Shown here one piece after another: positions 1 to 64,000 of a stretch of 64,000 nucleotides of DNA; the stretch's first letter is position 1; each line of letters begins with the position of its first letter. Under the pieces are notes generated by a model, which had not been told where the DNA came from, did not search any database, and saw nothing but the letters and a program-made list of their open reading frames with translations. The position numbers were made by a program, and so were the translations under genes. The stretch is from Anaerolineales bacterium (GTDB lineage Bacteria > Chloroflexota > Anaerolineae > Anaerolineales > UBA11579), in the NCBI GenBank assembly GCA_025808555.1, contig CP075526.1, positions 1,912,712 to 1,976,711 of the forward strand. The letters run 5' to 3'.

Positions 1-555
1 GGCATCATGCTGCTGGCGGGCGACCGCAAGCGCGATGCGCTGTTTTTGGTGCTGGGGGCGATCACCAACGCTTCGCTGCAGGCGCTGCAGAAGTTCACGC
101 GACTGGGCTGGCTGATGCCGCGCCGCGAACGCGAGGCGGTGGGGGCGATGGGCCAGCAGTTGAAGCTGCGCACGCCGTCGTTGGATATGCCGGTGAGCTT
201 TCTCTCTGGTGGCAACCAGCAGAAGGTCGTGATGGCGCGCCCCTTCCTGCGTGATGATGTGAATGTGCTCCTGGCCGACGAGCCCACTCAGGGCGTGGAC
301 GTAGCCGCCCGTTTCGACATCTATGAAGCTTTGCATACCAAGGCCGCCGAGGGCGCAGCTGTAGTGGTGAAATCGAGCGATCCGATCGAGCTGGCCAGTT
401 TGTGCAACCGCGTGTTCGTCATCTCGCGCGGCCAGATCGTGCATGACATTCCGCAGGAGCATTTGAACGAGCGCACCATTATTGACGCCATGGTGCGCGG
501 CGCCAAGATCGGCAACGTGGAAGATCAGTTTGCGTTCGGTGGAAGAGAGGATTAG
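1..555 (+). CDS. ABC sugar/nucleoside importer ATP-binding protein, C-terminal part (cut by window edge)
   Basis: This is the C-terminal nucleotide-binding domain of an RbsA/MglA-type import ATPase, which hydrolyses ATP on the inner face of the membrane to drive solute uptake. The reading frame is open to the first base, so the N-terminal domain and the Walker A of this domain lie outside the window. Visible motifs are the ABC signature LSGGNQQKV, in the form typical of carbohydrate class 2 ATPases, and Walker B with the downstream VLLADEPTQGVD. The H-loop His is replaced by Ser (KSSDPIEL), which is usual for the second domain of this family. The stop codon touches the ATG of the permease gene, so the two are translated together. 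The substrate cannot be read; the neighbouring amidohydrolase suggests a nucleobase or related ring amide. Confidence 0.88.
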   Translation, partial: GIMLLAGDRKRDALFLVLGAITNASLQALQKFTRLGWLMPRREREAVGAMGQQLKLRTPSLDMPVSFLSGGNQQKVVMARPFLRDDVNVLLADEPTQGVDVAARFDIYEALHTKAAEGAAVVVKSSDPIELASLCNRVFVISRGQIVHDIPQEHLNERTIIDAMVRGAKIGNVEDQFAFGGRED

Positions 556-3009
556 ATGAACCGGAACAAGGAGCGGCTGAAGAAGGCCGCCATCCGCATC
601 CAGGAGTGGTATCCCCTGATGCTGCTCCTGCTGATGATCTATACGCTGGTGTCATATTCCGGCGGCAAGAGCAGCGCCTTCCTCTCCGAATACAACCTGA
701 GCAACCTGCTGCAGGCCACCCTGCCATTGGCGATCGTAGCCATGGCGCAGGTCAACGCCATGCTGGTGGGTTACCTGGATATTTCTGTGGGCGCCGTGAT
801 GTCCTTCAGCATCGTGGCGGCCTCTTTTATTGCGACGAATGATGCCTCGCCACAATCGGTGGCGATCGCCGCCGGCCTGATCATGCTGGGCGGCGTGCTG
901 GTGGGCTTGTTCAACTCGGTGCTGGTGCGCTGGGTCAAGCTGCCTTCTATTATTGCAACCCTGGCCACGCTCAGTATTCTGGAAGGCGTGGCGCTGGTGT
1001 TGCGCCCGGTGGCGTCCGGCACCATCAACGGCGCGGCGCTGGGCTTGCTGCGCACTAAGGTGGGTTGGGTGCCGGTGGCCTTCATCATTACGCTGGTGGT
1101 GGCGATCCTGTGGGATATCTGGCTGCGCCGCTCTGCGGGCGGCCTGCGCGTACGCGCCACGGGCCATGATGTGCGCTCTGGCCGCCGCCTCGGCATCCGG
1201 ACCAAGTGGGTACAGGTGCGCGGCCTGGTGCTCTCCGGCCTACTGGCTTCGATCGCCTCTTTCTTTCTTGCGGTGCAGGTGGGCGTGGGTGATGCCCGTG
1301 CCGGCACCACGTTTGCGCTCACCAGCATTGCGGCGGCGGCCCTCGGCGGCACCAGCCTGGCGGGTGGCGTAGGTCACTTTACCGGCGCGCTGGCTGTGAG
1401 CCTGTTCCTGGCGCTGATCAGCAACATGTTCTCGCTGCGTATCATCACCAGCAGCTGGCTGAACGACCCGATCGTGATGGGCAGCCTGACGATCATTGGC
1501 TTGGTGCTGTACCAGGTGCATGACCTGCGCATGCTCATCAAGGAAAACTGGAAGAAGCTGCGCCGCGTGTTTACGGCGCGTCGTGAACGCAATAAGGATT
1601 ATGCGGTGGCCAACGTGTTCGTTGAGCCGCCGGACACCGTTGAAAAGGGCCTGCCGGCCGGGCAGCAAATGTTGCTGAAAGGCGGCACGGTCATTTCGCT
1701 CGATCCCAAGATCGGCACGCTGCTGGTGGGCGATGTGCTCATCGAAGGCAGCAAGATCGTCCAGGTGGGGGCAAACATCCAGGCCAATGGCGCCACCCAG
1801 ATTGTGGACGCCAAGGGCATGATCGTGATGCCCGGCTTTGTGGACACGCACCGCCATATTTGGGAAGGTTTGCTGCGCAATATCGGCACGGATGTTCCGC
1901 TGGAAGGCCGCAGCAGCTACATTACTTTTGTGCTCGGCCGCCTTGGCCGCGCCTATCGCCCGCAGGATGCCTATGCCGGCAATATCGTCAGCGCGTTCGG
2001 CGCGGTGGATGCTGGTATCACTACGCTGCTGGACTGGTCGCACATTCAGGCTTCGCCGGAGCACACCGATGCGGTGGTGCAAGCCCTGCGCGATTCCAAC
2101 ATGCGCGCCGTGTTCGCCTACGGCTTCCCGTGGTGGGGCAAGTATGAGCCCAAGCAGCCGGGTTGGTTCGTGCGGGCGGCGCGGGCACACTTCACCGGCA
2201 AGGATCAGTTGCTGACCTATGCATTGGCGGCGGCCGGGCCGGAGTTCACTGACTTTGAGATCACCCGCTCGCACTGGAATATGGCGCGTTCGGTGGATGC
2301 ACGCATCACCACTCATGTGGGCGTGGGCACGTTTGGCCAGCGCCGCAAGGTGGAGGAGTTTGGGCGCAAGGGGCCGGAGCTGCTGGGGCCGGATACGACC
2401 TACATCCACTGCACCACGCTTAACGATACTGAGATCCAGATGATCGTCGATTCGGGCGGCTCGGTTTCGCTGGCGGCTCCGGTGGAGATGATGATGGGCC
2501 ACGGCATGCCGCCCACGCAAAAGTTCCTCGACCGCGGGCTGAAGCCCAGCCTGAGTGTGGACGTGGAGACCAACGTGCCGGGCGACATGTTCACGCAGAT
2601 GCGCTCGGTCATCTCGTTGCAGCACAGCCTGATCCACGAACGCCGGCTGGCGGGCGAGAGCGCGGTGCCCAACCTGATCACAGACCAGGACGTGCTGGAG
2701 TACGCCACAATCGAAGGGGCGCGGGCCAACGGGCTTGATCACAAGATCGGCACGCTGACCCCGGGCAAAGAGGCTGACATCATCATGCTGACCACCAACA
2801 AGATCAATGTCACGCCGCTCAACGACCCGGCGGCAGCGGTGGTGTGGGGCATGGACACCAGCAATATTGACACCGTGATGGTGGCCGGCAGGATCCTCAA
2901 GCGCGGCGGCCAGCTGGTGAATGTAGATCTCAACGCGGTGCAGAACATGGTGTACGACGCGCGTGATTATGTGCTGCGCCGCTCTCGCTTCAAACTGCCA
3001 ACCATCTAG
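556..3009 (+). CDS. Fusion protein: RbsC-type ABC permease + amidohydrolase (TrzN/AtzA/SsnA-like)
   Basis: Residues 1-330 are a hydrophobic permease of the BPD_transp_2 family (RbsC/XylH type). They have about eight to ten membrane segments and the conserved loop GGTSLAGG near residue 264. After a charged linker (about 331-375), residues 380-817 form an amidohydrolase of the cytosine-deaminase/chlorohydrolase group. This part has a small N-terminal beta domain, the metal-binding H-x-H pair H432/H434 (FVDTHRH), further His residues in ITTHVG and YIHC, and an Asp in LSVDVET. This would couple uptake to cytoplasmic deamination or hydrolysis in one polypeptide. No stop or convincing ribosome-binding site separates the halves, although an ATG at residue 382 could in principle start a free enzyme. 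Family members are normally separate proteins. The substrate is unknown. Confidence 0.85.
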   Translation: MNRNKERLKKAAIRIQEWYPLMLLLLMIYTLVSYSGGKSSAFLSEYNLSNLLQATLPLAIVAMAQVNAMLVGYLDISVGAVMSFSIVAASFIATNDASPQSVAIAAGLIMLGGVLVGLFNSVLVRWVKLPSIIATLATLSILEGVALVLRPVASGTINGAALGLLRTKVGWVPVAFIITLVVAILWDIWLRRSAGGLRVRATGHDVRSGRRLGIRTKWVQVRGLVLSGLLASIASFFLAVQVGVGDARAGTTFALTSIAAAALGGTSLAGGVGHFTGALAVSLFLALISNMFSLRIITSSWLNDPIVMGSLTIIGLVLYQVHDLRMLIKENWKKLRRVFTARRERNKDYAVANVFVEPPDTVEKGLPAGQQMLLKGGTVISLDPKIGTLLVGDVLIEGSKIVQVGANIQANGATQIVDAKGMIVMPGFVDTHRHIWEGLLRNIGTDVPLEGRSSYITFVLGRLGRAYRPQDAYAGNIVSAFGAVDAGITTLLDWSHIQASPEHTDAVVQALRDSNMRAVFAYGFPWWGKYEPKQPGWFVRAARAHFTGKDQLLTYALAAAGPEFTDFEITRSHWNMARSVDARITTHVGVGTFGQRRKVEEFGRKGPELLGPDTTYIHCTTLNDTEIQMIVDSGGSVSLAAPVEMMMGHGMPPTQKFLDRGLKPSLSVDVETNVPGDMFTQMRSVISLQHSLIHERRLAGESAVPNLITDQDVLEYATIEGARANGLDHKIGTLTPGKEADIIMLTTNKINVTPLNDPAAAVVWGMDTSNIDTVMVAGRILKRGGQLVNVDLNAVQNMVYDARDYVLRRSRFKLPTI

Positions 3010-3052
3010 CCATTCATTGCCGCGGACAACCGCCTGCAGTTCAGGAGTGAAA

Positions 3053-3955
3053 ATGAAGGAACGCTTTTTAGTACGTACGGCAGACCAGGCCGACTTTGTG
3101 CTACCCAAGGCCTTTGAGGGCATCAGTAAGGGATTCAGCCGCTGGTCTATTGTCAACGGCGAGTCAGGCTCAGTGCACCAAGAGTTCAATATTTGCGAGC
3201 TGGAGCCCGGCGGCCACGTGGATACGCACCTGCACACGTTCGAAGAGAGCGTGTATGTGCTGGAAGGCGAGCTGATCTGCGAAACCGGCGACGGCGCGTT
3301 CGCGTTGGAGAAGGGCGACTATGGCCTGATCCATGTGGGCGCCGCGCACGGCTACAAGAACCGCGGCGCCGGCAAAGTGCGCTGGGTGGAGATGTTGGCC
3401 CCGCAACCACGGCTGTGGAAGGACGGCGATGTGTTCCCGGTCAAGGGGCGGGTGGCCCAGGTGGGCGAGCCGATCCGCGTCAATCCACGCGATACGCGTA
3501 CGCGTTTCTTTGGCAATATCACTGATCAGCACATGGACCCTGGCAAACAATCGCAGGAGTTGCTGGCCGTTTCGGGCAGCATGCGCACGGCGCTGCTGGT
3601 GTACACCGGCATTACGGTCAAGATGATGGTGGATAGCGACCTGGGCGCCCACTTGCACACCATGTTCATGGTCAAGTACATCCCCGGCGGCGGGGCCGGC
3701 AGCCATGACCACCCGTTCGAAGAGACTTACATGATCCTGGACGGCGAGGTGGAGGCCTGGTTCGACAACCAGACCTTTACTCTGAAGCCCGGCGATGTGG
3801 CCTGGGCCGGGGTGGGCTGCGTGCACGGCTTCAAGAACAAGATGAACACCACGGTGCAGTGGCTCGAAACCTCGGCGCCGCAATCCCCCTCGCGGCATGC
3901 GTATCGCTTTGGCCGTGACTGGGATTATTTTGAAGAGCAACTGAAGAACGAGTAA
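3053..3955 (+). CDS. Bicupin protein, (S)-ureidoglycine aminohydrolase-like
   Basis: A 300-residue protein with two cupin barrels. The first carries THLHTFEESVYVLEGE and the second SHDHPFEETYMILDGE, each followed by a second His strand (AAHGYKN, CVHGFKN). These are typical metal ligands. Two-cupin proteins of this size include (S)-ureidoglycine aminohydrolase (UGHY/YlbA), which acts in ureide catabolism and releases ammonia. The adjoining transporter-amidohydrolase fusion would suit a purine or ureide route, but that is inference. The start was placed at the ATG preceded by AGGAG nine bases upstream, because an earlier in-frame start would overlap the fusion gene by 47 bases. It probably shares a transcript with the genes on both sides. 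Confidence 0.75.
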   Translation: MKERFLVRTADQADFVLPKAFEGISKGFSRWSIVNGESGSVHQEFNICELEPGGHVDTHLHTFEESVYVLEGELICETGDGAFALEKGDYGLIHVGAAHGYKNRGAGKVRWVEMLAPQPRLWKDGDVFPVKGRVAQVGEPIRVNPRDTRTRFFGNITDQHMDPGKQSQELLAVSGSMRTALLVYTGITVKMMVDSDLGAHLHTMFMVKYIPGGGAGSHDHPFEETYMILDGEVEAWFDNQTFTLKPGDVAWAGVGCVHGFKNKMNTTVQWLETSAPQSPSRHAYRFGRDWDYFEEQLKNE

Positions 3956-3972
3956 GGCAGAGGAGACACCTG

Positions 3973-4671
3973 ATGGCAGACAAGGGCACTGTTGTAGTTG
4001 TAGGCGGAACGTCTGAGCTGGGCAAGGCGCTAGCCTTGCACTATGCCGGCAAGGGCCACCCGGTGGTTGTGACCGGCCGCGAGGCCGGCCGCGCCCAGAA
4101 GGTGGCCGAGGAGATCGGCAACGGCGCGATCGGTGTGAACTTTGACCTGAGCAAGCCGCGCGACATTGCCAAGGCGCTGGCGGATGTGAAGGACGTGCAA
4201 TACCTGGTGCTGGTGTCGATCGCTCGCGACGAGAACAGCATTAAAACTTACGACATTGACCAGGCAGTGGAGCTGGTGACCCTAAAGCTGGTAGGCTACC
4301 CCGAAGTGGTGCATGCCTTGCTGCCGCAGATGCGGGCAGACGGCTGCGTGCTGATGTACGGCGGCATGGCCAAGGAGCGCCCGTACCCCGGCTCGGCCAC
4401 GGTGACCACGATCAACGGTGGTGTCAGCACGCTGGTGCGGGCCATGTCGGTTGAGCTCTCGCCGCTGCGCGTGAACGCGATCCATCCGGGCGTGGTGGGC
4501 GAGACGCCGTATTGGGCAGACAAACCGGCCGGCGTGCTGGAGGCGCTCTCCGCCCGCACGCTGACCAAGAAACTGGTGACGATCAAGGATGTGACTGATG
4601 CGGCCATCTTCCTGCTGGAAAACCAGGGCGTCAACGGAGTGAATTTGGATGTAGATGGCGGCTGGTGGTAG
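3973..4671 (+). CDS. SDR-family protein with degenerate catalytic motif
   Basis: A Rossmann-fold protein of the short-chain dehydrogenase/reductase family, 232 residues, the usual size. The nucleotide-binding loop reads GGTSELG at residues 11-17, a variant of TGxxxGxG. The C-terminal region SPLRVNAIHPGVV and the GVNGVNLDVDGGW ending are classic SDR signatures. However, the YxxxK catalytic pair is missing: where YSASK is expected, the chain reads VTTINGGVS. It may therefore be a non-catalytic NAD(P)-binding protein or use other residues. A strong AGGAG lies just before the ATG, 17 bases after the bicupin stop, and a terminator follows, so this is the last gene of the catabolic operon. Confidence 0.8.
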   Translation: MADKGTVVVVGGTSELGKALALHYAGKGHPVVVTGREAGRAQKVAEEIGNGAIGVNFDLSKPRDIAKALADVKDVQYLVLVSIARDENSIKTYDIDQAVELVTLKLVGYPEVVHALLPQMRADGCVLMYGGMAKERPYPGSATVTTINGGVSTLVRAMSVELSPLRVNAIHPGVVGETPYWADKPAGVLEALSARTLTKKLVTIKDVTDAAIFLLENQGVNGVNLDVDGGWW

Positions 4672-4695
4672 GAATTCTCCAGCCATGAAGAACAG

Positions 4696-4723
4696 AAAAA
4701 CACGGCCACAAGGCCGTGTTTTT
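4696..4723. terminator. Rho-independent terminator, bidirectional
   Basis: Twelve-base stem AAAAACACGGCC / GGCCGTGTTTTT with an ACAA loop, followed by a run of ten T on the plus strand. It lies between the convergent SDR gene (plus) and gltX (minus); its A-rich left arm also gives U-rich RNA in the other direction. Confidence 0.9.
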
Positions 4724-4749
4724 TTTTTGTCGTTTGGGTGAGGTTCTTT

Positions 4750-6240
4750 CTAGCTGAGCTTGCTGAGTGCGTCCACCCCCGCCCGCAGGCGGGCCAGCAC
4801 CGTCTCGCGGCCGATGAGCTCCATGCTCTCGAAGAGCGGCGGGCTGATCTCCTGGCCGGTGGTGGCGTTGCGCAGCTGGGTGAACAGGGCGCCGGCCTTG
4901 ATGCCGAGCTCGTCGGCGGCGGCGCGCATGGGCGCCGCGGCGGCCGAGGCGGTCAGCTCCGGCAAGGCTTCGAGGATGTTGAGCGCCTTGGCCAGCACGG
5001 CGGCGGACTCGGCGGCGGTCTTGTCTTTGAGCAGCAGCTTCTCGGCCGGCACGTCTACGCTGGGGCGGAAGAAGAAACCGGCGATCTCAGGCGCATCGTC
5101 CAGCGTGACGATGCGCTCCTGGATTAGCGGCGTGATGCGCGCCAGCAGGGCCGGGTCGGCCTGGTAGCCGGAGCGCTCGAAGAAGGGCAGCAGGCGGCGA
5201 GCCAGCTCCTCGGCGGGCAGGGCGCGGATGTGCAGCCCGTTGAAATGGTCCAGCTTCTTGAAGTCGATCGCCGCGGGCGACGGGTTGAGCTTGGCGATGT
5301 CGAACTTTTCAATAAGGTCGGGCAGGGTGAAGAATTCGGTCTTGTCGTCGTAGCTCCAGCCCATCAGTACGATCCAGTTGATGACGCCCTCGGGCAGGTA
5401 GCCCATCTGGGCCAGGTCCTGAATGAAGATCGACTGTCCGGTCAGCTTCATGGCTTCGGTCTCGCGCTTGCTCATCTTGCCCTTGCCGCTAGGCTTGAGG
5501 AAGACTGAAAGGTGGATCCACTTGGGTTGAGGCCAGCCAAAGGCTTCGTAGATGTGCACATGCAAGGGTAGGCTGGGCAGCCACTCCTCGCCGCGCAGCA
5601 CATGGGTGATGCCCATCAGATGGTCATCCACCATGGCGGCCAGGTGATAGAGGGCGTGGCCGTCGCTCTTGAGCAGGACGCGGTCGTCGATGGTGCGGTT
5701 CTGCACGGTGATGTCGCCGCGCAGCTCGTCGTGCACGGTGATGCTGCCGTCCTTGGGCGCTTTGAAGCGCACCACATGCGTCTCGCCGGCCGCCACGTGC
5801 TGCTTGGCCTCGGCCAGCGGCAGGTTACGGCACTTGCCGGAGTAGTGGGGCGGCTGTTTGGCTTCCTGCTGGGCTTTGCGCACTGCATCCAGCTCGGCCG
5901 GCGTGCAGAAACAATAGAAGGCCTTGCCGTTCTCCACCAACTGTTCGGCGTGCTGGCGGTAGATCTCCATGCGCTTGGATTGGTAATACGGCTCGTGCGG
6001 GCCGCCTACACCCGGGCCTTCGTCCCACTGCAGGCCCAGCCATTGCAGGCTGCTGGTCAGGTCTTGCTCGGCGTCCGGGTTGTAGCGCTTCTGGTCGGTG
6101 TCCTCGATGCGCAAAATATATTGCCCGCCGGTTTGGTGGGCAAGCAGGTAGTTATACAGGGCGGTGCGGCCGCTACCCAGGTGGGTAAGGCCCGTGGGAG
6201 AGGGCGCGAAGCGCACTCGGGCTGCGTTGGTCTGCGTCAT
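4750..6240 (-). CDS. gltX: Glutamate--tRNA ligase
   Basis: Class I aminoacyl-tRNA synthetase that charges tRNA-Glu (and, where an amidotransferase is present, tRNA-Gln) with glutamate in the cytoplasm. The 496-residue length is normal. The HIGH-type motif appears in FAPSPTGLTHLGSG at residues 11-24, the conserved RIEDTDQKR follows, and the KMSKS-type loop is KMSKRE near residue 256. The rest is the helical anticodon-binding domain. It lies 17 bases downstream of rodA on the same strand, so it is probably transcribed with it. The housekeeping assignment is secure; discriminating versus non-discriminating specificity cannot be read here. Confidence 0.97.
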   Translation of the reverse strand: MTQTNAARVRFAPSPTGLTHLGSGRTALYNYLLAHQTGGQYILRIEDTDQKRYNPDAEQDLTSSLQWLGLQWDEGPGVGGPHEPYYQSKRMEIYRQHAEQLVENGKAFYCFCTPAELDAVRKAQQEAKQPPHYSGKCRNLPLAEAKQHVAAGETHVVRFKAPKDGSITVHDELRGDITVQNRTIDDRVLLKSDGHALYHLAAMVDDHLMGITHVLRGEEWLPSLPLHVHIYEAFGWPQPKWIHLSVFLKPSGKGKMSKRETEAMKLTGQSIFIQDLAQMGYLPEGVINWIVLMGWSYDDKTEFFTLPDLIEKFDIAKLNPSPAAIDFKKLDHFNGLHIRALPAEELARRLLPFFERSGYQADPALLARITPLIQERIVTLDDAPEIAGFFFRPSVDVPAEKLLLKDKTAAESAAVLAKALNILEALPELTASAAAAPMRAAADELGIKAGALFTQLRNATTGQEISPPLFESMELIGRETVLARLRAGVDALSKLS

Positions 6241-6257
6241 GTACTGCGAAGCCTTTG

Positions 6258-7364
6258 CTATGAGAAGTTGAGGGATCGGTGACGAGCGATCACGCTTTGC
6301 ACCAACCCGATACCAAACATAAAGGTCAGCAATGAACTCCCGCCCGCGCTGACAAATGGCAACGGCAGGCCGGTAACAGGTAACAGTTGTATGTTCATGC
6401 CGACATTCACGATGGTATGCAGCGCAATAATAACGCCAATTCCGTAAGCGATCAGCGAACCAAACGCATCTTGAGAAAGCCGCGCGGCGCGCACACAGCG
6501 CCAGATGATAAAAAGCTGCATGCCCAGAACGGCCATTGCGCCCACCAGGCCAAACTCCGCAGAGATGGCCGAGAAAATGAAGTCGTTGTGGCGCACCTTT
6601 AGGAAACGCAGCTGGACTTGGGTGGCCTGACCATACCCTTGGCCGAGCACACCGCCGGAACCGATGCTGATGAGCGCCTGGGTAACGTTGTAGCTGCTGC
6701 CGTAGCGTGCATCCTCTTCGGGGGCAATAAAGCGAATGATGCGGTCGCGCTGGTAGTCTTGCAGCAAGGGAAAGCTGATCACGGCAGCCAAGAGGCCACC
6801 TACAATGAACAGGGCCAAATGTTTGAGTTTAAGCCCGCTGGCCCACAGCAGCGAGAACCAAACGGTGAGCAGAACGATTGAAGTGCTGAGATTGGGCTGT
6901 AGCAGGATGAGGACCACCAGGCCGGCGGTCAGCAGCACGCTGCGGGCCACCCAACGCAGATCGCCGATCTTGTCACGGTTGCGGGCGAAGAAGTCGGCCA
7001 GGATGATGATCATGGTGATCTTGGCCAGCTCGGAGGGCTGCAGCACCACCAGGCCGATGTTGAGCCAGCGCTGGGCGCCGAAGCTGGTCTGGCCAGCCAA
7101 AATGGTGAAGAGCAGCAAGACCACCAGCAGCACATAGAGCACACGACTGGCCGAGATCCACAAGCGGTAATCGAGCAGGGTGCAAACAACGATAACGGCC
7201 AGGCCGGCAAGGGCAAAGTAGATCTGGCGGCCCAGCACGTTGAGCTCGACCAGTTCGGCGTTGCCAGCGATGGCGGAGCGGATCATGGCCACGCCAAAGG
7301 TGAGCAGCACTACGACTGCGCCGAGCAGCCAAAAGTCAAAGTGTCGCCAGATAGCGGTTCGCAT
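6258..7364 (-). CDS. rodA: Peptidoglycan glycosyltransferase RodA
   Basis: SEDS-family polytopic membrane enzyme, 368 residues with about ten membrane segments. It polymerises lipid II into glycan strands for cell elongation, working with PBP2 under MreB control. Family signatures are visible: QPSELAKI, RHNDFIFSAISAEFG (containing the essential Asp) and the C-terminal PVTGLPLPFVSAGGSS. The partner PBP2, MreB, MreC and MreD genes are on the same strand 2-6 kb upstream, which favours RodA over FtsW. A hairpin between minE and this gene suggests partial transcriptional separation from min. Its ATG has only a weak ribosome-binding site. Confidence 0.95.
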   Translation of the reverse strand: MRTAIWRHFDFWLLGAVVVLLTFGVAMIRSAIAGNAELVELNVLGRQIYFALAGLAVIVVCTLLDYRLWISASRVLYVLLVVLLLFTILAGQTSFGAQRWLNIGLVVLQPSELAKITMIIILADFFARNRDKIGDLRWVARSVLLTAGLVVLILLQPNLSTSIVLLTVWFSLLWASGLKLKHLALFIVGGLLAAVISFPLLQDYQRDRIIRFIAPEEDARYGSSYNVTQALISIGSGGVLGQGYGQATQVQLRFLKVRHNDFIFSAISAEFGLVGAMAVLGMQLFIIWRCVRAARLSQDAFGSLIAYGIGVIIALHTIVNVGMNIQLLPVTGLPLPFVSAGGSSLLTFMFGIGLVQSVIARHRSLNFS

Positions 7365-7390
7365 GGGGTCTCGCCAACAGGATAAAGAAA

Positions 7391-7414
7391 TCTGCCCTGC
7401 AAGCGCAGGGCAGA
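7391..7414 (-). terminator. Terminator or attenuator after minE
   Basis: Perfect 10-bp hairpin TCTGCCCTGC / GCAGGGCAGA with a four-base loop, directly after the minE stop on the minus strand and followed by TTTCTTTATC. The tail is only moderately T-rich, so it may attenuate rather than fully stop transcription into rodA. Confidence 0.65.
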
Positions 7415-7417
7415 TTA

Positions 7418-7684
7418 TTACTCAGATGAGGACTGCTTTGGGGCGGCTTTAATGGGAATCTCAGCCTGCAGTGTGGCGCTACGGCCCTCTTGCACCATCT
7501 CCACGCGCACGGCGTGGCGGTCCACATCAATATGGCGCGCCACGACCTCGATGAGCTCCTGGCGCAGCGAGTCCATCACGCCAGGGGGCAGGACGCTACG
7601 ATCATGGATCAACACGACGCGCAGGCGGTCCTTGGCGGTACTGGCGCTGCGCTTGCGCCCGAGGAGTTCGCTCAGGCTAGGCAT
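7418..7684 (-). CDS. minE: Cell division topological specificity factor MinE
   Basis: An 88-residue protein that stimulates MinD ATPase and drives the redistribution of MinCD away from mid-cell. The sequence AKDRLRVVLIHDR (residues 16-28) is the conserved anti-MinCD helix/strand that contacts MinD, and the C-terminal half matches the dimerising topological-specificity domain (VVARHIDVDRHAVRVEM). The start overlaps the end of minD by eight bases, showing translational coupling. It is the last gene of minC-minD-minE. Confidence 0.93.
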   Translation of the reverse strand: MPSLSELLGRKRSASTAKDRLRVVLIHDRSVLPPGVMDSLRQELIEVVARHIDVDRHAVRVEMVQEGRSATLQAEIPIKAAPKQSSSE

Positions 7685-8489
7685 TGCGCCCTTCTTTGGT
7701 CTTCATCAGCTTGGAGAGGCGGCCAAGGAAGCCGCTGTTGCCGTTGCTGGCACTGAAAGGGACTTCTTCGCCGGTAAGGCGGCGGGCAATATCGCGGAAG
7801 GCCTGGCCGGTCTTGCTCTTGGGCTCGAGGGCGATGGGGGCACCCTTGTTGGTGCTGACCAGTACGGCGGTGTCATCCGGCACAATGCCGATGAGTTCGA
7901 CTGCCAGCAGTTCAAGCACGTCGGCTACTGCCAGCATGTCGCCGCGCTCGACCATTTCGGTGTTTATGCGGTTGACCACCAGCTTGGCGGGGCCTTTCTG
8001 CTCAGCCTCCACCAGGCCAATGATGCGGTCAGCATCGCGCACGGCGGAAACTTCAGGATTGGTGATGATCACCACTTCGTCGGCGGGAGCGATAGCGTTC
8101 TTGAAGCCGCGCTCAATACCGGCAGGCGAATCGATCACGATGTAGTCAAAGTCCTTGCGCAGCTCATCGCAAATGCGCACCATGTCTTTGGGGGCCACCG
8201 CGTTTTTGTCACGCGTTTGTGCGGCGGGGATGAGATAGAGCTCCTCCAGCCGCTTGTCGCGGATCATAGCCTGGCGTACCTTGCAGCGGCCTTCCACCAC
8301 GTCTACCAAGTCGTAGACGATGCGGTTCTCGAGGCCCAGCACAACGTCAAGGTTGCGCAGGCCGATATCGGCGTCCATGCAGACCACTTTGTGGCCCATG
8401 GCCGCCAGGGCGGCGCTGATGTTGGCAGTGGCGGTGGTTTTACCCACGCCGCCTTTGCCTGAAGTAATGGTTATTACGCGTCCAGTCAT
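7677..8489 (-). CDS. minD: Septum site-determining ATPase MinD
   Basis: ParA/MinD-family ATPase, 270 residues, that binds the membrane in its ATP form and recruits MinC to block FtsZ rings at wrong sites. It shows the deviant Walker A SGKGGVGKTT at residues 10-19, the switch region MDADIGLRNLD, and a C-terminal amphipathic membrane-targeting helix (FLGRLSKLMKTK). The start was set at ATG 8489, five bases after the minC stop, with AGGA at the end of minC as ribosome-binding site. An earlier in-frame start would run back into minC. Confidence 0.96.
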   Translation of the reverse strand: MTGRVITITSGKGGVGKTTATANISAALAAMGHKVVCMDADIGLRNLDVVLGLENRIVYDLVDVVEGRCKVRQAMIRDKRLEELYLIPAAQTRDKNAVAPKDMVRICDELRKDFDYIVIDSPAGIERGFKNAIAPADEVVIITNPEVSAVRDADRIIGLVEAEQKGPAKLVVNRINTEMVERGDMLAVADVLELLAVELIGIVPDDTAVLVSTNKGAPIALEPKSKTGQAFRDIARRLTGEEVPFSASNGNSGFLGRLSKLMKTKEGRNA

Positions 8490-8494
8490 CGTAT

Positions 8495-9199
8495 TTATCC
8501 TAAGGTCCAATTTTCTGCAATTACCTGCCCGTCTTGCACGCGGGCAATCTCGGGGGAAATCTGGCCGCGCTCAGCGGGCGGGATGGCAATATGCCCGGCG
8601 ATGCGCAGCTGGGTGGGCGAAAGATCCATGGCGCACACAAAGGCGTCCTCATTGCCATGGGCACCGGCGTGTACCAGGCCGCGCAGGCGGCCCCATACCA
8701 CCACGTTGCCGCCGGCCACCACCTCGGCGCCGGGGTTCACATCGCCAATGATGGTGATGTGGCCGGGGGCATGCAGGCTGGCGCCGGAGCGCAGGGTGCG
8801 CCGCACCATGATGCCGCCATCCGGCCCCAGGTCTTGCGGGGCAGCGGGCTCGTCGTAGTCTTCGGCTTCCGGTTCCGGCGCGCGAGCGCCATCGTGGATG
8901 CGAGTGGCCATGCCCATCAACTGGGCGCTGCGCTCGGTGAGGGCCGAGTTGCTCAGCACACCCCACAGCAGCAGGCCGCTGTCGGTGACCCGGTCACGCA
9001 GGCGGCTCACGGCGGCCACGTTGAGGTCGTGCGTGTCTACGTTGATGATGAGCTTGGCGCCCTTGAGGAACTCACCCCGGCGGGTCAGTTCATCCAGCAG
9101 GGCTTGCTCCAGCGCGGGCCATTCGCCCTCGGGCAGGGTGACCAGCAGCCCTTCGCGGATGCCTTTGATGTCGATGGGTATGACTTGTACGTCGCTCAC
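8495..9199 (-). CDS. minC: Septum site-determining protein MinC
   Basis: FtsZ-polymer inhibitor of the Min system, about 234 residues. The N-terminal domain (to about residue 105) is followed by an acidic Glu/Pro/Asp linker. The C-terminal domain is a right-handed beta helix, with turns such as RSGASLHAPGHITIIGDVN and VVAGGNVVVWGRLRG, which binds MinD. The frame allows TTG 9202 or GTG 9199. GTG was chosen because a perfect TATAAT sits six bases upstream, so transcription should start at or next to this codon (leaderless). It is first in the minC-minD-minE operon. Confidence 0.92.
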   Translation of the reverse strand: MSDVQVIPIDIKGIREGLLVTLPEGEWPALEQALLDELTRRGEFLKGAKLIINVDTHDLNVAAVSRLRDRVTDSGLLLWGVLSNSALTERSAQLMGMATRIHDGARAPEPEAEDYDEPAAPQDLGPDGGIMVRRTLRSGASLHAPGHITIIGDVNPGAEVVAGGNVVVWGRLRGLVHAGAHGNEDAFVCAMDLSPTQLRIAGHIAIPPAERGQISPEIARVQDGQVIAENWTLG

Positions 9200-9205
9200 C
9201 AAAAA

Positions 9206-9211
9206 ATTATA
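9206..9211 (-). promoter_or_regulatory. -10 box of the min operon promoter (leaderless layout)
   Basis: Perfect TATAAT on the minus strand, six bases before the GTG start of minC, with no purine-rich ribosome-binding site between. No good -35 hexamer is visible at the usual distance. The expected start of the RNA coincides with the start codon. Confidence 0.6.
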
Positions 9212-9264
9212 GCATTGCGGTTTTTGCGGCGCTGGGGAATGGAGTCATGTATGGGTCGAAACAA

Positions 9265-9291
9265 AAAGGCGCGGCCCTTGGCCGCGCCTTT
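9265..9291 (-). terminator. Terminator of the mreBCD-mrdA unit
   Basis: Twelve-base stem AAAGGCGCGGCC / GGCCGCGCCTTT with a three-base loop, followed by TTGTTT on the minus strand. It lies 20 bases after the PBP2 stop and separates the mre genes from the min operon. Confidence 0.85.
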
Positions 9292-9310
9292 GGGTCAAAA
9301 AAATCGAGGG

Positions 9311-11404
9311 CTACGGAGCGAGGCCGAGTTGCGTGTCAATGGACTTGAGCTCGAAATAAGCCTGGATGACGCGGTTGAGAATCGGGCCGGCCACAGACGA
9401 GCCTTCGCTGCCGTTGTATACGAAAGCCACCACGGCCAACTCGGGGTCGTCGTAGGGCGCGTAGGCGACAGACCAGGCGTGGCTGGGCCAGGCGCCGTAC
9501 TGGCAGCGGTTGTTGGCAGCGGCCACCTCGTCGCAGTATTCGGCGGTGCCGGTCTTGCCCGCGGCAGCGATGGTGAGGTTGGCGAAGCGCTCAGCCAGTG
9601 TGCCATAGGTGACGGCTTCACGCATGCCGCGCTGCACAGCATCGATCACAGCCGGGTCCACCGTGCTCATCTCACCGGTGGGGCGGCAGGCGCCGATGCC
9701 TTGAGGGTTCTCATAGTTTTCAATAATGGCATCTTTGGTAATGTCCCAGCGCAGGTCTGGCTCGAAATCCTGAATGATGTTGCCTTCACCGTCCACCACC
9801 TGGCGCAGCAAGGTGGGGCGCATCTGCGCGCCGTCATTGGCAATCGTAGCAGCGGAGACAAGGACTTGCAGCGGCGACGAGAGGATATAGCCTTGACCTA
9901 CGCTGGTGATATAGGTGTCACCAGTAGACCAATTCTCGCCCTGGTTCAAGCGTTTCCAGGTAGGGTCTGGCACCAGACCATTGACCTCATAGGGAAGCTC
10001 TACGCCAAGCGCACTGCCGTAACCCATGGCGCGGGCGTAAGTGCCCAGGCGGCAGATGCCGAGCCCTTCGGGGATCTCACCTTCATAGCCGCCGCCCAGC
10101 TTATAAAAGTACACATTGCTGGAGTTGGCGATGCCGCCATAGAAGTTCAGCTGGCCGAAACCCGCTCGGTTCCAATCCACAAATTCGCGGTTCTGGCCGG
10201 CTTCGCCTTCGTAAAAGCGCTGACTGACCGTGATCGAGCCAGGGGTCTGGATGATGGTTTCAGGTGAGACAATGCCTTCATTCAGAGCGCCCACAGCCGT
10301 GACGATCTTGAACACGGAGCCGGCGGGCAATTCAGCGCCGGCGGCGTGGTTGACCAGCGGTTTGGTGGCATCTGCCAACAACTGTTCGTAGTAGTAGGCG
10401 GGGATGAAGCGCGTCATGCGGTTGTTCTCAAAAGTCGGCCACGAGACCATGGCGAGGAGTTCACCAGTTCTGGGGTTCATGGCAATGATGACGCCGCTGG
10501 TCATATGGCTGCGCGGTAGATCCCTAAAATAGGCGTTCCACAGGCCCAGCTCTTCTTCAATAATGGCGGAGGCAGCCGCTTGCAGGCGAGCATCAATGGT
10601 GAGCACGATATTCTCGCCAGCAACAGCCTCGATCGGTGGCTCAATATCGCGAAGAACCTGGCCACCTGCGTCCGTTTCCACCACGCGGCGCCCGGGAGTG
10701 CCGCGCAGCAGCTCATCAAAGTAGAGCTCCAGGCCGCCGTAACCTACCTTATCGCGGTTGGGTACAAAGCCTAGGGCGCGCAGCGCTTCTTCCTGCGCAG
10801 CGGGAATGGGGCCAAGATACCCGATGATGGCAGCCGACATGGAACCAGTGGGGTATTCACGGATGGGTTCAACAACTACTTCAACCCCAGGCCAGTCCAC
10901 GGCACGTTCTTTGACGGCGAGGGCCATCTCGCGCGAGACGTTGCACTGAATGGCAACGGGGTCGTAGGGAGAGAAGCTGGTCTGCAGCTCGATCATCTGG
11001 CGTACGCCCAGGTTGTCGCCGCATGGGATCAGCGGGTCGTCAATGCTGCCCAGGCTCACCGGCTGGTCAGTAAGCTCGGCCAGCGCGAAGATGATCTCCT
11101 CGATCTCGCCTTGGTCAGTCGGCAGGTTGGCGGGCACCACAACAATGTTGTATGAAGGCACATTCTGCGCCAGGATGACGCCATTGCGGTCGTAGATCAC
11201 GCCGCGCTGCGGGGCGAGGCTGATGACTTCGGTACGATTGCCCTCGGCCTGGCTAAGCCAGTTCTCATGCTCCAGCACCTGCAGATAGAAGAGGCGCAGG
11301 GCAAAAATAAAGAAGACCAGCGCTACAAAACCAAAGAAGGTTAGCAGACGCCATTGCTCCAGCGAGCTTTGGGCTTTTTTCGGGGTTCCGTTTATCAGGC
11401 TCAT
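9311..11404 (-). CDS. mrdA: Penicillin-binding protein 2 (class B transpeptidase, elongasome)
   Basis: A 697-residue D,D-transpeptidase that cross-links peptidoglycan during elongation as the partner of RodA. It has one N-terminal membrane anchor (about 21-42), a pedestal/dimerisation region containing RGVIYDRNG, and a C-terminal transpeptidase domain. The catalytic motifs are SVFK (363-366, nucleophile S363), SSN (428-430) and KTG (617-619). The ATG shares its A with the mreD stop (TGATG), so translation is coupled. It ends the mreB-mreC-mreD-mrdA series, a classic order that supports the PBP2 rather than PBP3 assignment. Confidence 0.95.
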   Translation of the reverse strand: MSLINGTPKKAQSSLEQWRLLTFFGFVALVFFIFALRLFYLQVLEHENWLSQAEGNRTEVISLAPQRGVIYDRNGVILAQNVPSYNIVVVPANLPTDQGEIEEIIFALAELTDQPVSLGSIDDPLIPCGDNLGVRQMIELQTSFSPYDPVAIQCNVSREMALAVKERAVDWPGVEVVVEPIREYPTGSMSAAIIGYLGPIPAAQEEALRALGFVPNRDKVGYGGLELYFDELLRGTPGRRVVETDAGGQVLRDIEPPIEAVAGENIVLTIDARLQAAASAIIEEELGLWNAYFRDLPRSHMTSGVIIAMNPRTGELLAMVSWPTFENNRMTRFIPAYYYEQLLADATKPLVNHAAGAELPAGSVFKIVTAVGALNEGIVSPETIIQTPGSITVSQRFYEGEAGQNREFVDWNRAGFGQLNFYGGIANSSNVYFYKLGGGYEGEIPEGLGICRLGTYARAMGYGSALGVELPYEVNGLVPDPTWKRLNQGENWSTGDTYITSVGQGYILSSPLQVLVSAATIANDGAQMRPTLLRQVVDGEGNIIQDFEPDLRWDITKDAIIENYENPQGIGACRPTGEMSTVDPAVIDAVQRGMREAVTYGTLAERFANLTIAAAGKTGTAEYCDEVAAANNRCQYGAWPSHAWSVAYAPYDDPELAVVAFVYNGSEGSSVAGPILNRVIQAYFELKSIDTQLGLAP

Positions 11405-11898
11405 CAGTTGGTAGGTGTGGCAAACAGTTTGTTCAACTCTGAAATTAAAGCATTTACGGGTAAGAGAAGGATGAGATTCAGCAGCAGGGTGGGCAGAGTA
11501 ATGAGGTTAAAAGCTTCCCCGGCTGACATGGGGTTATCCGACAGCCATAGATAGCCCAGGGTGAGGATGTGTATTGTGAGAGTGCCCAGAATGAGACTGG
11601 TGAGCAGGGTAAGCATGCGCACTTGCCAGATGCGGCGATGCAGTAACTGGCACAGCAGGGCGGCCAGCGTGTAGCCGGCGATGAGAACGATGTCGGGCAG
11701 CGCGCTGGCATAACCCATCATCACGCCAGCCACCAGGCCCAGCCGCCAGTCTGGGCGGTTGTCCTCTTGCATCATCCAGGTGAGCAGTACCAGCAGCACC
11801 AGGTCTACGCTGCCTTGCAGCATGCGGATGCGCGGCAGCAGGGTGACCTGCAGCAGGGTGGCGCCCAGCAGGAGCAGTACAGCCAGCAGCGTACGCAT
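11404..11898 (-). CDS. mreD: Rod shape-determining protein MreD
   Basis: A small polytopic membrane protein of 164 residues with about five hydrophobic segments. It is a component of the elongasome that helps organise MreC, RodA and PBP2. The sequence is poorly conserved, as usual for MreD, so the call rests on size, topology (GSVDLVLLVLLTW, ALPDIVLIAGYTLAALL) and position between mreC and mrdA. The start is the ATG four bases after the mreC stop. Translation to mrdA is coupled by a one-base overlap. Confidence 0.9.
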   Translation of the reverse strand: MRTLLAVLLLLGATLLQVTLLPRIRMLQGSVDLVLLVLLTWMMQEDNRPDWRLGLVAGVMMGYASALPDIVLIAGYTLAALLCQLLHRRIWQVRMLTLLTSLILGTLTIHILTLGYLWLSDNPMSAGEAFNLITLPTLLLNLILLLPVNALISELNKLFATPTN

Positions 11899-11902
11899 GC
11901 TG

Positions 11903-12745
11903 CTAGCTCCCGCTGTCCAGCAAGGGGCTGATGTCGAGAGGCTGGAAGTTGACGATGACCAGCACGATCTCCAAGCGGGTGAAATCCACCGCTGATTGCA
12001 CGGAGGCGGTTTGGAACAACGCCGTCGCCTCGCGGCGCACATTGCTGATCTGGCCGATGAGGATGTTGCCGGGATAGGCGCCACCAATACCGGATGTGAA
12101 CACCAGGTCGCCGGCTTGCAGGTTGGCATCCAGCGGAATGAGGTCAATACTGAGCTGGCTGGTGACGCTGCCACTGAGCAGGCCGTCCACTTCGGAGGGC
12201 TGCATGCGCACGCTCACCTGGCTGCCGGGGTCGGTGATCAACTCCACTCGGGAGGCTGTGGCGGTCACCTGGGCGATGCGGCCAACCAGGCCCTGTTGCG
12301 AGACAACCGGCATACCGCGGCGTAACCCATCGTCTGAGCCGCGGTTGATGATGATGTAATGGAGGAAAGGGCTCGGGTCCTGACCGATGACGCCGGCCGC
12401 CTGGTAGGTGTTCTCAGGGCGGGCGCGGGCAAAATCCAGCAGGGCGGAGAGCAGCTCGCCTTCGGAGACCTGCTGCTGCAGGGTGATGATCTCCGTTTGC
12501 AGTTGAGCGTTCTCGGCGCGCAGCAAGGCATTCTCCTGTCGCAGGCTGGCGATGTTAACCGGCGCGTTCACAAAATCCTGCACGGCTTGAAAGCGTGTGT
12601 ACAGCCAGCCTTGCACGCCTTCCACAGGGTTTAGGGCTCCCGTGAACAGCGGGGTAAGGTAGCCGCCCAGGGCCAACAGCAAAAGGCCTGCGGCGGCGAC
12701 CAGCAGGGCGGCGAGCTGATAGGGATTGTTACGAGAGGGGCGCAT
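11903..12745 (-). CDS. mreC: Rod shape-determining protein MreC
   Basis: A bitopic membrane protein of 280 residues that links cytoplasmic MreB filaments to extracytoplasmic PBP2. One N-terminal membrane segment (about 11-36) is followed by a coiled coil (residues 65-95, heptad-like LRQENALLRAENAQL) and the beta-rich periplasmic/extracellular MreC core containing SGIGGAYPGNILIGQI. It is separated from mreB by 71 bases that include a small GGCGC/GCGCC hairpin. Confidence 0.95.
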   Translation of the reverse strand: MRPSRNNPYQLAALLVAAAGLLLLALGGYLTPLFTGALNPVEGVQGWLYTRFQAVQDFVNAPVNIASLRQENALLRAENAQLQTEIITLQQQVSEGELLSALLDFARARPENTYQAAGVIGQDPSPFLHYIIINRGSDDGLRRGMPVVSQQGLVGRIAQVTATASRVELITDPGSQVSVRMQPSEVDGLLSGSVTSQLSIDLIPLDANLQAGDLVFTSGIGGAYPGNILIGQISNVRREATALFQTASVQSAVDFTRLEIVLVIVNFQPLDISPLLDSGS

Positions 12746-12816
12746 TGTGAACCGCAGAAATCATATCGCTAGAATCCAGCCTGCTGCGGGTGGCTGGTAC
12801 AGGCGCTAAGGCGCCA

Positions 12817-13881
12817 TTAATCCATCTGGAGCAGAAAGTGGCGGTAGGCCTCAATATCGTCCAGCACCAGGCCGGCGCCGCGGGCCACGCAGGTGAGCGG
12901 GTCATCCGCCACCCAGCAGCGCAGGCGCAGCTCGTCGCTGAGGCGTTCGGCCAGGCCTTGCAGCAGTGCGCCGCCGCCGCACATGCACACGCCGTTGTCC
13001 ATCACATCGCCCACCATTTCGGGTGGCACATCGTCCAGCGCTTCTTTCACGGCCTGGATGATCTGGTCCACCGGGCCGCTGAGCGCCTCGCGAATTTCGA
13101 TGGAGGAGATCTCCAGCGTTTCGGGCAGGCCGGTCACCAGGTTGCGGCCGCGCACGGTGGTGGTCTTCTCTTCCTTGAGTGGGAAGGCCGAGCCGATCTT
13201 GATCTTGACCTGCTCAGCGGCGCGTTCACCGATGAGAATGTTGTACTTGTTGCGAATGTACTGCACAATGGCCTGGTCCAGCTCGTCGCCTGCTACGCGC
13301 AGGCTGCGGTTGGCTACCACCGAGCCGAGCGAGAAGACGGTCACTTCAGAGGTGCCGCCGCCGATATCCAACACGACGCTGCCGCCCACCTGGTTGATCG
13401 GCAGGCCAACCGCCAGGGCTGAGGCCGTGGGTTCTTCGATGAGATAGACCTCGCGGGCGCCAGCCAGCAAGGCGGCGTCGTTCACGGCACGCTTTTCCAC
13501 CTCGGTGACGCCGGTGGGCACGCCCACCACCACACGCGGGCGGGGCAGGGGCACAATGCTCTGCTCGTGAGCCTTGCCGATAAAGTGGGCCAGCATGGCT
13601 TCGGTGATCTCAAATTCGGAGATCACGCCATCCCGCAAGGGGCGGATGACCACGACGTTTTTAGGGGCGCGGCCGGCCATCTCTTTGGCCACCTGGCCCA
13701 CGGCGGCCTTATCGCCGACCATGATAGGGATGCGCGATTTCTTTTCCACCGCTACCCATGACGGTTCGTTGATGACGATACCTTTGCCGCGTACGAACAC
13801 CAGGGTGTTGGCCGTGCCCAGATCAATGCCAATATCCAGCGAGAAAAAGCCAAGAATCCAATTGAGAGGGTTAAAGGCCAT
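12817..13881 (-). CDS. mreB: Rod shape-determining protein MreB
   Basis: Bacterial actin homologue, 354 residues, which forms membrane-associated filaments that guide wall synthesis. It shows phosphate loop 1 (DIGIDLGTANT), phosphate loop 2 (VVLDIGGGTSEV), the adenosine motif CGGGALLQGLAERL, and an N-terminal hydrophobic stretch (WILGFFSL) able to touch the membrane. It is the first gene of the mre cluster. The 5' leader region holds a perfect palindrome. Confidence 0.97.
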   Translation of the reverse strand: MAFNPLNWILGFFSLDIGIDLGTANTLVFVRGKGIVINEPSWVAVEKKSRIPIMVGDKAAVGQVAKEMAGRAPKNVVVIRPLRDGVISEFEITEAMLAHFIGKAHEQSIVPLPRPRVVVGVPTGVTEVEKRAVNDAALLAGAREVYLIEEPTASALAVGLPINQVGGSVVLDIGGGTSEVTVFSLGSVVANRSLRVAGDELDQAIVQYIRNKYNILIGERAAEQVKIKIGSAFPLKEEKTTTVRGRNLVTGLPETLEISSIEIREALSGPVDQIIQAVKEALDDVPPEMVGDVMDNGVCMCGGGALLQGLAERLSDELRLRCWVADDPLTCVARGAGLVLDDIEAYRHFLLQMD

Positions 13882-13910
13882 TCATACCCCGTAGGCAGAG
13901 CAATGCAAAG

Positions 13911-13930
13911 CACCCTGCCATGGCAGGGTG
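13911..13930. repeat. Perfect 20-bp palindrome in the mreB leader
   Basis: CACCCTGCCATGGCAGGGTG is fully self-complementary and sits about 30 bases before the mreB ATG. As DNA it could be an operator; as RNA it makes a hairpin without a T-run on either side, so it is not a good terminator. Confidence 0.6.
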
Positions 13931-14072
13931 GGGTTCTTGTGTGAGTGACAACTTCTTCATTAGTTGTAGGCAGTGAACTGACTGCGAGACCTTGCAGAAA
14001 ATCAAGTGATTCTACCATGCAGGCGCAGGCAGCCGTTCACCCGTCTTGAACAAATTGGATGGCTATGCTGGG

Positions 14073-14078
14073 TATAAT
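14073..14078 (+). promoter_or_regulatory. glmS: -10 box of the glmS promoter
   Basis: Perfect TATAAT about 70 bases before the ribozyme cleavage site. A TTGAAC lies upstream but at a poor 21-base spacing. The transcript would carry a leader of about 400 bases before the glmS start codon. Confidence 0.55.
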
Positions 14079-14140
14079 CATGCCCACTTGAGATAAGTGT
14101 GAGGTGAAAGCGAGCAGATAAAACTACCAACGACATTTGA

Positions 14141-14450
14141 GGGAACAGCGCACGGCCCGGCATTTGTGGTCGAAAACCACGGCCGGGTGACGAGGTTGAG
14201 TTGGTTCTTGCGGAGCTACGCTCCGCTGGAGAAACAGAAGCATGTTTCTCCACGCTTCACCGCGAAGATAAGTGGCCCTGGGCCACGAAAATCGAATACT
14301 AGCAAGCGCAAGGGGGCGGCCGAAGGCCGTCCACCAGCTTGCGTAGATCAGCGGATGCCACTCCGGGAGACCCGCCCCCGAATTTCCCTCCAAGATAAAG
14401 CTGGCGCACAACGCCGCGTGGGCAACCATGCGGACAAAAGCCCCAGCAGC
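14141..14450 (+). ncRNA. glmS: glmS ribozyme/riboswitch candidate with expanded peripheral stems
   Basis: A self-cleaving RNA that senses glucosamine-6-phosphate and lowers glmS expression. The core elements are in order. The cleavage site A14147|GCGC is followed by the P1 stem CCCGGC/GCCGGG (14156-14161 with 14182-14187), which contains an inner GTGGT/ACCAC hairpin. Then come GACGAGG (14189-14195), ATCGAA (14291-14296) and GCGGATGCC (14351-14359). GAGTTGG (14198-14204) can pair with CCACTC (14358-14363) as a P2-like helix. A P4-like arm GCTGG...CCAGC with a GCAA-capped hairpin follows. Unlike compact family members, about 95 bases with three hairpins lie between GACGAGG and ATCGAA, and another stem lies before GCGGATGCC. 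The position directly before glmS supports the call. I could not run a covariance model. Confidence 0.75.
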
Positions 14451-14481
14451 GGCCTATAGACAGTGTTGGAGGATTCTTCAC

Positions 14482-16323
14482 ATGTGTGGAATTGTTGGAT
14501 ACATCGGCCCGCGGGATGCGACGCCGATCATTTTGAACGGGCTTAAGCGCCTGGAGTACCGCGGCTACGACTCGGCCGGCATTGCCGTGCTGGAAGACGA
14601 GCACATTGAAATTCGGCGGGATGCCGGCAAGCTGGACCGCCTGTTCAGCACGGTGGAGCAGCAGCCCGTGCACGGCCAGCTGGGCATCGGCCACACCCGT
14701 TGGGCCACCCACGGCGAGCCCAACGTGCGCAATGCGCACCCGCACACCAGCGTCTCCGGCGAGGTGGTGCTGGTGCACAACGGCATCGTCGAGAACTACC
14801 TGGAATTGCGCGAAGAGTTGGAAGCCGAAGGCGTTGAGTTCAAGTCGGACACCGACACCGAAGTCATCGTGCAGCTGGTGGATCGCTTCATGGCCAAGGA
14901 TGGCAGCCTGGAAGACGCCGCCCGCCAGGTGCTGCGTATGATCCGCGGCCATCATGGCATCGTGCTCTTCAGCTCACGCCAGCCAGACCGCATTGTTGCC
15001 GCCCGCATGGGCAACGCCGGTGGGGTGGTGGTGGGCTTTGGTAAGGACGAGATGTTCATCTCGTCCGACCTGCCCGCCATCCTGGAGCATACCCGCGAAG
15101 TCGTGTTCCTGGAATCGGGCCAGATGGCAGTCGTGACTCGTGATGGCATGAGCCTGAGCAACCTGCAGGGCGAGACCCTCGAGCCGCATGTGGACGTGAT
15201 CTTCTGGGATCCGGTGGCGGCCGAGAAGGGTGAGTATCGCCACTTCATGCAGAAGGAAATTCACGAGCAAGTGCGCTCGCTCACTGACACCATCTCCGGC
15301 CGTGTGGATTTTGAGACTGGCCGTATCCTGCTGCCGGACCTCAAGCTCAATGAGAAGTTCGTCAAAGACCTGGAGAAGATCTACATCATCGCCTGCGGCA
15401 CGGCAGGCTATGCCGGGCAGATCGGCGCCAAGTACATTGAACGCATCGCCAAGATCCCCGTGGAGTTTGACATTGCTTCCGAGTTTCGCTATCGCGACCC
15501 GCTGATCACGGACAAGATGGCCGTGCTGGCGATCAGCCAGTCAGGCGAGACGGCGGATACGCTGGCTGCCATGGCTGAGGGCCGCAAGCGCGGCGCCAAG
15601 TTGTGGGCCAACATCAATATGATCGGCTCGCAGGCCATGCGCATTGCGGATGGCTACATCTCGATGCAGACAGGGCCGGAGATCGGTGTGGCTTCCACCA
15701 AGGCGTACACCGCGCCGATCGTCAATTTGTACATGCTGGCCATTTTGCTGGGCGAAATGCGCGGTACGCTAGATGACAATACCCGCCGCGCCCTGGTAGC
15801 GGAGCTCAGCCATATTCCGGAGTGGGTATCGGCCTGCCTGGAACGTGAGGCTGAAGTGGAAGAGGTGGCGAAAGCCATCAAAGACATCACGCACTGCCTG
15901 TATCTCGGCCGCGGTATCAATGTTTCCACCGCGTACGAAGGCGCGCTCAAGCTGAAGGAGTTGTCTTACATCCATGCTGAGGGCTATCCTGCGGGCGAGA
16001 TGAAGCACGGCCCGATCGCCCTGGTAGATGAGGATATGCCCGTGATCGTGGTTGCCCCGCAGGATGACCTGTACGAGAAGATGATCAGCCAGATCGAGCA
16101 GGCCAAGGCGCGCGGCGGCAAAGTGGTGGCGGTCGCCACGGTGGGTGACACACTGATTCCGGCGCTGGCGGACCATGTGCTCTGGATCCCCAAGACGCAT
16201 CCACTGCTTTCGCCGGTGGCAGCCGTGATTCCGCTGCAGATACTGGCCTATCACATCGCCAGCTTACGCGGGCTGGATGTTGACCAGCCACGCAACCTGG
16301 CTAAGAGCGTGACGGTGGAATAA
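14482..16323 (+). CDS. glmS: Glutamine--fructose-6-phosphate aminotransferase (isomerizing)
   Basis: Makes glucosamine-6-phosphate from fructose-6-phosphate and glutamine, the first step toward UDP-GlcNAc for peptidoglycan. The 613-residue length is normal. The N-terminal glutaminase domain starts MCGIVGYIG with Cys2 as nucleophile after Met removal, and contains HTRWATHG and HNGIVENY. Two SIS domains follow (IACGTAGYAG, ISQSGETADT, GRGINVSTAYEGALK). The start is the ATG giving MCGIVG, preceded by GGAGG at nine bases; an earlier in-frame ATG would add 18 residues and block the catalytic Cys. It is a single-gene unit with a long ribozyme-like leader and its own terminator. Confidence 0.98.
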   Translation: MCGIVGYIGPRDATPIILNGLKRLEYRGYDSAGIAVLEDEHIEIRRDAGKLDRLFSTVEQQPVHGQLGIGHTRWATHGEPNVRNAHPHTSVSGEVVLVHNGIVENYLELREELEAEGVEFKSDTDTEVIVQLVDRFMAKDGSLEDAARQVLRMIRGHHGIVLFSSRQPDRIVAARMGNAGGVVVGFGKDEMFISSDLPAILEHTREVVFLESGQMAVVTRDGMSLSNLQGETLEPHVDVIFWDPVAAEKGEYRHFMQKEIHEQVRSLTDTISGRVDFETGRILLPDLKLNEKFVKDLEKIYIIACGTAGYAGQIGAKYIERIAKIPVEFDIASEFRYRDPLITDKMAVLAISQSGETADTLAAMAEGRKRGAKLWANINMIGSQAMRIADGYISMQTGPEIGVASTKAYTAPIVNLYMLAILLGEMRGTLDDNTRRALVAELSHIPEWVSACLEREAEVEEVAKAIKDITHCLYLGRGINVSTAYEGALKLKELSYIHAEGYPAGEMKHGPIALVDEDMPVIVVAPQDDLYEKMISQIEQAKARGGKVVAVATVGDTLIPALADHVLWIPKTHPLLSPVAAVIPLQILAYHIASLRGLDVDQPRNLAKSVTVE

Positions 16324-16348
16324 ACCAGCCACAAGTCCAACTTGAAGC

Positions 16349-16378
16349 AAAAAGCGCTCACTCTTGTGAGCGCTTTTT
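16349..16378 (+). terminator. Terminator of glmS
   Basis: Thirteen-base stem AAAAAGCGCTCAC / GTGAGCGCTTTTT with a TCTT loop, 25 bases after the glmS stop. The symmetrical A/T arms could also serve the convergent ArsR gene. Confidence 0.9.
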
Positions 16379-16402
16379 GGTTGTCTGGTTTCTGTTTTCG
16401 TT

Positions 16403-16738
16403 TTACTGCCTAGGGCTTTGAGCTTCTGCCGCATCTTTCAATGCTTGCAGTCTCTCCTCCCAAAAGGCAGCGTATTTTTGCACCCATTGTTCCACTCCGG
16501 CAAGCGGTGCCGGGTCTACCCGGTACCACAGCTCGCGGCCGCGCCGCTCAGCAAGCACCAGGCGGCTGCTACGCAGCACGCGCAGGTGCTTGCTGACCGC
16601 AGGCCGGCTGATGCGCGGAAAGCGCTGCGCCAGTTCACCGGCCCGCAACGGGCCGGTGGCCAGCAGCGCGTCGAGGATGCGGCGCCTCGTGCCATCTGAT
16701 ATGGCCTGGAAAGCCGCTCCATCTGTGCTGCTGGGCAT
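16403..16738 (-). CDS. ArsR-family transcriptional regulator
   Basis: A 111-residue winged-helix repressor. The helix-turn-helix reads ISRPAVSKHLRVLRSSRLV (about residues 43-61), followed by the wing (AERRGRELWYRVD), which is typical of ArsR proteins paired with SRPBCC proteins. No metal-binding Cys motif is present, so it is not an arsenic sensor of the classic kind. It lies immediately after the SRPBCC gene (stop and start adjacent), so the two form one operon. The inverted repeat upstream of that operon is a likely binding site for its product. Confidence 0.88.
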   Translation of the reverse strand: MPSSTDGAAFQAISDGTRRRILDALLATGPLRAGELAQRFPRISRPAVSKHLRVLRSSRLVLAERRGRELWYRVDPAPLAGVEQWVQKYAAFWEERLQALKDAAEAQSPRQ

Positions 16739-17203
16739 TTAGCTTGCCTCCACAGCTTTCTTCAGGTCATTCAGGTTTTCTGCAATCGTCCAGCCTTGGA
16801 TGTGGCCTTCGTATTGGCTCTTGCCAATGTCACCCAGAGCTTCAAAGCCGGTGTGGGTCAGCGTGACGCGAGTGCCGCCGCCTTCTGCTTGCAGTTGCAG
16901 CGTTACCAAGGTGCTGACCGGCCAGGGCGTGCCTTGCTCCGGGTCGTGCTTCCAGGTGAAGGCCAGCTCGCGCTCCGGCTCCAGCGTGACCACCTCTCCC
17001 GTGAAGCGATAAGGCCCTTCACCTGGCAAATTACCCTTCATCTCAAAGCGACCGCCCAACTTATGTTCAAAGATCAGGCTGAGCGCCAGCCACTGATTCA
17101 TACCCTCCACGCTTGCCATCAGGCTCCAGACTTTGGCGGGAGCGGCGTTGATGAAGATCTCGAACTCTATCTTGAGTTCCTGGGCGGAATGTTTACTGAG
17201 CAT
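16739..17203 (-). CDS. SRPBCC-domain protein (AHSA1/CalC-like)
   Basis: A 154-residue START/AHSA1-like protein. The fold is recognisable from FEIFINAAPAKVWSLMA near the N-terminus, the central GEVVTLEPERELAFTWKHD, and the C-terminal long helix region GWTIAENLNDLKKAVE. Such proteins have a hydrophobic cavity, and their specific role is rarely known. The start was set at ATG 17203 because GGAGG lies six bases upstream. A TTG four codons earlier falls inside that ribosome-binding site. It is transcribed first in a two-gene operon with an ArsR regulator. Confidence 0.88.
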   Translation of the reverse strand: MLSKHSAQELKIEFEIFINAAPAKVWSLMASVEGMNQWLALSLIFEHKLGGRFEMKGNLPGEGPYRFTGEVVTLEPERELAFTWKHDPEQGTPWPVSTLVTLQLQAEGGGTRVTLTHTGFEALGDIGKSQYEGHIQGWTIAENLNDLKKAVEAS

Positions 17204-17218
17204 ATTGTCCTCCAATAT

Positions 17219-17264
17219 GTAACCGACTGGTTACTAATATACGCCAAAAGAACAGCGAGAGCAA
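17219..17264 (-). promoter_or_regulatory. Promoter with overlapping inverted-repeat operator, SRPBCC-arsR operon
   Basis: On the minus strand, TTGCTC (17264-17259) and TATATT (17241-17236) are separated by 17 bases, a sound sigma-70-type promoter. Immediately downstream, GTAACC-N4-GGTTAC (17219-17234) forms an inverted repeat inside a wider AT-rich dyad. It overlaps the expected transcription start, the place expected for autorepression by the ArsR protein. Confidence 0.7.
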
Positions 17265-17281
17265 GCGCTACTTTTTTGAAG

Positions 17282-18229
17282 CTAAGAAGCCAGGGAATGC
17301 CAGCGCAATACTCGCAGCGCCCGCAGCGTAAGCCAGCGGCTTGGCTGGCCCAGGGTTTCCATACGAAAGTGCTCGGCGCCATCATGGTAGCTTTCCAGCA
17401 GCCAGACGCCTTCGGCAGTTTGTTTGCTGGCAACCAATGCCACCGCTTCGGCGGCGCGTGGATCGGGAGCGGCGCCTGTGCTGTGCAAATAGTCCAGCGC
17501 CCACAGGATGTCGTAATGCCAGCGAGTCGGGAAGGTGATGATGCGCCAGTCCTTGCCGCTCTTGCGGTCTTGTTGGATGGGTTGGCCGCTTTGCAATGAC
17601 TTATAAAGTTGGCGCTGCAGCAGGAATTCTTCGCCGCGCTGGCGGGCGGCTGCGATACGGCTGTCGCCAGTGGCCCGCTCGTAAGCAAACAGGCCTTCCA
17701 GTACGCAGATCGTGGTGTTGAAGGACGAGTGTTTGCTTTCCGGTGCATCGCAGTTCCAGCCGCCGTCTGGTAGCTGTTCACTTAGCAGCCGTTCGGCCAG
17801 CGCCGGGCTGGCCGCGCCGAAATAAGCGCCGATGGCCAGCACGCGGCCGTTGATGCACGGCTCGCTCTCGCCTTCAAAGAATGGCGCGTGGTTGTGATAT
17901 TGGCCCCAGTTGCTATGCTCGCGCACCAGTTCGATCGCTTTGCGAGTGGGCTCACTGCGCGGGTCAAGCCCCATCTCGCGCAACAGCATCAAGGTCTCGA
18001 AAGTAGACGCCCAACTCTGGTAGACCCAGGCGCCGCCGCCCCAGTCACCATTTGGCTGCTGCAGGCTGAGCAGATGCGCACCCCAGCCCTCGTGCGCCAC
18101 TCGAGCGCGCTCGGCTGCCACAATCTCGGCAGGAGCGTCGGCGATGTCTTGCAGGACTTGCCAGCGGATGGCAGGGTCAGCATCCAGCAGCCAATCCAAG
18201 GTCGTTTTGTTCGGCGGTGTATAGGTCAT
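17282..18229 (-). CDS. Squalene-cyclase/prenyltransferase-fold protein of unknown substrate
   Basis: A 315-residue all-alpha protein built from alpha-alpha barrel repeats. Repeat motifs include QQPNGDWGGGAWVYQSW, LPDGGWNCD and KQTAEGVWLLES, the QxxDGGW-like pattern of the squalene-hopene cyclase/prenyltransferase repeat family. It is about half the length of a true triterpene cyclase and lacks an evident DxDD motif, so cyclase activity is not supported. It is a soluble protein with no signal peptide. It stands alone between the SRPBCC promoter and azlD, 10 bases from the latter, and may be co-transcribed with azlCD. Confidence 0.7.
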   Translation of the reverse strand: MTYTPPNKTTLDWLLDADPAIRWQVLQDIADAPAEIVAAERARVAHEGWGAHLLSLQQPNGDWGGGAWVYQSWASTFETLMLLREMGLDPRSEPTRKAIELVREHSNWGQYHNHAPFFEGESEPCINGRVLAIGAYFGAASPALAERLLSEQLPDGGWNCDAPESKHSSFNTTICVLEGLFAYERATGDSRIAAARQRGEEFLLQRQLYKSLQSGQPIQQDRKSGKDWRIITFPTRWHYDILWALDYLHSTGAAPDPRAAEAVALVASKQTAEGVWLLESYHDGAEHFRMETLGQPSRWLTLRALRVLRWHSLAS

Positions 18230-18239
18230 GTTGCCTCCG

Positions 18240-18554
18240 CTATAAAAACGCGCGCCATATCAGGAAGGCCGCCATGCCCACTACGATCGTGAGCAACAGA
18301 TTCTTGGTGCGCCAGGAAACCAGGATCGCGATAAGGCTGGCTGGCAGCATGGCATTGTCCAGCGCTAGATACGGCTGGCCTTCGTCCAGCAACACGATCG
18401 GCGTAATGATCGCCGCCAGCACCGCCGGCGGCACGTAGTGCAAGGCGCGCCGCACACCCTCGGGCAGCTCGCGGCGGCTCAGAGTAATGAGCACTGGGAT
18501 GCGCGTCGCCATGGTGGCCAGGGCCATGCCCACCAGCAGCCATAACTCATTCAT
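18240..18554 (-). CDS. azlD: AzlD-family branched-chain amino acid export subunit
   Basis: A 104-residue membrane protein with four hydrophobic segments. It contains [17 protein letters not shown] near the N-terminus, a hallmark of AzlD, the small subunit that works with AzlC in amino acid (typically branched-chain) export. Its ATG overlaps the azlC stop by four bases, so translation is coupled. The frame continues upstream inside azlC, but that extension is not meaningful. Confidence 0.88.
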
Positions 18555-19270
18555 GCCGGCTCCTTCCGTGGCCAGGCTCGCTCGGCCAGCAAACCAGCCA
18601 GGATGCCGAGCACGGCGGCCAGCAGCAGGCCGCTGCGGTGCGGCAGGTTGATCGCCAGCAGGGCGGTCGCAGCTGCCACCAGGACCGAGATCAGCTCTGG
18701 CCGGCCCTTGAGCATGGGCACCAGCATGCCCAGGAAAGTGACCACCAGCGCAAATTCCAGCCCCCAACTGGCCGGGTCTGGAATGGCCTGGCCAGCAGCG
18801 ATGCCAACCCAAGTGGCGATCTGCCAGTTGAGGAACATGGCGATCTCGCTGCCAAGCAGATACCACTTACGCTCTTCAAGCGTTTTGCGCTCTTCAAAGC
18901 CTTTGGCGGCAACCACGAAAGATTCGTCAGTGAGCCAGAAACCCAATGGGGCCAGCCAGCGAGTGCTCAGACCCTTAAGCTGCGGCGCCAGCGTAGCGGC
19001 ATACAGGATGTGACGCGCGTTGACTACGAACGTGGTGAGCGCGATCACCAGCACCGGCGTACCCGCCGCTACCAAACTCACCGCAATGAATTGGGCTGAG
19101 CCGGCGAATACCACGGCTGACATGGCCGCCGTCGCCAGCGGGCTCAGCCCGCTGGCGATGCCCAGCGCGCCGTAGATGAGGCCAAACGGCCAGGCGCCGA
19201 CCAGCAGCGGGAAGGTATCCCGCGCGCCGGCCAGGAATTGCTGTTTGCGATCGTTTTGGGAGGGGGGCAT
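18551..19270 (-). CDS. azlC: AzlC-family branched-chain amino acid exporter, large subunit
   Basis: A 239-residue polytopic membrane protein. The signature [21 protein letters not shown], here near residues 15-35, the [18 protein letters not shown] segment and [12 protein letters not shown] are diagnostic for AzlC. With AzlD it exports branched-chain amino acids or related compounds. No Lrp-type regulator is adjacent. Confidence 0.92.
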
Positions 19271-19310
19271 GCCGGCCAGATTCTAACAGGCAGGGCGTCA
19301 GCAGCAGGGA

Positions 19311-20384
19311 TTAAGTGATCGGTGCGAAGGGGTCGTTCTCGTCTGGCTCTGGTTCACTAGCCGGGCGTTGAATGAAGAAGCTGGCCACTACCACGCTAAG
19401 GATGCTGATCATCGCAATGCCTACTACCAATTGCACGCTGCTATTGGCGGAGTTTTGCTCGCTCTCTTGCTGCAGCAATTCTTGCTGAGCCTGGGCCACG
19501 GCGGCTTGCACCGTGGCGTCAGTATCGGCAGCCGAAAGTACAGTGACTGTGGCGGTCGCCGTGGGGCGCTGGGTGGCGGTGGCGCTCGGCGTCGCGTTCG
19601 GGTCCTCGGTGGGCGCACGCGTAGCTACACTGCCCGCTGGCGCCACGATCACTTCGTCGCCTGGATGGAGCACTTCCCATTCGCTGAAGCCGTTCAACTC
19701 CAGAAGCTGCTGCAGTGGCACTTCGTAGACAGCGGCAACAGTCCACAGAGTTTGGCCTGTACGAATGATATGCATGATCGAGCCGTCTGGCTGCGGCTCG
19801 GCTTTGGTGACGGGGATCATGATCTGGGCTGGCGGCTGGCTGCTTTGCCCGCTGCTGGCAGCAGGCGTGCCCGCGCCGCTGGGCGCAGCCACGCCGCCGG
19901 CGCTATAGCCGGTCACGCATACGAAGTAATAGCGCGTGGTGCCATCATTGGCAACGCCACAGCCAATATGGATGTAAGTAGACGCGATCATAGTGGGGTT
20001 GTGGTTGGGTGACTGCTTCCACCAGGCGATTGCGCTCTGGGCAGTCTCGCCCATGCCGTACTTGGCGATCTCGGAGATGAAGATGGTGGAGCCGCCGCCG
20101 TAACCGGCCGCGTAGGCACGGTCACGCGGGCGTGATCCGCCGGGACCGGTGTGGATGTCGCCGCCGGTGGCGCCTTGTGTGGAAGCAAGGTAATCAGCCT
20201 GGCCCTGGGCCAATTGATAAAGCAGAGGGCTCTCTTCGTAGGGCGGCAAGCCGAATTCGGCGCGGTAAGCGTTGATAAGCGCCACCACTTCACTCGGCGA
20301 GCCTTGGGGCTCGGGAGCAAAACCGGGGGCGGCGCTGATGAGTAGCAGTGAGGCTAGGGAAAGCCAGCGAAGCAGAGTACGCAT
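19311..20384 (-). CDS. Secreted CAP/SCP-domain protein with LysM and C-terminal membrane anchor
   Basis: A 357-residue exported protein. The signal peptide is residues 1-22, ending ...APGFA. A CAP (SCP/PR1-like) domain follows (VVALINAYRAEFGLPP, WWKQSPNHNPTM, GCGVANDGTTRYYFVCVTGY). A LysM domain (HIIRTGQTLWTVAAVYEVP to LHPGDEVIVAP) comes next, then a Thr/Ala/Pro-rich linker and a C-terminal transmembrane helix (about 315-335) before an acidic tail. It is probably wall-associated through LysM and tethered by the C-terminal helix. Start ATG 20384 was chosen over an upstream GTG because it begins the signal peptide. Neither has a clear ribosome-binding site. Confidence 0.8.
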   Translation of the reverse strand: MRTLLRWLSLASLLLISAAPGFAPEPQGSPSEVVALINAYRAEFGLPPYEESPLLYQLAQGQADYLASTQGATGGDIHTGPGGSRPRDRAYAAGYGGGSTIFISEIAKYGMGETAQSAIAWWKQSPNHNPTMIASTYIHIGCGVANDGTTRYYFVCVTGYSAGGVAAPSGAGTPAASSGQSSQPPAQIMIPVTKAEPQPDGSIMHIIRTGQTLWTVAAVYEVPLQQLLELNGFSEWEVLHPGDEVIVAPAGSVATRAPTEDPNATPSATATQRPTATATVTVLSAADTDATVQAAVAQAQQELLQQESEQNSANSSVQLVVGIAMISILSVVVASFFIQRPASEPEPDENDPFAPIT

Positions 20385-20555
20385 AGTGACGCTGATTACA
20401 AATGCTACCACTTTGCTTTTGCGCTAAATGAATGCGCGGTGAGCGAGATGACAAGGTCTACGCTGGCTAGACCTTTGTCTATTTTCAAAGCTGTTAATTC
20501 TTTCCTGCGTCCGGCTTCATACAATGAAATCAGTAAAGCGCTGAGGAGGGGCTTC

Positions 20556-21320
20556 ATGAACGAACGAAAGTTTTTATTCTGGCGCTGGATTGCGTTGCTG
20601 TTCACGTTACTGCTGGTGCCAGCCTTGTGCGTTGCTGCTGCATTTGCAAGCAACCTGCAGATCACTTCGCCATATTTCAGCATCAGTTTTGGCCCGTCCC
20701 AAGATGAAGGCCAGCCTCCGCTGATTGTGTTCACCGGTAGTCCCAACCAGCCGCCGGTAGTGAACGGCGAGCCACCCGATGGCGGCCCGTCGCCCACCAC
20801 TGGCGGCCCGCAGCAACCGCCGGGCAACAACCCGGCCGGCACCTCGGGCAATAGCTGCTTGCTGGGCGTGCTGTGTCTGAGCGTGAATGCAGGTATGGGT
20901 AATGCTCAACTTGTGAATCTAGACCTGGGCAAAGCAACGGCCACAGCCAACCCGACACAAACTGGCAGCATGGGCTGCCTGTTGGGGTTGCTGTGCATCA
21001 CTACTGTGCAGCCCACCGCGATCGCCACGCAAGGCGCGGGCGCCTGTGAAGGGTTGGCGTGTGTGGATGCTGGCTTGGGCACCGAAGGCGGTGACCTATC
21101 GTTGAATGTGGGCGCCGAACTGCCGGTAGTGGGAAGCCAGCTTGGCGTTGACGTTGATAATGGCGAAAACGGTCTTGAGTTGAACTTGCAGGTGGGCAAT
21201 GAACAGGGTGACGAAGGTCAGGATTTGAATCTAAATGTTCTCGACGTGCTTCAGATTGGCGTGGGTGGGGGCAATGGCGGTGTGAGCATTGGGCTTGGCT
21301 TGCCCTCGCTTTTCCCGTAG
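20556..21320 (+). CDS. Secreted protein of unknown function with Cys-loop repeats
   Basis: A 254-residue protein with an N-terminal signal peptide (WIALLFTLLLVPALCVAAAFA). A Pro/Gly-rich segment follows (about 60-95), then three short disulfide-type loops: CLLGVLC, CLLGLLC and CEGLAC. The C-terminal half has alternating hydrophobic/Asp-Asn strands (LNLQVGN, LNLNVLDVLQIGVG) that look like a beta-solenoid or amyloid-like surface protein. GAGGAGGGG precedes the ATG, which decides the start. I do not recognise a family. It faces away from the CAP/LysM gene, so the two may share a regulatory region of about 170 bases. Confidence 0.7.
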   Translation: MNERKFLFWRWIALLFTLLLVPALCVAAAFASNLQITSPYFSISFGPSQDEGQPPLIVFTGSPNQPPVVNGEPPDGGPSPTTGGPQQPPGNNPAGTSGNSCLLGVLCLSVNAGMGNAQLVNLDLGKATATANPTQTGSMGCLLGLLCITTVQPTAIATQGAGACEGLACVDAGLGTEGGDLSLNVGAELPVVGSQLGVDVDNGENGLELNLQVGNEQGDEGQDLNLNVLDVLQIGVGGGNGGVSIGLGLPSLFP

Positions 21321-21348
21321 CCAGGATTTCTAAAATTAAAGGGCGCCG

Positions 21349-21954
21349 CTATGTGCGGCGCTCTTTGATTCTAAATATGCACTGAGGTGTCCCTTGAGGG
21401 CCAGGTTGCAGCTTGCTGGCTTGCTCCGGGTCGGCACCCAGCAGCTCTTCAAGCATGTGGGCATCCACCTGGCACAGTTCCGGGTGCTGTTCAATGATCG
21501 CGGCAAACGGACAGTGTCCCAGCACCACTTGCGGGCCGCCGGGCCGCGCCTCCCAGCGGGGGCGGTAGCCCATAGGTTCCAGCTTGCGCATGGCCGCCAC
21601 CAGCCGCTGGCTGGTGTTGCGGGCAGGGCGCTGGGATTGCAGGCCGCCGGGCTGGCCCAGCAGGCGCTGGGCCAGCGGGCGCAGGCTGGCCGGCCGCAGG
21701 CCTTGCAGCAGGGCTCGGCTGAGCCCTGCAAGATGGTCTGGCTGGGCCTGGGCAGTCAGCGAGTAGGTGAGCTGCGGCCGCCCGCGGCCGCTGGCAGCGG
21801 GCTGGCTGACGGCGATTAGGCCGCGCTGCTCCAGGATGCGCAAGTGGCGCCGCAGGTTCTGGGTGCTCATGCCGAAGGCTTGTGCCATTTGCTGGGCGCT
21901 GGCGCTGCCGCGTGCGTCGAGATAGTCAAGGATGTTTTGACGGGTTGCTTGCAC
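21349..21954 (-). CDS. SufR-like winged-helix regulator with Cys triad
   Basis: A 201-residue regulator of the COG2345/SufR type. The N-terminal helix-turn-helix is ASAQQMAQAFGMSTQNLRRH (about residues 18-37). The C-terminal effector domain has Cys residues spaced C-x12-C-x30-C (GHCPF, ELCQV, PQCIF), as in Fe-S-sensing repressors of this family. It is divergent from iscX and the nuo genes, whose products assemble or hold Fe-S clusters, which makes an Fe-S-responsive role plausible but unproven. The start is GTG. A TAAAAT six bases upstream suggests a leaderless mRNA, and a TAAATATTTA palindrome lies just behind it. Confidence 0.78.
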   Translation of the reverse strand: MQATRQNILDYLDARGSASAQQMAQAFGMSTQNLRRHLRILEQRGLIAVSQPAASGRGRPQLTYSLTAQAQPDHLAGLSRALLQGLRPASLRPLAQRLLGQPGGLQSQRPARNTSQRLVAAMRKLEPMGYRPRWEARPGGPQVVLGHCPFAAIIEQHPELCQVDAHMLEELLGADPEQASKLQPGPQGTPQCIFRIKERRT

Positions 21955-21960
21955 ATGCTT

Positions 21961-21981
21961 ATTTTAGCAAATAAATATTTA
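21961..21981 (-). promoter_or_regulatory. -10 box and AT-rich palindrome upstream of the SufR-like gene
   Basis: TAAAAT on the minus strand (21966-21961) ends six bases before the GTG start. TAAATATTTA (21972-21981), a perfect palindrome, lies in the spacer between -10 and -35 and is a candidate autoregulatory operator. Confidence 0.5.
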
Positions 21982-21996
21982 CTTTATTCATGGGCG

Positions 21997-22024
21997 TTGA
22001 CTCAAATGTTCAACCATGTATAAT
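21997..22024 (+). promoter_or_regulatory. Sigma-70-type promoter of iscX-nuo
   Basis: TTGACT (21997-22002), 16-base spacer, TATAAT (22019-22024). This is one of the best promoters in the window. The expected RNA start is near 22031, leaving about 19 bases of leader with GGGAG before the iscX ATG. Confidence 0.8.
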
Positions 22025-22049
22025 GTGAACGAAAGAACAATCGGGAGCA

Positions 22050-22262
22050 ATGGCCCGCCAACTGTACTGGGACGCCATATATGAGATTGTGTTGGCGTTG
22101 AAAGAGCGCTACCCGCAGGAGACCCTTGAAGGCGTCTCGCTGGGTGACATCTTTCAGTGGAGCATCGCTCTGCCAGGCTTTGCGGATGACCCCGAGCTGG
22201 CCAACGATGAGATCCTGGCCGCCATTTACCAGGAATGGTTCGAAGAGATCAACCCGGTGTGA
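22050..22262 (+). CDS. iscX: Fe-S cluster assembly protein IscX (YfhJ family)
   Basis: A 70-residue acidic protein. Residues from LYWDAIYEIVLALKERYP through SLGDIFQWSIALPGFADDP to LANDEILAAIYQEWFEE follow the IscX fold and length closely. IscX binds the cysteine desulfurase IscS and ferrous iron and tunes Fe-S assembly. Here it is separated from any isc genes and placed directly before nuoB, C/D and I, subunits rich in Fe-S clusters. GGGAG precedes the ATG. The gap to nuoB is 38 bases, so they are probably one transcript. Confidence 0.85.
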   Translation: MARQLYWDAIYEIVLALKERYPQETLEGVSLGDIFQWSIALPGFADDPELANDEILAAIYQEWFEEINPV

Positions 22263-22300
22263 ATCGGGTAGTGAACAAACGCTAGTGGAGATGAACGTAG

Positions 22301-22978
22301 ATGACTGACACCAATCCCACCGTAAATAGCGCCGGCTACGAAGTGCCGCCGGAATTGCGCCAGAATGTGGCCGTGACCACCCTGGACAAGATCTGGAACA
22401 TGGGCCGCCGCTACTCCGTATGGCCGATGATGTTCGGCCTGGCCTGCTGCGCCATTGAGATGATCTGCACCGCCGCCAGCCGCTATGACCTGGCCCGCTT
22501 CGGTATGGAAGTCATGCGACCCAGCCCGCGCCAGTCTGACCTGATGATCGTGTCGGGCACCGTCACCAAGAAAATGATCCCGCAGATCGTGCGCCTCTAC
22601 AACCAGATGCCTGAGCCCAAATATGTGCTCGCCATGGGCGCCTGTGCCTCCGGTGGTGGCCCGTTCAAAGAAGGCTACAACGTAGTCTCGGGTGTCGATC
22701 AGTACGTGCCGGTGGACGTGTACGTTCCCGGCTGCCCGCCGACCCCGCAAGCGTTGCTGCACGGCCTGATGAAGCTGCAAGAGAAGATCGACTCCGAATC
22801 CATTACTACGGTGCGCTGGTACGGCAAGGATGACATCCCTGCCATCCCGGTGCCGCTGTTGGGTCCGGACCTGATCGACCCGCGTGACAACGAACTCATC
22901 AAGCAGGAAACCAGCAAGAAGCCGGCCGCGCCGGCCGCCCCCGCTGCGCCTGCACCCGCCGCCGAAGCGGCCAGCTAA
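22301..22978 (+). CDS. nuoB: NADH-quinone oxidoreductase subunit B
   Basis: Complex I subunit holding the terminal cluster N2 near the quinone site. Four Cys ligands are in place: C49 and C50 (GLACCAIEM), C115 (GACASGGG) and C145 (VPGCPP). At 225 residues it is longer than the usual 160-190. The extra part is a C-terminal Ala/Pro/Lys-rich tail (about 205-225) of low complexity. It is followed after nine bases by nuoCD. No nuoA lies upstream, so the complex is encoded in pieces. Confidence 0.96.
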
Positions 22979-22987
22979 GAGGCAAGC

Positions 22988-24772
22988 ATGACTGAAGCTA
23001 CAACAACTGCCGCCCCTGTTGAGAAACACGAACTTGAAACGCGCTTTCCGGATGCCGTAAAGGCAGAGGCGCGCCCCGGCTATACCGGCTTTTTGGTCGA
23101 GACCAGCAAGCTGACGGAAGTGGCCACCGCCCTGCGCGACGAAATGGGATACGACTATTTGTCCTCCGTCACCGCGGTGGATTATTACTCCGATGCGCCT
23201 AACGCCGAGAACTTCATCGAGGTGGTTTACCACTTCTACAAGTCCACTGGCGGCGGCGCGCTGGAGATCAAAGTACAGACCCCGCGTGAGAACTCCACTG
23301 TGCCTTCGCTGACCCCGCTGTATCCCGGCGCAGACTTCCAGGAGCGCGAGGCGTATGACCTGTATGGCGTGAACTTTGAAGGCCACCCAGACCAGCGCCG
23401 CATCCTCATGTGGGAGGGCTTCGCCGGCTACCCCATGCGCAAGGATTGGAAAGAAGCTTACTTCGAAGAAGAGGTCAAGCCTTTCAAGAACCGCTGGCCC
23501 GAAGGCCAGGTCTATCGCATTGAGGACCGCAACCCCTTCAATAAGAACAACAAGTATCCGCAGGGTTTTGACCCTGTAGGTTTCAAGGAAACCGACGACC
23601 CCAAGCTCTATGAAGTGCTGGAGCGGGCCGCCCGCGAATATAGTGAGGACATTGACACCGAACAGGTGGTGGTCAACCTCGGCCCGCAGCATCCTTCCAC
23701 TCACGGCGTGTTCCGCATGGCGGTGCGCCTTGACGGTGAGACCATCGTGGCGCTCAAGCCTGTGATGGGGTATCTGCACCGCAACCACGAGAAGATCGGC
23801 GAGCGCAACACGTGGACGATGAACATGCCGTTCACCGACCGCCTCGACTATCTCTCCTCCATGAGCAACAACTTCGGCTACGCCCTGGCGGTTGAGAAGC
23901 TGATGGGCGACAAAGCTGCTCCCCCGGAGCGTGCCGAGTACCTGCGCGTCATCATGGCTGAGCTGACCCGCATCAGCAACCACCTGTGGGCGGTCGGCTT
24001 CCTGCTCAATGACCTGGGTGCCTTCTTCACTCCGTCACTGTACGCCATCCAGGAGCGCGAGCTCATCCTGGATATCTTCGAAGCCACGACCGGCTCGCGC
24101 ATGATGTGCAACTACTTCCGCTTTGGCGGCGTAGCGCGTGATCTGCCTGAGGGCATTTACGGCAAGATCAAGGATCTGGTGTTCGAGCGTCTGCCGCGCA
24201 AGATCGACGAGCTGGACATTTACCTCTCCGAGAACGAGCTGGTGCGTAGCCGCTCCGAAGGCGTTGGCGTCATCACTCCCGAGGAGGCGATCGCCTTCTC
24301 CACCGCTGGCCCCGTGCTGCGTGCCTCCGGCGTGCCGTACGACATCCGCCGCGCCGATCCTTACAGCATCTATGACCGCTTCAAATTTGAAGTTACGGTG
24401 CGCCAGCATGGCGATGTGTATGACCGCTACATGATCCGCCTGGACGAAATGCGCCAGAGCCTCGACATCCTCAAGCAGGCGATAACGGACCTGCCGGGTG
24501 GGGCGGCTGGCGGCGAAGTGATGAATGGCAAGAACCCCTATCAGGTGCGTGTGCCCGCCGGGGAGTCTTACGGCCGCGTAGAAGGGCCAAAGGGTGAGCT
24601 GGGCTACTACATTGTGTCCAACGGCAAGGGCAACCCGGCCCGCTACCACGTGCGCGCCCCAAGCTTCATCAACCTGACCGTGCTTGAGAAGATGTGCGTA
24701 GGCCAAAAGGTGGCCGACGTAGTGGTCAACCTCGGTTCCATTGACATTGTGCTTGGCGAAGTAGACCGCTAA
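22988..24772 (+). CDS. nuoCD: NADH-quinone oxidoreductase subunit C/D (fused)
   Basis: A 594-residue fusion of the 30-kDa NuoC domain (about 20-170; DFQEREAYDLYGVNFEGHP) and the 49-kDa NuoD domain (about 210-594; NLGPQHPSTHGVFR, ending VNLGSIDIVLGEVDR). Together with NuoB they form the quinone-reducing arm. C/D fusions are known from enterobacteria and elsewhere. The linker (WPEGQVYRIEDRNPFNKN...) is unusually long and charged. AGAGG precedes the ATG. It lies between nuoB and nuoI with short gaps. Confidence 0.96.
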   Translation: MTEATTTAAPVEKHELETRFPDAVKAEARPGYTGFLVETSKLTEVATALRDEMGYDYLSSVTAVDYYSDAPNAENFIEVVYHFYKSTGGGALEIKVQTPRENSTVPSLTPLYPGADFQEREAYDLYGVNFEGHPDQRRILMWEGFAGYPMRKDWKEAYFEEEVKPFKNRWPEGQVYRIEDRNPFNKNNKYPQGFDPVGFKETDDPKLYEVLERAAREYSEDIDTEQVVVNLGPQHPSTHGVFRMAVRLDGETIVALKPVMGYLHRNHEKIGERNTWTMNMPFTDRLDYLSSMSNNFGYALAVEKLMGDKAAPPERAEYLRVIMAELTRISNHLWAVGFLLNDLGAFFTPSLYAIQERELILDIFEATTGSRMMCNYFRFGGVARDLPEGIYGKIKDLVFERLPRKIDELDIYLSENELVRSRSEGVGVITPEEAIAFSTAGPVLRASGVPYDIRRADPYSIYDRFKFEVTVRQHGDVYDRYMIRLDEMRQSLDILKQAITDLPGGAAGGEVMNGKNPYQVRVPAGESYGRVEGPKGELGYYIVSNGKGNPARYHVRAPSFINLTVLEKMCVGQKVADVVVNLGSIDIVLGEVDR

Positions 24773-24793
24773 GGCAGGCTGGAGATAAAGACT

Positions 24794-25471
24794 ATGTACG
24801 GACTCGGTATTCTCAAAGGCATGTGGGTGACCCTGACCCACTTCATCGACTCCTATGTCGAAGACATCAAGTGGCTGGGCCGCAACCGCTACTTCTCCAA
24901 AGAAGGCATCCAGCATCGCCGCAGCAAGGACACCAAGGGTATCTTCACGGTTCAGTACCCTGAGGAGAAGCTTCCGGTGCCTGAAGAGTTCCGCTTTGTT
25001 CCCTTCCTGATTTACGATGTAGACGCGGATGGCAACAAGCAGGATCGCTGCACTTCATGCGGCATCTGCGCCAAAGTGTGCCCTCCGCAGTGCATCTGGA
25101 TCGTGCGCACGGAAGACCCCGTGACCAAGCGCCCCGTGCCGGAGCCGGTGGACTTCTTCATCGATGTGGACATCTGCATGAACTGTGGCTACTGTGCAGA
25201 GTACTGCCCGTTTGACGCCATCAAGATGGATCATGATTACGAGATGGCCTCGTTTGACCGCCACGCAGAGCACATCTTCAACAAAGAGAAGCTCTCCAAG
25301 CCGGCTGGCTACTACGCTGGTATCCGCCCCACGAACTTCAATCGTGAGGAGACTCTGAAGGCGGAGGAAGCCGCCAAGAAGGCTGCCGCCGCGGCCGCCA
25401 AGGCTGCGGCCGCTGCTGCCAAACCCGCCGATGCCGCTGCAGGCAATCCCCCAGCGACTCCGGCGCAGTAA
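24794..25471 (+). CDS. nuoI: NADH-quinone oxidoreductase subunit I (2x4Fe-4S)
   Basis: Ferredoxin-like complex I subunit that passes electrons toward NuoB. Two 4Fe-4S motifs are complete: C86-TS-C89-GI-C92-AKV-C96 and C128-MN-C131-GY-C134-AEY-C138. The C-terminal 35 residues are almost pure Ala/Lys/Pro, matching the low-complexity tail on NuoB. nuoE, F and G and the membrane subunits are not in the window. It is the last recognisable nuo gene here. Confidence 0.95.
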   Translation: MYGLGILKGMWVTLTHFIDSYVEDIKWLGRNRYFSKEGIQHRRSKDTKGIFTVQYPEEKLPVPEEFRFVPFLIYDVDADGNKQDRCTSCGICAKVCPPQCIWIVRTEDPVTKRPVPEPVDFFIDVDICMNCGYCAEYCPFDAIKMDHDYEMASFDRHAEHIFNKEKLSKPAGYYAGIRPTNFNREETLKAEEAAKKAAAAAAKAAAAAAKPADAAAGNPPATPAQ

Positions 25472-25494
25472 GCAGCAAACTGACCATGGAATAA

Positions 25495-25521
25495 ACGAAG
25501 CGAGGTTATGCCTCGCTTCGT
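25495..25521 (+). promoter_or_regulatory. Perfect hairpin over the start of the 112-aa gene
   Basis: Eleven-base stem ACGAAGCGAGG / CCTCGCTTCGT with loop TTATG, 23 bases after the nuoI stop. The left arm contains the only ribosome-binding-like GCGAGG, and the loop contains the first ATG of the next frame. It has no T-run, so it is either a weak nuo terminator or an RNA structure that hides the start site. Confidence 0.6.
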
Positions 25522-25846
25522 TGTAAATGGCACTATGTACAACGAAGATACTGAACTGCTCTTTCCGCTCCGCGTCACCCCCGCCATCCGTGATCTGCAC
25601 GGGGTGGGGTGGCGCGCCGCGGCCGAGAAGGCTTATAAGGCCGGCCCGGATGGTGAGGATGCGGTGGTGTTTGTGCTGGCCATGGCACGCGTCAATGGCT
25701 GCCACAATTGCAACGCCGACTCGTTCCGCGCCATGAAGGGCTGCACCGAATGCTCGCAGGATAATGTGCGCCGTTTTCGTGGTGGAGAGAAAGGCTTGCT
25801 CAAGCAGATCGAGAAGGCGGGAAAAGATCTGGCTGAAGCAGAGTAG
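25508..25846 (+). CDS. Conserved-looking small protein with CxxC pairs, function unknown
   Basis: A 112-residue soluble protein. Its centre carries NGCHNCNADSFRAMKGCTEC, two CxxC pairs plus a His, which could bind zinc or an Fe-S cluster. The C-terminus is Lys-rich and helical. I do not recognise a family, but the composition, codon pattern and position after nuoI support a real gene. Translation may start at ATG 25508, inside the loop of the hairpin described above, or at ATG 25535 (MYNEDTELLF), which would give 103 residues and is outside the stem. Confidence 0.65.
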   Translation: MPRFVVNGTMYNEDTELLFPLRVTPAIRDLHGVGWRAAAEKAYKAGPDGEDAVVFVLAMARVNGCHNCNADSFRAMKGCTECSQDNVRRFRGGEKGLLKQIEKAGKDLAEAE

Positions 25847-25851
25847 ACAAA

Positions 25852-26435
25852 CTAGCTCTCAAATGCCTTTGCCAGCAGCGCGGTTAAACCCAATTGCGCT
25901 GCTGTTTGTTTTAAATAGTTGATATCAAGAAGATCGCGTTGCACTGCAATGAGCCCAAGAATGTCCCGCCATTGACGTTCGGAAACTTCACCGCCCTGCT
26001 TGTACCACTCTAGCTTGGCCAGGATAGTGTCTTCTGGGCTGGCAACTACCGCCTGTACAGCATGCTCCAGCGATAGCGCCGCCGTTTTGCTGCGTGCAAA
26101 CTGTTGTTGAGTAAATTTGCGCTCGCTGGGGATGAAAATATCAACCTTGAACATTGTGCCTATATGCAGGATATTGAAACTGGAACGGCTGACGATGGCA
26201 CCCGTAACCATCTGCTCATCAATAAAAAAATCTTTCTGCAAGGCGGCAACCAATGGTTTGGCATCTTGCATTTTCAACTTCGCCACAATATCGGCATCTT
26301 GTGTGGTGCGTACCATGCCATGAAAGCTCTAGCCAATGACCCCGTAATGAAGTATGGAATCTGAAGAGCGTCTAGCGCTTGTGTGACCCGCAGTGTGATT
26401 GAAATTGGGTCAAAGTCTGTCTGGGTGCTTGCCAT
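25852..26435 (-). pseudogene. Nucleotidyltransferase-fold protein, broken by a one-base frameshift
   Basis: The N-terminal part (from ATG 26435: MASTQTDFD...IPYFITGSLAR) and the C-terminal part (TTQDADIVAKLK... to the stop at 25852) belong to one protein of about 193 residues but lie in different frames. They join near 26318-26325, where TAGAG is found and one extra A would restore a continuous reading with GSLARSFHGMVRTTQDADIV. The G-S-x(n)-D-A-D pattern and the EDTILAKLEWYKQGG segment are those of the nucleotidyltransferase family related to AbiEii/MNT-type proteins. It overlaps its 84-residue partner by 26 bases. It is either a genuine inactivation or a sequencing error. Confidence 0.72.
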
Positions 26436-26664
26436 AATATCGGGTAGCCAATTCCTCGCCCAGCAACAGGCCTGCCAGGCGGCGTTGCAGTTCGGCAGGG
26501 CTGGCATCCGGGTGGCGCTGGCGCAAACCCGCCAGCGCCAGTTGGCGGGAGGCGCGGGTAAGCGCAGCCACCATTTGCATCTTGCGCCAGCCAGGTGTTT
26601 CGCGTAATGTCCGAATTTGCATCGCTTCGATAGCAGGATGCGTGTCGGAATAATAGCTGCCCAT
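26410..26664 (-). CDS. Small helical partner protein of the nucleotidyltransferase
   Basis: An 84-residue, mostly helical protein (WRKMQMVAALTRASRQLAL, GLRQRHPDASPAELQRRLA, LLLGEELATRYYG). Proteins with this RHPDAS-ELQRRLA pattern are commonly encoded directly before nucleotidyltransferase-fold genes in Chloroflexota and cyanobacteria (recalled, not searched). The function is unknown, and a toxin-antitoxin style relationship is only a guess. Its end overlaps the start of the broken nucleotidyltransferase gene, so the two were a translationally coupled pair. Confidence 0.7.
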   Translation of the reverse strand: MGSYYSDTHPAIEAMQIRTLRETPGWRKMQMVAALTRASRQLALAGLRQRHPDASPAELQRRLAGLLLGEELATRYYGKHPDRL

Positions 26665-26686
26665 GAATCCAGTATACAGCAGCCTT

Positions 26687-26692
26687 TATAAT
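26687..26692 (+). promoter_or_regulatory. -10 box of mrp (leaderless layout)
   Basis: Perfect TATAAT ending seven bases before the mrp ATG. There is no room for a ribosome-binding site, and no clear -35 is visible. Confidence 0.6.
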
Positions 26693-26699
26693 ATGCCTC

Positions 26700-27782
26700 A
26701 TGTCCAAAGAGATCACCAACGAAACTGTATTGGCCGCGCTTGCCAAGGTCAAGGAGCCGGCCACTCAAAAAGACTTTGTCCTGCTCAATGCTGTGCAGCA
26801 ACTTGATGTCAAGGGCGATAGCGTTGCTCTGACCCTGGGGCTCATTAGCCCCAGCCATCCATTCCAGGCTGAGATCGACAAGGATGTGCGCAAAGCGCTG
26901 GAGAAAGCCGGCGCCAAGAAGATCGCGCTTGATTTCGCCCTACAGGTGCCTGGCGACGGGCGCCCGCGTGCAGGCTCCGCCGCCGGCGTCAAGAACACCG
27001 TTGCCATTGCCTCGGGCAAGGGCGGGGTAGGCAAGAGCACCGTCTCCGTCAACGTAGCCGCCGCGCTCGCCAAAGCCGGCGCCCGCGTCGGCCTGCTGGA
27101 CTCTGACGTGTATGGCCCCAATGTACCCACCATGATGGGCGTCAAGCACCTGCCGGCGCCGCCAGACGCCAGCGGCCATCTGCTGCCCGCCGAAGCCTAC
27201 GGGGTGAAGATGATGTCGATCGGCTTTCTGGTCAAGCCGGAGCAGGCCATGGTCTGGCGTGGCCCCATGCTGCACAACGCCATTCGCCAATTCATTAATG
27301 ATGTGGAGTGGGGCGAGCTGGACTATCTCATCGTGGACATGCCGCCCGGCACTGGCGATGTGCAGCTCAGCATGGCGCAGACCACGCCGCTCAGCGGCGG
27401 GGTCATCGTCACGCTGCCGCAGCAAGTCTCCACGGATGATGCCCGCCGCGGGGCTGAGATGTTCCGCCAGCTGCGCGTGCCGCTGATGGGCGTGGTCGAG
27501 AACATGAGCTATCTGGAATTGCCGGATGGCAAGCGTATGGAAGTCTTCGGCAAGGGTGGCGGCGAAGCGCTGGCTGCCGAGTTTGGTGTTCCGTTCATTG
27601 GCGCGGTACCCATGGAGTCGCAGGTGCGTGCGGGCGGCGACAGCGGCAAGCCGATCGTGATCAGCCACCCGGATTCCGCGGCGGCGCGTGCCCTCACCGA
27701 GATTGCCGCAGATATTGCCCTGCGCACTTCGGTTGCCGCTTTGGCTGCGCAAAGCCAGGCGTTCTCGATTAAAATCGAGTGA
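26700..27782 (+). CDS. mrp: Mrp/ApbC-family Fe-S carrier ATPase, cysteine-free variant
   Basis: A 360-residue P-loop protein that, in the family, carries Fe-S clusters to target proteins. An N-terminal MIP18/DUF59-like domain (about 1-85) precedes the ParA-like domain. That domain has deviant Walker A SGKGGVGKST (about 104-113), switch motifs DSDVYGPNVP and MPPGTGDVQ, and ENMSY. In canonical Mrp proteins a CxxC pair following ENMSY binds the shared cluster. Here that segment reads ENMSYLELPDGKRMEVFG, and the entire protein has no cysteine. The fold assignment is firm, but cluster carriage by the usual ligands is not possible. Confidence 0.93.
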   Translation: MSKEITNETVLAALAKVKEPATQKDFVLLNAVQQLDVKGDSVALTLGLISPSHPFQAEIDKDVRKALEKAGAKKIALDFALQVPGDGRPRAGSAAGVKNTVAIASGKGGVGKSTVSVNVAAALAKAGARVGLLDSDVYGPNVPTMMGVKHLPAPPDASGHLLPAEAYGVKMMSIGFLVKPEQAMVWRGPMLHNAIRQFINDVEWGELDYLIVDMPPGTGDVQLSMAQTTPLSGGVIVTLPQQVSTDDARRGAEMFRQLRVPLMGVVENMSYLELPDGKRMEVFGKGGGEALAAEFGVPFIGAVPMESQVRAGGDSGKPIVISHPDSAAARALTEIAADIALRTSVAALAAQSQAFSIKIE

Positions 27783-27863
27783 CATAAAAACAGGGCGATC
27801 TTCTAGCCTGTTTAGTTTCGAGGAAAGGTGCGCTGAGGATGTACGCATCCCAGCGATAACAAT

Positions 27864-28829
27864 ATGACTGATTCGCCACAGCCGTTGGAGCAGGTGCAAA
27901 ACCCGCTCATCGTCGGCATCCGTTTTCAAAAGATCGGCAAGCTGTACCACTTTGACGCCAGCAAAGAGCCTGAGCTCAAGCCGGGCGACTACGCCATTGT
28001 AGAGACCAGCCGCGGTATCCAGATCGGCCAGGTGGTGCAGCGCCTCGAGGAGCCACCCGCACCGCCGCAACAGGGCACCTGGAAGCCGATCGAGCGCAAA
28101 GCCTCGCAGGGCGATCTGGAAGTCCATAAGAATATTCAGAAAAAAGAAGTGGAAGCCATGATCGAGGCGCGGGCGGCGGCGTCCAAGCTCAATTACAAGG
28201 GCGTCAAGATCGTAAAAGCTGAGTTTAGCTTTGACCGCAAGATGCTGACCTTCTTGTACAACACTGAAGAAGACAAGGATATGGACTTGGGCAGGCTGCG
28301 TAAGGAGATGCTCAAGCTCTACACGAACACAAATATTGAGATGCGCCGCGTTGGCCCGCGGGATGTCGCCAAAATCCTGGGCGGCATGGGCGCCTGTGGC
28401 CTGGAGAGCCGCTGTTGCTCTACCTTCCTGACCGACTTCAGCCCCATCTCCATTAAGATGGCCAAGGCGCAGGGCATTTCGCTCGACCCTGGCGAGATCA
28501 CCGGCATGTGTGGGCGCTTGCGCTGCTGCCTGATCTACGAATACGAGCAATATGTCGAGGCGCGCAAGACCCTGCCCAAGCGCGGCAAGGAAGTACAAAC
28601 GCCCCTGGGCCGCGGCAAAGTGATTGACGTGGTGCCCCTGAAGCAGGCCGTGCTGGTGTCGCTACCCGAGGGCAAGCGCGCCGAGTTCCTCAAGCACGAG
28701 ATCGAGCCATGGGACGAGCTGGAGGCCCTGCGCCGCAAGAGCGAAGCGCCGTGCGACCGCCACGAAAACGGCGGCTGCGACTGCGGCAAAGCCAACTACG
28801 GCGACAAGCAGAAAAAGACTGACGACTAA
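27864..28829 (+). CDS. ricT: PSP1-domain protein, RicT/YaaT-like
   Basis: A 321-residue protein of the PSP1 family. The central region includes MEARAAASKLNYKGVKIV-like helices (with I for the first M), GARD-type RRVGPRDVAKILGGMGACG, and two clusters of Cys (GLESRCCSTF, GMCGRLRCCLIYEYE). RicT in Bacillus forms a Fe-S-containing complex with RicA/RicF that stimulates RNase Y-dependent RNA maturation and phosphorelay. Whether partners exist here is unknown. A C-terminal Cys/His tail (CDRHENGGCDCG) adds possible metal ligands. It follows mrp by 80 bases with no clear ribosome-binding site. Confidence 0.9.
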   Translation: MTDSPQPLEQVQNPLIVGIRFQKIGKLYHFDASKEPELKPGDYAIVETSRGIQIGQVVQRLEEPPAPPQQGTWKPIERKASQGDLEVHKNIQKKEVEAMIEARAAASKLNYKGVKIVKAEFSFDRKMLTFLYNTEEDKDMDLGRLRKEMLKLYTNTNIEMRRVGPRDVAKILGGMGACGLESRCCSTFLTDFSPISIKMAKAQGISLDPGEITGMCGRLRCCLIYEYEQYVEARKTLPKRGKEVQTPLGRGKVIDVVPLKQAVLVSLPEGKRAEFLKHEIEPWDELEALRRKSEAPCDRHENGGCDCGKANYGDKQKKTDD

Positions 28830-28830
28830 C

Positions 28831-28858
28831 AAAAACGCCCGCAACCGCGGGCGTTTTT
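28831..28858. terminator. Rho-independent terminator, bidirectional
   Basis: Twelve-base stem AAAAACGCCCGC / GCGGGCGTTTTT with an AACC loop and extra T. It lies between the convergent RicT-like gene (plus) and cupredoxin gene (minus). Confidence 0.9.
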
Positions 28859-28880
28859 TTACCTGTTAGCGTAGTCTGCG

Positions 28881-29333
28881 TTACTCTTCAACCACGATCG
28901 TGCCCGACATGCCGGCATGGCCAGCACCGCCATGGAACTGGCAATGGTAGTCATACGTGCCCGGAGTGTCAAAGGTGAAGCTGAAGCTATCGCCTTGGCC
29001 TAGCGTGTTGCTGCCAAAGCTGCCGTCGTCAGCGGTTACCGTGTGCGGCGCATCCTCATTGTTGCGCCAGGTCACAGTGGTGCCGGCCTTTACAGTGAGC
29101 GTGCCGGGGCCAAAGGAGAAGTTGGCGATGGTGACAGTGTCGCCGCCGCTGTCTTCACTCTCTTCCTCCGCCTCGGTAGGGGCTGACGCTTGCGTAGGAG
29201 CTTCGGTGGGTTGGTCCACATGGTCGGTGGCCGCAGGCGGCTCTGTGGTGGCGGCGGGTGCGCCGCCGCAGGCGCTCAACAGCAAGAGCAGGATGGTAGC
29301 GAGAGCAATGCGTTTGAAAATGGGCGAATTCAT
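28881..29333 (-). CDS. Cupredoxin (plastocyanin/azurin-like) lipoprotein
   Basis: A 150-residue exported lipoprotein. The lipobox LSAC places the modified Cys at position 22. A Thr/Pro/Glu-rich linker reaches to about residue 64, then a blue-copper domain follows with ligands His97 (DAPHTVT), Cys131, His134 and Met142 (YDYHCQFHGGAGHAGM). Such proteins shuttle electrons on the outer face of the membrane. A partner (for example, an oxidase or alternative complex III) is not in the window. It is a single gene. Confidence 0.92.
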   Translation of the reverse strand: MNSPIFKRIALATILLLLLSACGGAPAATTEPPAATDHVDQPTEAPTQASAPTEAEEESEDSGGDTVTIANFSFGPGTLTVKAGTTVTWRNNEDAPHTVTADDGSFGSNTLGQGDSFSFTFDTPGTYDYHCQFHGGAGHAGMSGTIVVEE

Positions 29334-29432
29334 TGCAAAACCTCCTCTGGTTTTAACCAGTATAGGCAGCCAGTTTAAGTATCAGATTAGTGCCAGCTAA
29401 TTTCAAAACTCGGCTGCGCTAAGACGCCCTTG

Positions 29433-29438
29433 TATACT
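29433..29438 (+). promoter_or_regulatory. -10 box of the BtuF-like gene (leaderless layout)
   Basis: TGTATACT, with TATACT ending six bases before the ATG. No ribosome-binding site is present between them. Confidence 0.55.
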
Positions 29439-29444
29439 TAGCCT

Positions 29445-30290
29445 ATGCGGGCTGTTTCTCTTGTGCCATCCATTACAGAGAGCTTGTTCGAGCTTGGCCT
29501 CGGCGACAGCGTCGTGGGCATCACGGATTATTGCATATATCCCGCTGAGGCTCTGGCAGGCTTGCCGCGCATCGGCGGCACAAAGAACCCAAACCTGCCC
29601 GCCATCATCGCCTTGCAGCCGGATGTGGTCTTTGCCAACCAGGAAGAGAATACCCAGACCGCCGTCGAAGGCCTGCGGGCGGCGGGCGTGAATGTGGTGC
29701 TGCACTTTCCGCAGACAGTGGAGCAGGCGCTGGCGGATCTCGCCGGCATTGCCGCCCTGTTTGGCCGCCTGACGGCGCAGCAACGCGTGGCCCAATTAGC
29801 GGAGCAAGTCGCCGCCGCCCGGCGGCTGGCGCTGCAACCGTTGCGCACCTTTGTGCCCGTGTGGTACGAGGAGGGTGATCCGCAGTGGTGGATGACCCTG
29901 AACCAGCACACCTTCACGCATGATGTGCTGACCCTGTGTGGCTTTGACAATGTATTCGCCCAGCGTGAGCGCCGCTATCCGCTGGCGGCCGACCTGGGCC
30001 GCGCAACCCCCAAGCCCGCCGCGGGACGCGACACGCGCTATCCGCGTGTAACCACCGCCGAGATTGCCGCTGCGCAGCCAGAGGCGGCCCTGCTGCCTTC
30101 TGAGCCGTATGCTTTTACTGCAGCAGACGCGCAGCGTCTGGCGGATGCGCTGGGCGACCAGCTGCCTGCCCAGCGCATTCACCTGGTGGATGGCAGCTTG
30201 CTCACCTGGCCTGGCACGCGCCTGGGGCAGGCCATTACGGCGCTGCAAGCACTGCACGCTACGCTCAGCTCAGCCAGCCACAGCAAGTAG
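29445..30290 (+). CDS. BtuF-like helical backbone metal receptor, cytoplasmic
   Basis: A 281-residue protein with the periplasmic-binding-protein-II helical-backbone fold used for vitamin B12 and metal-chelate capture. The N-terminus RAVSLVPSITESLFELGLGD, the motif VGITDYCIYP, GGTKNPNLPAIIALQPDVVF and ALLPSEPYAF are typical. There is no signal peptide, so it would stay in the cytoplasm unless the start is wrong. Related leaderless homologues are known beside cobalamin genes, but none are adjacent here. It is followed by a DMT permease gene on the same strand. Confidence 0.82.
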   Translation: MRAVSLVPSITESLFELGLGDSVVGITDYCIYPAEALAGLPRIGGTKNPNLPAIIALQPDVVFANQEENTQTAVEGLRAAGVNVVLHFPQTVEQALADLAGIAALFGRLTAQQRVAQLAEQVAAARRLALQPLRTFVPVWYEEGDPQWWMTLNQHTFTHDVLTLCGFDNVFAQRERRYPLAADLGRATPKPAAGRDTRYPRVTTAEIAAAQPEAALLPSEPYAFTAADAQRLADALGDQLPAQRIHLVDGSLLTWPGTRLGQAITALQALHATLSSASHSK

Positions 30291-30325
30291 AATTGCACGC
30301 ACCCTCTACTGAGAACTCAAGTCTG

Positions 30326-31216
30326 ATGAATTCTTTGCAACGTCGCACCGGCATTCTATTTGGCCTGCTGGCTGCCGCCATCTGGGGCGGTATGTATGTG
30401 GTCAGCAAAGTGGTGCTGGAGGTTGTGCCGCCTTTCACCTTGCTAACTCTGCGTTTGCTGCTGGGGATTGCCAGTCTGGCCGCCTGGGTCAGCTGGCAGC
30501 GTGCCTGGCCGCAGCTAAGCCGCGGCCAGTGGCTGCGGTTGTTGGCGGTGGGCACGCTGGGCTATGGCGTTTCGTTGGGCTTCCAGTTTGCCGGCACGCA
30601 GCTTTCCACCGCAGCCAACGGGGCGGTCATTACTGCGGCAACGCCGGCTTTCGTGTTCCTGTTCGCCTGGCTGCTGCTGCGCGAGCGCATTGGCTGGCGC
30701 CAGGTCGCCGCTTTGCTCCTTTCCACTGCGGGTGTGCTGATGATCATTGACCCCTTCCAAGTTCGTCTAGATTCAGAGCTGGGAGTAGGGAATCTCCTGT
30801 TGGTTGGCGCCGCAGTGACCTGGGCGCTGTATTCCGTCTTGGTGCGGCAATCCACCCAGCAAGTCGATCCCTTGGCCTTCACGCTGATCTCCTTCATCGG
30901 CGGCTTGTTGGTGGCACTGCCCGCAGCCGCGCTGGAGTTGCGTACTCAGACTGTGGGTGCAGCCACTCCTGGCGTGGCGCTGGGAATTGTGTATCTGGGC
31001 GTCATCTCTACTGCGGTTGCAGCCTATTTGTGGAACAAGGCCTTCGCCGTGCTGCCTGCCGGCATGGCTGCTCTCACCTTCTTTGCCCAGCCCTTAGTGG
31101 GGGCTGGGCTGGGTATCGGCCTGCTGGGTGAGCCCTTCACCCTGCAATTCGCGGCTGGCGCTGCTCTCATTTTGCTCTGCTTGTGGATGGCGGCTCAGCC
31201 CGATAGAATCAACTAG
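30326..31216 (+). CDS. DMT/EamA-family transporter
   Basis: A 296-residue membrane protein with ten predicted segments arranged as two EamA repeats (AAAIWGGMYVVSKVVLEVVP in the first; AAVTWALYSVLVRQ opening the second). Members export amino acids, metabolites or drugs; the substrate cannot be read. The start was set at the ATG giving MNSLQRRTG. A TTG eleven codons earlier is less likely. Neither has a strong ribosome-binding site. A TAGAAT just after the upstream stop may be its own -10 box. Confidence 0.88.
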   Translation: MNSLQRRTGILFGLLAAAIWGGMYVVSKVVLEVVPPFTLLTLRLLLGIASLAAWVSWQRAWPQLSRGQWLRLLAVGTLGYGVSLGFQFAGTQLSTAANGAVITAATPAFVFLFAWLLLRERIGWRQVAALLLSTAGVLMIIDPFQVRLDSELGVGNLLLVGAAVTWALYSVLVRQSTQQVDPLAFTLISFIGGLLVALPAAALELRTQTVGAATPGVALGIVYLGVISTAVAAYLWNKAFAVLPAGMAALTFFAQPLVGAGLGIGLLGEPFTLQFAAGAALILLCLWMAAQPDRIN

Positions 31217-31257
31217 TCTGTGGGCTGCCTGGGCAGCCTGCTCGCGGAGGCAGTGTT

Positions 31258-32370
31258 TTGCGTCAATTCGTTTTACGTCCCCTTGGCCTGATCGCACTCA
31301 CGATCTTTGTTTTTCTTCTTCCAGTCAGCCTGGCTTTCCGAGAGCTGGCTACGCTCGTTTTTGATGCTGAAGCAACCAAGGCAATGGTACGCGAGCATCT
31401 TGTCAGCGGTCAGATGGCTTCAGCCTTGGCTCAGCAGCTCACCCGCCAGATATTCCTGTCGGAAGACGGGCAGGATACGCTCACCGGCGCATTTGTGCGC
31501 AACACCCTGTCTGAGCTCAGCGAAGACGATTGGCGCGCCATCACAGCCCTCACCATTCCTGCAAATCTGGTCGATGATACGGTTGATGACGTGGTCAACG
31601 GTTACACCGATTGGCTTGATGGCGATGCAGCCCTGCCGGAGATCCGTGTGGAGCTTGAGGGCTGGAAAACAAACATTCAGCAGAATGCCGGGCCGGTGCT
31701 GGGTGTTGTGCTGGAGGCGCTGCCTGAATGCAGCGGCAGCCAGGTAGCTGGCATGGTGCTTGGCGCGTTGCAGTCTTTTGAGACCCTGCTGGGGCAGATA
31801 AGTGGCTGCCGCCCGCCGGAGCCGGTGTACTCTGCCCTGATCGACAATGCCGGCACCATCTTTGAGGTCAGCCTGAGCCAGGCGCCATCCTCGGTGGATG
31901 TGGGCGCGCTTGGCCAGCTGGCCGGCGCGCCGGAGGAGCTGGCCCAACTCAAGGATGGGCTGGTGCAGTTACGCCGTGCATTCTTGTGGGGCTGGCTGGC
32001 CATTGCCGGCCTTGGAGTGCTGGCAGGCTTGATGGCTGGGCGCGATTTGAAACAAGCGTTGGTCTGGATCGGTGTCCCGTTCCTGTTGGCTGGGCTCCTT
32101 ACCTTTGTCTTTGGCCTCGCGTTGGAGATCTTCTCGTTGCAATTTGTAGACGCCTTTTTTGCCGGCCCTCTGCTACGCGGGGGTGGCGCCGCGGCTGCGC
32201 TGGGTGGGGCCGTGGCTGGCGGCGCGCTGGACTTTGTCAGTGGGCCATTGATGATGCAAGGCTTGATCCTGATCGCTCTCGGAGCTGTAGCAGCTTATGC
32301 CGGCTATTCGCTCTCGCGCAGTCTTGCTTCGCCCGGCATTCCGATCAATCGCAAGCGAATCGGCTGGTAA
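31258..32370 (+). CDS. Membrane protein of unknown function
   Basis: A 370-residue protein starting at TTG with GGAGG seven bases upstream. Residues 8-27 form a signal anchor. An extracytoplasmic region of about 210 residues is rich in acidic helices and carries two Cys (LPECSGS, ISGCRPP) that may pair. Three to four membrane helices follow (about 242-345), with a Gly/Ala-rich segment (RGGGAAAALGGAVAGGAL), and a basic tail. I do not recognise a family. It follows the DMT gene by 41 bases and ends at a shared terminator. Confidence 0.75.
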   Translation: MRQFVLRPLGLIALTIFVFLLPVSLAFRELATLVFDAEATKAMVREHLVSGQMASALAQQLTRQIFLSEDGQDTLTGAFVRNTLSELSEDDWRAITALTIPANLVDDTVDDVVNGYTDWLDGDAALPEIRVELEGWKTNIQQNAGPVLGVVLEALPECSGSQVAGMVLGALQSFETLLGQISGCRPPEPVYSALIDNAGTIFEVSLSQAPSSVDVGALGQLAGAPEELAQLKDGLVQLRRAFLWGWLAIAGLGVLAGLMAGRDLKQALVWIGVPFLLAGLLTFVFGLALEIFSLQFVDAFFAGPLLRGGGAAAALGGAVAGGALDFVSGPLMMQGLILIALGAVAAYAGYSLSRSLASPGIPINRKRIGW

Positions 32371-32371
32371 A

Positions 32372-32406
32372 AAAAAACAACCCTGGTATCACCAGGGTTG
32401 TTTTTT
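32372..32406. terminator. Rho-independent terminator, bidirectional
   Basis: Sixteen-base stem AAAAAACAACCCTGGT / ACCAGGGTTGTTTTTT with a three-base loop between the convergent unknown membrane-protein gene and pyk. The pyk stop codon lies inside the distal arm. Confidence 0.92.
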
Positions 32407-33880
32407 ATTTTGCTGGGGTTTCGCGCTTGTATTGCTTGTTGCGGTCCTGGCCCAGGGTATGCAGCATCACCAGGTTGGGCTGGCGCATGTCGCCGATAGG
32501 ATAGCCAGAGATGACGACAACCTTTTGGCCCGGTTTGAGGTCATGCAGGCCCAGGGTGTTCGTTTCAATACTTTCCAACATTTCATCAATGCTATGCGAG
32601 AGTGCGACCATGATCGGCACCACGCCGGCATACACTGCCATGCGGTTGTACGTCTTGCGCTCCGGGGTCAAAGCCAGGATCGGCACACGCGGGAAGGCTT
32701 TGGACATCAGCAGGGCGGTGCGGCCCGATTCAGTGAATACGGTGATCGCGGCTACATTAACATCCTGAGCCAGTTCACGCGCCGCCCGCGTGATGGAGAT
32801 GGCGTCTTCGCGCTCCAACGAGGGCTCGCTGCCTTTCCAATGGCCCCATTTGTACTGGTGTAGCTCCGATTCGTGGATGATGGCTTCCATCATCCGCACC
32901 GTTTCCACCGGGTAACTGCCCATGGCGGTTTCGCCCGAGAGCATGACGGCGTCCGTGCCGTCAAAAATGGCGTTGGCCACATCGGATGCCTCGGCGCGAG
33001 TGGGGCGTGGATTGAGGATCATCGACTCGAGCATCTGCGTAGCCGTGATCACGATCTTGCCCGCCTGGTTGGCGGCGTCAATGATCTGCTTCTGCGCGAT
33101 CGGCACATACTCGGGCGGCAGCTCCACACCCAGATCGCCGCGCGCCACCATCACTCCGCTGGCCGCCGCCACGATCTCAGTCAGGTTCTCGAGGGCTTCG
33201 CTGCGCTCCAGCTTGGCGATGATGGGTACATCCATGCGGTCTGGGGCAGGGGCGTGCTGGTTGATGAAGGCGCGTACCCGCTTCACATCTTCAGCGGTGC
33301 GCACAAAAGAGATCGCAACCATATCTACGCCCAGTTCCAAGCCTTTGGCCAGGTCCTGCTCGTCTTTGGTCGTCAGCCCCGGCACATCAATGTAGGCGCC
33401 AGGCAGGTTGATGCCCTTATTGGACTTCAAGGTGCCGCCGATAATGACTTCAGCCTGAATGGCGGTGTCGGTCACTTCCTCTGCACGCAGCTCCAGGCGC
33501 CCATCATCCAGCAGGATGCGGCCACCCTTTTTGACAAAGCGAGGCAGATCAGCAAAGTCCACTGGAATTGAACCCAGGTTGTCGTCAATAGTGCTGAGGG
33601 TGATCCAATCGCCGCGGGTCAGGATGACGCTGCCATTGGCCAGGTCGCCCACGCGGATCTTGGGGCCTTGCAGGTCTTGAAGGATGGCCACAGGCGCATC
33701 CAACTTCTCAGCAGCGGCGCGTATCCGCTGGATCAGCTGCTCATACTCGGCGTGCGTTCCGTGCGAGAAGTTGAGGCGCGCCACGCTCATGCCCGCAGCG
33801 ATCATGCGCTCCAGCGTGGCACTATCCTGGCTGGAAGGCCCCAGCGTGGCTACGATTTTGGCTCGGCGTTCTTTCAACAT
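32405..33880 (-). CDS. pyk: Pyruvate kinase
   Basis: Glycolytic enzyme converting phosphoenolpyruvate and ADP to pyruvate and ATP. At 491 residues it is normal length. It shows the family start RRAKIVATLGPSS, substrate and metal-site motifs LNFSHGTH and ILQDLQGPKIRVG, the active-site signature IIAKLERSEAL, ARGDLGVELP and the C-terminal allosteric domain (FTESGRTALLMSKAFP). The start is the ATG giving MLKERRAKIV; an in-frame upstream start would add twelve residues without homology. A TATAAA lies four bases before the ATG, possibly another near-leaderless promoter. Confidence 0.97.
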   Translation of the reverse strand: MLKERRAKIVATLGPSSQDSATLERMIAAGMSVARLNFSHGTHAEYEQLIQRIRAAAEKLDAPVAILQDLQGPKIRVGDLANGSVILTRGDWITLSTIDDNLGSIPVDFADLPRFVKKGGRILLDDGRLELRAEEVTDTAIQAEVIIGGTLKSNKGINLPGAYIDVPGLTTKDEQDLAKGLELGVDMVAISFVRTAEDVKRVRAFINQHAPAPDRMDVPIIAKLERSEALENLTEIVAAASGVMVARGDLGVELPPEYVPIAQKQIIDAANQAGKIVITATQMLESMILNPRPTRAEASDVANAIFDGTDAVMLSGETAMGSYPVETVRMMEAIIHESELHQYKWGHWKGSEPSLEREDAISITRAARELAQDVNVAAITVFTESGRTALLMSKAFPRVPILALTPERKTYNRMAVYAGVVPIMVALSHSIDEMLESIETNTLGLHDLKPGQKVVVISGYPIGDMRQPNLVMLHTLGQDRNKQYKRETPAK

Positions 33881-33961
33881 GGAGTTTATAACCCGCAAAA
33901 GCGGGAGTGGTTGCACATAATTGCAAAAAACTATTCAGTTTTTGTGCCTCATCGTTGATAG

Positions 33962-34033
33962 AGCGGGTGATGGGATTCGAACCCACGAATGCTTGCTTGG
34001 GAAGCAAGTGCCTTACCACTTGGCGACACCCGC
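33962..34033 (-). tRNA. tRNA-Gly (anticodon CCC)
   Basis: Reading the minus strand, the acceptor arms GCGGGTG / CACCCGC pair fully. The D-arm is GCCAAGTGGTAAGGC, the anticodon stem CTTGC/GCAAG encloses loop TTCCCAA (anticodon CCC, reads GGG), and the T-arm GTGGG-TTCGAAT-CCCAT is canonical. The discriminator base is T and the CCA end is not encoded. It is 81 bases upstream of pyk on the same strand. Confidence 0.95.
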
Positions 34034-34125
34034 GTGGAGGCTCATTATAACGCTGGCTTGAGCTTTTAAAGGCGCGGGCGCGCCTTACCATTGCTTTAGC
34101 AGTTACTCCGGCTTGCGTATAATGT

Positions 34126-35223
34126 ATGTCATTGAATAGCAAACCAGATCCTATTGTGGCCGTGTCCCAGTGGCGCGCCAAGCTTGCCCGTTCAGCAGGG
34201 CAGTTGGCGCTCTTTTTTGTAAGTCTTTGGCTCTTCATCCTTGCTATCAGCCTTATGAAAGCTGGGGCACAGGCGCTGGGCCCATTTATCCAAAGTGTAT
34301 TTGCACTAGAGAACTTTGCCAACAGCCTTGGCTTCGGTTGGCTGCTTGCTTACGGTGTCATGAGCGGCTCCCCGGTGGCCGCGGCGGCGCTGACCTTTTT
34401 TGATGCTGGCATTGTGCGCGATATTGATGCCTTCGCCATGATTACCGGTAGCCGTCTGGGAGCCAGCCTGATTGTTTTGCTTATTGGCTTCGTCTACGTC
34501 TTGCGCGGCCGTAACCGCGCCGAGAGCCTGGGCATGGGTCTGGTATCGTTCTGCGTCACGGGATCTACGTACTTGGTCGCCTTGCTTCCTGGTTACCTGC
34601 TGCTGTCTAGCCACCGGCTGGATGCGGTTCAGTTGCAAAGTGGTGCAATCCTCTCCTCTGTGATAGACAGTCTGTTTGATCCGGTGGTGCATTTGCTTGA
34701 TGCCTGGTTGCCCGGCTGGATGTTGTTTGTAGTGGGTCTCGGTGTGATCCTGCTTAGCTTCCGTCTCTTTGACGATTTACTCCCTACCGAAACCATAAAG
34801 AATAGCCGCGTGGGCCAACTGTCTCGTTTGACGTACAAGCCGATTGTGATGTTTGTCTTAGGTTCATTCATCACAATGATCTCTATGTCAGTCAGCGTAT
34901 CTATATCTATCTTGGTGCCACTAAGCCAGCGCGGTCTGGTGCGCCGCGAGAATGTGATCCCTTACATTATGGGAGCCAACATTACTACGTTTATAGACAC
35001 CTTGTTGGCTGCCGTGCTGCTGGTTAACCCGCGTGCATTCACTGTGGTTTTGGTAGAGATGCTCAGTATCTCTATGGTGTCTGTCGTCATTTTGGCACTT
35101 TTCTATTCCAGTTACGAGCAATGGGTGCTCAGATTTGTAAACTGGCTTGTAAACAGCAATCGTAATCTGGCAGTCTTTATTGCTGTTATCTTTACCGCAC
35201 CTTTGCTTTTGCTGCTTTTGTAG
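34126..35223 (+). CDS. Na/Pi-symporter-family membrane protein
   Basis: A 365-residue polytopic protein of the Na/Pi cotransporter (PF02690-like) type. The two inverted repeats appear as VMSGSPVAAAALTFFDAG near residues 78-95 and MSVSVSISILVPLSQRG near 250-266, followed by GANITTFIDTL. These replace the usual QSSSA motifs with Ser-rich variants, so the transported ion may differ. A TATAAT sits only two bases before the ATG. The mRNA may therefore begin at the in-frame TTG 34132 or just after it, making the true start slightly downstream. It is coupled to the UspA gene after seven bases. Confidence 0.75.
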   Translation: MSLNSKPDPIVAVSQWRAKLARSAGQLALFFVSLWLFILAISLMKAGAQALGPFIQSVFALENFANSLGFGWLLAYGVMSGSPVAAAALTFFDAGIVRDIDAFAMITGSRLGASLIVLLIGFVYVLRGRNRAESLGMGLVSFCVTGSTYLVALLPGYLLLSSHRLDAVQLQSGAILSSVIDSLFDPVVHLLDAWLPGWMLFVVGLGVILLSFRLFDDLLPTETIKNSRVGQLSRLTYKPIVMFVLGSFITMISMSVSVSISILVPLSQRGLVRRENVIPYIMGANITTFIDTLLAAVLLVNPRAFTVVLVEMLSISMVSVVILALFYSSYEQWVLRFVNWLVNSNRNLAVFIAVIFTAPLLLLLL

Positions 35224-35230
35224 AGGTCGT

Positions 35231-36064
35231 ATGCATATCTTGATTTCAAACTACCATAGCGCTGAGACTGACGACTCTGCGTTGCAGTGTGGGTTGGCGC
35301 TGGCAAAAGATAGCGGCGCAGACTGCACTTTGCTGTATGTCATTGCGCGGCCAGGCGAACGCCAGCAAGGCCACGCAGCATTGCAGGCTATGCAAGCACG
35401 CGCCGAGGCTCTGGGTGTCTCCGCCACCAGCGAGATGCGACTGGGCTTGCTTGCAGAGCAGATTGTCCATTTTGCCAACGAGGCGGACAGCAATCTCATC
35501 ATTATGGGCGATGCCAAACCAGATGTGTTCTTTGGACAGTTGCTTGCACCGCCGAGTGAGCGCGTCTTAGCGAATGCGCCATGTCCTGTGCTGATTGTGC
35601 GCGGGCTGGTGCGCCCGCCGCGCAAATGGCTGGTGCTTCATAGCGGGCAAGAGGCCATGCGTACACTGCCTTCGCTGCTTAAAAGTGTAGGCCCGCTCCT
35701 GAGCCCCGGCACCCAAGTTACTCTGTTGCATGTGATGTCAGAGATGGCTGCTAGCTATAGCGTAAGCGGTTGGGAACTTTCAGCTACAGCCGAGGAGCTA
35801 ATTGCCCAGGGTACCCAGGAGGGGGACTGGCTCAAGCAGGGGGTAGGTTTCTTTGAGTCTTATGCAGGCGTAGCGGCGCGCCCCAAGGTGCGCCACGGCA
35901 CTGTGGTTGAAGAAATTTTGGCTGAGCTTCACGAAGGTGACTACGATCTGGTGGTCTTTGGCAGTCACGTAGGCCGCGGCTGGCAGGAGCTGCTTACAGA
36001 CAATGTTGCCAAGCAGCTGCTCCAACTCTCTTCGGTCTCTGCGCTTGTAGTGCAGCGTAGCTAG
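35231..36064 (+). CDS. Tandem universal stress protein (UspA) domains
   Basis: A 277-residue soluble protein with two Usp domains. The first (about 1-130) includes NLIIMGDAKPDVFFGQLLAPP and ANAPCPVLIVRG. The second (about 135-277) includes DLVVFGSHVGRGWQELLTDN and SVSALVVQRS. The G-x2-G-x9-G(S/T) nucleotide motif is modified in both. GAGG precedes the ATG, which lies seven bases after the transporter stop. The pairing suggests a cytoplasmic regulatory partner for that transporter, an inference from context only. Confidence 0.85.
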   Translation: MHILISNYHSAETDDSALQCGLALAKDSGADCTLLYVIARPGERQQGHAALQAMQARAEALGVSATSEMRLGLLAEQIVHFANEADSNLIIMGDAKPDVFFGQLLAPPSERVLANAPCPVLIVRGLVRPPRKWLVLHSGQEAMRTLPSLLKSVGPLLSPGTQVTLLHVMSEMAASYSVSGWELSATAEELIAQGTQEGDWLKQGVGFFESYAGVAARPKVRHGTVVEEILAELHEGDYDLVVFGSHVGRGWQELLTDNVAKQLLQLSSVSALVVQRS

Positions 36065-36071
36065 ACATTTG

Positions 36072-36105
36072 ACAAAAACGCCACCTGCAAGGTGGCGTTT
36101 TTTGT
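36072..36105 (+). terminator. Terminator of the transporter-UspA operon
   Basis: Fourteen-base arms ACAAAAACGCCACC / GGTGGCGTTTTTTGT with a TGCAA loop, eight bases after the UspA stop. Confidence 0.9.
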
Positions 36106-36106
36106 T

Positions 36107-36182
36107 TCAGTTAGCAGTGCTTGCGGGCTGCACCAGCCCTTGTTGCTCCAGATATTGGATGATCGGGCGCGCATTCTCACAA
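36107..36182 (-). other. Short orphan coding-like remnant
   Basis: Between two terminators, the minus strand reads without stop as ENARPIIQYLEQQGLVQPAS followed by TAN and a TGA stop. It has no start codon of its own. It looks like the very end of a helical protein whose gene is otherwise missing, possibly a deletion scar. The parent family is not identified. Confidence 0.3.
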
Positions 36183-36206
36183 AACAGCCTGCTTATGCAG
36201 GCTGTT
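36183..36206 (-). terminator. Terminator of the kor operon
   Basis: Ten-base perfect stem AACAGCCTGC / GCAGGCTGTT with a four-base loop, followed by TTGTG on the minus strand, 29 bases after the korB stop. Confidence 0.75.
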
Positions 36207-36234
36207 CCTATTTCTTGCACTCTGCCAGATATTC

Positions 36235-37284
36235 CTAAAACATCATTGCGTTGGCTTTTTCGATCATGCTCTTGTCCGGGCGCAGATCGGCTTCCGTCAT
36301 GCGGTTTAGCGGTCGGGTGGCTGAGAGCTCGGCCACATCCGTGAGCGAAGGCAGGTTGGGTTCCACATAGATCAGGCCGGTCAGTAGCACGGCCTCCGTG
36401 CGGGCAGCCTCGATCAGCTTCATGGCCGCGCTGCGGCTTGTCGGGTCGTGCTCTCGGTCCAGCTTCTTGAGCACGATGGTGGCGCCGTCGTGCATAGTCA
36501 CGGTCTTGGTGGTGCCTTCAGGGAACTCGCCGAGTTGGATCTCCTGCTCGCGCGGTACAAAAGTGAAGTCGTGCAGAGGCTCCTGGTGCTCGCGGCCCCA
36601 GCCGTACGAGTGGCGCGAGTCATCTTCGTTGTTGAAGGTTACGCACGGGCTGATGATGTCCAGGATCGCCAAGCCGTTGTGGCTCAGCGCGGCCTTGATC
36701 AGCGCCTTGACCTGGTTAGCATCACCGGCGAACGAACGAGCCACAAAGGTGGCGCCTGAGGCCATCGCCTCTTCCACCACGTCCACCGGGGTGAACGGGT
36801 TCAGGCCCTGGTACTTGAGGCGCAGGCCCTTCTCCGCTGTGGCGGAGAACTGGCCCTTGGTCAGGCCGTATACGCCGTTATTCTCGACGATGTAGACCAT
36901 AGGCACGTTGCGGCGCATGATGTGCTTGAACTGGCCCATGCCGATATTGGTGGTGTCGCCGTCGCCGCTCACGGCCAGGGCGCGCATGCGGTGGTCGCCG
37001 AACATGGCGCCCGTCGCCACCGAAGGCATACGGCCGTGCAGGCTGTTGAAACCAAAGCTGCGGTTCAGGAAGTAGGCCGGGCTCTTGCTCGAGCAACCAA
37101 TACCGCTCAGCTTGATCACATCCTCGGGCACTACGTTCAGTTCGTAGGCGGCCGCAATGATCTGGTTGGAAATCGAGTTGTGACCACAGCCGGCGCACAG
37201 GGTGGTGGGGGCGCCGCGGTAGTCATTCTTGGACAGCCCAACCAGGTTGAGCTGCACGTTTGGCATTTGTGCGGTTTCAGTCAT
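36235..37284 (-). CDS. korB: 2-oxoacid:ferredoxin oxidoreductase, beta subunit
   Basis: Thiamine-diphosphate-binding subunit of a 2-oxoacid (probably 2-oxoglutarate or pyruvate) ferredoxin oxidoreductase, 349 residues. Cys30, Cys33 and Cys64 (LCAGCGH, GIGCSSK) with a later Cys (SPCVTFNNE) bind a 4Fe-4S cluster. GDGDTTNIG at about 107-115 is the ThDP/Mg motif. It converts the 2-oxoacid plus CoA to acyl-CoA, CO2 and reduced ferredoxin. Translation is coupled to korA (two-base gap). Specificity for 2-oxoglutarate is assumed from the KorAB architecture and is not proven. Confidence 0.92.
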   Translation of the reverse strand: MTETAQMPNVQLNLVGLSKNDYRGAPTTLCAGCGHNSISNQIIAAAYELNVVPEDVIKLSGIGCSSKSPAYFLNRSFGFNSLHGRMPSVATGAMFGDHRMRALAVSGDGDTTNIGMGQFKHIMRRNVPMVYIVENNGVYGLTKGQFSATAEKGLRLKYQGLNPFTPVDVVEEAMASGATFVARSFAGDANQVKALIKAALSHNGLAILDIISPCVTFNNEDDSRHSYGWGREHQEPLHDFTFVPREQEIQLGEFPEGTTKTVTMHDGATIVLKKLDREHDPTSRSAAMKLIEAARTEAVLLTGLIYVEPNLPSLTDVAELSATRPLNRMTEADLRPDKSMIEKANAMMF

Positions 37285-37286
37285 GG

Positions 37287-39110
37287 CTACTTCTCCTGAA
37301 GCTCTACGGCTTCCTTGACCCAGTTGGCGGTCAGCGGCATGCCGTCATGTTTGGCGAGTGAGATCAGTTTCATGGTGTGCTCTGGGTACTCCAGGCGCAG
37401 GATCATGTTCATCTGGCCGTCGCGGTTCATCTCAACTACGTATACCCGTTCGTGCTTGTCAATGAAGTCCTTGACCTCACTGGTGAAAGGCACGGCGCGC
37501 AGGCGCAGATAGTCGGTCTCCAGACCGTTCTCGGCCAAATAATCACGCGCTTCCAGAATGGCGGCGTCAGTGGAGCCGTAAGAGATGATGCCAACTTTGT
37601 TGCCGCTGCCGGTGATCTCAGGCTTGGGCATGTAGCTGGAGGCCGTCTCAAACTTGTGCTTGAGGCGGGCCATGTTCTTCTCCCAGTCCTCGCTGCGCTC
37701 ACTATACTTGGCATTGTCGTTGTGGCCGGTGCCGCGGGCGAACCAGGCGCTGCGCGGGTGCTTGTTGCCCGGCACCGTGCGGTAGGGGATCCCGTCGCCG
37801 TCCACATCCTTGTAGCGCTGCCAGTCACTCAGCTTCTCCAGGTCTTCTTCCCACAAAATCTTGCCGCGGTCCATCGGGACGTTCGGGTATTCGAACGGCT
37901 TGGTCATCCAGGTGTTCATGCCCAGGTCCAGGTCGCTCATTACGAAGACAGGTGTCTGCATGCGCTCGGCGATGTCAAAGGACTTCCAGCCGAACTCGAA
38001 GCATTCGCTGGCCGAACCGGGCAGCAGCATGATGTGCTTGGTGTCGCCGTGACCCAGGAAGTAGGTGGAGATGATGTCGCCCTGCGAAGTGCGCGTGGGC
38101 AAACCAGTGCTGGGGCCAACGCGCTGAATATCCCAAATAACCACGGGGATCTCGGCATAGGCAGCCAGGCCCACGAACTCGGTCATCAAGCTGATGCCGG
38201 GGCCGGAGGTGGAGGTCAGCGAGCGCAGGCCAGACCAGCCGGCCCCCACGGCCATACCGATGGCGGCCAATTCGTCCTCAGCCTGCACGATGCCGTAGGT
38301 CTTGCCGTCGTGGCCTTCTTTGTCGCGGAACTTGGCGATGTTCTGGCTTACGCCTTCAGCCAGGCTGGAGGCCGGAGTGATGGGGTACCAGGCCATGAAC
38401 TGCACGCCGCCGAAGATGGAGCCCAGCGCGCCGGCGGTGTTGCCGTCAGCCATGATGAAGCCCTGGGTCTCGTCCATCGGCTCTACACGGAAGGGGTCGG
38501 TCTTGGTGAGGCTGGTCTTGGCCCACTCGTAGGCGGCCTCGATCACGCCCATGTTGATGGCAATCGGCTTCTCTTTGCCGTCAAAGTGGTAATCCAGCGC
38601 TTCACGGATCTTGGACATGTCAATGTCCAGCATGTGCGCCAGCACGCCCACATAGGCCATGTTGGCAACATAGTCGCGCAGGGTGGCCGGGGCGGTGGAT
38701 TCCTTGGCAAATTTCTTGGCGGGGAAGGAGTACACGGAAATGTCCGTGCGGTTGACCTCAAATTTCAGGTGATCGCCGTAATAGAAGGCGCCGCCGGGGG
38801 CCACACTGGCCAGGTCCTCAACAAAAGTGTCCTCGTTCATCGCCACCACGATCTCGTGCTCGGCGCGGCGGGCGAGGTAACCCTTCTTGCTCAGGCGGAT
38901 GGTGTACCAAGTGGGCAGACCCTGAATGTTGGACGGGAACAGGTTCTTGCCCGAGACGGGGATGCCCATCTTGAACAGGGCGCGCAGCAGCGTCAGGTTG
39001 GACGTCTGGCTGCCCGAGCCGTTCTTGGTGGCCACGGTCATCGAAAAATCGTTGACCACAGCTTTGCCTGTTCCGGTTTGTTGTGTTTCTTGCACCTGCG
39101 GTGTTGCCAT
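37287..39110 (-). CDS. korA: 2-oxoacid:ferredoxin oxidoreductase, fused gamma-alpha subunit
   Basis: A 607-residue subunit with an N-terminal gamma domain (about 30-205; SGKNLFPSNIQGLP, ARRAEHEIVVAMNE) and a C-terminal alpha domain (about 220-607). The alpha domain starts with the conserved YPITPASSLAEG (about 242-253) and contains LTSTSGPGISLM and GPSTGLPTRTSQGD. No ferredoxin (delta) domain is present. The start is the ATG with AGGAGAAGG just upstream; an in-frame start further out overlaps the neighbouring regulator gene. It is first in korA-korB and probably controlled by the adjacent GntR regulator. Confidence 0.93.
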   Translation of the reverse strand: MATPQVQETQQTGTGKAVVNDFSMTVATKNGSGSQTSNLTLLRALFKMGIPVSGKNLFPSNIQGLPTWYTIRLSKKGYLARRAEHEIVVAMNEDTFVEDLASVAPGGAFYYGDHLKFEVNRTDISVYSFPAKKFAKESTAPATLRDYVANMAYVGVLAHMLDIDMSKIREALDYHFDGKEKPIAINMGVIEAAYEWAKTSLTKTDPFRVEPMDETQGFIMADGNTAGALGSIFGGVQFMAWYPITPASSLAEGVSQNIAKFRDKEGHDGKTYGIVQAEDELAAIGMAVGAGWSGLRSLTSTSGPGISLMTEFVGLAAYAEIPVVIWDIQRVGPSTGLPTRTSQGDIISTYFLGHGDTKHIMLLPGSASECFEFGWKSFDIAERMQTPVFVMSDLDLGMNTWMTKPFEYPNVPMDRGKILWEEDLEKLSDWQRYKDVDGDGIPYRTVPGNKHPRSAWFARGTGHNDNAKYSERSEDWEKNMARLKHKFETASSYMPKPEITGSGNKVGIISYGSTDAAILEARDYLAENGLETDYLRLRAVPFTSEVKDFIDKHERVYVVEMNRDGQMNMILRLEYPEHTMKLISLAKHDGMPLTANWVKEAVELQEK

Positions 39111-39129
39111 TCCTTCTCCTTGTTTGACG

Positions 39130-39789
39130 TTATTCGTCACGCTTATCGATGAGGTCAAAGTGGCCATTGAGTAGCTGGTGGCCACGTTCAAAATCCTGGT
39201 TGGCAATAGCTTCCACGATCTGGCGGTGCGAACTCCAAACCTGCACCTGGTAGGCCAGCCCAGTGTAACGGCTCAGGCCCACTTGCTCGTACGCTTCCCA
39301 ATAGGCCTCCAGTAGGCCGATCACGAACGGGTTCTCCAGGTGGCGGTAGATGACCAGGTGCAGTTCGCGGTGTTCCGCATGCGGCACGCGGATCGGCTCG
39401 ACTTGCAGCATCTCTTCGGCACGGTCCACCAGCTTGCGCAGGTGGTCAATGTCCTCGGGTGTCAGGCGCTCCACCGCCTCGTACCAGTAGGCGCGCTCCA
39501 GATGTCGACGCACGTCTGAGAAGCGGTCAAACGCAGCGCGGTCACGGTCCATCGCATAAAACAGGCTCTCGCGCACGGCGGGGGCGAAAGTGTAGGGCAG
39601 GCGCTTGATGCCCGTGCGCGGCCGTACCTCCACAAAGCCGAGGGCGCGTGCCACTTGCAGTTGCTCTCTCAGAACCGAAATGCTCACGCCGTGCTCGGCG
39701 CTCAGTTCCTGGAGCGAGGGCAGGCGGTCACTGCCATTGCCGTTGGCAAGGTATTTTATAAAGTCGAAGGAGGTGGTTTCTTTCAACAT
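39130..39789 (-). CDS. GntR-family regulator with FCD domain (FadR subfamily)
   Basis: A 219-residue regulator. The winged helix-turn-helix includes LPSLQELSAEHGVSISVLRE (about 23-42) and VRPRTGIKR. The C-terminal FCD domain is all-helical with metal-site type residues (FDRFSDVRRHLE, EHRELHLVIYRH, SSHRQIVEAI). FCD regulators respond to small organic acids. It sits 19 bases upstream of korA on the same strand, so it is probably co-transcribed and controls the korAB operon in response to a carboxylic metabolite (inference). Confidence 0.9.
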   Translation of the reverse strand: MLKETTSFDFIKYLANGNGSDRLPSLQELSAEHGVSISVLREQLQVARALGFVEVRPRTGIKRLPYTFAPAVRESLFYAMDRDRAAFDRFSDVRRHLERAYWYEAVERLTPEDIDHLRKLVDRAEEMLQVEPIRVPHAEHRELHLVIYRHLENPFVIGLLEAYWEAYEQVGLSRYTGLAYQVQVWSSHRQIVEAIANQDFERGHQLLNGHFDLIDKRDE

Positions 39790-39796
39790 AAAGACT

Positions 39797-39822
39797 CTGA
39801 TTTGATAATGCTTATTAATCAG
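39797..39822 (-). promoter_or_regulatory. Inverted-repeat operator upstream of the GntR-kor operon
   Basis: CTGATT (39797-39802) and AATCAG (39817-39822) form a dyad with inner TTGATAA/TTATTAA halves, 8-33 bases before the regulator's ATG in an AT-rich stretch. This is the expected position for autoregulation by the FCD regulator. Confidence 0.55.
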
Positions 39823-39889
39823 ATTATTATGAGGATTTAAGTATAGCGGTATTCAACACTGGAGTCAAGCTGCTGTAGATATTGCCGCC

Positions 39890-39918
39890 TTGACGTTGCT
39901 TTTTGATACCCGTATTAT
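39890..39918 (+). promoter_or_regulatory. Sigma-70-type promoter of the MBL-rhodanese gene
   Basis: TTGACG (39890-39895), 17-base spacer, TATTAT (39913-39918). Leader of about 38 bases with AGGTG before the ATG. Confidence 0.75.
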
Positions 39919-39962
39919 CGGCACACTTCTGCCGCGGTAGACATCCTTCACATAGGTGTTCT

Positions 39963-41393
39963 ATGACCAAACAGCCGGATCGTATTCACATCATTTCCTT
40001 CGTCAACCAAAGCCTGGGTAATTCCATGTACTTGGTCGCCGATCCGGCCAGCAGGCAGGCCGCGGTCATCGACCCTGAGCGTGACGTCGAGAAGTTCGTG
40101 CGCGCCGCCCAAGAGCAAGGCTTCGCCATCCGCTACGGGCTGGAAACTCACCTGCACGCGGATTTCATTTCCGGCGTGCATGAGCTGCAAGCCACCCTGC
40201 GCGCCGCAGACCCGGCTGCCGAATACGAGATTGCCGCCAGTGCTGCAGGCAAGAGTATTTTCCCGCACCGCGCATTGACCGAAGGGGATGTCATCACGCT
40301 GGGTGATCTGGAGTTGCGCGTAGTTAGCAGCCCGGGCCACAGTCGCGAGCATATTAGCTTCATAGCCTATGCAAAGGGCACTGATCAGCCGCTGGCGTTG
40401 TTCAGCGGCGGTTCGCTGATCGTGGGCGGCACCGGCCGCACCGATTTGCACGGGGAGGAGAACACCATCCCGCTCGCACGCGCCCTGTTCGCAACCATGC
40501 AGAAATTTGCCAAGCTGCCCGATGAGCTGCCGGTCTACCCCACCCATGGCGCAGGCTCCTTCTGCAACACGGCCGCCGGCGGCGAGCGCACGTCCACCAT
40601 CGGTCACGAACGCAAGACCAATCCCTTCTTCCAGATCAACGATGAGGAAGAGTTTGTGCGTGCCGCCACCGATGGTCTAGGTAACTTTCCCGACTACTAC
40701 AAGCGTCTGCCCGCCGTGAACCGCACAGGCGCCCGCGTGTTGGGCGGCGTGCCGCAGCCGGTGGCGCTCACTCCGGCCCAGCTGCAGTCAGAGGTTCAGG
40801 CCGGTGCGGTGGTGCTGGATGTGCGCGAGGCTGATCTCTTCTTGGCCGGCCACATTCCGCAAGCCTTTGGCATTCCAGTCTTCGCCCCGCTCAGCACTTG
40901 GGCGGGCTGGGTGCTGCCCGAGGCGCGCATCATCATCGTTGCCGATGCGCCGGCTGAGCTGGATGAGGCAGTGTTGCAACTCATCCGTGTAGGCTATGAC
41001 GATGTGTTCGGGTTTTTGGAAGGAGGGCTGGCCGCCTGGCAGGCTGCTGGCCTGCCACTTGCGCGCGTGGAGAACATTGCTGCTCTACAACTTAAGGATT
41101 GGGTGGATGCGCAGAACGCACCCTCCATTCTGGATGTGCGTCTGCAGCACGAATGGGATAGTGGGCGGCTGCCGGGCGCCCGCCTGCTGGAGGCGGGTTT
41201 GCTGCCGGCGGCCACGGCGGAGCAGTTGGGCAGTCTGCAGGAGCCGCTATTGGTGCATTGCAAAGCCGGCACGCGTTCTACGATTGCAATCTCGCTGCTG
41301 GAGCGCAAGGGCTTCACCAACCTGCTGGCGCTCGACGAAGGCATTGAGGCTTGGAAGCACGCCGGTTACCCGTTGGTAAATGGCAAAAATTAG
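39963..41393 (+). CDS. MBL-fold/rhodanese persulfide dioxygenase-like protein (CstB type)
   Basis: A 476-residue protein with a metallo-beta-lactamase domain and two rhodanese domains. The MBL part has THLHADF (62-68), the ETHE1/CstB-like variant in which the second DH His is Phe, followed by SPGHSREH and YPTHG. The first rhodanese domain (about 275-360; VVLDVREADLF) lacks an active-site Cys. The second (about 375-476) has HCKAGTRS with Cys433 as the catalytic residue. This architecture handles low-molecular-weight persulfides and sulfane sulfur. It has its own promoter and no sulfide-related neighbours. The start is the ATG behind AGGTG; an in-frame upstream ATG adds 20 unrelated residues. 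Confidence 0.88.
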   Translation: MTKQPDRIHIISFVNQSLGNSMYLVADPASRQAAVIDPERDVEKFVRAAQEQGFAIRYGLETHLHADFISGVHELQATLRAADPAAEYEIAASAAGKSIFPHRALTEGDVITLGDLELRVVSSPGHSREHISFIAYAKGTDQPLALFSGGSLIVGGTGRTDLHGEENTIPLARALFATMQKFAKLPDELPVYPTHGAGSFCNTAAGGERTSTIGHERKTNPFFQINDEEEFVRAATDGLGNFPDYYKRLPAVNRTGARVLGGVPQPVALTPAQLQSEVQAGAVVLDVREADLFLAGHIPQAFGIPVFAPLSTWAGWVLPEARIIIVADAPAELDEAVLQLIRVGYDDVFGFLEGGLAAWQAAGLPLARVENIAALQLKDWVDAQNAPSILDVRLQHEWDSGRLPGARLLEAGLLPAATAEQLGSLQEPLLVHCKAGTRSTIAISLLERKGFTNLLALDEGIEAWKHAGYPLVNGKN

Positions 41394-41405
41394 CCCTGCC
41401 TCCAC

Positions 41406-41434
41406 TTGACAACTGAACAAGTGTTCTATATACT
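41406..41434 (+). promoter_or_regulatory. Strong sigma-70-type promoter with inner dyad
   Basis: Consensus TTGACA (41406-41411), 17-base spacer, TATACT (41429-41434). Inside the spacer, GAACAAGTGTTC is an inverted repeat and a candidate operator. It drives the 68-residue gene. Confidence 0.8.
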
Positions 41435-41455
41435 GTTGGCATAGTGAGGTATGCC

Positions 41456-41662
41456 ATGCAGGCTCCTATCAACTCAAATCCTGAAAAAGCCGGCCAGCAG
41501 GCGGCCATTGAGCAGCTCAACAGCGCCGTGGTAGGCCTTAGCGCTCAACGCCAGCACCTGCGGGATTACCGCCAGCGTGCTGAGCGCAGCAGCCTGGTCA
41601 ACCAGGCGCTGCAGGCCTACCGGGCCTATATCCGCCTTCAGGGTGAGCCTGGCGCAGTCTAG
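41456..41662 (+). CDS. Small protein of unknown function with dedicated promoter and terminator
   Basis: A 68-residue hydrophilic, helical protein (EQLNSAVVGLSAQRQHLRDY, then NQALQAYRAYIRLQ) rich in Gln, Arg and Ala, probably forming a helical hairpin. I recognise no family. It is supported as a gene by a near-consensus promoter, GAGG six bases before the ATG, and a clean terminator seven bases after the stop. An in-frame GTG four codons upstream is less likely because it overlaps the ribosome-binding site. Confidence 0.68.
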   Translation: MQAPINSNPEKAGQQAAIEQLNSAVVGLSAQRQHLRDYRQRAERSSLVNQALQAYRAYIRLQGEPGAV

Positions 41663-41668
41663 AACTAA

Positions 41669-41696
41669 AAAAAGCCTCGAGTATTCGAGGCTTTTT
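41669..41696. terminator. Rho-independent terminator, bidirectional
   Basis: Twelve-base stem AAAAAGCCTCGA / TCGAGGCTTTTT with a four-base loop, between the 68-aa gene and the convergent end of the ftsZ cluster. Confidence 0.9.
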
Positions 41697-41713
41697 AGAT
41701 TTGAGGCATAAGC

Positions 41714-42379
41714 TCAGTTGGTTGCCCACGGGTGGCTGCAGCGCAAGGCGAACCCATTCTGTGCCCAGGCATCCCAGCGGGTGATCAATTCAAAGATGCT
41801 CACGCTGCTTTGCAGATGTTCTGGCGTTAACGCCACCCAGGCGTCCAGATGCTCTGCTTGCCACCCCGTCGCGCACAGGCTTTGCACCAGTTGCACCTGC
41901 TCCTGCAGCGCAGCCTGTGGCTCCGCTGCTGGCGAGCGCAAGCTGAACGAGCCGCCAGCCAAAGCGCTCAGCGTCTCTACCGCAGCCTGATCCAGCACAA
42001 AGATCTCGTCAAATGCAATACCAGCCGCACTAATTGGCGGCAGGGCCGCAACGGCTTCACTGCTCGTACTGGCCAATCGCAGCTCCGAATGCGGCTGCGC
42101 ATAGCCAGACCCGCTTTGCAGTGGGGCAGGGTACAGCGGGCTCCACTCCAGCGTGCCACTTTGCGTGCGCTGCACTTGCCAGGCCGCCAGCAGCTTAGGC
42201 TGCTCGGCGTCCATCGCATCCACAACCACAACCAGCCTGTTTTGCTTGATAGGAGTCTTGGCCGCGCCAATATCTGCAGCTTGGGCGCTGCCCAGGCTGC
42301 CTGCCAGCAGGCCGCTTAGAATGCCAACGCCTATGAAGGCAAAGAATAGTGTGCGGCGTGTGAGCATAAACTTGCCCAT
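41714..42379 (-). CDS. Membrane-anchored protein of unknown function, ftsZ cluster
   Basis: A 221-residue protein with an N-terminal signal or anchor (about residues 9-34, TLFFAFIGVGILSGLLAGS...). The exported domain starts NRLVVVVDAMDAEQPKLLAAW and contains a C-terminal pair of Cys. VVVDAMD resembles the start of a phosphatase- or LCP-like Rossmann strand, but not enough to name a family. The ATG shares one base with the preceding gene's stop (TGATG), so translation is coupled. It is the last of four genes after ftsZ. Confidence 0.68.
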   Translation of the reverse strand: MGKFMLTRRTLFFAFIGVGILSGLLAGSLGSAQAADIGAAKTPIKQNRLVVVVDAMDAEQPKLLAAWQVQRTQSGTLEWSPLYPAPLQSGSGYAQPHSELRLASTSSEAVAALPPISAAGIAFDEIFVLDQAAVETLSALAGGSFSLRSPAAEPQAALQEQVQLVQSLCATGWQAEHLDAWVALTPEHLQSSVSIFELITRWDAWAQNGFALRCSHPWATN

Positions 42380-42720
42380 CACAGCGCTCCCATCAGCCAC
42401 AACCCGATCAATAAACCCAGCACCCAACCACTCATCGCGACCACCACCCAGCTTTCTGTCAGGCGCGCCAGCAGGGTGGGCTGGCTGTTCCAGCTGGGTT
42501 CGGTATACAGGTCATCCGCGGCGTATTCGGCGCGTAGGCTACGCTGGGCTTGCACATCCATGGCCCGCTCGGTGGCCCGCTTGGCCGCGTTTGCCGCCGC
42601 CCGCAATACGCGGCTGCCCATCGGGCGTGCCGCGCCTAACGGCCGCAGCGCGCTCAGTGCGCTGACCGCCAGCTGCCATACTTTGAGTTCAAGCCACTCG
42701 CCAACCTGCGTCATCATCAT
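42379..42720 (-). CDS. Small protein with C-terminal membrane helix, ftsZ cluster
   Basis: A 113-residue protein. The N-terminal part is an amphipathic, Arg/Ala-rich helical segment (about 1-60), followed by a short polar stretch and one C-terminal membrane helix (about 91-112). It is unrecognised. It begins one base after the preceding stop and overlaps the next gene by one base, so it is tightly coupled within the ftsZ cluster. Three ATG codons in a row make the exact start uncertain by up to two residues. Confidence 0.68.
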   Translation of the reverse strand: MMMTQVGEWLELKVWQLAVSALSALRPLGAARPMGSRVLRAAANAAKRATERAMDVQAQRSLRAEYAADDLYTEPSWNSQPTLLARLTESWVVVAMSGWVLGLLIGLWLMGAL

Positions 42721-42721
42721 T

Positions 42722-42955
42722 TCACCGTGAAGTAGTAACCTTCAGAACCTTGCCGCGCCCATCCGCCACCACGCGCACCGTGCGCGCCAGGTTTGGCCCG
42801 TCGCCGGCGGCGCGGCCTTTGAAAGTCAGCAGATACGTGGCGCCACCCGCGCTCTTGGCGCTGGCTTGCGTGCGCACAGTCGGCTGCTCACCCGCCAGTT
42901 CAGGGAACTGGCGGTGGATCTGCTGAGTGATCGTTTTGATGGTCTGGTTGTCCAT
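42722..42955 (-). CDS. Small basic protein of unknown function, ftsZ cluster
   Basis: A 77-residue protein (TITQQIHRQFPELAG at the N-terminus; TYLLTFKGRA and ARTVRVVADGRGKVLKVTTSR at the C-terminus), soluble and likely alpha+beta. It is reminiscent of short proteins often seen beside Chloroflexota division genes, but I cannot name it. It starts eight bases after the ftsZ stop. Confidence 0.7.
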   Translation of the reverse strand: MDNQTIKTITQQIHRQFPELAGEQPTVRTQASAKSAGGATYLLTFKGRAAGDGPNLARTVRVVADGRGKVLKVTTSR

Positions 42956-42963
42956 CTCTTGCT

Positions 42964-44271
42964 CTATTCGCCCACCCGCAAGTTGAAGCGGGCGCGCTTG
43001 CGCATGAAGGCTGGCACGTCCAGATCGTTGAGCACGTCCACCGGCATGGCCGGCATGCTCTCGGCGATCATTTCGGTTCGCACAGGCTTGGCTTCGACCC
43101 CTGCCTGGAAGGCGCTCTCGCTCGGCTCGGTCTCGCCCTCGCCGATCTCGTCAGGCACAACATCCATCCCATTCATCTCGGCGGGCATGCCTACCGCGGC
43201 CATGGCCGGCACGGCAGCCTTGGCCACTACTTTGGCTGGCGCAGCCGTCACCGCTACCGGGTGCAGCTTCTCGGCGCCGGGCAACACTTCTTCCAGGCTC
43301 TTGGCCCCGATGCCGGTCACCACCAGGATCACCTGAGTGCGCTCGGTCATGCGCTCATCGCTCGAGACGCCCATCACCACTTCCACATCCTCGTTCACCA
43401 GCTCACGCAGGTAACCCAGCGCTTCGCCGACTTCGAACAGGGTCAGGTCATCACCGCCACTGAAGTTGGCGATCACGCCCGAAGCATCCTTGAGGGAAAC
43501 GCTCTCCAACAGCGGGTGATTGAGCGCCTGCTGCACCGCTGCTACGGCCTTGCCTTGGCCCGTGCCCTGGCCGATCGCCATCAGCGCGCCGCCACCCTTC
43601 AGCATCATGTTGCGCACATGCGCAAAGTCCACGTTGATCAATCCGGGCTGGGTCACCAGCTCGGCAATGCCCTGCACAGACTGGCGCAGCACATCATCCG
43701 CCATGCGGAAGGCAGTTTCCAGCGGAAGGTCCTGCGGAGCGACATACAGCAGGCGGTCATTAGGGATCGCGATCAGCGTGTCCGTGTTGGGTTGCAGCAT
43801 GGCCAGGCCTTCCTGCGCGTTCTTGAGGCGGCGGCCCATCTCAAAGCTGAACGGCATCGTCACCACCGCGATCGTCACCGCGCCCAGTTCGCGCGCCACT
43901 TCGCCCGCAATGGCGATGGAGCCGGTGCCGGTCCCGCCGCCCATGCCCGCCGTCAGGAACACCATGTCGGCGCCTTCCAGCGCGGCTTCAAGTTCCTTGC
44001 GGCTCTCGATGGCGGCCTGGCGGCCGATCTCAGGATTGCCGCCGGCGCCCAGGCCGCGGGTCAGCAGGGGGCCAAGCTGCACCTTGGTGGGCGCCAGGCT
44101 CCTCTGCAGCACCTGATAGTCAGTGTTGGCCGCGATGAAGTCAATGTTCTCCAGACCCAGCTCGATCATGCGGTCCACGGCGTTGCCGCCGCCGCCGCCC
44201 AGGCCTACGACCTTGATGACCGGGCCGAGCTTGGTCTTGGTGGGTTGGGTTTCCAGGTTGAAGTCTTCCAT
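42964..44271 (-). CDS. ftsZ: Cell division protein FtsZ, with altered T7 loop
   Basis: Tubulin-like GTPase that assembles the division ring, 435 residues. The nucleotide-binding part is standard: GLGGGGGNAV, the tubulin signature GGGTGTG at 111-117, and TLIAIPNDRLL. The T7 loop, which completes the GTPase site of the next subunit, reads NVDFAH (213-218). Asp215 matches E. coli D209, but the position of catalytic D212 is His218. After a variable Ala/Glu/Pro linker, the C-terminal peptide DLDVPAFMRKRA (about 418-429) is the FtsA/SepF-type docking motif. GGGAG precedes the ATG. It is not in a dcw cluster; unknown genes flank it. Confidence 0.93.
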   Translation of the reverse strand: MEDFNLETQPTKTKLGPVIKVVGLGGGGGNAVDRMIELGLENIDFIAANTDYQVLQRSLAPTKVQLGPLLTRGLGAGGNPEIGRQAAIESRKELEAALEGADMVFLTAGMGGGTGTGSIAIAGEVARELGAVTIAVVTMPFSFEMGRRLKNAQEGLAMLQPNTDTLIAIPNDRLLYVAPQDLPLETAFRMADDVLRQSVQGIAELVTQPGLINVDFAHVRNMMLKGGGALMAIGQGTGQGKAVAAVQQALNHPLLESVSLKDASGVIANFSGGDDLTLFEVGEALGYLRELVNEDVEVVMGVSSDERMTERTQVILVVTGIGAKSLEEVLPGAEKLHPVAVTAAPAKVVAKAAVPAMAAVGMPAEMNGMDVVPDEIGEGETEPSESAFQAGVEAKPVRTEMIAESMPAMPVDVLNDLDVPAFMRKRARFNLRVGE

Positions 44272-44290
44272 ACTTGTGCTCCCTTGGTGG

Positions 44291-45631
44291 CTAGGCCATG
44301 TCCGGCAGGTTCTCTACCTGGCATCCGGCCTGGATCAGTTCACGCAATGTGCTGTCAGAGAAAGCTTGCAGCCCGCCAGCCAGCGTCACGCGCTGGGCCA
44401 GCATGGCCTCGGCCAATGAAAATCCGATGGTTGGTTGGTACTGCGCAATGAAGGCAGCCGCCTGCTGCAGTGGCCAATACGCATCCGGCAGCAGCAGGTA
44501 ATGCCGAATGCTGCGCGATGTGCCTGGCACGCTGGCCGCCAGCGGCTCTGCCGCTGGCAGGCTGTGGCTTAAAGCCTCGTGCTGCACCGCAGAGATCTGC
44601 GACTCGAACTCAGTTCCCTTCTCGACAGTGGGGAAGCTGTGTGCGGCCAGGCGGCCCGGCTCCAGGGCCGCGTCGGCGATCGCATTGGGCATGCCCTCTG
44701 CGTCAAACCAGGCCTGGCCGGCTTCGGGGCTGTCCGCATCCGCGGCCAGCAGCCAAAGGCCGGCGGCTACAACGTTGTTGGGCAGCTCGGCACCCTTCAG
44801 GGTTTCGATCAATTGTTGCGTTGTTACGGAGTCGGCCTCGCCGTGTTGCTGTATGCCGGTGGCCACTAAAATCATGGGCAGGCTGCGGCCGATCGCCGCC
44901 GTGGTCACCGCGTTGTACCAATCAAAGATGCGGAAGCCGCGCTGGTCCTGGCTGTTCTCGGGCGTGGAGTAGGGCAGTGTGGCGGGCCAACGTTCCGGGC
45001 CGCCTTCGCCCCAGTTCAAACCTTTTTCGCCAACCCAGGCGTATGCGCCCAAAGCCAGATTGGCCAGCAGTACTTCCTCACCGCGCTGGTCCAGCTCTTC
45101 CAGCGCACCGCGCACGAAGGCTGTGTCCCAATAGTCGCCGCCGGGCTCCAGCGGGGGGAAGACCGGCGTCAGGCCGGCTTCGATCGCCGCCTGCGCCAGC
45201 GGAACGAACAGTTCCAGGAAGCGCGGCACCAGCCCACGCTGCGTCCAGCCAGTGGCAGGCCACTGGCTGCGCAGGTTGGGCTTGTCGAACAGTACGGCAT
45301 AGCGTACGCCCCACTTGGCATATGCTTCAAACATGCCCTGTAGCGCGCTGGCATCCGCGGCGCCGTCCAGCGCCAGTTGGAAGTGCAGCACCGGCTCAAT
45401 CCCAGCCTGTGCCAGACTGCGAATGAAGTCTTCGGGGATGGCGCGCTCAGCCGTGGCTTGCAGCACAACCCAATTGGCGCCCATGGCCTGCATCTTGGGC
45501 AGCCAGGTGAGCAGGTCTGCGCTGTGATAGTGCGCCGTGTTCGGGAAGTAATGCACCCCTAGGCGCCCGCGGCTGGCTAGCCCTTTAAATGAGTTCTCTT
45601 GCACCGTTATGTCCAACATCATGCTGGACAT
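44291..45631 (-). CDS. TIM-barrel glycosidase-like protein, function unknown
   Basis: A protein of about 446 residues. Residues 25-350 read like a beta/alpha barrel of the glycoside hydrolase clan (GVHYFPNTAHYHSADLL, GANWVVLQATAERAIP, GIEPVLHFQL, LVATGIQQHGEAD). Acidic residues at strand ends could be catalytic, but no specific GH signature is recognised. The C-terminal part (about 370-446) is a separate small domain (HYLLLPDAYWPLQQAAAFIA). It has no signal peptide. The start is uncertain among ATGs at 45631, 45622 and 45619. It ends 19 bases before ftsZ, so it may share that transcript. Confidence 0.65.
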   Translation of the reverse strand: MSSMMLDITVQENSFKGLASRGRLGVHYFPNTAHYHSADLLTWLPKMQAMGANWVVLQATAERAIPEDFIRSLAQAGIEPVLHFQLALDGAADASALQGMFEAYAKWGVRYAVLFDKPNLRSQWPATGWTQRGLVPRFLELFVPLAQAAIEAGLTPVFPPLEPGGDYWDTAFVRGALEELDQRGEEVLLANLALGAYAWVGEKGLNWGEGGPERWPATLPYSTPENSQDQRGFRIFDWYNAVTTAAIGRSLPMILVATGIQQHGEADSVTTQQLIETLKGAELPNNVVAAGLWLLAADADSPEAGQAWFDAEGMPNAIADAALEPGRLAAHSFPTVEKGTEFESQISAVQHEALSHSLPAAEPLAASVPGTSRSIRHYLLLPDAYWPLQQAAAFIAQYQPTIGFSLAEAMLAQRVTLAGGLQAFSDSTLRELIQAGCQVENLPDMA

Positions 45632-45707
45632 GGATGCAAGAGACGTGCCAATCCTTCAATTTCTGCCCTGTGGGCTCCGGATTGGGTAAACCTCTAAGTT
45701 GGTGGCC

Positions 45708-46352
45708 CTAGAAACAGGCCAGGCCTGCTCCCGGGCAGCGGGCGGCGATCAACGCCAGCGCCGCAGCCATGAAGGCAAAACCTGCGATCGCGCCGATCAC
45801 GGTCTGCGGCAGGTCATGCCGGTCAGTGTGCACACGCGCCCACAGCACCAAAGGCACCAGCAGGAACAGCGGCGCGGCCGCCGGGCCAAGCAGCGCCCAC
45901 AGCAGCAGCACGAAGGCGGCAATCCCCGCGCCGTGCCCGCTGATCTTCCATTTGAGCGTGATCAGCAGCATCAGCAGGCCCTGCAGCGCGCCCACGTAAG
46001 TGAAGGCCTGGATGACAAACGGCGCATCCGAGAAGTACATCACCACGCTGGCAACCGTGAAGACGATGAAGATGAACGCCATGGGCTTGATGCGTTCGGT
46101 GCGCTCCTTCATATGGAAGTCGCTCACCTCACCCTTGCGCATCAGGTAGATCAGGTAGAGCAGGGGCAGCACAAAGCCAAAGCCGGCGTACACGCCCGCC
46201 CACGGCCAGAAGCGCTCATCGTTGATCTGAATGCCCATCAGGTACATGCTGGCGAAGCTCAGCACGGCCGGGCTGGTGAGCACAGAAATGGCTTTGGCCA
46301 ATACCCACAAGGGGTCGCGTTGTACGGTGCTTGCTGTTTGCATCTTCGGCAT
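45708..46352 (-). CDS. PAP2-superfamily-like membrane protein
   Basis: A 214-residue protein with about six membrane segments. The loop MKERTERIKP fits the K-x6-(R/K)P motif of type 2 phosphatidic acid phosphatases, KISGHGAG fits PSGH, and RVHTDRHDLPQ fits R-x5-H-x3-D except that the last Asp is Gln. The order and spacing match the family. Such enzymes dephosphorylate lipid phosphates, for example undecaprenyl pyrophosphate. With the altered third motif, activity is uncertain. ATGs at 46352 and 46343 are both possible starts. Confidence 0.65.
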   Translation of the reverse strand: MPKMQTASTVQRDPLWVLAKAISVLTSPAVLSFASMYLMGIQINDERFWPWAGVYAGFGFVLPLLYLIYLMRKGEVSDFHMKERTERIKPMAFIFIVFTVASVVMYFSDAPFVIQAFTYVGALQGLLMLLITLKWKISGHGAGIAAFVLLLWALLGPAAAPLFLLVPLVLWARVHTDRHDLPQTVIGAIAGFAFMAAALALIAARCPGAGLACF

Positions 46353-46452
46353 AATCGTAATTCACAGCCTTTAAAGGGGAATAAAGCAACGGCGAATGTA
46401 TTGTTAACAAGTTTAACCGCCTTTCGATACGTGCATATGGTAAAAACGCAGC

Positions 46453-47376
46453 ATGATTTTAGTCACCGGTGGCCCAGGCTTTATTGGTCAGCGTTTGATT
46501 GACCGCCTGGTGCAGGAGGGCCACCAGGTGCGCGCCCTCATTCGCCCATCCAGCCTTTCGCCGCGGCTCCCGCACGGCGTATCCGTGCAGGCTGCCATCA
46601 GCAGCCTGGCGGATACGCGCGGCTTGCGCGCCGCCCTCGTCGGCGTCGACACCGTCTACCACCTGGCCGGCATTGACTGGGCCGACCCCGGCGATGATCT
46701 GCGCGCCACCGATATTGACGGCACGCGCAGCCTGCTGCAAGCGGCCCAGGATGCCGGCGTGCAGCGCCTGGTATACCTCAGCCACCTGGATGCCGACCGC
46801 GCCGCGGCCTATCCGGCCCTCAAGACCAAGGGCATCGCCGAAGAGTTCATCCGCCAAAGCCCCATCCCGCACACCATCCTGCGCTCTGCCATTGTGTATG
46901 GCCCAAACGATCACTTCACCACGCGCCTGGCGCAGTTGCTGGCCTACGTGCCCCGCGTCTTCCCCTTGCCGGGCGATGGCGCCTCGCTCTTGCAGCCCAT
47001 CTGGGTGGAAGACCTGGTGACCTGCCTGGCCTGGTGTCTGGAAGATGACCAGACCCTTGGCCAGACCTATCAAGTGGGCGGGCCGGAGCACATGTCCTAC
47101 AAGCGCATCATCGAACTGGTGATGGAGCGGAGCGGCCAGCCGCGCCGCTTGCTGCCCGTGCGCCCCTCGTATCTGCGCATGCTCAATGTCCTGCTGCACA
47201 CCCTCGCGCCACGCCTTCCGGTCTCCAGCTATTGGCTTGACTATCTGGCCGCTGACCGCATTTGTGAGCTGGACGTGGTGCCGCGTGTGTTTCACCTGAT
47301 GCCGGCGCGTTTCCCCCAGCGCTTGGAGTATCTGCAAGGCGTGGATTGGAAGGCTAGCTTGCGGGCTAACTACTAG
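46453..47376 (+). CDS. NAD(P)-binding epimerase/NmrA-like protein
   Basis: A 307-residue atypical SDR. The N-terminal Rossmann motif TGGPGFIG (5-12), VYHLAGIDWADPGDD, AGVQRLVYLSHLDAD and ILRSAIVYGPNDHF place it with the NDUFA9/NmrA-like epimerases. The central YxxxK is replaced by A-A-Y-P-A-L-K-T-K-G, a spacing consistent with atypical members. The C-terminal part (from about 235) is more variable. The substrate is unknown. It is a single gene, with no clear ribosome-binding site before the ATG. Confidence 0.85.
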   Translation: MILVTGGPGFIGQRLIDRLVQEGHQVRALIRPSSLSPRLPHGVSVQAAISSLADTRGLRAALVGVDTVYHLAGIDWADPGDDLRATDIDGTRSLLQAAQDAGVQRLVYLSHLDADRAAAYPALKTKGIAEEFIRQSPIPHTILRSAIVYGPNDHFTTRLAQLLAYVPRVFPLPGDGASLLQPIWVEDLVTCLAWCLEDDQTLGQTYQVGGPEHMSYKRIIELVMERSGQPRRLLPVRPSYLRMLNVLLHTLAPRLPVSSYWLDYLAADRICELDVVPRVFHLMPARFPQRLEYLQGVDWKASLRANY

Positions 47377-47478
47377 CTATCAATGTCCAACTCATCGCCA
47401 TTCTTTCCAAACTGTCTTTGTGAACTGTTGACTGTCAACTGTTCACTAATTCCACTGGCGCGTGCCAACGCCCCTCTA

Positions 47479-47484
47479 TATACT
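47479..47484 (+). promoter_or_regulatory. -10 box of the cyclase gene (leaderless layout)
   Basis: TATACT ending eight bases before the ATG, with no ribosome-binding site (GCCTGCAG lies between). Confidence 0.5.
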
Positions 47485-47492
47485 GCCTGCAG

Positions 47493-48131
47493 ATGCGCAC
47501 CTACGATGTAACCCTCACCATCGATCCTTCCATGCCCGTGTGGCCCGGCGACCCGGGAGTCACGCTGGAACGCGTGCAGAAGATCGAAGATGGTTCAGTC
47601 GCCAATGTTTCGCGCATCGAGATGGGCGTGCACACCGGTACGCATGTAGACGCTCCCTATCACTTCATCAAAGACGGCAGCACCGTCGAGCGTTTGTCGC
47701 TCAAGACGCTGATCGGGCGCGCCTATGTGGTGCACCTGGACGATAGCGTTGACCGCATCATGCCTGAGCATTTGGAGGCGGCCGGCATTCCGCCGCGCAC
47801 GCAGCGCGTGCTCATCCGCACCCGCAACTCCAAACACTGGGCCAAGGGCGATTACAAGCCTTTCGACGAAGATTATGTGGGCGTAGATGTCAGCGCCGCG
47901 CAGTACTTGGTCAAGCGCGGCGTCAAGCTGGTGGGCGTGGACTATTTGTCTGTGGCCCCGTTCCCCGAACCGCAGCCCACCCATGTCGCCTTGCTCAAGG
48001 CGGGGGTGGTCATCGTGGAAGGGCTCAACCTCTCCCAAGTGGCCCAGGGCCGCTACAACTTCTGGTGTTTGCCCCTCAAGCTGGATAAGACTGACGGTGC
48101 CCCGGCGCGGGCGGTATTAGTAGGCGTGTAA
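47493..48131 (+). CDS. Cyclase-family (kynurenine formamidase-like) hydrolase
   Basis: A 212-residue metal-dependent hydrolase. The signature HTGTHVDAPYHF (about 47-58) supplies the zinc/manganese ligands of the cyclase/formamidase family, and MPVWPGDPG near the N-terminus is the conserved lead-in. Members hydrolyse N-formylkynurenine, isatin or act in polyketide cyclisation. The true substrate cannot be read. The next gene, a GNAT acetyltransferase, starts three bases after its stop, so they form an operon. Confidence 0.88.
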   Translation: MRTYDVTLTIDPSMPVWPGDPGVTLERVQKIEDGSVANVSRIEMGVHTGTHVDAPYHFIKDGSTVERLSLKTLIGRAYVVHLDDSVDRIMPEHLEAAGIPPRTQRVLIRTRNSKHWAKGDYKPFDEDYVGVDVSAAQYLVKRGVKLVGVDYLSVAPFPEPQPTHVALLKAGVVIVEGLNLSQVAQGRYNFWCLPLKLDKTDGAPARAVLVGV

Positions 48132-48134
48132 GCA

Positions 48135-48722
48135 TTGCCGAATATAGCTCTTCGTCTCGCCACCAAAGAAGATGCCGCTGCAATTTTAGAAATTTACGCG
48201 CCAATTGTGAATAATACTGCCTCCTCTTTTGAGATTGAAGTGCCCGCACTTGGCGAGATGCAAACCCGCATCCAAAGCATTTCGAATAGTTATCCCTGGC
48301 TTGTTGCTGAGCATGAGAGCCGCATCTTGGGTTACGCCTACGCCAGCCAGTACCGTCAGCGTGCCGGCTATAACTGGGCAGTGGAAACGTCTGTATATGT
48401 CCATCCAGATGCTCTCCGCCAGGGATTGGCAGCGCTTATGTATACCGCGCTGTTTGCAATTCTTAAGGTCCAGGGCTTCTTCAAGGCCTACGCAGTCATC
48501 ACCTTGCCAAATCCAAGCAGCGTGGGCTTGCACGAATCTTTTGGCTTTCGACACTTTGCCACTTTCCAGTCAGTGGGTTACAAGCTCAATACCTGGTGGG
48601 ATGTGGGATGGTGGGAGCGTGTGCTGCTCCCAGAGCGGCACGCGCCTGCGCAGCCGCTGTGGCTTAGCGCCTTGGTGGGCAGCCCGCAGATTGATGCCAT
48701 CCTGCAGGGGCAGGCCCCATGA
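48135..48722 (+). CDS. GNAT acetyltransferase, phosphinothricin N-acetyltransferase-like
   Basis: A 195-residue N-acetyltransferase. LRLATKEDAAAILEIYAPIV and ASSFEIEVP at the N-terminus are typical of the phosphinothricin/methionine sulfoximine acetyltransferase (PAT/MddA) group. The acetyl-CoA loop region is VETSVYVHPDALRQGLAALM, and GLHESFGF is the conserved C-terminal motif. The start is TTG, three bases after the upstream stop and without a ribosome-binding site, consistent with coupled translation. The end overlaps the next GNAT gene by four bases. Confidence 0.85.
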   Translation: MPNIALRLATKEDAAAILEIYAPIVNNTASSFEIEVPALGEMQTRIQSISNSYPWLVAEHESRILGYAYASQYRQRAGYNWAVETSVYVHPDALRQGLAALMYTALFAILKVQGFFKAYAVITLPNPSSVGLHESFGFRHFATFQSVGYKLNTWWDVGWWERVLLPERHAPAQPLWLSALVGSPQIDAILQGQAP

Positions 48723-49240
48723 GTGTGCGCGCGGCTCATCCCGCGGAAGCAGCCGAAATAGCCCGCGTGCATGTCGCCAGCTTCCGCAGCGCCCATCGCA
48801 GCATGCTGCCGGATGAGTTCCTGGATGCTCTCTCAGTCGAAAGCCGCGAGGAGATGTGGCGGCGCATGCTCACAGAGCGGGCGGAGACGCACTTTCTCTT
48901 CGTAGCTCTGGATGGCGAGCAAATCATCGGTTTCGCCGCCGGCGGCCCGCACACAGGCGACCAGCCAGGCAATCCGTCATCCGGCTACGCCGGCAAGATC
49001 TATACCATATACCTGCTGCCTGAAGCGCAGGGGCTGGGCGCCGGCCGTGAGCTGCTGGAGCGCATCCTGGCCGAATTCCGCAGCCGGGAGCAATCCCCCG
49101 TGTTCTTATGGGTCCTCAAAGAGAATATGCAAGCCCGCGGCTTCTATGAGCATATGGGCGGCGAGCTGGTTGAAGAGAAACAGGAAGAGTTTGCCGGCCA
49201 GCCCACGACCCAAGTAGCCTATGCATGGTTCAACGAGTGA
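48719..49240 (+). CDS. GNAT-family acetyltransferase
   Basis: A 173-residue acetyltransferase with the GNAT core: IARVHVASFRSAHRSMLPDE at the start, YTIYLLPEAQGLGAGRELL as motif A (CoA pyrophosphate binding Q-x2-G-x-G/A), and LWVLKENMQARGFYEHMGG as motif B. The substrate is unknown. It is translated by a four-base overlap (ATGA) with the preceding acetyltransferase. Confidence 0.87.
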   Translation: MSVRAAHPAEAAEIARVHVASFRSAHRSMLPDEFLDALSVESREEMWRRMLTERAETHFLFVALDGEQIIGFAAGGPHTGDQPGNPSSGYAGKIYTIYLLPEAQGLGAGRELLERILAEFRSREQSPVFLWVLKENMQARGFYEHMGGELVEEKQEEFAGQPTTQVAYAWFNE

Positions 49241-49244
49241 GCAT

Positions 49245-49676
49245 CTAGTCACTGAGCTCTACTGGCTTAAGTAGAGCTGTATCAAATTCCCCCAGGCGCT
49301 CTGGCCCCAGCCGCCGTGCTTCACTGATGGCGGCTTCCACATCGGCGCGCAGCTGGTCTACGTTCACGCCGCGGCATACCGGCGGCCAGGGGCGCAGCCA
49401 CTTCTTGCAACGCTCGTACATCTTGGCCATGCCCAGATAGTTGCCACGCTGGATCTGCAAGTACATCACGCCCGCCTGCAAAATGCCCTTGTATAGGTGG
49501 CGGGCTGGGCCGCGCTCTTCTTTCCAGGCCGTTTCCAGCGCCTCGTGCGCCTCCCAATACTCGCCGGCATTGAACAGCGCAATGCCGCGCACGGCCTCAG
49601 CATGCAGCTGCCCCCTGCACGCAGCCGGCAGCTGCTCAGGGGTGACGAAGACTTCATCCGGGTTGCGCACGGCCAT
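49245..49676 (-). CDS. DUF309-family protein
   Basis: A 143-residue helical protein. The core GIALFNAGEYWEAHEALETAW (about 31-51), followed by GPARHLYKGILQAGVMYLQ, is the hallmark of DUF309, whose function is unknown. It is convergent with the acetyltransferase operon (four bases between stops). A TATACT six bases before the ATG suggests a leaderless mRNA. Confidence 0.92.
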   Translation of the reverse strand: MAVRNPDEVFVTPEQLPAACRGQLHAEAVRGIALFNAGEYWEAHEALETAWKEERGPARHLYKGILQAGVMYLQIQRGNYLGMAKMYERCKKWLRPWPPVCRGVNVDQLRADVEAAISEARRLGPERLGEFDTALLKPVELSD

Positions 49677-49682
49677 GGCGCG

Positions 49683-49688
49683 AGTATA
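49683..49688 (-). promoter_or_regulatory. -10 box of the DUF309 gene (leaderless layout)
   Basis: TATACT on the minus strand, six bases before the ATG. The long hairpin 49693-49734 ends immediately upstream. Confidence 0.55.
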
Positions 49689-49692
49689 GCCC

Positions 49693-49734
49693 GCAAACCA
49701 AACCGCCGTGGATGTCCACGGCGGTTTGGTTTGC
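49693..49734. terminator. Long perfect hairpin, probable terminator
   Basis: Twenty-base perfect arms, GCAAACCAAACCGCCGTGGA with its complement at 49715-49734, and a TG loop, followed by TTTTTG on the plus strand. On the minus strand it lies 29 bases after the SHOCT-like gene stop but lacks a T-run there. It also sits just behind the DUF309 promoter, so it may insulate the two units. Confidence 0.7.
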
Positions 49735-49763
49735 TTTTTGTTGGTTTTGTTCGCCCTCTCAGG

Positions 49764-50147
49764 CTATTCGATGAAGATCTCTACGTGTTGGCCGTCTTCC
49801 TCGTCTTCAATGTCCACCACTTTCCCGATGGCCCCGCTGCGGATGGCGCTCATGATGTCGGCCTGGGCCACCTCGGGCACAAAGTTGGAGGCGATGTTGA
49901 TGCCGGCGTCCACCAGCGAGAGCGGCAAACTGACGCTCACCTTGGCCTTGCCGGTGTTCATATCGGTTACGCGCACCCGCAGGTTGCGGGCTTCTTCGCC
50001 TGGGGCGGGGGTGCGGCCCATGGCGGCCGGCGGGCGACCGCCCGCGCTGCGGTTCAGCGCTTCCAGTAATTTTGCGCCGTCCTCGGGGCTGATCTTCTCA
50101 TCCCGGATCATTTGCAGGATCTTGATGCGTTCTTCGCTGCTAGCCAT
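49764..50147 (-). CDS. SHOCT-like (YvlB/LiaX N-terminal-like) domain protein
   Basis: A 127-residue soluble protein. Residues 5-30 form a helical hairpin module (ERIKILQMIRDEKISPEDGA...), the same module found in the three preceding genes. The rest (about 52-127) is an alpha+beta domain (LRVRVTDMNTGKAKVSVSLP, then VVDIEDEEDGQHVEIFIE) that resembles the C-terminal domain seen in other members of this operon. It is the last gene of a five-gene unit, three bases after the preceding stop. The biochemical function is unknown; related modules belong to envelope-stress proteins in Firmicutes. Confidence 0.78.
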   Translation of the reverse strand: MASSEERIKILQMIRDEKISPEDGAKLLEALNRSAGGRPPAAMGRTPAPGEEARNLRVRVTDMNTGKAKVSVSLPLSLVDAGINIASNFVPEVAQADIMSAIRSGAIGKVVDIEDEEDGQHVEIFIE

Positions 50148-50150
50148 GGT

Positions 50151-50786
50151 TTAGCCCTCGTTTCCGTTTGATTTCTTGTCATCCCGGTTGATCACCAGCC
50201 ATGCATCCCCGCGTTTGGCGAAGCGCTCAATAATGCTCAGCGGCAGGGGCAGGCTGATGAATACGTTGCGGTTGCCCTCTTTGCGTGAGCGCACGTTCAG
50301 CTGCATCCAATCGCCATTGCGGGCGGCCCAGCCAAGCGCCAGGGCCGCCAGGCCCACCGCGAACGGAAACCATAGACAAAAGAACCCGAAGGTCAGCCCG
50401 CTGCGCTGCAGGATCATGCCCATCCACAGGGCCGCCAACAGGGTGACGGATAGGCCGGCGATGAACAGGAAGCTGCCCATGACGCTGTTGCGCTTGATAG
50501 GCGTGAAGCTGACGAAGTCGTCCGCTTCTGCATCCTGCTGCCGGCTCTCGCCGCGGCTCTGTTGGCGGCCGCGGTTTTTGCCGCCAGCCTGCTTGAGCAG
50601 TTCCTCGGCCGCATCGTCTGCGCTAAGGGTGCCGGCTTCCACCTGCTCCAGGATGCTCATGCGAGTGGGCGGAGCCGGGCGGGGAATATCCATCAGGCCG
50701 GAGAGCATTTTCTCGGCATCCGCCGGGCTGATCTCGCCGCGCTCCAGCTTTTGCAGAATTTCCATCCGTTCGCGTGAATTAGGCAT
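50151..50786 (-). CDS. Membrane protein with two SHOCT-like modules
   Basis: A 211-residue protein. Two consecutive helical modules occupy residues 4-30 (ERMEILQKLERGEISPADAE...) and 41-66 (TRMSILEQVEAGTLSADDAA...). A Gln/Arg-rich linker follows, then two membrane helices (about 103-125 and 132-153). The C-terminal cytoplasmic domain (LNVRSRKEGNRNVFISLPLP...) resembles that of the next gene. It starts inside the end of the DUF4097 gene (eight-base overlap), so it is translationally coupled. Confidence 0.75.
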   Translation of the reverse strand: MPNSRERMEILQKLERGEISPADAEKMLSGLMDIPRPAPPTRMSILEQVEAGTLSADDAAEELLKQAGGKNRGRQQSRGESRQQDAEADDFVSFTPIKRNSVMGSFLFIAGLSVTLLAALWMGMILQRSGLTFGFFCLWFPFAVGLAALALGWAARNGDWMQLNVRSRKEGNRNVFISLPLPLSIIERFAKRGDAWLVINRDDKKSNGNEG

Positions 50787-52041
50787 CGCGGTCCTCGGGC
50801 AGGTCAGGGGCCTGCGGGGCTACCGGCGGGGTGGGCGGTGTTGGCGGCGTAGGCGGTGTTGGCGGCGTGGGCGGTGTCGGTGCAACCGGGGCAGCAGGCT
50901 GGCGGCCTTCGATCGTGTTCAGCAGCATCTCGGCCTGCGCCACGCTGATCTTGTTGTCCTGCACCATTTGCAGGATCATCATGCGTTCCTGCTCGCTGAT
51001 CGGCGCAGCTTTCTTCGGCTGCACGATCACTGGGCCGCGGGCATTGCGCACCACCACCCGGCTGTTGATGCGGCGCTGCGCTTCATCAATGCGGCGCTGG
51101 GCGCGGCGTGCAGCCCGGTCGGTGGTGTTGCGCAGGCGGTTCTGCAGATCGCGCAGTTGCTGGTTCACATTCTCCATCTGAGCATCGATCTGGGCGCTGA
51201 CCTGGTCAGTGATCTCGCCAGCCAGGCCGGCGTTGACTTCGATCATGTCCAGATCCAGGTCAAGATCAATATCCAGGTCTTCAAGGCCATCCTCGCCGCC
51301 GCGGCTGCGGAAATCCACAAGGCCGATGGCCTTCAGGTGAATTGCACGGCCGCCATCACCCAGGGTGAATTGATGGCTTTCGGCCTGGATGTGGTTTTTG
51401 CCGCTGGGGGTGTTCAGATGAATGCTGTTGCCGGCGCTTTCCAGTTGCACATCGGCATCACCCGAGTCGGATAGCTTGCAGAATACGTTGCCGCCAGCCT
51501 CCACGTGCACATCGCCGCTGTCAGAGTCCAGGCGCAGGTCGGCGTTGCCGTCTACGTTGGCGGTCACATCGCCTTCGATGTTGCGCAGCGAGAGATTGCC
51601 ATGCACCGAGCTAACCCGCAGGTCGCCATCCACATTCCGTACGGTGGTATTGCCAGAAACCTCGTCTGCGCTCAGGCTGCCCTCAATGTTGCGGGCTGTC
51701 AGATCGCCGGAGACATTGTCTACTTTGGTGTCGCCGGTGCTGCGCAGGGTCAGCGAGCCGGAGACGTTGTTGATGTATACGGTGCTCTCCAGGTTCTGGA
51801 TGTAAACGTCACGCGTCACATCCTCCACCGTCAGCGTGCTGCCGCTGGGGACGCGGATCACACAGTCATTGGTGGCGCTTAGGGTCACGCTGTCCGGCGT
51901 GCTGTTGACCTGAACATCCTGCTCGCTGCGCACATCAATGCGTACCCGCTCTTCATCCCAGCCGCGCACCTGCAGGGAGCCCTGCACGCTTTCGACGGTG
52001 ATCATCGGGGAGTCGTTGCTGCCAAGTTCCATCCGTGCCAT
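50779..52041 (-). CDS. DUF4097 beta-helix protein with C-terminal SHOCT-like module and Pro-Thr repeats
   Basis: A 420-residue protein. Residues 10-225 form a repetitive beta-solenoid of the DUF4097/adhesin-like type (repeats such as VSGDLTARNIEGSLSADEVS and VHGNLSLRNIEGDVTANVDG). An acidic stretch (EDLDIDLDLDLD), a coiled coil (about 280-330; MENVNQQLRDLQNRLRN) and one helical module (ERMMILQMVQDNKISVAQAE...) near 356-381 follow. The tail has seven Pro-Thr-Pro units. It has no signal peptide or membrane helix. YvlB and LiaX of Firmicutes combine the same two domain types and act in envelope stress, which is the closest functional hint. Confidence 0.82.
   Translation of the reverse strand: MARMELGSNDSPMITVESVQGSLQVRGWDEERVRIDVRSEQDVQVNSTPDSVTLSATNDCVIRVPSGSTLTVEDVTRDVYIQNLESTVYINNVSGSLTLRSTGDTKVDNVSGDLTARNIEGSLSADEVSGNTTVRNVDGDLRVSSVHGNLSLRNIEGDVTANVDGNADLRLDSDSGDVHVEAGGNVFCKLSDSGDADVQLESAGNSIHLNTPSGKNHIQAESHQFTLGDGGRAIHLKAIGLVDFRSRGGEDGLEDLDIDLDLDLDMIEVNAGLAGEITDQVSAQIDAQMENVNQQLRDLQNRLRNTTDRAARRAQRRIDEAQRRINSRVVVRNARGPVIVQPKKAAPISEQERMMILQMVQDNKISVAQAEMLLNTIEGRQPAAPVAPTPPTPPTPPTPPTPPTPPVAPQAPDLPEDRDA
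50831..50878. repeat. Tandem 9-bp-type repeat coding for Pro-Thr-Pro
   Basis: Short GGCGGTGTT/GGCGGCGTA-type units repeat within the 3' part of the DUF4097 gene. On the coding strand they give a run of Pro-Thr-Pro. Copy number may vary between strains. Confidence 0.75.
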
Positions 52042-52043
52042 AG

Positions 52044-52430
52044 CTAGTTTCCTTCTTCCTCTTGAATTAGGCGTAATGCCTCTTCATAGCTGATCTTGCC
52101 GCGTTCCAGGTCATCCACAATCCGTTTGCGTTCGTCCTCGCTGAGCCCGGCGAACTCATCTTCACCCGGCTCAAAGCCGAGGGCGCGGATGACTTCCATC
52201 AGGCGGTTGCGGATGGTGGGGTAGGAGAGACTGAGATCGGCCTCCATGCGGGTGATCTTGCCCTCATTGCGCACGAACAGCTCAACGAAGGCGAGTTGCT
52301 CTTCGCTGAGCTGGCTGAAGGGAGCGCTGGCGAAGCGCCCCTGCAGGGTCGTGTCGCACTCGCGGCAGCGCAAGCTGGTCAGGACCAGCTTGCCGCTGCA
52401 CACGGGGCAAGCATTCGGTGCGTGGTGCAT
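52044..52430 (-). CDS. DUF2089-family Zn-ribbon/helix-turn-helix regulator with SHOCT-like module
   Basis: A 128-residue protein. An N-terminal zinc ribbon (CPVC...CREC, about residues 8-26) precedes a DNA-binding-like domain typical of DUF2089 (LSEEQLAFVELFVRNEGKIT, then LSYPTIRNRLMEVIRALGF). The C-terminal 30 residues (ERKRIVDDLERGKISYEEAL...) are the same helical module carried by the downstream proteins. It is probably the regulator of its own operon. The start is the ATG giving MHHAPNACPVC; the longer frame overlaps the upstream gene out of phase. Confidence 0.85.
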   Translation of the reverse strand: MHHAPNACPVCSGKLVLTSLRCRECDTTLQGRFASAPFSQLSEEQLAFVELFVRNEGKITRMEADLSLSYPTIRNRLMEVIRALGFEPGEDEFAGLSEDERKRIVDDLERGKISYEEALRLIQEEEGN

Positions 52431-52437
52431 GGCCGTC

Positions 52438-52707
52438 TTAGCTGGCCACGCCGCCGTTGGCGGCCTGCATGGCGCTGCCGTGCGGCAGCTGCACCGGGGT
52501 GGTGGGGCGGGCCAGCTTGCGGGGCTTGATCCACGCACCCAGCGAGAACAGGGCGGCGGCAGCCTCGCTGCGCAGCTGGTCTACCACGCTGCTGGCGACG
52601 ACGTAGTGCTGGCCCTCGGCCAGGGTGTGACCCTGAGCCTGCTGGGCGGCGATACGTGCGGCCTCGCCGGCGGGGGTGTGACTGGTGCTATGAAAATTGC
52701 TATACAT
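52438..52707 (-). CDS. Small protein of unknown function, first gene of the DUF4097 operon
   Basis: An 89-residue, Ala-rich soluble protein (AGEAARIAAQQAQGHTLAEG, then SSVVDQLRSEAAAALFSLG) with a Pro/Gln-rich C-terminus. It is unrecognised. A perfect AGGAGG eight bases before the ATG and the strong promoter upstream show that it is expressed as the first gene of the operon. It ends seven bases before the DUF2089 start. Confidence 0.72.
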   Translation of the reverse strand: MYSNFHSTSHTPAGEAARIAAQQAQGHTLAEGQHYVVASSVVDQLRSEAAAALFSLGAWIKPRKLARPTTPVQLPHGSAMQAANGGVAS

Positions 52708-52771
52708 GATGCCTCCTAAAACCTAAAACGAACCTTATAAATCCTTATTTTTGCTTGCTCAATCATGCAGA

Positions 52772-52799
52772 AGTATACAGAATTATTTGAATTTGTCAA
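52772..52799 (-). promoter_or_regulatory. Strong promoter of the DUF2089-DUF4097 operon
   Basis: On the minus strand TTGACA (52799-52794), 16-base spacer, TATACT (52777-52772). The leader of about 58 bases is AT-rich and ends with AGGAGG. Confidence 0.82.
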
Positions 52800-52891
52800 G
52801 CATTTTGCTTAGAAATACTTAAACTGGCCTAAAGATCCTTCAAAAATGCCTTTTAACAACGTATTTTTGCGTAAGTCTAGTGCTCGAGGGA

Positions 52892-53310
52892 GCATGTAGG
52901 GGCGTACGCGCCCATGCAGCGTAGCATGCTGCGTCCGCATCCATACCCATGTGCATCCAGAGCGCAGCGTGGGATCCTTGCTACGCGTATCAATCGCACG
53001 CGCTGCATAGAAGACATGCCAGCAAAGTTCCATCGCTGGCCCGGCCTCTGCGACCGGGTGTTGGCTTATCCACCCGCTCAGGATGAACGCGGCCGTAGGG
53101 GCGGGTTTCAAACCCGCCCTCCATGCGAAAAGGTTCGCGCAGCAAACACGGCTGCCTTGACGCCAAGTCCCAATCTGCTCGCATCCGTCAAAACTGCGCT
53201 ATACCCACCGCATGAAAAAGACCATGAATCCCATACTCGCCGCCCGCTGGGCTGCCAACTCGCGCAAGCTAGCCACCTTTACCAGCCATCTAGGTCGGAG
53301 CGATAGTGCA
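52892..53310. repeat. Gene-free stretch with REP-like palindromic repeats
   Basis: No convincing gene lies between 52800 and 53493. It contains GCATG-tag-GGGCG-tacg-CGCCC-ATGC (52892-52917). It also contains GGGCGGGTTT-c-AAACCCGCCC (53099-53119, preceded by GTAG), and a CATCC...GAGCGCAGCG...GGATCCTTG string (52954-52980). These are of the short interspersed palindrome type common in environmental genomes. A similar string, GTCATTCCGAACCGAGCG, recurs after the YgfZ-like gene. From 53310 to 53490 the sequence is AT-rich with no feature I can name. Confidence 0.6.
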
Positions 53311-53493
53311 GGTTAAAAGAATTAAAACAATTAATACATTAAGTACATTTACCGTAAGGGTCGGCTAGCTCACCGCCACAGATCAAGGCAAATGTTTTAA
53401 CTTCAGATGCAAACTTGGGGGCACACACAAATGAACATGATGATGATTAAAAGTTTTCCGCCCATCGCTGCCATGGGCGCAACCCGGCACGGA

Positions 53494-54423
53494 TCAGCGG
53501 ATGGTGGCGGGATGGCCGTTGGCGGTCACCTGGTCGCCGGCGGTAAAAGGCTTGCGCAGTACCGCCAACGCCATCGGCCCGTGGGCGGGCGAGACCGCCG
53601 CCGAGCTGACCTGGCCGATGGTACGGCCATCCAGGCTGACGCTCTCGCCCGCCGTCAGCGGCTGCTGGCTGCTGAGCTGGGCCAGGGCGCGGGTGACCTT
53701 GTCATAGGTCACCTGGCGGGCCAGCACTTCCTGCCCGGTGTAGCAGCCCTTGGTATCGGATACATAGCGGCCCAGCCCGATCTCAAAGGGCGTATATGCG
53801 TCGGTGAATTCTGGTGCGCCGGGGCGGCCGGCCTCGATGCGCAGCAGCTCACGTGTCTCAAGATCCAGTTCGGGCAACGAGGCCCACTCGGTGGGCAGGG
53901 ACAGCCCATCCGGCAGCAGCAGGCGCAGGCAGCCTTCGTCTTGGATGGCATAGAGGGTGTGCTCCTGCCAAGTGGCGGTGACCACCTCGTCCAGTGTGCT
54001 CGGCTGGCTTGCGAAGCCAAGGCTGGCCAATGCGCCGCTCACTTGCGGCCCGTAAAGCTCGATCTGGGTCCAGGCCGCGCTGGCGTCTTCGATGGTCACC
54101 TGATCGTTGAAGAAAAGGTGGCGCTTGAAATAGGCGGCCAACCCCGGCGCATGGCCGGGCTGGGTGAGCAGCAGAATATGTTCATCCTGCTGCAAGAGGG
54201 TGAAGACTTCCAGAATGCGGGCGCTGGGGTTGGTCAGCACGCTGGGCACGGCGCGCTGCGGGCTGAGCAGGCCGACATCGTTGGTGGTCTGGCGCTGCAA
54301 GTAGTCTACGCGGGTGGCGCCACTCAGGCGCAGCACGCCCGGCTGCGTCACGCGGTGCCAGGCCGCGGTCTGGGTGGCGGCCTGGTAGCTGGTAGTGGTG
54401 GCAGCAGGGGCGGGCGTGCTCAT
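53494..54423 (-). CDS. ygfZ: Folate-binding YgfZ/GcvT-like protein
   Basis: A 309-residue protein of the GcvT superfamily. The diagnostic YgfZ signature KGCYTGQEVLARQ (about 226-238) is present, with the N-terminal LRLSGATRVDYLQRQTTNDV typical of the fold. YgfZ/IBA57 proteins assist maturation or repair of certain 4Fe-4S enzymes using tetrahydrofolate. The start is ATG 54423; a TTG directly before it is less likely. It is a single gene facing away from trxB, with a short interspersed repeat between them. Confidence 0.9.
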   Translation of the reverse strand: MSTPAPAATTTSYQAATQTAAWHRVTQPGVLRLSGATRVDYLQRQTTNDVGLLSPQRAVPSVLTNPSARILEVFTLLQQDEHILLLTQPGHAPGLAAYFKRHLFFNDQVTIEDASAAWTQIELYGPQVSGALASLGFASQPSTLDEVVTATWQEHTLYAIQDEGCLRLLLPDGLSLPTEWASLPELDLETRELLRIEAGRPGAPEFTDAYTPFEIGLGRYVSDTKGCYTGQEVLARQVTYDKVTRALAQLSSQQPLTAGESVSLDGRTIGQVSSAAVSPAHGPMALAVLRKPFTAGDQVTANGHPATIR

Positions 54424-54450
54424 CAAGTGATTTTACCTGCCTGGAGCAGT

Positions 54451-54488
54451 GTCATTCCGAACCGAGCGATAGCGAGGGAGGAATCCTT
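54451..54488. repeat. Short interspersed repeat (GTCATTCCGA... type)
   Basis: GTCATTCCGAACCGAGCGAT and the adjoining AGCGAGGGAGGAATCC match the general form of a widespread bacterial interspersed repeat (GTCATTCCGAGCGAAGCGAGGAATC-like). Partial relatives lie at 52954-52980 and 53294-53305. Confidence 0.55.
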
Positions 54489-54565
54489 TAGGTCAAAGAA
54501 AGGGATGATGAACAAGCCTTGTATAATCCATGTAATCTTTCCAAACCTCACAACATCTATACATT

Positions 54566-55519
54566 ATGGAAGCCACACAGACTGACAAACAACTCCCTCA
54601 AGAGCACGTCAAAGTGCTCATTCTCGGTTCCGGCCCAGCCGGGCTGGCCGCGGCCCTTTACACCGCCCGCGCCCAGCTGCAGCCGGTAGTCCTGGCCGGC
54701 CAGGACTACGGCGGCCAGGTCTCCCTCACCCACACGGTTGAAAACTATCCGGGCTTTCCGGATGCAGTAGGCGGCCCTGAGCTAACCGAGCTGTTCCGCA
54801 AGCAGGCCGAGCATTTTGGTGCCAAGACCGTCTTTGATACCGCCGTCAAGGTGGACCTGAGCCAGCGCCCCTTCAAAGTCACTACCTACGCCACCGAATA
54901 CCTGGCCGAGACGCTCATTATCGGCACCGGGGCTACCCCGCGCCATTTGCAGGTGCCGGGTGAGGTTGAGTTCACAGGTCGCGGCGTCTCGTATTGCGGC
55001 ACTTGTGACGGCTTCTTCTTTAAAGACAAAGACATTGTGGTTGTCGGCGGCGGTGACAGCGCCATGGAAGAGGGCGCCTTCCTGACCCGCTTCGCCAACA
55101 ACGTCACCGTCATTCACCGCCGGGATGATTTCCGCGCCGGTGAACTCCTGCTGCAGCGCGCCAAGGACAACCCCAAGATGAAATTCCTCACCAATACGGT
55201 GGTGAACAAGATCGAGGGCAACGGCACGGTGCAAACGGTCGAGCTGGAGAATGTGGAAACCGGCGAGAAGTTGCCCTTCACCACCGATGGCGTGTTCATT
55301 TTCATCGGCCATACGCCGAACACGCAGTTGTTCCAAGGCCAGCTGGAAATGGACGCGGGCGGCTACCTGGTAGCCAACCGCTACATGGAAACCAGCGTGC
55401 CCGGCGTCTTTGCCGCCGGCGAAGTGGCCGACCCGCACTTTCGCCAGGTGATCACCTCGGCTGGCATGGGCGCCGCCGCCGGCATCCAGGCCACCCGCTT
55501 CCTGGAGGCCAACGAATAA
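54566..55519 (+). CDS. trxB: Thioredoxin reductase
   Basis: FAD/NADPH flavoprotein of 317 residues that reduces thioredoxin. It has the FAD motif LGSGPAGLAAALYTAR (20-35), the redox pair C144-GT-C147 (SYCGTCDG), the NADPH motif VVGGGDSAMEEG, and the C-terminal FAD motif VFAAGEVADPHFRQV. No thioredoxin gene is adjacent. TATAAT at 54522 is a likely -10 box, leaving about 30 bases of leader without a clear ribosome-binding site. Confidence 0.95.
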   Translation: MEATQTDKQLPQEHVKVLILGSGPAGLAAALYTARAQLQPVVLAGQDYGGQVSLTHTVENYPGFPDAVGGPELTELFRKQAEHFGAKTVFDTAVKVDLSQRPFKVTTYATEYLAETLIIGTGATPRHLQVPGEVEFTGRGVSYCGTCDGFFFKDKDIVVVGGGDSAMEEGAFLTRFANNVTVIHRRDDFRAGELLLQRAKDNPKMKFLTNTVVNKIEGNGTVQTVELENVETGEKLPFTTDGVFIFIGHTPNTQLFQGQLEMDAGGYLVANRYMETSVPGVFAAGEVADPHFRQVITSAGMGAAAGIQATRFLEANE

Positions 55520-55549
55520 GCAGGCTGGCGCTGCACAGATGCACAAGGT

Positions 55550-55580
55550 ACAAGCGTCCTCAAATTTTGAGGACGCTTGT
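55550..55580 (+). terminator. Inverted repeat after trxB, possible terminator
   Basis: Fifteen-base perfect arms ACAAGCGTCCTCAAA / TTTGAGGACGCTTGT with a one-base loop, 30 bases after the trxB stop. The T-run is missing (GTTGC follows), so termination efficiency is uncertain. Confidence 0.6.
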
Positions 55581-55607
55581 GTTGCTGGGTATCGATAAGC
55601 CTGGATA

Positions 55608-55629
55608 GGGGCGGTGATATAATCGCCCC
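55608..55629 (+). promoter_or_regulatory. mdh: mdh promoter -10 box within an inverted repeat
   Basis: TATAAT (55618-55623) is enclosed by GGGGCG and CGCCCC arms. A protein binding this dyad would cover the -10 box. No clear -35 is visible. The leader of about 40 bases carries GGAG before the mdh ATG. Confidence 0.55.
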
Positions 55630-55670
55630 GTTGTATCAAAAAACATTATTCCCTCTAAGCGGAGAAGTGA

Positions 55671-56597
55671 ATGTCGCACAAGATCACCATCGTAGGCGCG
55701 GGCATGACCGGAGCCACCGCCGCCCACTGGCTCGCCGAGCGTGAGCTGGCCCAGCTTGCACTAATTGACGTCGTCGAGGGCATGCCGCAGGGCAAAGCCC
55801 TCGATTTGTTCCAGGCCATGCCGGTCATCGGCAAGGATGTCAAGATCGAAGGCAGCAACGACTATGCCGCCAGCGAAGGTTCTGACATTGTGGTCATCAC
55901 TGCTGGTCTGCCGCGTAAGCCGGGCATGAGCCGCGACGACCTGCTGGCCACCAATGCCGACATCGTCAAGAAAGCCACTGAAGAGACCCTCAAGCGTTCC
56001 CCCAACGCCATCTACATCATCCTCACCAACCCGCTGGATGCCATGTGCTACGTGGCAATGAAGGCCGGCGGTCTGCCGCGCGAGCGCGTGATCGGCCAGG
56101 CCGGCATCCTCGACTCGGCCCGCATGCGCGCCTTTGTAGCCATGGAGCTGGGCGTGAGCGTGGAGAACATCTTCTGCTACGTGCTGGGCGGCCACGGCGA
56201 CAGCATGGTGCCGCTCACCCGCCACTCCAACGTGGCCGGTGTGCCGCTCAACGAGACCATGCCAGCGGACCGCTTGGCGGCCATCGTCGACCGCACTCGC
56301 AAGGGCGGCGGCGAGATCGTGGCCCTGCTGAAGCAGGGCAGCGCCTTCTACGCACCCTCGGTGGCGGTTGCCCAAATGGCCGAGGCCATTTTGAAGGACA
56401 AGCAACTGATTGCCCCGTGCGCAGTATGGATGAACGGCGAGTACGGGCTGAAAGACATCTTCTTTGGCGTACCGGCCCAGCTTGGCCGCAAGGGCCTGGA
56501 GAAGGTGATCGAGTACACCTTGAACGACGAAGAGAAAGCAATGCTGGATAACTCTGCCGCTGAAGTGCGTGAGCTGACCGCCGCACTGAAGCTGTAA
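55671..56597 (+). CDS. mdh: Malate dehydrogenase
   Basis: NAD-dependent enzyme of 308 residues interconverting malate and oxaloacetate. It belongs to the LDH-like MDH group: dinucleotide motif GAGMTGATAA (9-18), Asp38 in ALIDVVEG (NAD preference), the substrate loop LPRKPGMSRDDLL with the two Arg, ILTNPLDAM, and catalytic His in VLGGHGDSMVPL. It is 18 bases upstream of gltA, so the two TCA-cycle genes form an operon. Confidence 0.96.
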   Translation: MSHKITIVGAGMTGATAAHWLAERELAQLALIDVVEGMPQGKALDLFQAMPVIGKDVKIEGSNDYAASEGSDIVVITAGLPRKPGMSRDDLLATNADIVKKATEETLKRSPNAIYIILTNPLDAMCYVAMKAGGLPRERVIGQAGILDSARMRAFVAMELGVSVENIFCYVLGGHGDSMVPLTRHSNVAGVPLNETMPADRLAAIVDRTRKGGGEIVALLKQGSAFYAPSVAVAQMAEAILKDKQLIAPCAVWMNGEYGLKDIFFGVPAQLGRKGLEKVIEYTLNDEEKAMLDNSAAEVRELTAALKL

Positions 56598-56615
56598 ACA
56601 CGGATCGGAGCAGGC

Positions 56616-57905
56616 ATGGCAAAAGACACGCTAAGCATCAAAGATAACCGCACCGGGCAGGAGTACGAACTGCCGATCTGGGAAGGCACGATCAAAGCCA
56701 TTGACCTGCGCCAGATTAAAACCGGCCCTGAGGACTTCGGTCTGATGACGTACGACCCGGCCTTCATGAACACAGCCAGCACCAAGAGCGAGATCACCTA
56801 CCTGGATGGCGACAACGGTATCCTGCGTTATCGCGGCTACCCGATCGAGCAACTGGCCGAAAAGTGCACATATTTGGAAGTGGCGTATCTCATCCTGTAC
56901 GGCGAACTGCCCAACAAGGACCAGCTGGCCCAGTGGGTGCACGATATTACGCACCACACCATCATCCACGAGAACATCAAGCACTTCATGCAGAACTTCC
57001 GCTACGACGCCCACCCGATGGGCATGTTCATCGCCACCGTAGCGGCGCTTTCCACCTTCTATCCTGAAGCCAACCAGATCAACGACACCAGCGTGCGCAC
57101 CATCCAGATCCAGCGGTTGATCGCCAAGGTGCCCACCATCGCGGCGTTCTCGTACCGCCACAGCCGCGGGTTGCCGTTCATTTACCCTGACAACAACCTG
57201 AGCTACCCGGGCAACTTCTTGAGCATGATGTTCAAGATGATGGAGCAGAACTACGAGCCCAACCCGGTCCTGGAGCGCGCGCTGGACGTGCTGTTCATTC
57301 TGCACGCAGACCATGAACAGAACTGCAGCACGAATGCAATGCGCGCCATCGGCTCCAGCAAGGTGGACCCGTACTCCGCCATGGCCGGCGCGGCAGCGGC
57401 CCTGTACGGCCCGCTGCACGGCGGCGCCAACGAGGCTGTGCTGCGCATGCTGAGCCAGATCGGCGACGTCAAGAACATTCCCAGCTTTGTTGAAAAAGTG
57501 AAGAAGGGCGAAGGCCGCCTGATGGGTTTCGGCCACCGCGTCTACAAGAACTATGACCCGCGCGCCAAGATCATCAAACAGGTAGCCGAGGACGTCTTCA
57601 AGGTGACCGGCCGCAATGCGCTTCTGGACATCGCCGTCGAGCTGGAGCAGATCGCCCTGAGCGATGAGTATTTCATCTCGCGCAAGCTCTATCCCAATGT
57701 GGACTTCTACTCGGGCATCATCTACCAGGCCATGGGCCTGCCGGTGGCGTTCTTCCCGGTGATGTTCGCCATCCCACGCACCGTGGGATGGCTGGCACAG
57801 TGGCAGGAGATGCTGTTGGACGATGAGCAGAAGATTGCCCGCCCGCGCCAGGTCTACCTGGGCGAGGATCAACGCGACTTTGTGCCGATGAACAAGCGCA
57901 AATAA
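56616..57905 (+). CDS. gltA: Citrate synthase
   Basis: Condenses oxaloacetate and acetyl-CoA to citrate, 429 residues. Catalytic motifs include HADHEQNCST, GPLHGGANEAVL, FGHRVYKNYDPRA and NVDFYSG (catalytic Asp). The length and N-terminal beta segment (MAKDTLSIKDNRTGQEYELP) resemble the hexameric, NADH-sensitive type. It follows mdh in a two-gene operon that supplies its substrate and ends at a strong terminator. Confidence 0.96.
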   Translation: MAKDTLSIKDNRTGQEYELPIWEGTIKAIDLRQIKTGPEDFGLMTYDPAFMNTASTKSEITYLDGDNGILRYRGYPIEQLAEKCTYLEVAYLILYGELPNKDQLAQWVHDITHHTIIHENIKHFMQNFRYDAHPMGMFIATVAALSTFYPEANQINDTSVRTIQIQRLIAKVPTIAAFSYRHSRGLPFIYPDNNLSYPGNFLSMMFKMMEQNYEPNPVLERALDVLFILHADHEQNCSTNAMRAIGSSKVDPYSAMAGAAAALYGPLHGGANEAVLRMLSQIGDVKNIPSFVEKVKKGEGRLMGFGHRVYKNYDPRAKIIKQVAEDVFKVTGRNALLDIAVELEQIALSDEYFISRKLYPNVDFYSGIIYQAMGLPVAFFPVMFAIPRTVGWLAQWQEMLLDDEQKIARPRQVYLGEDQRDFVPMNKRK

Positions 57906-57926
57906 GCTGCCCAGACTACAAAGATA

Positions 57927-57957
57927 AAAAAAGCCCGCTCATTGAGCGGGCTTTTTT
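57927..57957. terminator. Rho-independent terminator, bidirectional
   Basis: Stem AAAAAAGCCCGCTC / GAGCGGGCTTTTTT with an ATT loop, between convergent gltA and the LysM-protein gene. Confidence 0.93.
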
Positions 57958-57969
57958 GTTTTGATGTGA

Positions 57970-59145
57970 CTACGGAGTAGGCGTTGACTGGGCCGGAGCA
58001 CCGCTGCCGTTCCAGGTGAAGGTGCGCACCAGGCTTGCCGGGCCACCTTGGATGTAGACGGGCAGGCCGTCTGCATCCACGCCGATCTGCGCCACGGTGA
58101 CCACGTACCAGCGGAAGATATGCGGGCGGCCATCGGTGGGGCGGAAGGAGGTGGGTACCGAGAAAGTGGTGTCTTTCACTTCGTCAGTGATATGCAGGTT
58201 GCGGCCGCTGGTCACATCCACAATGGTGACCTGATAGTACTCGTTGTTGCGCAGCGCGCCCACGGAAGCCCACTGCAGCGCAATGGTGTCGCTGCTGGAG
58301 GTGAAGGCGTCGCCGTCCACCGGGAGCAGCAGCTCAGGGGCCGGATAAGGCGGGGCTACGGTGGGGGTCACCGTGGAGACGCCCACAAAAGTACGCATGC
58401 ACAGCGGGATGGCAAGGCGCTGGCCTTCAAAGGTGCCGTCTGAGGTCAGGTTGTTCCAGCTCATGATGGCTTCCATCGGCACGCCGTAGGTGACCGCGAT
58501 CAGGCTGAGCGATTCGCCAGCCTGCACCACATAGCTCTGCACATCGCAGGCGGCAATGGTGGCTTCCATCTCGCCCAGGGTGGCGGTGGCTTGCGGCGTG
58601 GCGGTGAAGGTAGGCTGGGGGATGAGCAGCGCCTGGCCGATGAACAGGCTGCAATTCGCATCCAGCGAGTTTTGTAAAATGATCGAGGCAGCGCTGACGT
58701 TGAAGGCAAAGCCAATGCCACCGCAAGTATCGTTCTGCTGCACTGTATAAGCCAGGGGAGTGTAGGTAGGCTCAGGGGTGGAGGTGGCAGTGGGCGTCTC
58801 CGGCGTTTCGGTAGCCGTGACGGTAGGCGTAGCGGTGGCGGTGCCCTCGACTTCAGGCGCCAAGAGGCGCCCGGTCTGTGAGAGGGCGGCGTAGGCTACG
58901 CCACTGCCGACCAGGAGCAGGAGCACCAGCAAGCCGATGGCGATCGGCAGGCTGAGGCGCAGCTCAGGCAGGCTGGTGCGGCCGCCGATGGGTGCGTCTG
59001 CCTTGGCGGCCTTTTTAGTAATAGGCGTGCTACCAGCCACGAACTGGTGACCGCACACCAGGCAGCGGGGCGCATTCTCACTGACGCGGGTGCCACAGCT
59101 GGGGCAAATTTTGGTGGGGGTGGAGCGAGGTTTGTCGGTTGCCAT
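57970..59145 (-). CDS. Membrane-anchored LysM protein with N-terminal zinc ribbon
   Basis: A 391-residue protein. The cytoplasmic N-terminus has a zinc ribbon (CPSCGTRVSENAPRCLVCGH, residues 14-33). One membrane helix follows (about 66-88), then an external Thr/Pro/Ala-rich linker and two LysM domains (YTVQQNDTCGGIGFAFNVSA near 135; YVVQAGESLSLIAVTYGVPM near 208). The C-terminal beta domain of about 120 residues (LLLPVDGDAF... RPHIFRWYVV) is Ig/fibronectin-like. It is probably a wall-binding receptor or anchor. The zinc ribbon facing inside is unusual for a LysM protein. Confidence 0.82.
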   Translation of the reverse strand: MATDKPRSTPTKICPSCGTRVSENAPRCLVCGHQFVAGSTPITKKAAKADAPIGGRTSLPELRLSLPIAIGLLVLLLLVGSGVAYAALSQTGRLLAPEVEGTATATPTVTATETPETPTATSTPEPTYTPLAYTVQQNDTCGGIGFAFNVSAASIILQNSLDANCSLFIGQALLIPQPTFTATPQATATLGEMEATIAACDVQSYVVQAGESLSLIAVTYGVPMEAIMSWNNLTSDGTFEGQRLAIPLCMRTFVGVSTVTPTVAPPYPAPELLLPVDGDAFTSSSDTIALQWASVGALRNNEYYQVTIVDVTSGRNLHITDEVKDTTFSVPTSFRPTDGRPHIFRWYVVTVAQIGVDADGLPVYIQGGPASLVRTFTWNGSGAPAQSTPTP

Positions 59146-59263
59146 AAACTCGGGCGATTATATCAAGGGGTGGGTTGACCGAATGAATAATGGATGAGTA
59201 GCGAAGATGGCAGCGAACAGGCGCATAAGGATACAAATCGCTGCTTTCAAAATGCGCACTGGT

Positions 59264-59269
59264 TATACT
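59264..59269 (+). promoter_or_regulatory. -10 box of hemW (leaderless layout)
   Basis: TATACT ending seven bases before the hemW ATG, with GTTTGTG between and no ribosome-binding site. Confidence 0.55.
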
Positions 59270-59276
59270 GTTTGTG

Positions 59277-60464
59277 ATGCAGCCCACCAGCTTGTATTTG
59301 CACATTCCCTTTTGCCGCCACCGGTGTGGCTATTGTGATTTCAATACCTATGCAGGCCTGGATAACCTCATCCCGGCGTACACGGATGCGCTGATCGCTG
59401 AGGCGTATTGGCTGGCCAGGGAGGCGGGCGAGCGGCTGCCGGTGCACACGATCTTTCTGGGCGGCGGCACGCCTTCGCTGCTGCCGCTGGAAGCGATGCA
59501 GCGCCTGTTACAGGCGCTGCAAGACGCCTATGATGTCGCCGCGGATGCCGAGATCTCGCTGGAAGCTAACCCCGGCACGCTCAGCCCGGAGTACCTGGCT
59601 GGCCTGCGGGCAGCGGGCTTCAACCGCATCAGCCTGGGCGTGCAGTCGGCCAGCCCGCACGAGCTGTTGGTACTGGAGCGCGAGCACGACTTTGTGGATG
59701 TGGTCAATTCGGTCAAGTGGGCGCGGCAAGCCGGTTTCGACAACCTGAACCTGGACTGGATCTTTGGCCTGCCCGGGCAGAGCCTGGCCAGCTGGCAGCG
59801 CAACCTGGAGCTGGCGACCAGCCTGGCGCCTGAGCACCTCTCGCTGTATGCGTTGAGCATTGAGCACGGCACGCCGTTCAGGGAACTGGATGCACGCGGC
59901 CTGCTGGCCCTGCCGGATGGGGATGCAGCCGCTGAGATGTATGAGCTGGCTGACCGCATGCTCGCGGACGCCGGTTTCGTGCAGTACGAGATCTCCAACT
60001 GGGCAAAATTGGGCGGCGATGGGCAGCCGCGGGTTTGCCGCCATAACTTGCAATACTGGCGCAATTTGCCTTACGCAGGGTTGGGGGCAGGGGCGCATGG
60101 CTTTTTGGCCGGCCACCGCACGGCCAATGTGCTGGCCCCGGCGGCTTACATCAAGCGCATGCGCGAAGCCGCGGCGCAGCCGCCGGCCTTGGAGTACCCG
60201 CGCACGCCGGTGACGGCCAGCGCCGAACGCGTGGACGCCCGGCGAGAGATGGGCGAGACGATGATGATGGGCCTGCGCCTGGTGCGCGAGGGCGTATCGC
60301 AGGCGGGCTTTGCCGAACGCTTTGGCAGCACGCTGGAGCAGACGTATGGGCGCAGCATTTCTGTGCTGCAGCGGCGCGGTCTGCTGGAAACCGCGTCGGG
60401 CGCACTGCGTCTGACGCACCAAGGCCGCCTGCTAGGCAACCAGGTTTTTATGGAGTTTGTCTGA
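59277..60464 (+). CDS. hemW: HemW-family radical SAM protein
   Basis: A 395-residue radical-SAM protein of the HemW (formerly HemN-like) group, which binds heme and transfers it rather than oxidising coproporphyrinogen. The cluster motif C-RHR-C-GY-C lies at about residues 14-21 (LYLHIPFCRHRCGYCDF). GGGTPSLL, SLEANPGTL, FNRISLGVQS and the C-terminal domain typical of HemW follow. The start ATG 59277 coincides with the predicted transcription start; the GTG directly before it is excluded on that ground. The HerA-like ATPase gene follows after 21 bases. Confidence 0.9.
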   Translation: MQPTSLYLHIPFCRHRCGYCDFNTYAGLDNLIPAYTDALIAEAYWLAREAGERLPVHTIFLGGGTPSLLPLEAMQRLLQALQDAYDVAADAEISLEANPGTLSPEYLAGLRAAGFNRISLGVQSASPHELLVLEREHDFVDVVNSVKWARQAGFDNLNLDWIFGLPGQSLASWQRNLELATSLAPEHLSLYALSIEHGTPFRELDARGLLALPDGDAAAEMYELADRMLADAGFVQYEISNWAKLGGDGQPRVCRHNLQYWRNLPYAGLGAGAHGFLAGHRTANVLAPAAYIKRMREAAAQPPALEYPRTPVTASAERVDARREMGETMMMGLRLVREGVSQAGFAERFGSTLEQTYGRSISVLQRRGLLETASGALRLTHQGRLLGNQVFMEFV

Positions 60465-60470
60465 GGCCGA

Positions 60471-60479
60471 TGTTATTAT
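60471..60479 (+). promoter_or_regulatory. Extended -10 box of the HerA-like gene (leaderless layout)
   Basis: TGTTATTAT (TG-n-TATTAT) ends six bases before the ATG, with no ribosome-binding site. Confidence 0.5.
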
Positions 60480-60485
60480 TCGCTT

Positions 60486-63038
60486 ATGGCAAAGAAAGCA
60501 ACCAAGAAAACGTCTACTAAAAAAGCGGCAACCAAAAAGACTGCGCCCAGCAAGACCAAGGCTGCAGATGTGCTGAATACCAAGGGCAAGTTCTACCTTG
60601 GTAAAGTCCACGATCTAAAGAAGAACCAAACCACCGACGAAGCGGTGCTTTACGACCCGGCTGACCTGACCACGCACGGTGTGGTCTTCGGCATGACCGG
60701 CTCTGGCAAGACCGGCTTGTGCATCGGTATTCTGGAAGAGGCTGCGCTGCAGGGCATCCCAGCGTTGATGATCGACCCCAAAGGTGACATCACCAACCTA
60801 CTGCTGCACTTCCCCAATCTGCAGCCGGCGGATTTTGAGCCCTGGATCAACCCTGACGAAGCCAAGCGGGCCGGGCAGGACGTGCAAACGGCCGCGGCGG
60901 CTACCGCCCAGCTGTGGAGCAAAGGCCTGGCTGACTGGGGCATTGGGCCGGAGCGCATTCAGGCCCTGACGGACTCGGCTGAGTTTGCGGTGTACACGCC
61001 GGGCTCAGATGCTGGTTACCCGGTCAGCATCCTGGCTTCGCTGCAGGCACCGCAAGAGGACTGGAACGAGCACCGCGAAGCCATCCGCGAGCGGATCGCT
61101 TCGACTGCCACGGCCATCCTGGGCCTGGTGGGCTTTGATGATGTAGACCCGGTGAAATCCCGCGAGCATATCCTGCTGGCGAATTTGTTCGAGCAAGCCT
61201 GGGCGGCCGGGCGCGATCTGAGCCTGGGCGACCTGATCCGCCAGGTGCAGAACCCTCCCCTCAGCAAGCTGGGCGTGCTGGATCTGGACCAGTTCTTCCC
61301 GGCCAAAGACCGCGGTGCGCTGGCGCTGCGCTTGAACAATATTCTGGCCGCGCCCAGCTTCCAGACCTGGCTGGAGGGCACGCCGCTGGAGATCGAGAAG
61401 CTGCTGTTCACCAAGGACGGCAAGCCGCGCCACAGCATCTTCCTGCTCTCGCATCTTTCGGATGCGGAGCGTATGTTCTTCATTACGCTGCTGTACTCGG
61501 CAGTGGAAACCTGGATGCGCAACCAGCGCGGCACCGGCTCGCTGCGCGCTCTGGTGTACTTCGACGAGATCCACGGCTATCTGCCGCCGGTGAAAGAGCC
61601 GCCCAGCAAGGCGCCGATGCTGCGCATGCTGAAGCAGGCGCGCGCCTTTGGCGTGGGGCAGTTGCTGGCCACGCAAAATCCGGTGGATGTCGACTACAAG
61701 GCGCTCTCCAACGCAGGCTCGTGGTTCATTGGCAAGCTGCAAACCGACCGCGACAAGGAGCGCCTGCTGGATGGGTTGGAGGGCGCAGCCCCCGGCGCGT
61801 TCAAGCGCTCTGACTACGACAAGCAGATCTCCGCGCTGGATAAGCGCGTGTTCCTGCTCCACAATGTGCATGAGAAGCAGCCCGTCATCTTCTATACTCG
61901 ATGGGCCATGAACTATTTGGCTGGCCCGCTGACGCGCAGCCAGATCCCTGCGCTCAACAAGCTGGCCTCAGGCGCCGCTCCGGCGGCCAAGGCTGGCAAG
62001 CCGTCATCATCTTCAAAAGAGGAGCCGCAAATGAATTCACAAACTGGCGCCCTGGGCCACCGGCCTATCGTCCCCTCTGGTGTGCAAGAGCTGTTCATGC
62101 CCGCCGCGCTGGGCCTGGAGGCGGCGGCGCAGCTCAGCCGCCGCAGCCTGCCGGCGGATGCCAAGCGCATCGGCCTGGCGTACCACCCAGCCCTTCTGGC
62201 GCAGGCGCAAGTGCGCATTCTGCAGCGCAAGTACAACCTCGACCTGGAAACCTACAAAGCCGCCCTGGTGACGGATGTGCCGGCGCGCAACCTGCGCTGG
62301 GAAGATTTTGAGCATGACCCGGTGGAGGAGCGCAGCCTAGAGGGCCGCCCGCAGGACGATGAAGCTGTATATGCTGACCTGAGCGGGACTCTCGCCGACG
62401 GTGCGCAGCTCAAGATCATGGAGCGCGATTTCGCCGACTGGGTGTACCGGGCCAGCGAAGTGCAGGTGTGGGCCAATGACGAGCTGAAGTTATATGCCGG
62501 GCCGGAATTGACCCGCGAGGAATTTGCGGCGTTGTGCGCGCAGGAAGCGCAGAGCAAGAGCAACCAGGAAGTTGACAAGGCCAAGCAAAAGTTCGAGACC
62601 CAGATCAAGAACCTGCAGAAGAAGCTGGAAAAAGAGCGCCGCGACCTGGGCCAGGATGAGCAGAAGGCCAACCAGCGAAATATAGAGGCGATGGGCACGC
62701 ATCTGGAGAATGTCATTGGCCTGTTTGCCGGCAGAAGCCGGCGCCTGACCACCTCGCTGACCAAGCATCGCATGTCCAGCGAGGCGAAGGCCCGCGTGGA
62801 AGACAGCAAGGCCACCATCACCAGCCTGGAGAAGGAGATGGAAGCGATGGGGGATGAAGTGCAGCAGGCGCTGGAAGCAATTGATGCGCGTTGGGATGCG
62901 GTAGCTGACAAGATCAGCCAGATCCCGATCGCGGCGGCGCGCAAAGATATCTATGTCAGCACCTTTGGCGTGGTGTGGCTGCCGTATCACCGCGTCAGCG
63001 TGGGCGGGCGTGAGGTCGAGATCCCTGCCTACGAGTAG
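60486..63038 (+). CDS. HerA/VirB4-like ATPase with basic N-terminal tail
   Basis: An 850-residue protein. The first 26 residues are a histone-H1-like Lys/Thr/Ala tail (KKATKKTSTKKAATKKTA) likely to bind nucleic acid. The FtsK/HerA-type ATPase domain follows, with Walker A GMTGSGKT at 69-76, LMIDPKGD, Walker B ALVYFDEIHGYLP near 355-367 and the sensor-like LLATQNPVDVDYKAL. A flexible Ala/Lys/Ser linker near 500-520 leads to a second region with a long coiled coil (about 690-790) and a C-terminal beta segment. No NurA nuclease or conjugation gene is adjacent. It is probably a DNA-translocating or pumping ATPase; its role is unknown. Confidence 0.82.
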   Translation: MAKKATKKTSTKKAATKKTAPSKTKAADVLNTKGKFYLGKVHDLKKNQTTDEAVLYDPADLTTHGVVFGMTGSGKTGLCIGILEEAALQGIPALMIDPKGDITNLLLHFPNLQPADFEPWINPDEAKRAGQDVQTAAAATAQLWSKGLADWGIGPERIQALTDSAEFAVYTPGSDAGYPVSILASLQAPQEDWNEHREAIRERIASTATAILGLVGFDDVDPVKSREHILLANLFEQAWAAGRDLSLGDLIRQVQNPPLSKLGVLDLDQFFPAKDRGALALRLNNILAAPSFQTWLEGTPLEIEKLLFTKDGKPRHSIFLLSHLSDAERMFFITLLYSAVETWMRNQRGTGSLRALVYFDEIHGYLPPVKEPPSKAPMLRMLKQARAFGVGQLLATQNPVDVDYKALSNAGSWFIGKLQTDRDKERLLDGLEGAAPGAFKRSDYDKQISALDKRVFLLHNVHEKQPVIFYTRWAMNYLAGPLTRSQIPALNKLASGAAPAAKAGKPSSSSKEEPQMNSQTGALGHRPIVPSGVQELFMPAALGLEAAAQLSRRSLPADAKRIGLAYHPALLAQAQVRILQRKYNLDLETYKAALVTDVPARNLRWEDFEHDPVEERSLEGRPQDDEAVYADLSGTLADGAQLKIMERDFADWVYRASEVQVWANDELKLYAGPELTREEFAALCAQEAQSKSNQEVDKAKQKFETQIKNLQKKLEKERRDLGQDEQKANQRNIEAMGTHLENVIGLFAGRSRRLTTSLTKHRMSSEAKARVEDSKATITSLEKEMEAMGDEVQQALEAIDARWDAVADKISQIPIAAARKDIYVSTFGVVWLPYHRVSVGGREVEIPAYE

Positions 63039-63066
63039 GGAATAGTAATTTTCTTAGAGAAAAGTT

Positions 63067-63094
63067 AAAGGCACTGGCGAAAGCCAGTGCCTTT
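63067..63094 (+). terminator. Terminator of the HerA-like gene
   Basis: Twelve-base stem AAAGGCACTGGC / GCCAGTGCCTTT capped by a GAAA tetraloop, followed by CGTTTA. Confidence 0.85.
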
Positions 63095-63166
63095 CGTTTA
63101 TGTCAGTGATACATCCCGTGGGAAGCCGTTGTCGGTGGTAACAATCCACTACCAACGGAGGTAATC

Positions 63167-63355
63167 ATGTTAACTTGGGCACTCACTTTTCTTGTCATCG
63201 CCATCATTGCCGGTTTGTTGGGCTTCCGTGGCGTTGAAGTGACGGCGGCCAACATTGCGCAGTTGATCTTCACCATCTTTGTGGTGTTGCTGATCATCTC
63301 GCTGCTGTTCGGCCGTGTGCTGTTTGAGGTTTCGTACGTGCCAATGTTGGCGTAA
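63167..63355 (+). CDS. DUF1328-family small membrane protein
   Basis: A 62-residue protein with two membrane helices ([19 protein letters not shown] and [17 protein letters not shown]) separated by [12 protein letters not shown], the layout of the DUF1328 (YtjA) family. These proteins are often induced by stress and have no known function. GGAGGT precedes the ATG. It is a single gene with its own terminator, convergent with a DUF892 protein gene that belongs to the same general stress repertoire. Confidence 0.88.
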
Positions 63356-63376
63356 ACAACAACATTGCCGTCCATT

Positions 63377-63410
63377 AAAAAAGAGCGCCCCGAACGGGGC
63401 GCTCTTTTTT
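63377..63410. terminator. Rho-independent terminator, bidirectional
   Basis: Sixteen-base stem AAAAAAGAGCGCCCCG / CGGGGCGCTCTTTTTT with an AA loop, between convergent DUF1328 and DUF892 genes. Confidence 0.94.
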
Positions 63411-63425
63411 TCTTACAGGCAAGTA

Positions 63426-63896
63426 CTAGGCGAGCTGCTGGAGCTTTTCAAGAGCAGCTTGTTCCTCACGCAGGGATTGCGCCAGGATCGAAGCGGTCTG
63501 GGTGTGCCCCAGTTCCTCAGCGGCTTTGATGGCCGACTTGTAGGCAACGATCTCGTAATGCTCGATCTTCTGCCCACCGGTGACCAAAACCTCGGTAAGG
63601 AGATCCTTGGGTAACTCCTTCTCTTTCATGATCTCGTCGCCTTCTTTGACGAGGCCTTCCATGCCCACACACTTCACGCCGCCGGCTTCCCAGTCGAGCG
63701 TTTTGAAGATGCCTTCAATTCGCTTGGCGTGCTCTTTCGTTTCTGCAAGGTGGGAAGAGAGGGCATCTTTGACTTCCTGCTTGTTGACGGCGTTGATCAC
63801 TTTGGGAAGCGCTTCGATCAACTGGTTCTCTGCATTGTAGAGATCCTTCAGTTCATGAATGAACAACTTCTCGTGCGAATCCAAGGTCATTGTCAT
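63426..63896 (-). CDS. DUF892/YciE-YciF family ferritin-like protein
   Basis: A 156-residue four-helix-bundle protein. ELKDLYNAENQLIEALPKVI (about 15-34), then HLAETKEHAKRIEGIF, QKIEHYEIVAYKSA and LREEQAALEKL match the YciF family and supply the Glu/His residues of a ferritin-like di-iron site. The family is linked to stress responses. AGGAGG lies just before the chosen ATG; a longer in-frame reading passes back through this ribosome-binding site. Beyond it, the last 100 bases of the window hold no feature I can name. Confidence 0.9.
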   Translation of the reverse strand: MTMTLDSHEKLFIHELKDLYNAENQLIEALPKVINAVNKQEVKDALSSHLAETKEHAKRIEGIFKTLDWEAGGVKCVGMEGLVKEGDEIMKEKELPKDLLTEVLVTGGQKIEHYEIVAYKSAIKAAEELGHTQTASILAQSLREEQAALEKLQQLA

Positions 63897-64000
63897 GGCT
63901 GCCTCCTGTGGCAGGGAACGAGGAGGCAAAATGCTCGTTATGAGGACGCATGAAACTCATGCAAAAATCAAACAGGGGCTGGCTATATCTCGCGGCGGCC

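Follow-up and report, generated by a model that had tools for sequence, protein, structure and literature searches.

Why would a DNA-binding regulator, a beta-helix protein, a two-TM protein and a 127-aa protein, encoded side by side, carry the same small helical module? The genes in question belong to a Chloroflexota Anaerolineales bacterium (UBA11579), contig CP075526.1, and the window, meaning the whole stretch of DNA analysed, has a length of 64,000 nucleotides. The analysis established by computation that the modules are homologous, that the genes are linked to one another and to exporters, and that operator and promoter are conserved, and it predicted the topology and folds of the proteins.

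The operon and its shared module

The operon genes all lie on the minus strand, with gaps from gene to gene of 7, 2, −8 and 3 nt in operon order, in agreement with the coupled starts claimed by an earlier sequence-only reading. The four genes named in that reading are present, and they are preceded by a first gene that it left unnamed, P0005 (52438..52707), which encodes 89 aa with an LGxWIK motif and has an AGGAGG Shine-Dalgarno before its ATG. P0005 orthologues occupy the same position in four other species of the genus, and a fifth gave a weak match; the product is perhaps a small amphipathic protein. The DUF2089 regulator (52044..52430) has the Zn ribbon (aa 8-39), HTH (aa 41-87) and C-terminal SHOCT-like domain (aa 99-126) of its family, with PF22747, PF09862 and PF22746 all above the cut-off. 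Comparison of this protein with solved structures returned nothing convincing. No Pfam match to LiaI-LiaF-TM or PspC was obtained among the operon proteins, and no kinase or response regulator gene of a two-component system was found within the operon. A role in anti-phage defence was considered and dropped, PADLOC having given no convincing match.

A Pfam profile search placed five copies of SHOCT-like_DUF2089-C (PF22746) in the four neighbouring genes, and all four proteins scored above the cut-off of 27 bits: DUF2089 with 31.2 bits (aa 99-126), the beta-helix protein with 29.6 bits (aa 352-380), the two-TM protein with 44.7 bits over two stretches, and the 127-aa protein with 39.6 bits (aa 5-32). 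The fifth copy, the second in the two-TM protein, alone reaches 23.6 bits, under the cut-off, and recurs in close relatives. PF22746 was matched at six places in the genome, namely the five operon copies and a copy in another DUF2089 gene that stands alone. Canonical SHOCT (PF09851) was not reported among the matches up to E=10. Module HMMs were then searched against 1025 proteins from 80 related loci and 2050 shuffled decoys. An HMM built from any one gene family recovered the other three; matches with E<0.1 were to operon proteins only, and the best non-operon or decoy match over all runs had E=0.19. An explanation by random helical hairpins was rejected on these runs. These results show that the modules of the four genes are homologous, and the claim of one module in five copies is thereby confirmed. 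In AlphaFold2 models the module is a two-helix hairpin in both the 127-aa protein (aa 4-15/21-34) and the beta-helix protein (aa 350-361/367-377).

The beta-helix protein (50779..52041) comprises a Toastrack-type beta-helix (aa 1-246; AF2 pLDDT 94-98 over most of it), a coiled coil (aa 274-334), the SHOCT-like hairpin (aa 350-377) and a Pro-rich tail. Its fold was matched to the Toastrack structures 4OPW (Z 12.1, rmsd 3.9, 204 aligned) and 4QRK (Z 10.3, rmsd 2.5, 137 aligned). The PF13349 (DUF4097) profile found no match in this protein or elsewhere in the genome; 18 of 51 members of the beta-helix family matched it at E<=0.01. The DUF4097 label given earlier therefore holds by predicted fold and by relatives, which make the protein Toastrack-type, and not by the PF13349 profile. 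A downstream Toastrack paralogue gave weak scores to LiaX and LiaG models.

The two-TM protein (50151..50786) carries two SHOCT-like copies (PF22746), TM segments at aa 102-120 and 133-151 by hydropathy, and a shortened C-terminal domain. Both termini are predicted inside from hydropathy and the positive-inside rule, and all 51 of 51 two-TM homologues are N-in. The 127-aa protein (49764..50147; AF2 mean pLDDT 82.6) joins the hairpin (aa 4-34, PF22746) to a ββααββ domain (aa 55-126). This C-terminal domain, for which there is no Pfam model, is common to both proteins. Because it is shared besides the module, the two-TM protein looks like a membrane-inserted paralogue of the 127-aa protein. A fold search with the domain revealed no clear relative (best Z 4.3), and a search of solved structures with the 127-aa protein gave nothing beyond weak repeated stretches of a designed protein. 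The C-terminal domain of the two-TM protein is degenerate in the window's clade and would therefore be dispensable there; this degeneracy was counted against the best explanation given below.

The order DUF2089-Toastrack-TM-small is kept in 61 of 80 Anaerolineae loci, most of the others lacking one gene or being cut by contig ends, so that the four genes are conserved together. In other orders the core is present phylum-wide as DUF2089-small-Toastrack or DUF2089-Toastrack-small. DUF2089 also adjoins a small-family gene in Paraclostridium, Niallia and Embleya, and a minimal two-gene core of DUF2089 and the SHOCT/ββααββ protein occurs in Chloroflexota, Bacillota and Actinomycetota.

The module may serve as a putative contact between the operon proteins. 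Alternatively, the hairpin could be a membrane-targeting or general anchor, by which each protein reaches the inner membrane face alone and without module-module contact. An anchor was proposed for SHOCT-like domains in the available text of Ravi et al. (2024; PMC11237479), and it suits a module that is fused to unrelated domains. In the one published test (PMC3581485), a canonical SHOCT domain failed to self-associate, which likewise favours an anchor and was counted against module-module contact. However, one copy (two in some species) belongs to a protein with two TM helices of its own, for which an extra anchor seems superfluous, and on a DNA-binding protein the module would draw DNA to the membrane. 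We regard the anchor as rather unlikely. Covariation of modules within operons showed no general signal. Similarity within the operon exceeded that between operons for one of the six module pairs only, and the five pairs that were no more alike within than between operons were counted against the best explanation.

Promoter and operator-like dyads

The near-consensus promoter claimed earlier was found upstream of the operon as TTGACA-N16-TATACT (52772..52799, minus strand), one such site being expected by chance in the region scanned. A similar promoter, its spacer mostly 16 bp, is present in 65 of 71 orthologous loci. An unanchored motif search gave mainly the −35 box, and the analysis was therefore anchored on it, with a column profile from 58 aligned loci. 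Three 13-bp dyads were seen, spaced by 21 bp or two helical turns. On the minus strand of the window, dyad 1 TTGAAGGATCTTTAGG (52828..52843; columns −42..−30) lies upstream of the −35 box, dyad 2 TTTAAGTATTTCTAAG is at 52808..52823 (columns −21..−9), and dyad 3 TTGACAAATTCAA (52787..52799) overlaps the −35 box and spacer, its centre 21 bp from that of dyad 2 in the profile. The z scores were 6.8 for dyad 1 (position −42) and 8.3 for dyad 2 (position −21) in 44 nonredundant loci, and 300 shuffles never exceeded 3.8. The gap-5 dyad spacing was observed 20 times against 2.9 expected (z 10.9), counts that come from related loci and so are not independent events. The right half of dyad 3, TYAA, is conserved in the spacer, with A at +12 in 91% of loci. 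A possible fourth site ATAAGGATTTATAAGG in the 5′ UTR (52733..52748, minus strand) is similar to dyads 1 and 2, and part of the genus has kept it. An inverted repeat at the window's −35 box, AAGCA-AAA-TGCTT, was dropped, as relatives do not keep it.

Similar dyads precede the DUF2089 gene in a distant family of Chloroflexota (loci L193-L195 and L200), where DUF2089 is the sole DNA-binding protein detected. A genome-wide search with one pattern, that of dyad 2, returned the window site as its single match; therefore the DUF2089 regulon is probably local. The dyads make DUF2089 the candidate protein for binding them, implying autoregulation of the operon. Repression is the most likely mode, since the third dyad lies over the −35 box and the promoter is near consensus. 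The opposite sign, in which DUF2089 binds dyads 1 and 2 and contacts RNA polymerase under stress, would fit the location of two of the three dyads upstream of the −35 box, the usual place of class I/II activators, and the suboptimal 16-bp spacer of most loci. On the other hand, a promoter otherwise near-perfect would hardly need activation, and the third dyad extends over the −35 box and has its second half in the spacer. Activation is judged unlikely.

A candidate stress circuit and its exporters

In 40 of 79 loci, which are related and so not independent events, the operon contains or adjoins genes for MFS transporters (Mef-like and others), and the gaps from TM to MFS genes are mostly 2-11 nt. 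DrrA-like ABC genes were found at one locus (L123) and, assigned by eye, at the Embleya locus. In Legionella a gene for an SbmA/BacA-type peptide transporter adjoins DUF2089, and in L. plantarum an aureocin A53-type bacteriocin gene does so. No exporter adjoins the window's own operon, which was counted against the best explanation.

The explanation we favour, at about an even chance, is an autoregulated, PspA-independent operon for envelope or drug stress, in which DUF2089 would be divided by titration between operator DNA and a SHOCT/Toastrack complex near the membrane. DUF2089 would bind the three dyads and, at the third, most likely repress its own operon. The other products would form a cytoplasmic complex close to the membrane: the Toastrack beta-helix would provide the scaffold, the 127-aa protein would act as a soluble adaptor, and its two-TM paralogue would anchor the complex in the membrane. 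Each of them carries the same module as the regulator. When the membrane is perturbed, the presumed signal, the complex would alter its hold on DUF2089, with SHOCT mediating either partner switching or titration; promoter occupancy would drop and the operon would be expressed, together with any exporter that it encodes. A more specific version appears possible but doubtful: a one-component membrane-stress switch in which SHOCT partner exchange shares DUF2089 between the phased operators and the Toastrack/two-TM scaffold, and which would serve mainly to control an exporter of drugs or peptides transcribed with it, having been paired with exporters independently in several phyla. That the module is a relic of gene duplication within the operon and serves no common function today is very improbable: the two-TM and 127-aa proteins do look like paralogues sharing two domains and the modules covary little within operons, but unrelated architectures (Zn ribbon-HTH, beta-helix) retain the module in nearly all loci and across phyla, as do most extra downstream Toastrack genes.

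Relation to known systems

Overall, the operon is probably a self-regulated membrane-stress sensor. Both SHOCT-like domains and DUF2089 occur widely, and the papers found demonstrate no function for either. For both, the family offers a concrete candidate circuit that has a defined operator and promoter and a minimal core of two genes, and whose likely output is an exporter.

The suggestion that the four-protein system is new does not stand. It was already outlined by Ravi et al. (2024; PMC11237479), and Pfam's name for PF22746 refers to the DUF2089 C-terminus. As far as the available text of that paper goes, it describes Toastrack-DUF2089-SHOCT-like neighbourhoods in which DUF2089 (Zn ribbon-HTH-SHOCT-like) and Toastrack/DUF4097 share a four-gene context, and it proposes membrane anchoring, complex assembly and membrane-to-transcription signalling; Toastrack, DUF2089 and SHOCT-like genes are likewise adjacent in the window's operon. 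The partners named there are LiaI-LiaF-TM, B-box or PspC, whereas here the membrane partner is a two-TM paralogue of the SHOCT+ββααββ protein. New here are the conserved DNA control sites of this operon type (promoter and three dyads), the ββααββ domain shared by the two-TM and 127-aa proteins, and the recurrent association with drug-type export pumps. Often the operon includes an exporter, and a triple operator, without mention in the available text, stands at its promoter.

The envelope-stress proteins LiaX/YvlB of Firmicutes are also Toastrack proteins with SHOCT-like modules, as the same available text reports; the sequence-only reading had noted related domains in them. In contrast to them, the operon here has no LiaFSR two-component system or PspC, and its regulator is DUF2089 in cis. 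In Bacillus leaderless-bacteriocin/ABC clusters (bawcin, thucin A; PMC10707071, PMC9484092), DUF2089 genes lie next to those for small membrane proteins and exporters, as in this operon family, but the available descriptions of those clusters mention no Toastrack gene. PSP/Lia systems share with this operon a predicted envelope-stress function and a cytoplasmic sub-membrane complex with a cis-encoded transcription factor. Unlike in PSP systems, no PspA/IM30 was detected in the genome (assembly 95% complete; the identical search was positive in 9 of 14 control genomes), and the operon hints at a way in which a bacterium lacking PspA may cope with envelope stress.

Operon layout and conservation of the gene set

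The window's assembly consists of one contig of 2.24 Mb, and relatives of this genome are Anaerolineales of the Chloroflexota. Downstream of a TTGACA-N16-TATACT promoter (52799-52772, minus strand), five closely packed minus-strand genes were found. The first, P0005 (52438-52707, 89 aa), carries a strong AGGAGG ribosome site, and is followed by DUF2089 (52044-52430, 128 aa), a Toastrack-type beta-helix protein (50779-52041, 420 aa), a two-TM protein (50151-50786, 211 aa) and a 127-aa protein (49764-50147), with spacings of 7, 2, −8 and 3 nt. The near-consensus promoter and coupled starts described in the sequence-only reading were borne out. P0005 and similar leader ORFs perhaps encode an amphipathic membrane peptide; LGxWL/I..G-like motifs were seen in small ORFs of other long-leader loci (e.g. 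L070, L086, L115, L130, L133 and L135). A REP-like palindrome, GTAGGGGCGGGTTTCAAACCCGCCC, lies at 53095-53119, with 6 genomic matches at ≤2 mismatches and 0 for a control pattern.

The neighbourhood was surveyed in 80 Anaerolineae loci gathered by homology to the 127-aa protein. The order DUF2089–Toastrack–TM–small was kept in 61 of the 80, showing that the four genes are conserved together, and 11 of these 61 have an extra downstream Toastrack gene; the remaining loci mostly lack the TM gene or are interrupted by contig ends. The small protein was detected in 60/121 Chloroflexota genomes. In Chloroflexota beyond Anaerolineae, DUF2089 comes first and the small and Toastrack genes follow it in either order, with the TM gene generally absent. 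DUF2089 also adjoins a small-family gene in Paraclostridium and Niallia (Bacillota) and in Embleya (Actinomycetota). Because this pairing extends across these groups, DUF2089 plus the SHOCT–ββααββ protein seems to be the oldest core.

The shared module and the protein families

In a Pfam search, the SHOCT-like module (PF22746, SHOCT-like_DUF2089-C) scored above cut-off in all four proteins encoded after P0005, and across the whole genome it was found in the five operon copies and one lone DUF2089 gene. The module was excised per gene family in the 80-locus set, and a separate HMM for each family was run against 1025 proteins of these loci and 2050 shuffled decoys. The HMM of TM copy 1 detected 63 DUF2089, 82 Toastrack and 80 small proteins at E<0.001, and no non-operon protein or decoy appeared at E<0.1 in any family run. 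The family HMMs thus cross-detect, and the modules align better than random hairpins. All five modules proposed earlier are present here; however, the second TM-protein copy is confined to certain lineages (23 alignable copies), and only four are general.

The C-terminus of the TM protein aligns with the C-terminal part of the 127-aa protein (hhalign probability 99.4%, E 2.5e-21), where the pattern is LRVRVTD..GK.KVSV.LPL.LV.... AlphaFold2 modeled residues 55-126 of the latter as ββααββ; no Pfam family covers this region, and a fold search of solved structures gave no clear relative (best Z 4.3, weak). Full-length relatives of the TM protein are SHOCT(s)–2TM–ββααββ and those of the small protein SHOCT–ββααββ; this shared architecture is best explained by a duplication of the small protein, with TM helices inserted into the copy that became the TM protein. 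The ββααββ domain of the TM protein is shortened or degenerate in the window's clade and intact in relatives. Positive-inside counts predicted cytoplasmic N- and C-termini in 51/51 homologues with a clear TM pair. In two Bacillota loci, the gene after the small protein (L209, 5771-6067; L211, 5734-6015) looks like a stand-alone ββααββ domain without the SHOCT module.

The beta-helix protein is arranged as beta-helix, coiled coil and SHOCT hairpin. Its model, with pLDDT 94-98 across the greater part of the beta-helix, matches both structures that Ravi et al. (2024; PMC11237479) give as Toastrack examples, 4OPW (Z 12.1) and 4QRK (Z 10.3). The earlier DUF4097 label holds for the fold and for the 18/51 orthologues that match PF13349, but a profile search with PF13349 gave no match to the window protein itself.

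Promoter and operator-like dyads

A TTGACA/TATAAT-type promoter was found in 65/71 upstream regions, mostly with a 16 bp spacer and 11-12 of 12 matches. When the regions were aligned by the −35 box only, the column profile showed three dyads, 21 bp apart and centred at −36, −15 and +6 relative to that box: T-NAA-N5-TYAA at −42, TTRA-N5-TYAA at −21, and TTGAC…TYAA at 0, which overlaps the −35 box and reaches into the spacer. TT[GA]A-Nx-T[CT]AA was enriched at gap 5 (20 observed vs 2.9, z 10.9), the runner-up among gaps 1-12 being gap 8 (z 3.4). In 44 nonredundant regions the dyad score reached z 8.3 at −21 and z 6.8 at −42, and never exceeded 3.8 in 300 dinucleotide shuffles. In the window, dyads 1 (52828-52843) and 2 (52808-52823) are 16-bp variants of the consensus and dyad 3 (52787-52799, minus strand) is a perfect TTGA-N5-TCAA. 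The dyad-2 pattern occurs once in the genome at ≤1 mismatch, which suggests a local circuit.

By eye, a distant family of Chloroflexota (L193-L195, L200) has similar dyads 5′ of its DUF2089 gene, and other families show repeats other than TTGA/TCAA. Since the repeat type varies with the DUF2089 clade, DUF2089 fits as the putative binder of the dyads. A second DUF2089 (L063, 6066-6437, genome position 872 kb; 65% identical) exists in the window's genome and relatives, where it has no Toastrack or small partner; the triple dyad was not seen upstream of it. Several relatives carry divergent DUF2089 paralogues (L048, L058-L062; 35-43% identical) adjoining proteins of ∼344-559 aa whose N-terminus carries a SHOCT-like module; the promoter repeats of these paralogues are, by eye, CCAAA-type rather than TTGA/TCAA.

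Exporter linkage, proposed mechanism and known systems

Neighbour clustering revealed two MFS families. The first stands immediately 3′ of the small gene in 27 loci; the second is placed between the TM gene and the small gene in 19 loci, with gaps that are mostly 2-11 nt. Of the 79 loci with room, 40 have at least one MFS gene no more than two genes away and in the same orientation, all these counts being non-independent as the exporter loci are mutually related. The top models for the first family were the TIGR00900 H+ antiporter and Mef macrolide efflux, both sub-cut-off. At L123 a DrrA-like ABC ATPase and permease stand within the operon in place of the MFS gene, the Embleya downstream ORF resembles a DrrA-type ATPase by eye, and in Legionella adelaidensis an SbmA/BacA-like transporter precedes DUF2089. 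The window's own operon has no exporter gene. On a Lactiplantibacillus plasmid (L213, 3727-4318), the DUF2089 gene adjoins an aureocin A53-type bacteriocin gene. DUF2089 occurs together with ABC transporters in published Bacillus bacteriocin clusters (PMC10707071, PMC9484092).

Homology, linkage, predicted topology and folds, and the operators were obtained computationally. The favoured reading is an autorepressed, PspA-independent membrane-stress operon, in which DUF2089 would be exchanged between a Toastrack/SHOCT complex, with the TM protein as its anchor, and the phased operators; here we infer DUF2089 binding, the sign of regulation, the SHOCT contacts and the signal. PspA was not found in the window's genome. 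A published self-association test of the canonical SHOCT domain was negative (PMC3581485) and module covariation within operons is weak, which argues against a simple homotypic SHOCT contact.

Ravi et al. (2024) describe DUF2089 as Zn ribbon–HTH–SHOCT-like, place Toastrack in a four-gene context and propose lia-like transduction. The link of a module-bearing DUF2089 regulator with Toastrack, part of the four-protein system earlier called new, was already described; the literature search found no other paper linking DUF2089, Toastrack and SHOCT-like domains. Set against the literature found, four features are new: the pair of 2TM/ββααββ paralogues, the Anaerolineae version with its five modules, the triple operator, and exporters as members of the operon.
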